33,839 bases of DNA from Bacteroidales bacterium (GTDB taxonomy: Bacteria > Bacteroidota > Bacteroidia > Bacteroidales > UBA1715). Shown here piece by piece: positions 1 to 33,839 of this stretch (its first letter is position 1; each line of letters starts with the position of its first letter). The position numbers and the translations under genes were made by a program. The stretch spans positions 1 to 33,839 of the forward strand of contig JAQICB010000016.1 in assembly GCA_027858745.1 (NCBI GenBank), read 5' to 3'. The notes under the pieces were generated by a model. It saw nothing but the letters and a program-made list of their open reading frames with translations. It had not been told where the DNA came from and made no database searches.

Positions 1-581
1 ACCATTTTCGATTTTTCGGCAGATGGTGTATTCGTCATATTTACAAAATAGAAGCGATACAATATATTGGCAATAAGAGCCCCCAACAAGGCCCCGCCAA
101 TAATGTCGGAAGGATAATGTACACCCAAATACATACGACTGTACGAACCGAGGCATGCCCAGATAAACACAAATATGGTCAATGCATTTCGTTTAAATAC
201 GAGCAGTAAAAAAGTTGCTAAAGCAAACAAATTCGCAGCATGCGAAGACACAAAACCATACTTTCCACCTTGGTATTCGTTAACATAATGAAGCATATCT
301 TGTATTTCGGTATTATGACTTGGTCGGTATCGCTCAAATAGATTTTTAAATAAATGAACCGATGTTAAATCAGCCAATGCAACACTTAAGACTAACACAA
401 CGGTGTATTGAAAAGCACGTGGTTTCGAAAATTTTTTGAAGAAATAATAGATAATAAACAAGTATAAAGGCATACCGGTAATGGTTTGCGAAATATGATA
501 AAAGATGAAATCCAAAAATGGCGAATTGAACCCATTTATTGCAAGGAGCAACTGTCTGTCTATTAATTCTAAATATTCCAT
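1..581 (-). CDS. PAP2-family membrane phosphatase, partial at the window edge
   Basis: This is a PAP2 (type 2 phosphatidic acid phosphatase) membrane enzyme. The family removes phosphate from lipid phosphates such as undecaprenyl pyrophosphate or phosphatidylglycerophosphate; the substrate here is unknown. Reading from ATG at 581, 193 codons are open and run off the left edge. All three family motifs are visible: K79-x6-R86-P87, S112-S113-H114 (a variant of PSGH), and S148-R149-x5-H155-x3-D159. Hydrophobic segments lie around residues 20-48, 60-76, 115-129, 133-147 and 160-178. The start is 9 nt past the obg stop, so it is probably the last visible gene of the hpt-adk-obg operon. Only the C-terminal tail is missing. 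The catalytic class is clear; the substrate is not. Confidence 0.9.
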   Translation of the reverse strand, partial: MEYLELIDRQLLLAINGFNSPFLDFIFYHISQTITGMPLYLFIIYYFFKKFSKPRAFQYTVVLVLSVALADLTSVHLFKNLFERYRPSHNTEIQDMLHYVNEYQGGKYGFVSSHAANLFALATFLLLVFKRNALTIFVFIWACLGSYSRMYLGVHYPSDIIGGALLGALIANILYRFYFVNMTNTPSAEKSKM

Positions 582-590
582 ATACTATTC

Positions 591-1580
591 TTAATGTAAA
601 AATTTCCAAATAATATCCTTTAACTCAGGAATGTGATGACCGGTAACCGATGAAATAAAAATTGTTTCAATATCTTCCGGCAATTCATGGCGAATCATTG
701 ATTGCAATTCTTCATCCAACAAATCAGATTTCGTTACTGCCAAAAGTCGAGGTTTATCCAATAATTCCTCATTATACAATTCCAGTTCTTTCAATAAAAT
801 AGCATATTCCTCGGCAATATGTTTTGCATCAGCCGGAACCATAAACAAGAGAACCGCATTACGTTCGATATGACGTAAAAACCGAAGCCCTATCCCCTTT
901 CCTTCATGAGCCCCCTCAATTATTCCGGGAATATCAGCAACCACAAAAGATGTATGGTCACGATGAGGAACAATTCCAAGATTCGGAACAAGAGTTGTAA
1001 ACGGATAATCTGCAATTTTAGGCTTCGCAGCAGAGATAACACTCAAAAGCGTTGATTTTCCGGCATTTGGAAATCCAACAAGCCCCACATCTGCAAGAAC
1101 CTTTAATTCGAATGAATACCAGCCTTCAAAGCCCTCTTCACCTGTTTGAGCATATCGAGGTGTTTGATTGGTAGGAGACTTAAAGTGTGTATTTCCCAAA
1201 CCACCACGTCCACCCGAAACAAGCACCGCTTCTTGATTATGCTCAGTAATTTCACAAATAAACTCACCGGTTTCAGCAACACGCCCGATAGTTCCGAGCG
1301 GAACATCGATATACACATCCTTACCAAAAGCACCGGTTTTGCAACCGCCTGAACCGGCAGCACCGTGACCGGCAAAAATATGTTTTTTGTAACGGAGAGC
1401 CAATAAAGTCCACACGTTTTCATTACCACGCAAAATAATATGACCGCCACGACCACCATCACCTCCGTCAGGACCACCTTTAGCGGTGAGTTTATCACGA
1501 TACAAGTGAGCAGACCCACTACCACCGTTACCGGAACGAAAAAATATTTTGATATAATCAACAAAGGAAGATGAAGCCAT
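591..1580 (-). CDS. obg: GTPase Obg/CgtA
   Basis: Obg is an essential GTPase that binds the large ribosomal subunit and acts in ribosome maturation and stress signalling. The 329-aa protein opens with the glycine-rich Obg fold (residues ~1-158, with many GG repeats at 17-47 and 74-80), followed by the G domain. G1 is GFPNAGKST at 169-177, G3 is DIPG at 216-219, G4 is TKSD at 283-286 and G5 is at S310-S311. The chain ends right after the G domain, so the C-terminal OCT domain of some Obg proteins is absent. The N-terminus MASSSFVDY fits the usual start of the family. The gene begins 9 nt after the adk stop. Identification is secure. Confidence 0.98.
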
Positions 1581-1589
1581 TTAAAAAAT

Positions 1590-2159
1590 TTATAAAGAAA
1601 GAACTTGTTTAACACGGGCATACACCTCGTCTATAGTTCCTTCGTTTCGTACGTCACATAATTTATTCTGAGAAGCATAATAGTCTTTAACGGGTGCTGT
1701 TTTTTCGTGATACACAGAAATTCTTTTTTTCACTGTATCATAATTTTGGTCATCCACTCTCCCTGACTCTTTACCACGTAAGAGTATACGGTCAATAAGG
1801 ATTTCTTCTTCTACTTCAAAAGCAATAACTTGAGTAATATCCATATTACGACTTTTCACAAGAATATCAAGAGCTTCTGCTTGTGCTACTGTTCGAGGAA
1901 AACCGTCAAATATAAAACCTTTGGCATGGTTATGTGCTTCAAGCATATTATTAATCATACCAATTACAACATCATCGGGAACAAATGCTCCTGTGTCCAT
2001 TTTGGTTTTTGCAAACATTCCAAGTTCCGTTTTTTCGGCAATTTCTTTTCGTAACAAATCACCCGTTGAAATATGAATTAGCCCGAAATCTTCAACTATT
2101 TTCTCTGAATATGTTCCTTTTCCTGCCCCCGGAGGACCAAATAACACTAAATTTATCAT
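1590..2159 (-). CDS. adk: Adenylate kinase
   Basis: Adenylate kinase interconverts ATP + AMP and 2 ADP in the cytoplasm. The 189-aa protein has the P-loop GPPGAGKGT at residues 8-16, the AMP-site segment DGFPRT at 85-90, and a short LID around RGKESGRVDD (128-137) with no zinc-binding cysteines. This is the short form common in Bacteroidota, as opposed to the ~214-aa E. coli type. One oddity: the residue after the P-loop threonine, usually glutamine (GKGTQ), is tyrosine here (Y17). The gene starts 8 nt after the hpt stop and ends 9 nt before obg, so the three nucleotide and ribosome-related genes are likely co-transcribed. Confidence 0.97.
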   Translation of the reverse strand: MINLVLFGPPGAGKGTYSEKIVEDFGLIHISTGDLLRKEIAEKTELGMFAKTKMDTGAFVPDDVVIGMINNMLEAHNHAKGFIFDGFPRTVAQAEALDILVKSRNMDITQVIAFEVEEEILIDRILLRGKESGRVDDQNYDTVKKRISVYHEKTAPVKDYYASQNKLCDVRNEGTIDEVYARVKQVLSL

Positions 2160-2167
2160 ACCTTTTT

Positions 2168-2710
2168 TTATTTTAACACATAAATATTTTTCAAATTCCT
2201 TCCTAATCCATCATAATCCATCCCATAGCCAACAACAAAATCATTTGGAATTTCATAGGCACACGAAAAAATAGGAACCTCCTTTTTGTATGCATTCGGT
2301 TTGAACAACAAACTTACAACAAATATTTCTTTTGCATGTAATTCTATACAGAGATTATATAAATATTCGATAGTATTACCCGTATCAACAATATCCTCGA
2401 TAATAACAAGCGTTTTGCCTTCAATAGAAACATCCAAACCAATTAAGGAATCCACCACACCTGTTGTTTCGAGTCCTTTGTAAGATGCTAGTTTAATAAA
2501 CGATACATAAGGTGTACAATGTAAATGTTTACAAACATCTGCCGTAAACATAAAAGCACCATTAAGTACCGACAAACAAACCACCTCTTTTTGTGTGCCT
2601 AAAACAAAATTTAAAGAATCAGCAACTCGTATTATATTATTCTGAATATCAGAATATTTTTTATACAGTGTGAATTCTTTGTCGTGCAGTTGTATATTGA
2701 ATTGTCCCAT
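2168..2710 (-). CDS. hpt: Hypoxanthine phosphoribosyltransferase
   Basis: This purine-salvage enzyme joins hypoxanthine (and often guanine) to PRPP to give IMP or GMP. The PRPP-binding loop IIEDIVDTGNT and the C-terminal IPNDFVVGYGMDYDG segment are typical of Hpt. The open frame reaches back to an ATG at 2791, but I place the start at 2710 (MGQFNIQLHD, 180 aa) for two reasons. This is the usual length, and a Bacteroidota -7 element lies at 2720-2727, which would put the transcript start only a few bases before 2710. The 27 extra residues upstream look like non-coding AT-rich sequence. It is the first gene of the operon with adk, obg and the PAP2 phosphatase. Confidence 0.94.
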   Translation of the reverse strand: MGQFNIQLHDKEFTLYKKYSDIQNNIIRVADSLNFVLGTQKEVVCLSVLNGAFMFTADVCKHLHCTPYVSFIKLASYKGLETTGVVDSLIGLDVSIEGKTLVIIEDIVDTGNTIEYLYNLCIELHAKEIFVVSLLFKPNAYKKEVPIFSCAYEIPNDFVVGYGMDYDGLGRNLKNIYVLK

Positions 2711-2719
2711 ATTATTTTG

Positions 2720-2727
2720 CAAAATTA
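2720..2727 (-). promoter_or_regulatory. Candidate -7 element for the hpt-adk-obg operon
   Basis: On the minus strand this reads TAATTTTG, a match to the Bacteroidota consensus TAnnTTTG. A TTCG at 2747-2750, 19 nt upstream, matches three of four bases of the -33 TTTG. The predicted transcript start is about 2713, leaving a near-leaderless mRNA for a start at 2710. Confidence 0.5.
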
Positions 2728-2798
2728 CATTTTTTTTGAATCTTTGCGAAAAAAACATGAAACATCGAAGATAATAATTATTATACTTCACAAGCTAT

Positions 2799-2806
2799 TA
2801 TCTTTG
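2799..2806 (+). promoter_or_regulatory. Candidate -7 element for purE
   Basis: TATCTTTG fits TAnnTTTG and lies 61 nt before the purE start, in the 157-bp divergent gap with hpt. No good -33 TTTG is present at the expected distance, so the match is only suggestive. Confidence 0.3.
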
Positions 2807-2867
2807 ATTGTTCTACCTGTTTTGTTAATTTATCAAGTATCTCTATATAATAATTAAATATAAACAT

Positions 2868-3374
2868 ATGAAAGCACAAGTAAGTATTATAATGGGGAGC
2901 ACCTCCGATTTGCCGGTTATGGAAAAAGCGGCACAAGTATTAAACGAATTACAAATTCCTTTTGAAATAAACGCATTATCTGCTCACCGAACTCCCGAAG
3001 CAGTTGAAAAATTTGCAAAAAATGCACAAGAAAACGGTATAGATGTTATAATTGCTGCAGCAGGAATGGCGGCACATTTACCCGGAGTCATCGCTTCTAT
3101 GACACCACTTCCGGTTATTGGAGTACCTATCAAAGCGAGCTTAGACGGACTTGATTCGCTCTTGGCTATTGTACAAATGCCTCCCGGAATCCCTGTTGCT
3201 ACTGTTGGCATAAATGGTGCTCTTAACGCTGGTATTTTGGCTGCACAAATCATTGCAACGAGAGATAAGAGTCTTGGACAAAAATTAATTGAATATAAAG
3301 AATCTCTAAAAAAGAAAATTGTACAAGCAAACGAAGAATTAAGAACAATCTCATACGAGTACAAAACCAATTAA
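2868..3374 (+). CDS. purE: N5-carboxyaminoimidazole ribonucleotide mutase PurE
   Basis: PurE converts N5-CAIR to CAIR in de novo purine synthesis. The 168-aa protein has the class I motifs GSTSD at 10-14, SAHRTP at 38-43 and AAAGMAAHLPG at 63-73, and the usual length for bacterial PurE. It is divergent from hpt, so purine synthesis and purine salvage genes sit back to back. The partner purK is not in the window. The gene is followed after about 50 nt by a separate promoter-like element for the export genes. Confidence 0.97.
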   Translation: MKAQVSIIMGSTSDLPVMEKAAQVLNELQIPFEINALSAHRTPEAVEKFAKNAQENGIDVIIAAAGMAAHLPGVIASMTPLPVIGVPIKASLDGLDSLLAIVQMPPGIPVATVGINGALNAGILAAQIIATRDKSLGQKLIEYKESLKKKIVQANEELRTISYEYKTN

Positions 3375-3402
3375 AAAAGATATTTTATATAAAAAAAAAT
3401 CC

Positions 3403-3410
3403 TACATTTG
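3403..3410 (+). promoter_or_regulatory. Candidate -7 element for the polysaccharide-export unit
   Basis: TACATTTG matches TAnnTTTG. The predicted transcript start is around 3417, just before the ATG at 3426. Because the element includes a TTG at 3408-3410 in frame with the gene, it argues that this TTG is not the start codon. The -33 region is weak. Confidence 0.45.
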
Positions 3411-3425
3411 CAAAAATTCACATAT

Positions 3426-4190
3426 ATGAAGCAATTTATTGTATACTTATCGGTAATTCTATTATTAGTATCGAGTTGCACGAGTCGAAAAAACAGTATG
3501 TATTTATACAATCGACCAGATAATAATGAAACAATTTCATATCCTAAAAAGATTACTGAAAATACGCTTCAAGTTGGTGATGTTGTCTATGTTCGTATTT
3601 TAAGTATTAACGAAGAGATTAATAATTTGTTTAATTTAGATAACAATAGTTATACAAACATTACCAGTGAAACCTCTATTACATTAAAAGGGTTTACAAT
3701 AAATCCAGAAGGATATATTAAACTTCCGGTTATCGATACAATTCAAGTTGCCGGAAAAACTATTTTTGAAGCAGAAGCACTCATTCAAGAAAAGGTTAAT
3801 GAATACTTCAAAGAAGCATCAGTTATAGTAAAATTACTTAATGCTAAAGTTTCAGTTTTAGGTGAGGTAAACAGACCCGGTAGTTTTTTTGTATATAGAA
3901 ATGAATTAAGTATTTTTGAAGCAATTGCTCTTGCCGGTGATGTTAATCAATATGCCGACAAAAAAAGAGTTATGATAATCAGGACATCGAGTAAACAAAA
4001 TGAAACATTCCGAATAGACCTTACCGATGAACAAATAATATCTGACAAAAATTTCTATGTTAAACCGGGGGATATTATTATTGTTGAACCCTTGAAGCTG
4101 AAATCATTCCGGCTTAATACCCCCACAATTTCATTATTTGTGAATTCAATTTACACTTTTGTTTTAACTCTCTACTACATACAACGATAA
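3426..4190 (+). CDS. Wza-like polysaccharide export lipoprotein
   Basis: This is an outer-membrane polysaccharide export protein of the Wza/BexD class, which forms the exit channel for capsule or exopolysaccharide. With the ATG at 3426 it has 254 aa. A signal peptide (residues 1-17) ends in a lipobox VSSC with lipid Cys18. A Poly_export domain follows (about 40-130, LQVGDVVYVRI near its start) and then an SLBB-like domain (about 130-220, VSVLGEVNRPGSFF). A hydrophobic C-terminal segment (LFVNSIYTFVLTLYYIQR) may be the membrane-spanning helix. A TTG 18 nt upstream is in frame but lies inside the likely -7 element, and the residues it would add precede a perfectly good signal peptide. The gene ends 4 nt before its tyrosine-kinase partner. 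Confidence 0.9.
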   Translation: MKQFIVYLSVILLLVSSCTSRKNSMYLYNRPDNNETISYPKKITENTLQVGDVVYVRILSINEEINNLFNLDNNSYTNITSETSITLKGFTINPEGYIKLPVIDTIQVAGKTIFEAEALIQEKVNEYFKEASVIVKLLNAKVSVLGEVNRPGSFFVYRNELSIFEAIALAGDVNQYADKKRVMIIRTSSKQNETFRIDLTDEQIISDKNFYVKPGDIIIVEPLKLKSFRLNTPTISLFVNSIYTFVLTLYYIQR

Positions 4191-4194
4191 ACTA

Positions 4195-6636
4195 ATGAAT
4201 AACAGCAATCTATCACAAGAAGAGGAAGAAAACATAAATATTCAAAAATATTTTTTTCTATTTTTGAATAATTGGAAATGGTTTGCTATTACCATTACAT
4301 GTGCTCTCATTTTAGCTTTTATTATAAACCGTTATTCTACGCCGGTATACGAGTCAAAAAACTCGGTAATGATAACCGAAAAAGAAGATGCAATGGGTGC
4401 AATGAGTTCTATTATGAAAGAATTCGGAACACTTGGTGGTGGAAACGGACAAAACATCGACAATTATATTGGCATTCTTCAATCATATACACTTACAAAA
4501 AAAACCTTAGAGCGTTTAAATTACCGTGTTTCTTACAAACATAAAGGGCGAGTTAACGATGTTGAAATATACAACGACTGCCCCATACGTATTGTTTTAG
4601 ATACAGTTTTTTCTGAAACACTAAAAGAGCATGAAATTCTGGGAGAACCTATCTTTATAACCATTCTTTCTGAAAAAGAATACAAACTTGAAATTCCTCG
4701 TGATTCTAATTCTGTTTCAAAAAAATTACTTTTCAATCAACAGTATCAAAGCGACAAATATATATTTAGTGTCATAAAATCAGGTGCTTTTAAAATTTCG
4801 GCTGATAAAAATGAAACTATTATTGATGAAACATATATTGCACGAATCAATGATTATCATAAACTGACCAAACAGTATCTAAAGAATTTAACGGTCGAAG
4901 CATCATTCAAAAAGGGAACGATTCTCGACTTACGGTTTCAGGGAACTGTGCCCGAAAAGGTTGTTAATTTCTTGAACACTCTTATTCTTGTTGCAATAGA
5001 AAATGATTTACAAGAAAAAAACAAAACTTCTCTTAAAACAATTGAATTTATTGACTCTCAGTTAATGCAAATTGTTGACTCCTTAAATAGAGCTGAACAA
5101 AATTTAGAAACATTTCGCTCCGACAATAAAATTATCGATTTAAGTATTGAGGGATCGGCTTTATTTGAAAAACTTGAAGAATATCAGTCTAAGAAATCAT
5201 TACTTGATATTCGACTGAAATATTATCAGTATATCTTACAAACAATACAGGAAAAGAACAATTTGCAGGATATGATTACTCCTTCTGTTATAGGAGTTCA
5301 AGACCCTTCTTTAAATGCACTAATTACGCAACTTGGCGAATTATATGCCGAAAAACAAGTTATTAAGTACAGTGCAACTAAAAATAACCCAAGTTTAAAG
5401 CTTATTAATGTTAAAATTGAATCAGCTATCAATTCTCTTTTAGATAATGTCTATAATCTTATTGAAGCAACAAAACTTGAAATTAGTGAACTTAACAAAG
5501 AAATTGCAACCATAAATATTGACATAAAAAAATTACCGAAAACAGAACGCGAATTAATAAATATTCAGCGTCGCTTTGAGTTAAATAACAATATATACAA
5601 CTATCTGCTCCAAAAACGTGCAGAAGTGGGTATTACGAAAGCTGCAAATCTTCCTGACTTGAAATTTATTGATGAAGCATACATAGAAAATACTGAATTA
5701 ATATCTCCCAAACGATTATTAAATTATCTGATTGCTCTCTTTTTAGCATGTCTTATCCCGGGGATTATCATCATTTTAAAAGACTTTTTTAATAATAAAA
5801 TTGTTGAACGAGAAGAAATAGAACATGCCTGTTCTATTCCTATCCTCGGATCTGTTGCTCACAACAGACGTGAAGATGAGGCTATTCCGGTAAAAAAACA
5901 TCCCAAATCATCTATTGCTGAATCGTTTAGAACAATACGTACAAATCTCACATTCTTCTTGAGTAAGAACAAAAGTAATACACCAATTATTTCATTCTCC
6001 TCTACAGTGAGTGGTGAAGGTAAAACCTTTTGTGCATTAAATTTGGCTACAATGATAGCCATGAATAACAAACGTGTTCTTATTGTTGGTCTCGATTTAC
6101 GAAAACCAAAATTACATGAAATGCTCAATACTAATTTTTCTCTTGGTATTACCAACTATTTAATTGGTAGAAATAGCATTGAAGATATTATAATTAAAAG
6201 TGACACAAAAAATTTAGATATTATTCTTTCAGGACCAATTCCACCAAACCCTCTTGAACTAATTGAAAGTAAGGAGTTTACGGGATTTATTGATGCAATA
6301 CAAACAAAAGGTTACGATTACATTATCTTTGACACTCCTCCTATTGGACTTGTTGCTGACACATTATCTATATCAAAATATTCTGATATAAATGTTTTTG
6401 TTATGCGACAAAATTATACCAACAAAAGCTCTCTTAAATTTATTAATGATATTCATAAAGAGAATAAAATTAAAAATCTTTCTCTTTTAATTAATGATGT
6501 TGATATGATTAACAGTTTTGGGTATCGATATGGTAAATACGGACAACAATACGGCTACGGGTATTACGATGATGAACATCTTATTCAACAAAATTTCTTC
6601 AAACGAATTTTTAAAAATCCGTTTAAAACACAATAA
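4195..6636 (+). CDS. Wzc-like polysaccharide co-polymerase and BY-type tyrosine kinase
   Basis: This inner-membrane protein controls polysaccharide chain length and export through cycles of autophosphorylation. The 813 aa comprise a Wzz-type N-terminal domain with a membrane helix (~25-46), a long periplasmic coiled-coil stretch (~270-500), a second membrane helix (~505-527) and a cytoplasmic bacterial tyrosine kinase domain. Walker A is SGEGKT (606-611, K610) and Walker B has D713 in IIFDTPP. Walker A' reads VLIVGLDLR (628-636), so the first Asp of the usual DxD is Gly632 and only D634 remains; I believe this also occurs in other Bacteroidota kinases. The C-terminal tail has seven tyrosines between 777 and 791, the expected autophosphorylation cluster. 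No glycosyltransferase or Wzx/Wzy gene is nearby, so the assembly genes must lie elsewhere. Confidence 0.93.
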   Translation: MNNSNLSQEEEENINIQKYFFLFLNNWKWFAITITCALILAFIINRYSTPVYESKNSVMITEKEDAMGAMSSIMKEFGTLGGGNGQNIDNYIGILQSYTLTKKTLERLNYRVSYKHKGRVNDVEIYNDCPIRIVLDTVFSETLKEHEILGEPIFITILSEKEYKLEIPRDSNSVSKKLLFNQQYQSDKYIFSVIKSGAFKISADKNETIIDETYIARINDYHKLTKQYLKNLTVEASFKKGTILDLRFQGTVPEKVVNFLNTLILVAIENDLQEKNKTSLKTIEFIDSQLMQIVDSLNRAEQNLETFRSDNKIIDLSIEGSALFEKLEEYQSKKSLLDIRLKYYQYILQTIQEKNNLQDMITPSVIGVQDPSLNALITQLGELYAEKQVIKYSATKNNPSLKLINVKIESAINSLLDNVYNLIEATKLEISELNKEIATINIDIKKLPKTERELINIQRRFELNNNIYNYLLQKRAEVGITKAANLPDLKFIDEAYIENTELISPKRLLNYLIALFLACLIPGIIIILKDFFNNKIVEREEIEHACSIPILGSVAHNRREDEAIPVKKHPKSSIAESFRTIRTNLTFFLSKNKSNTPIISFSSTVSGEGKTFCALNLATMIAMNNKRVLIVGLDLRKPKLHEMLNTNFSLGITNYLIGRNSIEDIIIKSDTKNLDIILSGPIPPNPLELIESKEFTGFIDAIQTKGYDYIIFDTPPIGLVADTLSISKYSDINVFVMRQNYTNKSSLKFINDIHKENKIKNLSLLINDVDMINSFGYRYGKYGQQYGYGYYDDEHLIQQNFFKRIFKNPFKTQ

Positions 6637-6639
6637 TAT

Positions 6640-7599
6640 ATGACTCATCCGCTGCGGATAATATATATGGGGACTCCGGATTTTGCGGTTCATCCACTTT
6701 CTTTACTCGTCAAACATAATTATTCGATAGTCTCTGTTGTTACGGTGCCAGACAAAGCGGCTGGTCGAGGAAAAAAACTTCAGCAGTCACCGGTAAAAAA
6801 ATATGCGGAATCTCAAAACATTCCAGTATTGCAACCTGAAAAATTGCGTGATTCTGAATTTGTCGAAACTATACAAAACCTGAAGCCTAACCTTATTGTT
6901 GTTGTTGCGTTTCGTATGCTTCCAAAAGTAATTTGGGAAATACCCTCTCACGGAACATTCAATTTACACGCCTCTCTCCTTCCTCAATACAGAGGTGCTG
7001 CTCCTATAAACTGGGCTATTGTAAATGGAGAAACAGAAACAGGTGTTACCACTTTTTTTATAGATGACACCATTGATACGGGTCATGTAATTGCACAAAA
7101 AAAAGCATCTATCCCCCATACAGCAAAAGCAGGAGACTTACATGATACGCTTATGAATCTTGGTGGTGAATTGATTATGGAAACTATCGAAAATATCGAA
7201 GCGGGTACGATCAACACTATTCCTCAGGAAAAATTGGAATCAAATGATATACTTAAACCTGCTCCAAAAATATCGAAAGAAACCTGTAAAATTGATTGGA
7301 GCAAAGCTGTACTGGACATCTACAATCATATACGTGGATTTTCGCCCTATCCTGCTGCGTGGTTTCGAATTTCTAACGACTCACAAACATATATATGCAA
7401 AATTTTTAATGCTGAATATAAAACTTCACAAGTACAAGAAAAAATCGGAACTATTGCTCAAACAAAAGAAAAACTCAGCATTGCCTGTGCCGATGGTTAC
7501 ATTTTTCCAAGCGATATACAATTAGAAGGAAAAAAACGCATGAATATACACGACTGTTTACGAGGTTTTTCGTTTGAAGGCTTTTCTGTAGTCAGTTGA
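6640..7599 (+). CDS. fmt: Methionyl-tRNA formyltransferase
   Basis: Fmt formylates the initiator Met-tRNA using 10-formyl-tetrahydrofolate. The 319-aa protein has the N-terminal formyltransferase domain with MGTPDFA at 10-16, the catalytic residues N108 and H110 in FNLHASLLPQYRGAAP, and D146 in IDDTIDTG. The C-terminal tRNA-binding domain spans about 205-319 and includes FSPYPAAWF. The length matches the family. It starts 3 nt after the tyrosine kinase stop, so it is probably read as the last gene of that transcript, an odd pairing of translation with polysaccharide export. The usual partner def is not here. A 159-bp gap separates it from the convergent porin gene. Confidence 0.97.
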   Translation: MTHPLRIIYMGTPDFAVHPLSLLVKHNYSIVSVVTVPDKAAGRGKKLQQSPVKKYAESQNIPVLQPEKLRDSEFVETIQNLKPNLIVVVAFRMLPKVIWEIPSHGTFNLHASLLPQYRGAAPINWAIVNGETETGVTTFFIDDTIDTGHVIAQKKASIPHTAKAGDLHDTLMNLGGELIMETIENIEAGTINTIPQEKLESNDILKPAPKISKETCKIDWSKAVLDIYNHIRGFSPYPAAWFRISNDSQTYICKIFNAEYKTSQVQEKIGTIAQTKEKLSIACADGYIFPSDIQLEGKKRMNIHDCLRGFSFEGFSVVS

Positions 7600-7758
7600 T
7601 AAATACATTTTTTTGGTACGATTTATTTAAAATTTTGATACAAACAACGCCATGGCTTGTCCCCACAAAGCATCGAGATAATTTGGCTTCCTCAACCAAT
7701 CTCCCTTCCAACCCTACAACCATTTTATAACAACGTAATTAGACTCTAGAGACGAACA

Positions 7759-9615
7759 CTAATTAAAGAAAAACCACGACAGTGCAAATGATAAAGAACC
7801 TGATTGTTGAGGATAGTGCGGAAACAAAAAATTCTTTTCAACCAAAGCACTATATAAACCTTTATATTTTAATGAAATTCGTACTGGTTTATATTTCAAT
7901 GACACGAAAATTTGGGTAATCGGATAATGTCCAATTTCTTGATTATTTTGATAGGCAAATACACTCAACGAAGGAATATATGAAGGAGCATTATATTTTG
8001 AAAACCACATAAAATCAAAACCTATATGTGTTTCTATTAAATTCTTAAATACTTTTCCGGAATAATACACTGCATTATAACTAATCCATTCTGGTAAATC
8101 AAGTGCATGCGATTCAACTCGTTGAAAAACAGCTCTGTTATCTAACACAAACCGCCATAAATGTGTTTTTTTCCGTATTTCAAACTGAGTAACAAAGGTA
8201 CGTGACGATAATTGTTGCAAGTCTAAATCATCGGAAAGGTACACCATATTATTAATCTGCAACAAAGAGGCAGAAAGAGATATATTCTCAAAATCACTCG
8301 AAAGCGTTCCACCTATCTTTTGCGAAAAAACAGGTTCAAAGTCGGTATCCCAAACAACGTGATTGGACTGAAAATGTTCTAAAATGCCTTCCGGTGTCTG
8401 TCGAGAAACATCGTACTGAATTTCTATGCTGTTCGCATGATTGCCAAGCATAAAATCGGAACGAGATAAAGTTGTGTGAGAATTATAATCACCCGCAAAA
8501 TAACCCGCAAGAACAATATCATGTGTATGATCTATATCAAACATGCTTGTTTCATATAACACATACCCTTCATAAAAAAATGAATTGTAAGTCTTATCGG
8601 GAAATTCATTCAAATAATCTCGAAACGAATCAAAACTATATGTATGTCCAATGCCAACATGTGCAACAAAATCTCGTTCTCCATTTTCCGAAAACTCATA
8701 AAACAAGGTGTTGGTGAGATGAGAAACAAGAATAGTATCGTGCGTCTTTGTAGAATCAAACAATATAGCCGGATAATAAGATGCAGGAATGTCATTATCA
8801 ATATACACAAAATCTGACTTTTCGAAAGATAAAGCATGACCAAAAGCTTGAGAATAGTGTGGCATATGCACACGGCTCGTATCGGGAATGAGAGATCTGC
8901 TTCCGAGATTCCATTTTTGTACCAGCTCTCCCTCTTGATATTTTTTTTCGGAATGAGCATCAGAAAGATTCATAATCATAGAAAGCGGATACTCTATTAA
9001 ACTATCACGTATCAGCCCGCCATTTTCATCATGCGAAAGATAATTAAAAGCATACATACCGTGTATAGAATACATATCACCGGTATAACTAAACCAGGGT
9101 GAAATATGACGTCCCGAAACAACTTGATTGCTATATTCTCCATTGCTTTTATAATATCGCAAGCGAATACCAACATTTAAATCTTTAGAATAATTTTGTG
9201 TATGAATAAATGAAATATGCTGTTGTTCTAAATCCCCTGAAGAGTACGTAAAAGTAGTATATGGTTTACGTGCAATATACTGATTCATATTATCTTTCAA
9301 AAAAAGACGTTCATAAAATGGCTGAATAAAAAAATGAGAAGAAAACTCTTGCGGATTCGTTAATGAAAAAGAAGGACTTCCATAATATCCAAGATTAACA
9401 TGATATTCAGACAAAGGCTGATGTGGTTCAAATTCGTGAAATACATCAATGCTCGTATCAATAGCAGTAGAAATACGTTTAGTATACGTATCATTGTACC
9501 GAAAAGCTTCAACAGTATGAACAATAATAGAATCTACCTGCACTGAATCTTGATTTTGCGAAAATGCAAAATTCAAAAATCCAAAAAAACATACTACACA
9601 CAGAATTTTTTTCAT
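7759..9615 (-). CDS. Putative outer-membrane porin (Porin_10-like beta-barrel)
   Basis: The 618-aa protein has a clear Sec signal peptide (MKKILCVVCFFGFLNFAFS, then Q20). The rest is rich in alternating polar and aromatic segments typical of beta-strands, ending in an aromatic C-terminus (SWFFFN) as outer-membrane barrels do. The composition and segments such as GYYGSPSFSLTNPQEF suggest the Bacteroidota 'putative porin' family (Porin_10, PF14121); the family call is from memory of its appearance, the barrel call from sequence. The start codon is 1 nt after the sprA stop, so the two are very likely translationally coupled. Its ligand or role is unknown. The link to SprA may mean a role in outer-membrane traffic, but that is inference. 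Confidence 0.75.
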   Translation of the reverse strand: MKKILCVVCFFGFLNFAFSQNQDSVQVDSIIVHTVEAFRYNDTYTKRISTAIDTSIDVFHEFEPHQPLSEYHVNLGYYGSPSFSLTNPQEFSSHFFIQPFYERLFLKDNMNQYIARKPYTTFTYSSGDLEQQHISFIHTQNYSKDLNVGIRLRYYKSNGEYSNQVVSGRHISPWFSYTGDMYSIHGMYAFNYLSHDENGGLIRDSLIEYPLSMIMNLSDAHSEKKYQEGELVQKWNLGSRSLIPDTSRVHMPHYSQAFGHALSFEKSDFVYIDNDIPASYYPAILFDSTKTHDTILVSHLTNTLFYEFSENGERDFVAHVGIGHTYSFDSFRDYLNEFPDKTYNSFFYEGYVLYETSMFDIDHTHDIVLAGYFAGDYNSHTTLSRSDFMLGNHANSIEIQYDVSRQTPEGILEHFQSNHVVWDTDFEPVFSQKIGGTLSSDFENISLSASLLQINNMVYLSDDLDLQQLSSRTFVTQFEIRKKTHLWRFVLDNRAVFQRVESHALDLPEWISYNAVYYSGKVFKNLIETHIGFDFMWFSKYNAPSYIPSLSVFAYQNNQEIGHYPITQIFVSLKYKPVRISLKYKGLYSALVEKNFLFPHYPQQSGSLSFALSWFFFN

Positions 9616-9616
9616 A

Positions 9617-12600
9617 CTATATCAACGAAAAACGTAAATTAATTCCTCCACTCCAACTCGATGTTCGATATCCGTTGGTATATGGAGAGTTCATATTATA
9701 ATCGAGATAGACACGAAGCGTAAATCGCTCATTCAACATATAATCAGCATACGATTCGAGAGAATACATTTTGGTACCGGATATTACCCTCGTCACATCT
9801 TCTACAATATTTCGACGAACCGTTTGATTATCACGCACGGAAAAATCAAGACGAATAGTTAGGTCATTATCATACGATTTATTGTTAAGACTTAATTTGA
9901 AATTTTCAAACACATATCCACCACCAATAACATATTCAAAACCTAAATTTTCAGATATTTCCGTATTGGTAAACGACAATGTTATAGAACGATTATTACG
10001 AATTTCAATTTTTCCCGTAAAATTATTTTGTAAGCGAGCATCAATTCCAATAATAGGATTAAAGCGCTCGGAAATACTCACATTTTGCACATCATATTGC
10101 GGCATGAGATAAATTTTTCCATCAGATGGATTTACATAAAATTCATTATCGAAAGAAGTCCCAGACGTAAATGACTCATAGCCGCCAACAGTGTATGAAG
10201 ACGTGTAGGCATGATTAATATTTATTGACTTGAAATATTCCTTAAATAAATCCAATCTCGACAAACCATTATAGGAAACGCGCCAGTTAAGCGTTCGTAA
10301 AAAAGATTTTACATCAGAAAACAGAGGTGTAAAATAATCATCAATATACACGTCTTGAGGATTTTGTCCGGAATAAGCAGATAAAAAAGCCGGTAACAAT
10401 ACATCCTGAGATGTTTCGTTGTAATACTCAGGAAAGCCGGTATCAGGATTAATTTCGTAGGTATTTCCAAACCGCTCTTGAGCTAAGCGTTGTGCTATCT
10501 CAATTCTATTTTTCCGAAACGAAGTATACGCTTTATCCGAATTAAAAGAGGTTAAAATTGTATTATAGGTAATCGAAAAACCGCCACTAACTTGCTCATT
10601 ATTATAATTATCATCACCATCATTATCACCAACCATATATCGCATAATATCTTCAGAAAATTGGCGACTCGAATTTAATGTAACACGCATATTATTAAGC
10701 GGTTGCATTGAAGCCTGCAAACGTAATTGGTTCGAATATGTTTGTTTAAATTTTTCGCTCAATAAATCATTATCAACAATCCAATGATCTGTAGTAAGGT
10801 TTTTATCGAGATTATCGGGAATCATACCGAGCACATAGGCTAAACCGGGATTATAGATTCCGGGGGCTGTTTGAGACAAGCCGAGATACTCTGTATTATA
10901 TTTATAACCCGGAATATATGTTCCTTCTGTTACCGAATAATTAATAGAAACTGTTTTTGTCATCATCAACAAATTGACCACATTATCGGTAATTTTTGTA
11001 AGTGCCGACTCGGATATATCTCTCCTACCTACAACAACAATACGAGTATTTTGAGCATCACGAACCGGAATAAATTCTGCTTCTTGTTCAGAGGTAATTT
11101 TCGTTTGCCCTTGTATCAATTGATTATTTTCATCAACAACTGTGATACGAACATCCTTTGTTTTTAAATTATGTTTAATAAGGTAAACTTCATTCTTTTT
11201 CATTGAAATGCCATTATTATCATACTTCACTGTTTCCTTACGCTGCACTGAACTTCCCTTCCGACGCATACGTTTTTCTACTGTTTTTAAATATTCCGAT
11301 TTTTGATACAAACGAGTAACATTAAGATTTGTATTTAACGATTTTGTATTTGAGTTTTTAATGGCATTTCCAAAATCAACTCCCGAGCTCAACTCAGCAC
11401 CTCTATCCCAATTATACGTACCGGAATATTTATAATTAGAATTAATCCAATCAAACAAAGAAATCTTATCAATAGGAATTTTGTAGTTTACCCCAACTTT
11501 TTGAGAAAATTGCTGATTATCACCAAAGGCTTGCAGATTATTCCACACTTCTTGCTTATACTCATTCCATAATTCCTCATCTGTTTTATCAATAACTCCC
11601 TCCGGCTCATCTATTCGGGCATAATTGACCGCATCGTATGAGAGTTTAATATTTTTTGCAAGATTATAATTAACCGCATATGTTCTATTCCAATCAAACC
11701 ACTTGCTTGCCAAAACGGGAAGTTTAATATCCGAAGACATATTTCTTCGTTGTTGCTCCTTATACACACGCTCCCAATCGTTTTTCACTGTCACAGAGGT
11801 TGGTAAAAGGTAAAAATTCACATCACGAATCAACCTTATTTTATTGCTTTTGAACGGCGTATAATTTTTCGGACGCATGGTGTAGTTATAGTTCAAGCCA
11901 AAAGCATACCTGTGATTATAATTTTTGATATAATCAACATTTCGCATAAAACGAGTACTATATGCATAATTGGTAGAAAAATTACTAATATTCAAAGGAC
12001 TTTGTTTACCCGATTTATTAGAAATTTTAACATTCGTAAAATTATAACTCATACTTTTCGTATAATCACGAGTAATGTTCAACAACGAATCACGTTGCGA
12101 TTGAGTATTCAAATTATTGAGCGATTGATCCAACAAAATATCAGGATTTGTTGGGTCATATTGTGGGGTAATAAATATTTCTGAAATATCTGCATAGAAT
12201 GGGATATTCAATCCCCAATCTTCCGGAAAAAATTTATGAAGCGACACATTAGAAGCAGCATCATACTGATACAATGTTTCCAAACTTCGTTCAAATACTT
12301 TTTGGTCGATACTACCAAATCCCGGTTTACTGGTTTTTCCGGCAAACGAAAGTGTCGCAAAATCGGCAACATTTACTCGAGCAGAAGCTATAGCAGCCCA
12401 CCCACCTTGTTCATTTATATCGGTCAGTCGCAATTCATTAAACCATACAACACCTGATTTTGGCAAACCGTCATCTAAATTATTGCGTGATGTTTTTTTC
12501 GGATTTCTCACTCCTATCATAATGGTTCTCACATTACTAATACTCGGACTCCCTTTTACAATAACCCTATTATTTCCGTGTGTAATCGAATAGGTGTGAT

Positions 12601-15600
12601 ATAATTCCAAATCAGAAATCACCCCATTATTCATCATTGCATCACGTTCTAATTTAACATCCGTAAACACCGATAAATCTATAGATAATTTATTATCTTC
12701 CGGCCACACCAACAGCCTGTCATTATAACTGTTATTATTATATCCTGCCACACCTTCACTTTCATGAAGTGTAAATTCAAGTGGTATTTCGTACTCATAA
12801 TAGTTCTCGGTAAAATCGGAACCAACACGAATAAAGGCTACCAAATCACCGGAATTAACTATTTGCTCTTCGCCTATGAGAGCCTCAGCATGAATAAACA
12901 TTTCCATCCGTCCGAACTGACGTAAATCTTTATTAAAATTCTTATACACTGCTTTTGAATTTCCGTCTTCCAAATCAGCAACTTTACATTCCAAAGAAGA
13001 CTCATTCAATTCCTGTAAAGATGTACTCATCGGGTCAATCACACGTTCTATACCGGGAGGCAACACATAATTTATAGGTGTTCTATTACTATTTTCTTCA
13101 ATACTCACCACCGAAACATCAAATTCCGAATCATTAAAAATATCATATTCACCGGGTTCATATAATGGTTCGGTATACCGTCGCCAACTACTATAAACAA
13201 GAGAAAATTTAGCTATGCGCAATATAACCGAATCTTCAAACTCTCGCATAAACATTCTCATAAATGGAATGTCACGAAAATCAGAAATATCACCAATTCG
13301 TTGCTTTTCTTCAGTGGTTATTGGTATTTTAAATTGATACCAGGTAGCAACATCCTTATTATCTACAATCTCATCCAACTCATCAACAATAAAATTCTGT
13401 CCTACCTTCATATCATCCGGTCGTAAACTAATGTGATATTGATAATAAGCCTCGGTTTCTTGCAAAGTGTTATCATCATTCACATCCTCTTTATCGGGTT
13501 GATACGATGATGTTCCTTCAGAATTTCCTTCCGGAGAATTCCCGTCTATATTACTAAAATATTTATAGCGCCACACGATATCTTTCTCAACTCCCCGATT
13601 GTCTCTGTATGAATAAAAGTTATCGGCAGAAGGATCCTGACTAATTTTTTCATATGTCTCGGGTGTAACAATCTGTTGTACATCATTCAAATAATCTGCA
13701 AAAAACATTTGTTCATCATCATCAGACAAACCGTCGAAACCAACATCTTGTATAGTACGATCAACATCACTACTAAATCCGGTTTCTACAATCAGATAAT
13801 TCGGCACATGTCCCCACGCTGTTTCATCGTATCGTTCCGGATCTTCAACCAGACCATTTTCTGCAGATTTACGACCGTCACGTAATACGTCCTCCGACAT
13901 TCGCCCCAAGTTTATATAAAAATCTCCTCCTTCATGTTGTTTCAATGAATCATCTTGAAATGGATTCATCAACCAAAACTCGATATACTCTACGTTTGTT
14001 TCTTCAAAATCAGTTGTGTTTAACGAAATCATTAATCCACCCCAGCGTGATTTTGGATTAGCAAGAGAACCATCAGAATTTAAACCGGAAGAAATACCGG
14101 AAACTCCTTTTGCGTCATAATTATACTGTCCCCGTTCGTTAGGATAATAGGCAATGTTTAACAATGATAATGGCAGATTATTATACACTTCAACATCTTT
14201 ATTCGGGAATAAATTTGTTTCTTGTACTGCACGTGAAAATGTTTGTTGCTGCACTGTTTTGCTCACAAACGAATTGTTGGTATAAAACGAACGGTTAATA
14301 TCGTACCACGTAATATGTGCAGCATTATACCGAAAAGTTCGATTGTTGACAAACTCACCTTCGGGAAAGAGATTTTTTTGTCCCTGCGGTGTAGTGGCAA
14401 TTTTCCAAGAAGTTGGTTCGCGAAGATAAATGCGTCCTTCCGTATTTTCAAAATTATCAAGCTCCACCGCATCAGAAATATATTTTGACTGATCGGGTAT
14501 TAATTGAGCATATTCTGCCGATAACTGCACCGAGGACTCTTCTTTTGTTGAAACAAAGGGAACATATTTATCTACAAATGTGGTTATTGCATTTACTTCA
14601 TTCGAGTAGTTCGCATCCAATCCGAACATCGTGTTATTTATCGGATAATCATCAAAACTCACTTTTTGAACCATCGGCTGCTCATTCAAACGCAAGAGAG
14701 TTGCGCCGAAATTTATATTTTTAGAATAGCGATAATCAAGATGTGTTCCCATAAACGTTTTCGTTTTCATAGAAAACAATGGATTACTTTCAAATTGAAT
14801 ATCAATATTGACATCAGATTGTAACAAACCTTCATTAATAATTTTGACCGAACCGCCCATGTAATCAACGGTATAGTCGCTTCCTTCAACCAGTTTCCGT
14901 CCGCCCGCAGTTACAGTCACCGAATTCTCCTGAATTTGGGTTGCATTCAAAAATATTTCGGAACTCACACTTGATTTATAATTACCTTTAATAAGAAATT
15001 TATTCTTATTTGCTACCTGACGGGCGGCACTTTGTGTAGAATCATATAATTCGGTATAAATATATTTTTGAGCTATATCATCATCATTAATTTTCTCCTG
15101 CAAAAAACTACCAAAAGGCTCTAAGACAGGAAAAAAGATAAGTCCTTTTGATGCATCAATGGTATAACCGTCAATAAAATCGAACATTCCGTCAGGATAT
15201 GGCATATTATCTACGGTTGTATTATCTAAATTAAACAAAGACAAAAATTGCTCTCCTTTAATAGCACCTTCAGATAAATAGGGTATTGGGGTTCCGGTGC
15301 GATCGTCTTCGTACAAGATATTTAATTCAAAATCATCTTTACTTATTTGATAACCACCAATTGAGTAGACATTTTTCATCATCAAATCCCAGTTATTATA
15401 TGTCGGATTCGTTTGGGGACTTTTAAGCATTTTCACAATCAATACCTCTGGATGTTCAACACCACCATTTGAAAATTCACCAACCTGATAAATTTGGCCT
15501 TTATACTCATATTCAAACGCAACACCTAAAATACGAGACGATTGTACCGCTGTACGCAAAGAAATATACCCCAATCGTGTATTTACCTCATATTGCCTTT

Positions 15601-16906
15601 GATCGAGCAAAATAGCCTGTTCCACCTTACCATACTCACGTCCTTGTTCCAACCTACCTTGCAACAGAGACGATATATTACTAATCTGTCGTATACCTTG
15701 AATATTTTTTATATCAGAATATAATTGTTCGTTTTTGGGCACATTATATACTTTTCCGGAAGGACCTTCTTCATACGAATCACCAATATCGGTTAGAGCA
15801 AGAATATTTCGCGCATTTTCGCTTCCAGACGAAGTTTGTGTTACCCATACCTCAACTTTTCTAATAATAATACCAGACGCTATTTCTGGAGAATTTGCAA
15901 AAGCGTCCTCATATTGCCCTCTAAAATAATGACTTAAAAAATAGTGTTTATCTTCTTCGTAATTATCACTGCGAACTTCAAATTCTTTAGTCTGAGCTCC
16001 GCCCTGAACTGAAACTGAATTATAATCACCTTGTTGACGAGAAAAAACTCCGGTCACAAATAATTTTCCGAACTGCAATTCAGACTTTACTCCAAATAAA
16101 CTTTGACTTCCGGTAATCAAAGAACTGGTAAGGGGCATAGATACATTACCAAATTCTATTTTTTTAATTATCTCATCCTCATCACCCTCATATTCCAACT
16201 TTATTTCTCGTTCAAATTCAAATTGAGCTTCCGTATCATATTTTACCACAAGAGACATCTTATCACCAATATTCCCGGTAACACTCATTTGAATTTTAGT
16301 GTCGAATTCCGGTTGGGTTGTTCGTTGCTGTTTTCTCGTAAAACGAGGGTTTCTATTATTGGTGTGACGAAAACCGAATGTAAGTTCTGCCGCACCTTGT
16401 GGAACAATATCAACTTGATTTTCGGCAAAAAAACCTTCTTCTTGATCTTCAAAAAAATCCAAATCAGGTTTAAATTCAGACTCATCACCTCGTCGATATG
16501 CCGAAGCTCTGTTATTCCAATAATCTTCACGACGCTGATTACCCGAAAATCTAAAATACTCTTGCGGAGTCAATATTTGTGGAGCTCCAACAGGAGTATC
16601 ACCTATCATTTTTTGTGCTATATATTCATCTGATTCGGGATTATAAGAAACATCATAATACACTTCCGGCGAAGGTTTCAATCGAAATCCTTGGGACTCT
16701 TGTTGCTTTTGTTCAAAAAGATTAGGAGACTCCTCAGGAATTGGAATAATAAGCGGTTTCTTAGTTTTGGGTGTATCAATTGAATCGAGTGGCGTATCGA
16801 TATCTACAAAATCTACCCGAAAAGAAGATGCACGAGCCAACACAATTAGCATACTTACCAATCCGAAAATAAAAAAAAGATATTTAAATTTAAAAATTTT
16901 AAACAC
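9617..16906 (-). CDS. sprA: SprA, outer-membrane translocon of the type IX secretion system
   Basis: SprA (Sov in Porphyromonas) is a giant beta-barrel through which T9SS cargo crosses the outer membrane, working with PorV and Plug. This protein has 2429 aa, close to the ~2400 aa of known SprA. It opens with a hydrophobic segment (about residues 8-25) that serves as signal peptide. Around residues 255-340 is the SprA_N signature region (GSQSLFGVKSELQFGKLFV, then HYFLSHYFRGQYE). Many amphipathic strand-like segments follow to the C-terminal SGGINLRFSLI. ruvA immediately upstream is the same neighbour seen in other Bacteroidota. No T9SS cargo tail, PorV or GldKLMN gene is in the window. The reading frame is intact over 7.3 kb, so the system is probably functional here. 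Confidence 0.95.
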   Translation of the reverse strand: MFKIFKFKYLFFIFGLVSMLIVLARASSFRVDFVDIDTPLDSIDTPKTKKPLIIPIPEESPNLFEQKQQESQGFRLKPSPEVYYDVSYNPESDEYIAQKMIGDTPVGAPQILTPQEYFRFSGNQRREDYWNNRASAYRRGDESEFKPDLDFFEDQEEGFFAENQVDIVPQGAAELTFGFRHTNNRNPRFTRKQQRTTQPEFDTKIQMSVTGNIGDKMSLVVKYDTEAQFEFEREIKLEYEGDEDEIIKKIEFGNVSMPLTSSLITGSQSLFGVKSELQFGKLFVTGVFSRQQGDYNSVSVQGGAQTKEFEVRSDNYEEDKHYFLSHYFRGQYEDAFANSPEIASGIIIRKVEVWVTQTSSGSENARNILALTDIGDSYEEGPSGKVYNVPKNEQLYSDIKNIQGIRQISNISSLLQGRLEQGREYGKVEQAILLDQRQYEVNTRLGYISLRTAVQSSRILGVAFEYEYKGQIYQVGEFSNGGVEHPEVLIVKMLKSPQTNPTYNNWDLMMKNVYSIGGYQISKDDFELNILYEDDRTGTPIPYLSEGAIKGEQFLSLFNLDNTTVDNMPYPDGMFDFIDGYTIDASKGLIFFPVLEPFGSFLQEKINDDDIAQKYIYTELYDSTQSAARQVANKNKFLIKGNYKSSVSSEIFLNATQIQENSVTVTAGGRKLVEGSDYTVDYMGGSVKIINEGLLQSDVNIDIQFESNPLFSMKTKTFMGTHLDYRYSKNINFGATLLRLNEQPMVQKVSFDDYPINNTMFGLDANYSNEVNAITTFVDKYVPFVSTKEESSVQLSAEYAQLIPDQSKYISDAVELDNFENTEGRIYLREPTSWKIATTPQGQKNLFPEGEFVNNRTFRYNAAHITWYDINRSFYTNNSFVSKTVQQQTFSRAVQETNLFPNKDVEVYNNLPLSLLNIAYYPNERGQYNYDAKGVSGISSGLNSDGSLANPKSRWGGLMISLNTTDFEETNVEYIEFWLMNPFQDDSLKQHEGGDFYINLGRMSEDVLRDGRKSAENGLVEDPERYDETAWGHVPNYLIVETGFSSDVDRTIQDVGFDGLSDDDEQMFFADYLNDVQQIVTPETYEKISQDPSADNFYSYRDNRGVEKDIVWRYKYFSNIDGNSPEGNSEGTSSYQPDKEDVNDDNTLQETEAYYQYHISLRPDDMKVGQNFIVDELDEIVDNKDVATWYQFKIPITTEEKQRIGDISDFRDIPFMRMFMREFEDSVILRIAKFSLVYSSWRRYTEPLYEPGEYDIFNDSEFDVSVVSIEENSNRTPINYVLPPGIERVIDPMSTSLQELNESSLECKVADLEDGNSKAVYKNFNKDLRQFGRMEMFIHAEALIGEEQIVNSGDLVAFIRVGSDFTENYYEYEIPLEFTLHESEGVAGYNNNSYNDRLLVWPEDNKLSIDLSVFTDVKLERDAMMNNGVISDLELYHTYSITHGNNRVIVKGSPSISNVRTIMIGVRNPKKTSRNNLDDGLPKSGVVWFNELRLTDINEQGGWAAIASARVNVADFATLSFAGKTSKPGFGSIDQKVFERSLETLYQYDAASNVSLHKFFPEDWGLNIPFYADISEIFITPQYDPTNPDILLDQSLNNLNTQSQRDSLLNITRDYTKSMSYNFTNVKISNKSGKQSPLNISNFSTNYAYSTRFMRNVDYIKNYNHRYAFGLNYNYTMRPKNYTPFKSNKIRLIRDVNFYLLPTSVTVKNDWERVYKEQQRRNMSSDIKLPVLASKWFDWNRTYAVNYNLAKNIKLSYDAVNYARIDEPEGVIDKTDEELWNEYKQEVWNNLQAFGDNQQFSQKVGVNYKIPIDKISLFDWINSNYKYSGTYNWDRGAELSSGVDFGNAIKNSNTKSLNTNLNVTRLYQKSEYLKTVEKRMRRKGSSVQRKETVKYDNNGISMKKNEVYLIKHNLKTKDVRITVVDENNQLIQGQTKITSEQEAEFIPVRDAQNTRIVVVGRRDISESALTKITDNVVNLLMMTKTVSINYSVTEGTYIPGYKYNTEYLGLSQTAPGIYNPGLAYVLGMIPDNLDKNLTTDHWIVDNDLLSEKFKQTYSNQLRLQASMQPLNNMRVTLNSSRQFSEDIMRYMVGDNDGDDNYNNEQVSGGFSITYNTILTSFNSDKAYTSFRKNRIEIAQRLAQERFGNTYEINPDTGFPEYYNETSQDVLLPAFLSAYSGQNPQDVYIDDYFTPLFSDVKSFLRTLNWRVSYNGLSRLDLFKEYFKSININHAYTSSYTVGGYESFTSGTSFDNEFYVNPSDGKIYLMPQYDVQNVSISERFNPIIGIDARLQNNFTGKIEIRNNRSITLSFTNTEISENLGFEYVIGGGYVFENFKLSLNNKSYDNDLTIRLDFSVRDNQTVRRNIVEDVTRVISGTKMYSLESYADYMLNERFTLRVYLDYNMNSPYTNGYRTSSWSGGINLRFSLI

Positions 16907-16943
16907 TCGTAAAATCTGTTATCAAACAATTAACACATAAGAA

Positions 16944-17525
16944 TTACAGTCGTCGTAATGCAATTTTAACAATTTCCTCAACAGAGCTTGCTCCGTCATC
17001 GTGAATAATTTTTTTAATTTGCTTCTCCACAGTATTTTTTGCAAAACCTAACATAACCAATGCAGATAACGCCTCATCCATTAAACTATTGTCTTGAACA
17101 GAATTATTTTCATTTCCAATACCATCATAAGATACTTTATCTTGCAAATCAACAATTACACGTTGTGCAGATTTTGCTCCAATCCCCTTCACACTTTGAA
17201 TTAATTTCACATCATTGTTAACAATAGCTTGTACTAATTCATCTGTTTGTAATTTTGATAAAATCACACGTGCTGTATTTGCACCAACACCTGAAACAGA
17301 GATTAACAAACGAAACAATCTTCGCTCCTCTTCATGAAAAAACCCAAATAAATCATGAGTATCTTCTCTAATTATTTCATGAAGTAAAAGCACGGCATTA
17401 GAATTTCCCTTAAGTTGCTCACAGGTATACAATGTTATATTAATAAAATACCCAATTCCATTATTATCTATAACAACATATGTTGGTGTTACTGTTTTAA
17501 CTGTTCCTGAAATATATTCTAACAT
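16944..17525 (-). CDS. ruvA: Holliday junction helicase subunit RuvA
   Basis: RuvA binds four-way junctions as a tetramer and loads the RuvB motor for branch migration. The 193-aa protein has the N-terminal OB domain (1-62), two helix-hairpin-helix motifs (SVSGVGANTA at about 76-85 and SVKGIGAKSAQRVI at 111-124), and a C-terminal RuvB-binding domain (~148-193) ending in ALRRL. A flexible linker rich in Asn and Asp (about 134-147) joins them. It starts 4 nt after pdxA and ends 37 nt before sprA. ruvB is not here. Confidence 0.97.
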   Translation of the reverse strand: MLEYISGTVKTVTPTYVVIDNNGIGYFINITLYTCEQLKGNSNAVLLLHEIIREDTHDLFGFFHEEERRLFRLLISVSGVGANTARVILSKLQTDELVQAIVNNDVKLIQSVKGIGAKSAQRVIVDLQDKVSYDGIGNENNSVQDNSLMDEALSALVMLGFAKNTVEKQIKKIIHDDGASSVEEIVKIALRRL

Positions 17526-17529
17526 TGAA

Positions 17530-18558
17530 TTATTTTAATTGATTATGTTTTAATTCTTGATTATTTTTTCGTGAAGAATAAATATCACATGCCATAAAGA
17601 CTGCTGCTTGTAAAGATTTCTCTGATGCTTCATCTTTTCCTGCAATATTATAAGCAGTGCCATGGCCCGGAGAAACCCGAATAATAGGTAATCCTGCGGT
17701 ATAATTCACAGCCGATTCAAAATCTAATGCTTTAAAAGGTGTCAAAATCTGATCGTGATACATCCCTAAAATAGCGTCAAAAGACCGATATTGTGCTGCT
17801 CCAAAAAATCCATCGGCAGCATACGGACCTAAGGCCATAATTCCATTTTTCCGTGCTTCTTCCAATACAGGTTTTATAATTTTTTCTTCTTCGTCCCCCA
17901 ACAAACCATTATCTCCGGCATGCGGATTGAGACCGAGTACCGCAATACGAGGTTTTCTAATATTAAAATCAACTTGCAATGTTGAATTCAACACCTCTAA
18001 TTTACTCATAATATTTTCTGCAGTTATATGAGATGGAACTTCGGATAAGGGTACATGTCCGGCAACTACACCAACACGCATTAAATCATTTATTAAAAGC
18101 ATGAGATATTGGTCTGTTTCTGACTCCGATGCAAAAAACTCGGTATGTCCGGGAAAGGTAAAGCCTGCTTTTGAAATGGTATGTTTATTTATTGGTGCGG
18201 TAACAATAACATCAATTTTATTACTTTTCAAATCTTTAACAGCCTCTTGCAAAGCATCATAAGCCGAACGTCCAGCTTCTTCGGTTTCTTGTCCTAAATC
18301 GACACGAAGATCAGATTCGCCACAGTTAATAATGTTTACAAATTTATCCTGTGCTTCGTCTGCTGATTTTATTTGATGGAAATTGAAATTTTGTACTGAT
18401 GTTTGTTTTCTATGAAATGCTGCTGCCTTTGCTGAACCATATACAATAACTGTTTTGTCTTCTAATATTCTGTTGTCTGCAAAAGCTTTCATAATAACCT
18501 CATAACTAACACCATTAATATCGCCGTGAGTTATTCCTATTCTAATATTTTTATTCAT
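17530..18558 (-). CDS. pdxA: 4-hydroxythreonine-4-phosphate dehydrogenase PdxA
   Basis: PdxA oxidises 4-phosphohydroxy-L-threonine in the DXP-dependent route to pyridoxal 5'-phosphate. The 342-aa protein carries the three metal-binding histidines at H168 (VAGHVPL), H213 (NPHAGDNG) and H268 (GMYHDQ), each two residues later than in E. coli. The substrate segment APINKHTI (121-128) and GFTFPGHTEF (132-141) are intact. The N-terminal THGDINGVSYE replaces the GDPAGIGPE of proteobacterial PdxA; I recall this from Bacteroidota homologues. It heads the pdxA-ruvA-sprA-porin cluster. pdxJ is not in the window. Confidence 0.96.
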   Translation of the reverse strand: MNKNIRIGITHGDINGVSYEVIMKAFADNRILEDKTVIVYGSAKAAAFHRKQTSVQNFNFHQIKSADEAQDKFVNIINCGESDLRVDLGQETEEAGRSAYDALQEAVKDLKSNKIDVIVTAPINKHTISKAGFTFPGHTEFFASESETDQYLMLLINDLMRVGVVAGHVPLSEVPSHITAENIMSKLEVLNSTLQVDFNIRKPRIAVLGLNPHAGDNGLLGDEEEKIIKPVLEEARKNGIMALGPYAADGFFGAAQYRSFDAILGMYHDQILTPFKALDFESAVNYTAGLPIIRVSPGHGTAYNIAGKDEASEKSLQAAVFMACDIYSSRKNNQELKHNQLK

Positions 18559-18603
18559 GTAGTATCTATTTTTATTATGAGTTTAGCTCTCTAAAATTTG
18601 GCA

Positions 18604-18611
18604 CAAAGATA
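18604..18611 (-). promoter_or_regulatory. Candidate -7 element for pdxA-ruvA-sprA-porin
   Basis: The minus strand reads TATCTTTG, a match to TAnnTTTG, in the 113-bp gap between pbpC and pdxA. The predicted transcript start is about 18597, giving a leader of about 40 nt. The -33 element is not convincing. This is the only good promoter-like site I find upstream of the 10.8-kb cluster. Confidence 0.45.
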
Positions 18612-18671
18612 AAAAATTGTTTGGAGCAATCTATTCTAATACATGGAATAATTGCAGGGAAATATGAATTT

Positions 18672-21047
18672 TTACTTGTTTCGGGATGAAACGATTGAAA
18701 ATGGAATTTTTTTCGTATTTCCCAATTCATCTACTATCACTAAAATATGTTTACCAACAGTAGGTGTATACTCTATCTTATGTTCATATTGTGTTGCCTG
18801 CACATATTCTTCATCAACATGCCAAAACAATGTTGTACTGGGTTTTCCATATACGGCTTCGAATATTATTTTTGCTTCATATTCATCTGCTGAAATCGGC
18901 ATCACAATCTCAGCATTATACTGCGGAACTATCACATCTATCACCTCTTCGTTTCGACTCACACAAGTGCTATACAGTTCGGGTAAAGGTGTATATGTTG
19001 CATCTCTTTTTTTATAAAACCATTCTTGTATTGGGGGCAACACAAACCATGCTGTATCTTTCATATGTTGAACGGGATAACAGTGAGCTTGCACCCGAAA
19101 CCTGTAGCTTGAGTCGAGAAATATTTTTCGATGGTACGGACATGCTGTTCCGGAAACACAGGATTGTGGCACAAACATGTCTTTACTCGTACAGTATTTC
19201 TGTGCTCGATAGCCACTTTTGGTACAGATTGGTATGTTTACCATATCATCATTCGGACGATGAAACCAGGTACGTGCATTCAAAAAAGAGAACATTTCGA
19301 ACAGTACAGGAGAAGCATATTGCAATCCGGTAACGCCGGGTCGTCCCTCCCCTGATGCGTTTCCGACCCATACACCAACAGTATATTCGGGTGTAACACC
19401 AACACTCCAGGCATCTCGATGTCCGAAACTGGTACCGGTTTTCCACGCAATTTTCTGTGACGATGCAAAATTTCGCCAGCCAGTCTCTGCCCAGGGACGC
19501 TCCAATGTGGAAAGTGTTGTAAGACATTCATACACTGCACCGGGCGAAAATATAGAATGCGGAATTGAACGTGCATTCGAAGATTTCTGACGTATATACT
19601 GCAAGCCTGTTTGTTCGCCCGGCACCTTACGATTGTGTTGCATAAGTGATTTTCCAAGATAAGTATATGCCGTAACCACATCCCACAAGCTAACTTCTGC
19701 TCCACCTAATATTAAAGACAAACCATACTCTTGTGGATGGCGATTAATAGTAGAAAAATGCAATTTTTCGAGAATATGATAGAATTTTTCTATGCCATAT
19801 TGCTGCAACATACGTACTGCCGGAATGTTAAGTGAATGAGCCAAAGCTTCTGAAGCCGGAACAGCACCGGCATAGTTTTTTTCGAAATTTTCGGGACTAT
19901 ATCCACTAATGGTTGTGGGAATATCTGCCACAAGTTGATGTGGTAACAATTCGCCATCAGAAATCATGGCAGTATACAAAAAAGGTTTCAAAATACTTCC
20001 CGAACTCCGGGGAGCGGAAATAATGTCCACAAATCTATCATTATCAACATGCGGTAACGAAACATTCCCCACATAGGCAAGTACCTCCCCGCTATATGTA
20101 TCTGTTACTAATACTGCAATATTGGAAATATGATTCGCTTGATGATATACCTCTGCATACCGTTGTGCGGTCTGCTCCGCAAATTGTTGTATTGGCGTTT
20201 GAATAGTTGAACGAATACGTTTTCCACCATATCCGTCCGTTTTTGCTCGTTGTAACACATGCGATGCATATTGAGGAATAGCATAGGGTTTATCGGGCAA
20301 AGGTTCGAGCTTGGCTAATTCGTAACTTACCGAATCAATTACTTCTTTGGCATATAATTTATGCAGTAAAAAATTTCGTTTATACAACAGGCGTTCTCTA
20401 TTTTTTCCTGGATGCACTAAGGATGGTGCATTAGGCAAAACCGCCAAAGCACATGCCTCACCCCAGGACAACAATGATGCATCTCGTTTATAATATCGCC
20501 ACGAAGCTGCATCAATACCCACGACATTTCCCCCAAAAGGAGCATGCGACACATATATACGAAGGATTTCTTTTTTTGAATACTTTAACTCCAATCGCAG
20601 TGCCAATATCATTTCATATAATTTAGTCAGAACCGAACGAGAAGAATGATTACACGCCATGCGAATAACCTGCATAGAAATGGTGCTTCCACCACTTACA
20701 ACACGTCCGCCAGAAATATTCTGACGTAACGCTCGTGCCAGAGATACCGGATTTATCCCCGGATGATAATAAAAATATTCATCCTCAAAATACCGAACCG
20801 CCTCACGAATTTTATACGGAATTGTATCCGACTCTGGAAACCGCCATTGTTCATCAGATGAAATAGATGCTGACAATAATCTGTTCTGCGAGTCGACTAA
20901 AACGGTGGCATAATCATTTTGAAATAGAGGAGACGGCAAACAGAACACAAACCATACACAGATTGCACAAAACAACGTAATAATGATTTTACTGCCTGTT
21001 CGCAATTTTCGAACTTTCTTCACAACACGTTCAAATAGTTTTCCCAT
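18672..21047 (-). CDS. pbpC: Penicillin-binding protein 1C (bifunctional peptidoglycan synthase)
   Basis: PBP1C has a glycosyltransferase (GT51) and a transpeptidase-fold domain facing the periplasm. In 791 aa: a membrane anchor at about 19-38; GT51 with the catalytic Glu in FEDEYFYYHPG (E88) and the signature GGSTISMQV (119-127); and the penicillin-binding domain with SILK (nucleophile S351, K354), SLN at 405-407 and KTGT at 536-539. A C-terminal BiPBP_C-like domain covers about 690-791. Cysteines cluster between 608 and 636. All catalytic motifs are intact. It follows the alpha-2-macroglobulin gene by 23 nt, the same pairing seen in many Gram-negatives, and has an unusually clear ribosome binding site. 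Confidence 0.95.
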   Translation of the reverse strand: MGKLFERVVKKVRKLRTGSKIIITLFCAICVWFVFCLPSPLFQNDYATVLVDSQNRLLSASISSDEQWRFPESDTIPYKIREAVRYFEDEYFYYHPGINPVSLARALRQNISGGRVVSGGSTISMQVIRMACNHSSRSVLTKLYEMILALRLELKYSKKEILRIYVSHAPFGGNVVGIDAASWRYYKRDASLLSWGEACALAVLPNAPSLVHPGKNRERLLYKRNFLLHKLYAKEVIDSVSYELAKLEPLPDKPYAIPQYASHVLQRAKTDGYGGKRIRSTIQTPIQQFAEQTAQRYAEVYHQANHISNIAVLVTDTYSGEVLAYVGNVSLPHVDNDRFVDIISAPRSSGSILKPFLYTAMISDGELLPHQLVADIPTTISGYSPENFEKNYAGAVPASEALAHSLNIPAVRMLQQYGIEKFYHILEKLHFSTINRHPQEYGLSLILGGAEVSLWDVVTAYTYLGKSLMQHNRKVPGEQTGLQYIRQKSSNARSIPHSIFSPGAVYECLTTLSTLERPWAETGWRNFASSQKIAWKTGTSFGHRDAWSVGVTPEYTVGVWVGNASGEGRPGVTGLQYASPVLFEMFSFLNARTWFHRPNDDMVNIPICTKSGYRAQKYCTSKDMFVPQSCVSGTACPYHRKIFLDSSYRFRVQAHCYPVQHMKDTAWFVLPPIQEWFYKKRDATYTPLPELYSTCVSRNEEVIDVIVPQYNAEIVMPISADEYEAKIIFEAVYGKPSTTLFWHVDEEYVQATQYEHKIEYTPTVGKHILVIVDELGNTKKIPFSIVSSRNK

Positions 21048-21055
21048 ATAAACTA

Positions 21056-21060
21056 CTCCT
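21056..21060 (-). promoter_or_regulatory. Shine-Dalgarno site of pbpC
   Basis: The minus strand reads AGGAG 8 nt before the pbpC ATG. Bacteroidota genes usually lack such sites, and the other starts I inspected in this window show none. It supports the start at 21047 and may raise PBP1C translation relative to the upstream gene. Confidence 0.6.
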
Positions 21061-21070
21061 CTGTCTCTGT

Positions 21071-24000
21071 TTATTTCGTTACCTCAACCCAATATCCCGG
21101 CACTTTTGCATACACTGTATTATCATACATTGGCTGACAATACAAATTTGGCATATAAAACTTCCCGGTATAGGCTGCATGCAGTAAAATACGGAATGTT
21201 TTTTTCTGACCACGACGTAAATCAAAATACGAATACACTCTATCGTCTCTAATATCCTGATATTGCGGAGCATCTGCCTGTACGGTAGTATGCACCAAAT
21301 CCATACGTGTATTCATAATTTCCCAACCCGAGGGAAAAAGTTGTTCTAAGGCAATATCGGTATAATCATTTGTAATTCCCGGGTGACGAACCATAACCTC
21401 AGCATAAAAATCCGTTCCTTGTTTCAGATTTTTTTGATTAATAGGATTTCCTTTCATATCAAAATACGAAACCGTCATATTCATGTCACTAAACTCTGCG
21501 GTTTCATCCGACATCATTGGCACCCCTTCGAGATACACATTCACAAACTGCGACACTTTCGAGGTATTGGTAACCGCCACCGCATAGGTTTTTGTCTGTG
21601 AAAAATCCAATTTTGCTTGATACACGGGTTTTTCGGTATTTACCGTCAATTCTTTACCGGACAAAACGATGCGTGCCTTCAAATTATCCTTCGAACCCAT
21701 TTGTTCCACAAACTGAGACATTGCCAATAATGCATACGCTGTTGTTTGCGTACTCATCCATGTGTCTTCGGAAAGTTTATCTGCAATTTCATTGGCAAAA
21801 GTATGAGCCGCATCGAGTTCGCCCATCAATACCAGTGTTTCAAGAATCATTGCCTTGTCGCGAGTACGACTTCCGTATGTATAAGCATGATGAGACTGTT
21901 TTGTATCTGATTCATCTATTTTTGCAATAATATCACGAGCCACATCATCTTTACCCGTTTGTGCATACGCAGCTGCTAATCGCCACAATGCAAGATTTGA
22001 TATACCTGCACTTTCCCGCATCCTGTTCATAGCACTTTGTGCGGGTTTTTGAACCAAAGCCAATGTATACAAACGATATGCCTGAATTACATCATTATTT
22101 TGATAACTTTGGTCGCCCACTCGCCACGAATTTGCCTGACGAGTTTGGTAGGCAATCCAATTATCTATAAGAGAACGAGGAATGGTATATCCCTTATTTT
22201 TTGCCGCCACTAAGAAATGACCGGCATAATTTGTTCCCCATTCCGTCACATAATTTCCACCCGGCCAGTAACTGAAACCTCCGCCGGATAATTGAAATTT
22301 CTGCAATCGTTCAATTCCTTCGCGCACATTATAGGAAATTCCCTCCTGCTGTGAGTCAGAAAGATTTACCACAGAGGACAAAAACAATTGTGGAAAAATA
22401 CCCGAAGTGGTTTGTTCGATACAGCCATGCGGATATTTTATTAAAAATTGCAAACGTTTTTGCAAATCAATTGGTTTAATTACCGACAATTCAACAGCAC
22501 CGGCATTTGTACCACTAATTCCAAAAGCTTTCACCTCTTGTTTCCACGTTTCACCGGGTTTTACGAGTGTTTGAATAAGGCGCGTGCTAACTGGATTTGG
22601 CATACGCACCTCAAGATGCGTTTCCGAACGAGCCTGCTCCTTTCCGGAAATTGCCACAATATCAATTTTTCCTTTTCCGACCACATCTTGCACTTTCACC
22701 ATAAACTCCACAACTTTCTCTCCCGGTTTATCAAATTTCACAGAATGCTTCTCAGTACCAATAACCAAGAAATGTGTATCTGTTTTCAAGGAAACAGACA
22801 CCTGCGAAACCTTATCGTTCATCGCAAATACCGTTACCGGAATTGTAATAGTTTCGGTGGGACTCACCAAACGAGGTATTGTCGGCAATACCATCAGAGA
22901 TTTACGGACGGGTACTGTTTTTTCAGCAGAACCATACGCCCCATCTTGTCCCGCAACAACCATACAGCGAACCGAACCAACATAATTTGGCATGGTAAAA
23001 TTGTGTGTATTCTTTTCGTTTTTATCCAATTCGAAAGGACCTAAAACCATCACAACAGGTTTAAATCTATTTGTTTCACTTCCGTCTTTTTTCTCCAAAA
23101 ATTCATCTCCCCCCAATTGCAACAAACCAGCAAGTATACCTTCGAACGCACCGGACACATACTTGTACATATCCCAGGTTCGTACACCAAGTGCTTCTTT
23201 CGAATAAAAAGTATACCATGGATTAGGCGTTTTAAAACGCGTTAAATCGAGCAACCCATCATCGACTATAGCAATAGTATAAGTCATTTTCTTACCCGAT
23301 TTTTCTGAAACCTGCACCGTAAAATTTTGTTCGGGTTGCAATTCATCATTCATACTAATCTCTGGAGTAACATGCGTCTGCGGATCTTCCACACGCACAT
23401 TCTCTATTCCGTACATACGAATTGGTAACTGATTTTCGGACTGATTATGCGGCTGGAGATATGAAATATGAATAAACGCATTAGGCGACATGTCGGGTGT
23501 TGTTTCAATAGTAAAAGTCTGTTCTTTCTTCGTATCAACCCACATTGTTTGTATTACCTTACTTCCATTTTCAATAGACACCAATGCCCGACCTGTTTTA
23601 ATGTCAGGAAGCTTCACCGTAATGAGGTCGCCAACTTTATATAATTCCTTATCAACCGAAAATTGCAACATCTCTGCACCTCCGGGATTTTCACTTCCGG
23701 CATTACTCCACCAACCTTTGTAGGTGGTATAAAATGTTTCACCTGCACGATGTCCACTCTCCATATTCGTTACCTGAATAAACTTTCGTCCCCACGATTC
23801 CACATCGAGATTCATATCAAACATCAGCTTTCCGTCTTTCACCTCTACCGTTTCGGTAAGCAATAAATTTCGGTATCGGTTTGATATATAATTAGCCAAA
23901 TTATCCTCCTCAGATGCATCCCACCAATATCTCCAATAAATTGAAAACACCTCAACTTTCACATTCCCATTCATTGGTTTACCATACTGGTCGACCAAGG

Positions 24001-26629
24001 CAATGGGAATAATATTGCTTTCATTCGAATATAAGGCACTTCTTCGCCCTTTACCTTCCGGCATTTTCAGTCCCACATATGACTCATAGGGAGAATATTT
24101 TACCACAAATCTGTCGGTGCTAAAATCACCTCCGGCGTCAAACGCACGGGTTTTCAGTTGCACATTCACCATACCCGGAGCATTTCGTGTTTCTTGAAAT
24201 GCAAGATTTACCGAGGTATGTCCCTTTTGGTCTACCCGCCCGGAAAACATGGTATATTCCTGCGGATTGAATTCCGCCGCAGGATTATCAAACACATACC
24301 CATCGTAGCCTTTAAAAGACGTTCGTGCCGCCCGCATTGTTGCATCAATTTTCACCTTCGCATTTTGTGCCGGAGCACCGTGCAACCAATCAACTTGCAG
24401 ATTTACCTGCTTGCTTTCTTGCGCAGGAATAATTTCATCAGAAGAAATATCAAAATTAATTTTCATACGGTTTGGCTTAACCGTCTCTATTTTAAGCGAT
24501 TTTGAAAATTCAGAACCACCAACTTTAACCTTCGCAGTCCATGTTCCCGTCGGGTCATCTTCGTCAGTATCTATAAAAAAAGCATAAAAACCATTTGTAT
24601 TTTTCGATTTCACAATTCGCTCTGCCAACTGATTTTCCGGTGTATACAATTCAAACACCACCGGATGATTTGGAGGCAAGATGTTATTTTTATCTTCTAA
24701 AATAAACGTAACAAACAAAGAGTCACCGGGACGCCACACACCACGTTCGCCATAAATATAGCCTTTTATCCCTTTATTCAACTCCTGTCCCTGTACATTA
24801 AACATACTCAAAGACAAAGACGAAGCATTGTCGAGACGTAAATATCCCCGCTGTTCATCTTGTTTTGCAATCAGAATAAAGGGTTTATTTTGTGTCTGAA
24901 TTACCACCTGCCCATCTCCATTCGTTTTCGAAGCAGCAAGCACTTGGTTCTGATAATTTCGCAATTCAATTTCCACACCCGACAAAGGTTCAGCTGTTCG
25001 CACATCCGTTACCACCACATGATAGGCTCCATCGCTCCCCGCTTTGGCAATAATACCAAAATCCGAGGCCAAGACATTTCGTGACACCGTATGATTATTT
25101 CGCATATAATACGAAGGTTTACACGGATTTTTTCTATCTCGCCACGAATAATTTCTCCCATAATTTCGATAATGATATGAATACCCCGAAGAGGGTCCAT
25201 CATATTCCGAATTATCATCCTCCGGTTCTTCATAATATTCTTCATCCTCTGTTTCAGACTCACTACAAGCATAAAGCGAATGCTTTTTCGAAAATCCGAT
25301 ATGCACCTGATATATTGCCCCGGGTTGAGTTTTAATCAACTGCGACAAATCAAGATAAAAAGTATTCCACTCAGCATAATTAATGGGCTTATCAGAAGTT
25401 AAAGGCACCTCACTACGATACACGACACGCCCAACACGAGCAATTTCGCGACTGCCGTCAAATTGATTGACCTGTAAAAACTGCGTAATATTATTCTCAA
25501 AAATTTGTATTATCTTCACATCCACTGCCGAAAGACTCACAGCTTTGAAGGGAAACATAATCCCGTCAGTATTAGGAATAATAACCCCCTCACCCACTAA
25601 TTCCACCTGTGGTTTATGACTCACAAATTCCACTGTATGTTCATAGCGTTTGGCTAATGTTTTTCCCAAACTGTTTTGTAAGGACTCCAACACCTCAAGT
25701 TTAACCTCACCTTGCAGCGATTGTGTCGGGTATATTTTTGCCACACTTCCGTCCACCACAATTTTAAAATTAGATTTCGACAAAGCAAAGAAATCTTTGT
25801 GACTCAACTGGTTTGAATTGAGAGGATCGGAGAAAAACACCGTAAGTGAGGTATTCGGATTTGTCTGCGTGGCAACCCGTATAACCGAGAAATTATCAAT
25901 TGCCGGAATACTTACCCGAAATGTTTTCGTTTCTTCCGCACCAAACAGAGTACCATCACATTCTATCGAAATAGTATATTTATCTTTTTTTCGCGGTACA
26001 CTATCAAGAGAAAAACGAAACAACTTACCATCCTCGCTCGTGAGACTAACTGCTGCTTTACTGCCCGGTATCGAAACTGAGAGGCTCTGTTCAAACACAT
26101 CAACCGGAACATAATCGGCTGTTTGAAAAATCCCATGCACCTTCTGCAGCGAATAATCTTCGAGACTATACGATTCAAAACCGGCAAAATCAAACTCCAT
26201 ATCCTGATGCATTACCTGAAAACGAAATTGCAGTTCAGACAAATCATCCGGCACTTCAATTAATTTACCAAGCTCACAAGTAACCGTATAAATAGCACCC
26301 GACGGCAATCGTTGATCAGGAACAAACGCAATCGTTTGAGCATCTTTCCATACCGCTTTTCCATCAATAGACGGACTGCACGAAAAAGGATTTTTGTCTA
26401 ACTCCTGACCTACAGAAACATTCTCAAATTCCTGTACAAATCGCACCTCAATAGAGGATTGATTGGAAACAACACCCGAGGTGAACGAAATAACATAAGA
26501 AGAAAAAGCCGGGTCAACCTGTATCGGCACCAATGTTTTGGGCGATTCCGAACAAGAATTGAACTGAATAAGACATACTGCAAAAACAAGCATTTTCGCA
26601 AAACGAGAGAGGGGATTTATAGATTTCAT
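21071..26629 (-). CDS. Bacterial alpha-2-macroglobulin lipoprotein (MG domains, thioester)
   Basis: Bacterial alpha-2-macroglobulins are envelope-anchored protease traps: a protease cuts the bait region and is captured by a thioester. The 1852-aa protein has a lipoprotein signal with FNSC and lipid Cys26, followed by a long series of beta-sandwich MG domains. The thioester motif is CIEQ at 1403-1406 in YPHGCIEQTTSG, so the trap should be active. The following alpha-helical thioester domain is visible (FSYWPGGNYVTEWGT and so on). An acidic and Tyr/Ser-rich insertion lies at about 455-520 and starts at Cys455. The gene is immediately upstream of pbpC, as is E. coli yfhM, which suggests joint work on envelope damage. 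The promoter is not clear. Confidence 0.94.
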   Translation of the reverse strand: MKSINPLSRFAKMLVFAVCLIQFNSCSESPKTLVPIQVDPAFSSYVISFTSGVVSNQSSIEVRFVQEFENVSVGQELDKNPFSCSPSIDGKAVWKDAQTIAFVPDQRLPSGAIYTVTCELGKLIEVPDDLSELQFRFQVMHQDMEFDFAGFESYSLEDYSLQKVHGIFQTADYVPVDVFEQSLSVSIPGSKAAVSLTSEDGKLFRFSLDSVPRKKDKYTISIECDGTLFGAEETKTFRVSIPAIDNFSVIRVATQTNPNTSLTVFFSDPLNSNQLSHKDFFALSKSNFKIVVDGSVAKIYPTQSLQGEVKLEVLESLQNSLGKTLAKRYEHTVEFVSHKPQVELVGEGVIIPNTDGIMFPFKAVSLSAVDVKIIQIFENNITQFLQVNQFDGSREIARVGRVVYRSEVPLTSDKPINYAEWNTFYLDLSQLIKTQPGAIYQVHIGFSKKHSLYACSESETEDEEYYEEPEDDNSEYDGPSSGYSYHYRNYGRNYSWRDRKNPCKPSYYMRNNHTVSRNVLASDFGIIAKAGSDGAYHVVVTDVRTAEPLSGVEIELRNYQNQVLAASKTNGDGQVVIQTQNKPFILIAKQDEQRGYLRLDNASSLSLSMFNVQGQELNKGIKGYIYGERGVWRPGDSLFVTFILEDKNNILPPNHPVVFELYTPENQLAERIVKSKNTNGFYAFFIDTDEDDPTGTWTAKVKVGGSEFSKSLKIETVKPNRMKINFDISSDEIIPAQESKQVNLQVDWLHGAPAQNAKVKIDATMRAARTSFKGYDGYVFDNPAAEFNPQEYTMFSGRVDQKGHTSVNLAFQETRNAPGMVNVQLKTRAFDAGGDFSTDRFVVKYSPYESYVGLKMPEGKGRRSALYSNESNIIPIALVDQYGKPMNGNVKVEVFSIYWRYWWDASEEDNLANYISNRYRNLLLTETVEVKDGKLMFDMNLDVESWGRKFIQVTNMESGHRAGETFYTTYKGWWSNAGSENPGGAEMLQFSVDKELYKVGDLITVKLPDIKTGRALVSIENGSKVIQTMWVDTKKEQTFTIETTPDMSPNAFIHISYLQPHNQSENQLPIRMYGIENVRVEDPQTHVTPEISMNDELQPEQNFTVQVSEKSGKKMTYTIAIVDDGLLDLTRFKTPNPWYTFYSKEALGVRTWDMYKYVSGAFEGILAGLLQLGGDEFLEKKDGSETNRFKPVVMVLGPFELDKNEKNTHNFTMPNYVGSVRCMVVAGQDGAYGSAEKTVPVRKSLMVLPTIPRLVSPTETITIPVTVFAMNDKVSQVSVSLKTDTHFLVIGTEKHSVKFDKPGEKVVEFMVKVQDVVGKGKIDIVAISGKEQARSETHLEVRMPNPVSTRLIQTLVKPGETWKQEVKAFGISGTNAGAVELSVIKPIDLQKRLQFLIKYPHGCIEQTTSGIFPQLFLSSVVNLSDSQQEGISYNVREGIERLQKFQLSGGGFSYWPGGNYVTEWGTNYAGHFLVAAKNKGYTIPRSLIDNWIAYQTRQANSWRVGDQSYQNNDVIQAYRLYTLALVQKPAQSAMNRMRESAGISNLALWRLAAAYAQTGKDDVARDIIAKIDESDTKQSHHAYTYGSRTRDKAMILETLVLMGELDAAHTFANEIADKLSEDTWMSTQTTAYALLAMSQFVEQMGSKDNLKARIVLSGKELTVNTEKPVYQAKLDFSQTKTYAVAVTNTSKVSQFVNVYLEGVPMMSDETAEFSDMNMTVSYFDMKGNPINQKNLKQGTDFYAEVMVRHPGITNDYTDIALEQLFPSGWEIMNTRMDLVHTTVQADAPQYQDIRDDRVYSYFDLRRGQKKTFRILLHAAYTGKFYMPNLYCQPMYDNTVYAKVPGYWVEVTK

Positions 26630-26882
26630 TGTGGTTATTTTTTTAATTACTGAGTAAAAATACTATTATTACCCAAATAATTATGTTGAGATAGAAATAT
26701 TTTTATTCACAATATGTGGTTAATTCGTATTTTTTTATCATTCTTTCATACAAACAGTATTCGACTTTTCGCAGAGACTAAATAAAAGGTAAAAAAAATA
26801 TTCATTTCCATTTTCAAAAGATACAATTAGTGTATTCTTTCTATAATAATTCACATTATATAGCCACCCCTTACTTCATAAG

Positions 26883-27007
26883 CTGAGTTCGACGTAATTT
26901 TTCGAGTTCAGATTAGCTCCGCTGAACTCGTCCTTTGTCCTCGGTTGATATAAAAAGCTGTTTATCAAGGCAAATTATTGAATAATAGCGAGCTATTGTA
27001 TAATAAT
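26883..27007 (+). repeat. Structured repeat, copy 1 (three successive inverted repeats)
   Basis: Positions 26883-26998 match 33724-33839 at 114 of 116 bases in the same orientation; beyond that the second copy is cut by the window edge. Three inverted repeats follow one another. Hairpin 1 has an 8-bp perfect stem, CGAGTTCA at 26903-26910 and TGAACTCG at 26923-26930, with a 12-nt loop. Hairpin 2 is TTGATA at 26945-26950 and TATCAA at 26963-26968, also with a 12-nt loop. Hairpin 3 is an AT-rich imperfect palindrome with 16-nt arms (26974-26989 and 26992-27007), 13 of 16 matching. A second GAGTTC at 26885-26890 could compete for the right arm of hairpin 1. No transposase or terminal inverted repeat is seen. 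Nature unknown: a REP-like element, a fragment of an insertion sequence, or a structured RNA. Confidence 0.85.
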
Positions 27008-27126
27008 CATCACACCACACATTCATTATTACATCCACTCAAATTATCAGATAATTCTCTTTTTTTTAGTGAATAACACGTTAATAACTCACATAATAAC
27101 ACCTTATAAAACTAAGGTATTTTAGT

Positions 27127-27134
27127 TATTTTTG
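27127..27134 (+). promoter_or_regulatory. Candidate -7 element for the YigZ-M42-GH3 operon
   Basis: TATTTTTG matches TAnnTTTG and lies 28 nt before the ATG at 27163. The predicted transcript start is about 27141. The -33 position holds TTAT, a poor match. An inverted repeat, AACTAA/TTAGTT, ends at its first base and could be an operator, though it is short. Confidence 0.4.
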
Positions 27135-27162
27135 TGAGAATTAGAACATCGACGGTTTTCAT

Positions 27163-27768
27163 ATGCAAACAGAAACATTTCAAACGATAACAAAGCCATC
27201 TACAGGTTTATTCAAAGACAAGGGCAGTAAATTTATTGCCTACGCACAGCCTGTCGGTTCTATCGACGAAATAACCAAGCATATAGAACGCATCAAAAAA
27301 GAACATCATTCTGCTCGTCATTATTGCTGGGCATATCGCATCGGTTTTCGGGGTGAGGAGTACCGTGTGCAGGACGATGGCGAACCGGTAAATTCTGCAG
27401 GAAAACCTATTCTTGGACAAATTGATGCATTTTCTCTCACACAGGTATTAATTGTTGTTGTCCGTTATTTTGGCGGCACACTTCTTGGTGTCGGAGGACT
27501 AATACAGGCATACAAACAGGCAAGCAAAGATGCATTAGATTCAGCAAACATTAGTACCCAACACATACCATATCCTATTACTATTTCATGTACATATGAA
27601 CATTATCCGCACCTAATGAATATTCTTTCGGGAAATAATTGTACTATTTCCAATGAAGAATATAATAACACAAGATGTAAAATTGACTGTGAAGTAGATA
27701 AAACAACCTTAACTCTTTTGGAACGCGAAAAAAATCTCTATACATCATTGAAAATTAAACTCTCATGA
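27163..27768 (+). CDS. YigZ/IMPACT-family protein
   Basis: This 201-aa protein belongs to the UPF0029/IMPACT family. The eukaryotic member IMPACT inhibits the kinase GCN2; the role of the bacterial members is not established. The N-terminal domain has KKEHHSARHYCWAYRIG and the family signature DDGEPVNSAGKPIL followed by VVVRYFGGTLLGVGGL. The C-terminal part (~130-201) is the ferredoxin-like DUF1949 domain. The length is typical. Its stop overlaps the start of the next gene by 4 nt (ATGA), so the two are translationally coupled. Confidence 0.93.
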   Translation: MQTETFQTITKPSTGLFKDKGSKFIAYAQPVGSIDEITKHIERIKKEHHSARHYCWAYRIGFRGEEYRVQDDGEPVNSAGKPILGQIDAFSLTQVLIVVVRYFGGTLLGVGGLIQAYKQASKDALDSANISTQHIPYPITISCTYEHYPHLMNILSGNNCTISNEEYNNTRCKIDCEVDKTTLTLLEREKNLYTSLKIKLS

Positions 27769-28697
27769 ACGATTTCTCTTTACTTAAAGAACTCTGCTCT
27801 ATACATGCTCCTTCGGGAAATGAATATGCTCTTACTCAATTTATAATTTCATATATTGAAAAGGAAAGTTTTACCTGGAAACGAAAACCAAAAATATATT
27901 ACGGCTCCCGACTGCAAGATTGTATTATTCTTGCTTTTGGCTGTCCCAAAACAGCAATTTACGCTCACATAGACAGTGTGGGATATACGGCAGGTCACCA
28001 TAAAAAACTAATTCCCATTGGCAGCCCGCGTGCTCGAAAAGGGACAGAACTTGTGGGGAAAGATTCGCGAGGAGACATACTGTGTACGCTCGATGCAACA
28101 AAAAATGCAGATGACAAATTAGTATTATCATACAATTGTGAACGAGAAATTGATCTGGGAACGAGTCTGACATTCAAACCACATTTTGAGGAAACGGAAA
28201 CTCATATTTCGGCAAATCAAATTGACAATAGAGTTGGGGTATGGACAGCCCTCAAAATAGCAGAAAAATTACGAAATGGAATTATTGTTTTTTCCTGCTA
28301 CGAAGAACATGGTGGCGGTACGGTTCCGTTCTTGCAACGCTTTATAAACAAACGATACCGCATAAAACAAGCTTTAATTGCCGACATTACTTGGGTTACC
28401 GAAGATGTTCTTGATGGAAAAGGCTGTGCAATTTCTGCACGCGATTCACTCATACCGAGAAAACAATATGTCGACAGAATTATTGACATTGCTCGTCGGT
28501 CCGGCGTTCCATATCAAATAGAAGTTGAACAGTCAGGCGGAAGCGACGGTAGTTCACTTCAACTCTCATCGTACGCTATCGATTGGTGTTTTGTTGGTGC
28601 TCCGCAATACAATCCACACGAACCTATTGAAAAAATTAACAAATCAGATATAAACTCAATGCTGAATCTCTATTCGGCATTAATGAAAGAACTATAA
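27765..28697 (+). CDS. M42-like metallo-aminopeptidase
   Basis: M42 enzymes are cobalt- or zinc-dependent aminopeptidases that form large cytoplasmic tetrahedral particles. This 310-aa protein retains the di-metal site: H68 (AHID), D154 (QIDNRVG), the catalytic pair E180-E181 (CYEEHGG), D207 (ADITW) and H285 (NPHEPIE). GGSDGSSL (258-265) is also characteristic. It is somewhat shorter than typical ~350-aa members, and the inserted dimerisation domain (~75-147) appears reduced. There is no signal peptide. Coupled to the YigZ gene by a 4-nt overlap and 3 nt from the GH3 fusion gene. Confidence 0.9.
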   Translation: MNDFSLLKELCSIHAPSGNEYALTQFIISYIEKESFTWKRKPKIYYGSRLQDCIILAFGCPKTAIYAHIDSVGYTAGHHKKLIPIGSPRARKGTELVGKDSRGDILCTLDATKNADDKLVLSYNCEREIDLGTSLTFKPHFEETETHISANQIDNRVGVWTALKIAEKLRNGIIVFSCYEEHGGGTVPFLQRFINKRYRIKQALIADITWVTEDVLDGKGCAISARDSLIPRKQYVDRIIDIARRSGVPYQIEVEQSGGSDGSSLQLSSYAIDWCFVGAPQYNPHEPIEKINKSDINSMLNLYSALMKEL

Positions 28698-28700
28698 TAT

Positions 28701-31700
28701 ATGTATATTTTTCTGAAACGACTTTTTTTTCTGTGTGTTTTTATAAGTTTGTATGGCTTCAACAATCATATTGATGATAAAAAATCACATTCATCTCCCC
28801 TTCCATATTATCAAAACCCGTTTAGTTCAGACACAGCATGGGCTGATTCGGTGTATGCTTCAATGAATTTGGAAGAACGAATCGGTCAACTGTTTATGGT
28901 AGCAGTATACACCACACCGGAACATTCAAATGAAGCTGCTGTTCGCTCTCTGATACAAAACTATCATATTGGCGGGGTAATTTTCATGAAAGGGTCTCCC
29001 GTTAATCAAATAAAGTGTGCAAACGGACTCCAATCATACTCAAAAATTCCGCTCATGACGGCAATTGATGGCGAATGGGGATTGGCAATGAGATTAGACA
29101 GCACCATCTCATTCCCCAAACAAATTATGCTTGGCGCCATTCAAGACAATGCACTTTTATACGAAATGGGATTAGAAATTGGCAGACAATGCAAACGAGT
29201 TGGCTTACACATAAATTTTGCACCGGTCGTTGATATCAACAACAATGCTCTCAATCCGGTTATAAACTTCCGCTCGTTCGGTGAACTCAAACAAAATGTG
29301 GCGAGAAAAGGCTTATATTACATGATGGGAATGCAAGACGAACAAATAATTACAACCGCAAAGCATTTCCCCGGACACGGCGATACCCAAACAGACTCGC
29401 ATCTTGGACTACCGGTTATTAACCATTCAAAAGAACGATTAGATTCTCTGGAATTATATCCCTTTAAATATCTTATAAATAACAATTTAACCGGCATGAT
29501 GGTTGCGCACCTCCACATTCCGGCACTTGACGATAAAAAAAACAGAGCTTCTACCCTTTCTCCGGCAATTGTTTCTGATTTACTCCAAGATTCTCTGGGT
29601 TTTGAAGGACTCATTTTTACCGATGCTCTCAACATGAAAGGTGTAGCAAAATATTACAAACCGGGAAAATTAGAAATTGCTGCATTATTGGCAGGAAACG
29701 ACGTTTTACTCTTTCCCGAAGATGTCCCAACAGCCGTCGCTGAAATAAAAAAAGCAATTCAAAAAGGAAAACTCTCCGAAGAAATAATCAATTCACGGTG
29801 TAAAAAAATTCTCAGGGCAAAACAATGGATAGGACTCGATTCCTTTACACCAACTGACACTGCCAATGTTTACGAAGATTTACATACTCCCGAAGCTATT
29901 GTGCTCAAACAAAAATTAATTCGCTCAGCAATTACAGTTGTGAAAGACGACAATAACATTCTTCCTTTTCCACACCTTGACACAACATCTATTGCGTACC
30001 TAACATTTTCGAACAAAGAAAATGATATATTTTATGAAACGGCACAAAATTATTCACGAATTAACCGATTTTCAATTCCTGCCGGGGCAAGTCAACAAAC
30101 ATTAGATTCTATTGTAGACACTCTTTCGCACTATTCGGTAGTTCTTCATAACATTACCGGAACAAGCATGTATGCTTCCCGAAAATATGGCATTAAACAA
30201 GAATGGGTTTCAGCTGTAGAAAAACTGGCACAGCATCCGAATTATGTTCTTATACTTCATGCAAATCCATATGCTTTAGATTATTTCACTTCAATTATTC
30301 CCACAATATCGACTGTCGTTGTCGGATATGATTTTACTGATGATGTGTTGCGAGAAACCCCTCAAGTTCTGTTTGGTTCGTACTATTGCAACGGACAACT
30401 TCCAGTTACTGCCGGTGGTTTTGCCGCCGGAACAGGATTGTTCGTCCCCACACTGAAACGCCTTCAATACACACACCCTTTCGATGCGGGACTTGATGCA
30501 GATATTTTGCAAAACATAGATTCTATTGTATACGAAGGAATTGCAGAAGAAGCATTTCCCGGTTGTCAAGTTTTAGTTGCCCGAAGAGGTAAAGTTGTTT
30601 TCCACAAATCGTACGGTCACTTTACCTACGACACAATTCATGCGGTTACAAATACTGCCTTATACGATTTGGCATCAATGACCAAACCATTGGGCACAAC
30701 ATTAAGTTTAATGAAATTATATGAACAACATAAATTTAATTTTGAGCAAACCTTAGGCGATTATTTTGATATTGAAGGCATCGACACAACAGGAAAAGAT
30801 ACAATTAAAATGAAGAACATTTTAACTCATCAATCACAGCTCCATTCATGGATTCCCTTTTATCAATATTTAGTGAAAGATTTTTATAATAGCGAAGAGG
30901 CACATCTTTTTTCTCACAGAAAATCATCATTGTACCCCCACAAATTAAGCAATTCATTGTATTTACGTCATGATTATACATTTATTGACAGCAGCATATC
31001 ACGAAAACCCTCAAAATTATACTCAGTTCCTGTTTCTGACAGTGTATATATAACAAAAGCATATCATGATACCATTTTTAATATGATTTTTCAATCTCCT
31101 CTCTACGAGGAAAAAGAAGTGATATATAGCGATTTAGGCTTTTACTTATTTGCTGAAATCATACAAAAAATTTCAAACAAACGAATTGATAGCTTTGTGT
31201 ATTCTAATTTTTATACATCTATCGGTGCAGATAGATTATGCTATAATCCCTTATTTCAATTTTCAAAAGATGAAATAGCACCAACAGAACATGATTATAT
31301 TTTCCGCCAACAAACTGTACGTGGATACGTTCATGACCCGGGAGCAGCAATGTTGGGAGGTGTTAGCGGTCATGCAGGATTATTTTCGAACAGTAATGAT
31401 GTTGCAAAAATCTGCCAGATGCTCATAAATGAAGGAACATATGGAAACACCAAATACTTGCAAGCCGAAACCATTGCATTATTTACCTCCTGCCCATTTT
31501 GTAACGAAGGAAACCGAAAAGGATATGGATTTGATAAAGCAGATGTGGATCCACATAAATTAGATCCAACCTGCAAATGCACATCACCACAGAGTTATGG
31601 TCACTCCGGATTTACCGGCACCATATTTTGGGTTGATCCAAAATATGATATTATATATGTGTTCCTATCAAACCGAGTGTATCCCGATGCGAGTAACCCA

Positions 31701-31766
31701 AAATTGGGTAGAATGAATATTCGTCCTCGTATACAACAAGTTATTTACGATGCTATCACAGAATAA
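28701..31766 (+). CDS. GH3 N-acetylhexosaminidase-like domain fused to a beta-lactamase-fold serine hydrolase
   Basis: This 1021-aa exported protein joins two enzymes that act on cell-wall material. After a hydrophobic N-terminus (~5-20), the GH3 domain (~45-380) carries the NagZ signature KHFPGHGDTxxDSH (221-234), whose histidine is the general acid/base, and the likely nucleophile D308 in FTDALNMKG. A GH3 C-terminal-like domain fills about 405-585. The beta-lactamase/PBP-like domain (~600-1020) has SMTK (S659, K662), YSD (809-811) and HSG (968-970) in place of KTG. An extra segment of ~60 residues (about 730-790) lies between the first two motifs. Such fusions occur in Bacteroidota. A joint role in peptidoglycan turnover (sugar release plus peptide cleavage) is inference from the NagZ-type motif. 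Confidence 0.9.
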   Translation: MYIFLKRLFFLCVFISLYGFNNHIDDKKSHSSPLPYYQNPFSSDTAWADSVYASMNLEERIGQLFMVAVYTTPEHSNEAAVRSLIQNYHIGGVIFMKGSPVNQIKCANGLQSYSKIPLMTAIDGEWGLAMRLDSTISFPKQIMLGAIQDNALLYEMGLEIGRQCKRVGLHINFAPVVDINNNALNPVINFRSFGELKQNVARKGLYYMMGMQDEQIITTAKHFPGHGDTQTDSHLGLPVINHSKERLDSLELYPFKYLINNNLTGMMVAHLHIPALDDKKNRASTLSPAIVSDLLQDSLGFEGLIFTDALNMKGVAKYYKPGKLEIAALLAGNDVLLFPEDVPTAVAEIKKAIQKGKLSEEIINSRCKKILRAKQWIGLDSFTPTDTANVYEDLHTPEAIVLKQKLIRSAITVVKDDNNILPFPHLDTTSIAYLTFSNKENDIFYETAQNYSRINRFSIPAGASQQTLDSIVDTLSHYSVVLHNITGTSMYASRKYGIKQEWVSAVEKLAQHPNYVLILHANPYALDYFTSIIPTISTVVVGYDFTDDVLRETPQVLFGSYYCNGQLPVTAGGFAAGTGLFVPTLKRLQYTHPFDAGLDADILQNIDSIVYEGIAEEAFPGCQVLVARRGKVVFHKSYGHFTYDTIHAVTNTALYDLASMTKPLGTTLSLMKLYEQHKFNFEQTLGDYFDIEGIDTTGKDTIKMKNILTHQSQLHSWIPFYQYLVKDFYNSEEAHLFSHRKSSLYPHKLSNSLYLRHDYTFIDSSISRKPSKLYSVPVSDSVYITKAYHDTIFNMIFQSPLYEEKEVIYSDLGFYLFAEIIQKISNKRIDSFVYSNFYTSIGADRLCYNPLFQFSKDEIAPTEHDYIFRQQTVRGYVHDPGAAMLGGVSGHAGLFSNSNDVAKICQMLINEGTYGNTKYLQAETIALFTSCPFCNEGNRKGYGFDKADVDPHKLDPTCKCTSPQSYGHSGFTGTIFWVDPKYDIIYVFLSNRVYPDASNPKLGRMNIRPRIQQVIYDAITE

Positions 31767-31790
31767 GAAATTTCGTATGAGCAATTATTT

Positions 31791-31811
31791 CGTGTTATTT
31801 TGCAAAACACG
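31791..31811 (+). other. Inverted repeat after the GH3 fusion gene and over the next promoter
   Basis: CGTGTT at 31791-31796 pairs with AACACG at 31806-31811, enclosing a 9-nt loop. The perfect palindrome TTTTGCAAAA lies at 31798-31807 and covers the -33 TTTG of the next gene. It could be a weak terminator of the upstream operon or an operator. No run of T follows the stem, which speaks against an intrinsic terminator. Confidence 0.35.
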
Positions 31812-31829
31812 TTATTAAAAGTATCTTTG
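31799..31829 (+). promoter_or_regulatory. Bacteroidota-type promoter of the acidic-tailed protein gene
   Basis: TTTG at 31799-31802, a 19-nt spacer, then TATCTTTG at 31822-31829. Both elements and the spacing match the Bacteroidota sigma-A (ABfr) consensus TTTG-N19-TAnnTTTG exactly. The transcript should start near 31836, about 13 nt before the ATG at 31849. It is the best promoter match I found in the window. Confidence 0.8.
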
Positions 31830-31848
31830 CACCGATAAAATTATCTCT

Positions 31849-32670
31849 ATGAACGAACAAGAAAAAATATTCCAACAACTCAAAAAGTTATTTGATGAAA
31901 ATCCCGAAAGCTTTAATATCATTGAAGAAGAGATTGATATTGATTTACAAATGGAATACCTCAAACGTTCAAAAAAACTACACAAGCAAAAACAAACCTT
32001 AGAATCTGTTTTGGAGAAAGTACCACAGCTGTATGATCCGGAAATTAGAATAGAAGAAAAACGAGACATTTTAATTCATCTCGCAAATTTTGAAGAAGTT
32101 GAAGCTTTTCGTACTATTGAAGCTTTTCGTGACAAAGCAACAGGAGATATTAAGCCATGGGTTTTAATGGCATATCGCGAAAGTAAAATGGTGCTCGAAA
32201 GTTCATTATTAGACGAAAAACAAATTCTTATTTCAACCGGACTTGGTGGAAAAGGCTACAAACTCCGTTTTTTTATTGTGTTGGTAAACAACAACTCAGA
32301 AGAATACAGCGAGACTCAACAAAAACTCATACATACCGAAATTGAGTATACACTCAAACATGCAAACGGTGAATTAGAATCTGTTATTTTCGAACATGAT
32401 TTAGCACAAATAACCGCACTTATTCCCATAAACATGTCGGTAAAAGATACCATAAAATCGGCAATTGACGAGTGCAATCAGTATGGTAATTTTATTGCGG
32501 AAAACTTTCTCGTAACAAATATCAAAAAACTTAACACCGAAGAAATATATCAAATTATCAGCGAAAAAAATACAGATAACGAAATTAAAAGTATTGATTT
32601 TGAAGATGATTTCGACGACTTTGATGATTATGACGAAGACGAGGAGGATGACGATGATGATCTTTTTTAA
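31849..32670 (+). CDS. Uncharacterised acidic-tailed protein (273 aa)
   Basis: I do not recognise a characterised family. The protein has no signal peptide or membrane segment and should be cytoplasmic. Residues 1-58 are charged and helical (a Lys-rich stretch at 40-49). About 60-125 looks like HEAT-type helical pairs. A mixed region (125-222) contains a Gly-rich turn ISTGLGGKGYKLR at 128-140 followed by a hydrophobic strand. The tail 250-273 is extremely acidic: 18 of 24 residues are Asp or Glu, with Phe/Tyr spaced in it, and the chain ends in DDDDDLF. Its own strong promoter precedes it, and the radical SAM gene follows after 11 nt. An 18-bp internal near-duplication gives the repeated EAFR at 85-88 and 91-94. 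Possible roles include binding basic proteins or mimicking nucleic acid; neither is shown. Confidence 0.8.
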   Translation: MNEQEKIFQQLKKLFDENPESFNIIEEEIDIDLQMEYLKRSKKLHKQKQTLESVLEKVPQLYDPEIRIEEKRDILIHLANFEEVEAFRTIEAFRDKATGDIKPWVLMAYRESKMVLESSLLDEKQILISTGLGGKGYKLRFFIVLVNNNSEEYSETQQKLIHTEIEYTLKHANGELESVIFEHDLAQITALIPINMSVKDTIKSAIDECNQYGNFIAENFLVTNIKKLNTEEIYQIISEKNTDNEIKSIDFEDDFDDFDDYDEDEEDDDDDLF

Positions 32671-32681
32671 ATCATCCGCAC

Positions 32682-33650
32682 ATGGCAGATAATTCTCATA
32701 ACTACCTATGGAATCACAGTCGTCCCTTTAATTCATATGCAAGTTACATAAAAGAAACCTTTGGCGGACGGATTCAAAAAATAAGTGTTAACGGCAATTT
32801 CACCTGTCCAAACAGAGATGGCACAAAAGGATATGGCGGATGTGCGTATTGCAACAACGACGCCTTTATAACCGCATACTGCACACCGGAGAAAAGTATA
32901 CGCGAACAAATTATTGAAGGCAAACAATTTGTACTCAAACGCTATAAAAAAGCAACACAATTTTTTGCGTATTTACAAGCGTATTCAAATACCTACACTA
33001 GTATTTCAAGATTAGAAGAAATAATATCGGAAATACGACAATTTCCCGAAATTATCGGCTGCATTATCGGTACCCGTCCCGACTGTATAGATGCTGAAAA
33101 ACTCGATTTTTTTCAGAACTTACAGAAAGAATTCTACATTGTATTAGAATACGGAATAGAATCGGTTTACGACAAAACCTTAGCTGCAATTAACCGCGGA
33201 CATGATTTTGCCTGTTCACGCAATGCAATTACAGAAACCGCACAACGAGGTATTCCTGTAGGTGCACATATAATTTTGGGACTACCCGGAGAATCTCATG
33301 AAGAAATATTAGAATCTGCAGCAATTATATCAACACTCCCACTTACCAGTATCAAATTGCATCAACTACAAATTGTAAAAAACACCCAATTTGCCGTTGA
33401 TTATGCTCACAATCCCGAAAAATTTTCTCTGTTCACCCCCCACACATATATCCCCTTTGTTGCCGAGTACCTAAGTCGTTTATCTCCCGACATTATGATA
33501 GAACGACTTGCAAGCGACTCACCGAGAAGAGTGAGAATAGCACCCGAATGGGAAGGCGTAAAATATGAGTCTTTTGTCCAAATGCTTGAAGACTATATGA
33601 TTTCGCATAAAGTATGGCAGGGGAAAAAGTATCATACACATAATTTATAA
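32682..33650 (+). CDS. YhcC-type radical SAM protein (TIGR01212 family)
   Basis: Radical SAM enzymes use a 4Fe-4S cluster to cleave S-adenosylmethionine and generate a radical. In this 322-aa protein the cluster cysteines are C42, C54 and C57, spaced CX11CX2C, which differs from the standard CX3CX2C but is typical of the YhcC/TIGR01212 family. Other family features are NGNFTCPNRDGT before the cluster, ILGLPGES in the barrel, and a C-terminal part with DIMIERLASDSPR. The substrate of the family is not known to me. It begins 11 nt after the acidic-tailed protein gene and is probably co-transcribed with it. Bases 33651-33723 after its stop hold no gene or clear terminator. Confidence 0.93.
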   Translation: MADNSHNYLWNHSRPFNSYASYIKETFGGRIQKISVNGNFTCPNRDGTKGYGGCAYCNNDAFITAYCTPEKSIREQIIEGKQFVLKRYKKATQFFAYLQAYSNTYTSISRLEEIISEIRQFPEIIGCIIGTRPDCIDAEKLDFFQNLQKEFYIVLEYGIESVYDKTLAAINRGHDFACSRNAITETAQRGIPVGAHIILGLPGESHEEILESAAIISTLPLTSIKLHQLQIVKNTQFAVDYAHNPEKFSLFTPHTYIPFVAEYLSRLSPDIMIERLASDSPRRVRIAPEWEGVKYESFVQMLEDYMISHKVWQGKKYHTHNL

Positions 33651-33723
33651 AATTCATGTAAATATTAACGTGCCACTTAATTTCAAACAAGTTGTTAATT
33701 TTGTTCGGCAATTACCTTACAAC

Positions 33724-33839
33724 CTGAGTTCGACGTAATTTTTTGAGTTCAGATTAGCTCCGCTGAGCTCGTCCTTTGTCCTCGGTTGATATAAAAAGCT
33801 GTTTATCAAGGCAAATTATTGAATAATAGCGAGCTATTG
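33724..33839 (+). repeat. Structured repeat, copy 2, cut by the window end
   Basis: It matches 26883-26998 except for T at 33744 (C in copy 1) and G at 33767 (A in copy 1). Both changes lie in the stem of hairpin 1 (33744-33751 with 33764-33771) and leave T-G pairs, so a plus-strand RNA would still fold. The second change also creates a perfect alternative hairpin, AGCTC/GAGCT (33756-33760 with 33765-33769). Hairpin 2 (33786-33791 with 33804-33809) is identical to copy 1. The left arm of hairpin 3 is 33815-33830; the right arm is truncated after 7 of 16 bases by the end of the sequence. Confidence 0.85.

Follow-up and report, generated by a model that had tools for sequence, protein, structure and literature searches.

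Among described elements, those closest to the repeat reported here are MITEs of Porphyromonas gingivalis and of Cardinium, the latter a member of the Bacteroidota. For P. gingivalis, PMC4596501 gives the terminal inverted repeats (TIRs) of MITE239 (ACGTGAGTTCGATATAAAGGAA) and of ISPg3 (ACGTCAGTTCGA) and lists ISPg3 under IS5; in our own reading, its ends would place it with IS982. PMC9769881 describes MITECca01 of Cardinium cOegib as a ~240 bp element derived from ISCca4 (IS982 family) and present in 169 mostly intergenic copies; its ISCca4 parent persists in 7 intact copies, and some parental sequence remains in MITECca01. IS982-derived MITEs are already known, namely MITECca01 and, by their TIRs, MITE239 and MITE700 (PMC9769881, PMC4596501).

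The window (the whole stretch of DNA that was analysed, 33,839 nucleotides) is one entire contig of a 2.92-Mb genome assembled into 169 contigs. An earlier note had described within it a 125-base repeat of three consecutive hairpins, present twice and assigned to no known class. We conclude, with a probability of roughly 0.93, that this repeat is the left part of a ~294-bp MITE of a new IS982-type family, which would explain a previously unassigned repeat. The element is supported by its TIRs, 5-bp duplications, copy number, intergenic placement and the match of its ends to those of IS982 elements. It is this IS982-type MITE family that is new; its kind is known, and is akin to MITE239/MITE700 and MITECca01. 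A literature search yielded no title or abstract that we recognised as describing the element, which is not proof of absence. Its TIRs are of the same type as those of MITE239, MITE700 and ISPg3 as given in PMC4596501, and the two P. gingivalis MITEs lack a transposase, as does the element here; unlike them, it has C as its third base (ACCTGAG) and occurs in a different host. It resembles MITECca01 in being an IS982-type, mostly intergenic MITE, but differs from that element, as portrayed in PMC9769881, in having neither a parent that we could find nor any parental coding sequence.

A repeat search of the window returned a same-strand direct repeat of 128 nt at 95% identity (26871-26998 and 33712-33839, 6841 bp apart). 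The two copies agree at 115 of 118 positions (26881-26998 against 33722-33839), which bears out the earlier description of nearly identical copies in the same orientation, although the element boundary lies at the TIR, at 26881, and not at 26883 as formerly given. Copy 1 is a right-truncated copy that has lost the right part and the right TIR, and copy 2 is truncated by the assembly (Table 1).

Table 1. Features of the two MITE copies and of their surroundings in the window.
Feature	Position	Strand	Description
Bacterial alpha-2-macroglobulin	21071..26629	-	1852 aa; flanking gene outside element
Outer flank of copy 1	26876..26880	.	TCATA; left target-duplication candidate, right partner lost
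Left terminal inverted repeat, copy 1	26881..26902	+	AGCTGAGTTCGACGTAATTTTT
33-bp left-end unit, copy 1	26881..26913	+	Imperfect palindrome ACCTGAGTTCGA..TCGAGTTCAGAT (consensus)
Nested 32-bp segment, copy 1	26915..26946	+	AGCTCCGCTGAACTCGTCCTTTGTCCTCGGTT
Second hairpin, copy 1	26945..26968	+	TTGATA-12 nt-TATCAA; sequence conserved, two-sided changes absent
AT-rich imperfect palindrome, copy 1	26974..27007	+	Likeness to full element stops about here
UPF0029 protein	27163..27768	+	201 aa; flanking gene outside element
Radical SAM protein	32682..33650	+	322 aa; upstream of copy 2
Outer flank of copy 2	33717..33721	.	TTACA; left target-duplication candidate
Copy 2	33722..33839	+	First 118 bp of MITE, cut by contig end (33839)

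The earlier note had reported an absence of terminal inverted repeats and partly on that account had set aside a simple MITE. For the whole element both statements are mistaken: both ends are present in 41 copies elsewhere in the genome, and the TIRs went unseen in the window because copy 1 is without its right part and copy 2 is stopped by the contig end, so that the right TIR lies outside both visible pieces. Its report of no ORF or transposase stands, the longest stop-free stretch in the consensus being 51 codons, and no transposase similarity is left inside the consensus.

In other copies a second end, AAAAATTATATCGAACTCAGGT, is seen beyond the 125 bp; apart from two bases, it repeats the left end, ACCTGAGTTCGACGTAATTTTT, in inverted orientation. 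Full-length copies measure 288-295 bp and shorter forms 79-262 bp; those shorter forms that were read are missing interior stretches. The element is thus short (79-295 bp), is present in high copy number and has no transposase coding capacity. When the home genome was searched with a 34-nt core at ≤3 mismatches, 63 sites were found against 0 for the reversed control, which places the repeat far above chance. A DNA search of the same genome gave at least 41 matches (the best 40 of 161 first-look candidates were scored), and TIR-like sites numbered 233 against 0 in the control; searching the whole genome, as the earlier note had proposed, thus revealed many copies, and homologues were found in relatives.

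The end units of the home genome comprise 99 left and 94 right units. Among the ends listed, at least 31 adjacent convergent pairs lie less than 450 bp apart; 30 of the 31 join one left to one right unit, the remaining pair joins a left unit to an end matched by the shorter TIR pattern only, and none is left-left or right-right. For 33 of the ends listed, a contig start lies within 300 bp on the inner side, and because many unpaired ends are near contig ends, the halves of one copy may be counted apart. We infer that the genome holds roughly 95-150 copies, in addition to solo units. At least 17 of the 41 listed DNA matches touch a contig end, and MITE copies at these positions offer a reason why this metagenome assembly breaks there. 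The 294-bp consensus was unmatched in the plasmid and phage collections searched, from which near records may be left out, and it gave no full match to a Bacteroidetes-type promoter motif, whose -7 part alone matched twice.

To define target duplications we counted a copy as complete if it was 79 bp or longer and its closing end had no more than 2 mismatches over 12 positions (n=41). The 5-bp flanks are identical in 19 of these and carry one mismatch in 12 more, whereas shuffled right flanks gave a mean of 2.9 perfect matches and reached 19 in 0 of 10,000 trials; the target-site duplication is therefore 5 bp long. A broader set of 141 candidate end pairs, which includes the inner 33-bp unit of ordinary copies, has 26 matches at 5 bp; other lengths and offsets gave 0-2 matches, except for 2-bp (up to 41) and 3-bp (up to 27) matches. 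Among 219 distinct ends from fetched loci (which cover part of the 233 sites, at a looser mismatch limit than the TIR count), 204 carry T at the fifth base outwards and A immediately beside the end, so that the target is TNNNA. Against this evidence, the flanks differ at two or more of the five positions in 10 of the 41 complete copies, and only 2 of 9 full-length copies have a perfect duplication, the other 7 being imperfect; older insertions or exchange between copies would fit the imperfect duplications.

Placement was assessed for 201 distinct flanks for which 600 bp or more of outer sequence was available, the two ends of one copy counting twice. Only 14 of the 201 fall within stop-to-stop ORFs of 120 codons or longer, compared with 81% of control points taken 100-590 bp further out. 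Where an ORF was found outward of the flank, the nearest one has its end facing the element in 124 cases and its start in 63. The element is consequently intergenic, and more often lies downstream of genes. An empty site in the same-genus genome G001 could not serve as proof of insertion: the stretch retrieved contains no match to the upstream gene, and divergence at the DNA level is too great for the exact site to be seen, although the two downstream genes are in order (58% and 63% protein identity) and no MITE is present in the gap that was read.

The element ends, ACCTGAGTTCGA(C/T)(G/A)TAA, appear to be those of the IS982 family. Compared with the family inverted-repeat consensus AC(N)6T(N)5TT given in PMC7335449, they fit at AC, T9 and T15, while base 16 is A, not T. 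We searched 393 genomes of the order with the TIR pattern at ≤1 mismatch and matched 35, home included; single sites may be due to chance, given that the reversed control hit once in each of 7 genomes. One of the loci found (L359, in genome G334) is a 1027-bp IS982 element with ACCTGAGTTCGATATAA at both ends. The right-type TIR of the MITE is identical at 17 of 17 positions to both of these ends, and the left type at 15 of 17. Against NF033520 (the model for IS982 family transposases, cut-off 130) the open frame of L359 reaches 268.8 bits; the gene start is in another frame, so that it looks frameshifted, and there is no clear duplication. A second element (L348, in G302) is 1032 bp long, has ends ACGTGAGTTCGATATAA, which differ by one changed base (ACGTGAG), and is flanked on both sides by TAATTA, a 6-bp duplication; its open frame scores 256.9 bits against NF033520. 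Both proteins also match PF13612. The TIR of L359 is thus that of the MITE right type, and the two elements differ from the MITE in their length and in carrying a transposase frame.

Two further loci (L355 and L361) have pieces of IS982 transposase beside or between TIRs, at 102-124 bits, below the cut-off, and no IS982 gene was recognised by eye at the other TIR loci that were read, which could be ends of MITEs or of solo units. G001, a genome of the same genus, has no TIR site at ≤1 mismatch, but its locus L379 contains an IS982 frame (72.4 bits) that seems to have undergone deletion and that stops at a more diverged TIR, ACCTGAGTTCGGTTTAA, 2 mismatches from the pattern. Counting against the assignment, duplications in relatives are longer, at 6 bp in L348 and L355 and 7 bp at the MITE of G002, a genome of another genus in the same family.

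The home assembly yielded no IS982 transposase, its sole match to the model (50 bits, on contig C93) being a weak cross-match to an IS5-type gene; with the assembly in 169 contigs, the absence of the parent is not proved. In our judgement an intact parental IS in the same genome is not required for MITE status, since parents can be lost. Under the proposed mechanism, an IS982-type DDE transposase acting in trans would bind both ends, move the element and insert it at a TNNNA target, which would be duplicated. We infer that such a transposase moved these copies; it would since have been lost, or would lie in unassembled repeats. The earlier note had named an insertion-sequence relic among its options, which came close to the truth, and had regarded copies that are the ends of a known, transposase-bearing insertion sequence as evidence against its unit: the ends do match a known family, and other genomes, though not the home assembly, yielded its transposase. 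Its suggestion of a selected unit was not borne out.

Two other transposase genes were considered as parents and rejected. The IS1380-type gene on home contig C140 (locus L231, one transposase gene with a 431-codon open frame) lies between different inverted repeats, CCTCAAATCCGCAGTTA. The gene near a TIR of G002, which we take to be IS4-like, has inverted repeats of its own, TTTTATCGGACAA.

With a degenerate TIR pattern at ≤1 mismatch, 3 of 31 genomes (home and 30 relatives) have sites: home, G002 (21) and G005 (3). The interior of one G002 copy, L063, is 71% identical to that of the home MITE over 159 nt (E 8e-18), and this alignment suggests that the interior is inherited. The G002 MITEs have similar end units and, in L063 (372 bp, the only copy so compared), a homologous interior, but their ends begin ACGTGAG or ACGTCAA, and L063 is without the nested 32-bp segment and has a 7-bp duplication. 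In G005 the ends are similar to those of the home MITE. The exact 32-nt end also occurs on two contigs of the GTDB collection, from a Bacteroidales MAG (GH48) and a Prolixibacteraceae MAG (GH41). These results add a family of IS982-type MITEs that has a relative in a second genus of the same taxonomic family.

The nested segment follows 75 left ends and is lacking at 12 others that apparently run on as MITE (L156 is doubtful); another 72 pattern matches consist mainly of right ends and solo units, and one more is too short. Neither the GH48 copy nor the G002 MITE has the segment. Its alignment rests on the rows of the window, L165, L383 and L063; those of L139, L310 and L312, which gave no useful alignment, were set aside. 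From this distribution the segment would seem to have been inserted rather than lost repeatedly. With the pattern AGCTCMGCTGARCTCGTNCTTTGTNC at ≤2 mismatches, 2 of the 31 genomes have sites: home with 80 and G009 with 8. All eight G009 sites (L310, L312, L314, L316, L318, L320, L322 and L324, a repeat of ~36 bp homologous to the segment) read ATGAACCGA.. at an apparent reading-frame start, giving the peptide MNRSTKYELSGAKK or a variant, for which no paper was found. The proteins that follow are different, though those of L322 and L324 are alike, and several have the look of exported proteins. At three of the sites the frame is short (19 and 46 residues as computed by script, ~34 as read by eye in L318). 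The segment ties the MITE to start-codon repeats in a relative.

How should the three hairpins be understood? All three inverted repeats described by the earlier note are present in copy 1, the second with its 12-nt loop and the third as an AT-rich imperfect palindrome much as stated, but the first stem measures 9 bp with a 10-nt loop, not 8 bp with a 12-nt loop. A structured RNA (riboswitch, sRNA or terminator-like) selected for these hairpins could account for the stems, for the pairing of 96.3% of their cells in an alignment of 33 copies (29 distinct, picked from 53 matches by score and length), where slid versions pair far less and 3 of 500 shuffles equalled the pairing or covariation score, and for a fold somewhat stronger than that of shuffles (z-score -1.99; 7 of 200 as good). 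Related copies can, however, exceed shuffles without structure, and since these copies are closely related, the pairing says little for structure. A two-sided change was found in 1 of 28 pairs, where 2 sequences carry it, and one or more pairs of this sort turned up in 96 of 500 shuffles, so that the stems pair in the multi-copy alignment but lack convincing covariation; in stem 1, the plain A-T pair provided by the A of copy 1 occurs in 2 of the 29 distinct sequences, and most have G-T. Rfam gave 0 matches at the gathering score in the window, and internal deletions take out parts of the hairpin region. Stem 1, moreover, bridges two modules, its left arm lying in the 33-bp end unit and its right arm in the nested segment that is missing from other copies, so that the three-hairpin unit results from the make-up of the element together with a probable nested insertion and an AT-rich palindrome. 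We consider a structured RNA very improbable. Still slighter is the chance of a palindromic repeat of the REP/BIME kind, mobilised by a RAYT (Y1) transposase: each end unit is indeed a 33-bp imperfect palindrome and solo copies exist, and to this extent the REP-like option of the earlier note holds as a resemblance, but the 5-bp duplications, the convergent TIRs and the identity to IS982 ends all point to a DDE transposase.

Within the preferred reading, an IS982-type MITE, the solo copies of the 33-bp end, with their target duplications, and the nested segment are unusual, and the origin of the solo copies allows two accounts. Solo units with a closing end within 2 mismatches number 25, 8 with a perfect 5-bp duplication and 17 without, where shuffles gave a mean of 1.56 perfect and 8 or more in 0 of 10,000; not all 25 are clean solos, as L275-L277 and L258 retain a few bases of the MITE interior. 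We lean towards deletion for most of them, the other possible origin being transposition of the unit itself, and consider it somewhat more likely than not that the solo copies arose by local deletion within older insertions and are not themselves mobile units. The left unit (..GTTCAG|AT) and the right end (..CTCAG|GT) have TCAG in common, so that one deletion yields ..GTTCAGGT, the commonest solo form (8 exact sites, of which that on C35 is part of a 157-bp copy), and one solo copy at L157 shows the other possible crossover, TCGAAC. Deletion is harder to reconcile with the recurrence of the same junction in several solo copies, and a deletion of this form does not make the perfectly duplicated solos that end ..CAGAT (L058, L252) or the right-type unit of L306. 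The alternative, that the 33-bp end unit is itself transposable and, separately, that the nested 32-bp segment is a second mobile palindrome, we regard as unlikely. Here the imperfect palindrome would carry two transposase sites back to back, and the duplicated solo copies would rank with the smallest elements that a DDE transposase mobilises; the segment would have landed on start codons in one relative, supplying an ATG and a common 14-residue N-terminus to unrelated exported proteins. The solo 33-bp copies offer a test of the minimum size for a DDE-mobilised element.

Among individual solo loci, L307 holds a further 32-bp unit with TAATA on both sides, as judged by eye, and L157 has two solo units with perfect 5-bp duplications about 1.3 kb apart. 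At the start of home contig C169 (L094), 117 nt at the contig end are identical to L383 in the GH48 MAG, perhaps another assembly-breaking repeat.

Some further features of the window may be noted. The alpha-2-macroglobulin gene adjoins that of a penicillin-binding protein with a BiPBP_C domain (together 18672-26629), a 1021-aa protein at 28701-31766 has a family 3 glycosyl hydrolase domain and a beta-lactamase-like domain, and the gene content includes SprA_N and Porin_10 proteins, which, taken with the two MAG contigs that bear the exact 32-nt end, points to a genome of the Bacteroidales. The stop codon of the radical SAM gene lies 71 bp from copy 2. An oriC at 27 kb was considered and rejected, as the GC skew keeps its sign and DnaA-box-like sites are no more frequent than expected by chance. 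Upstream of the UPF0029 gene, whose product is presumably YigZ/IMPACT-like, the sequence GTGAATAACACGTTAATAACTC (27069-27090) is identical in the same-genus G001, and a similar motif lies upstream of the UPF0029 homologue in G005 and G002.
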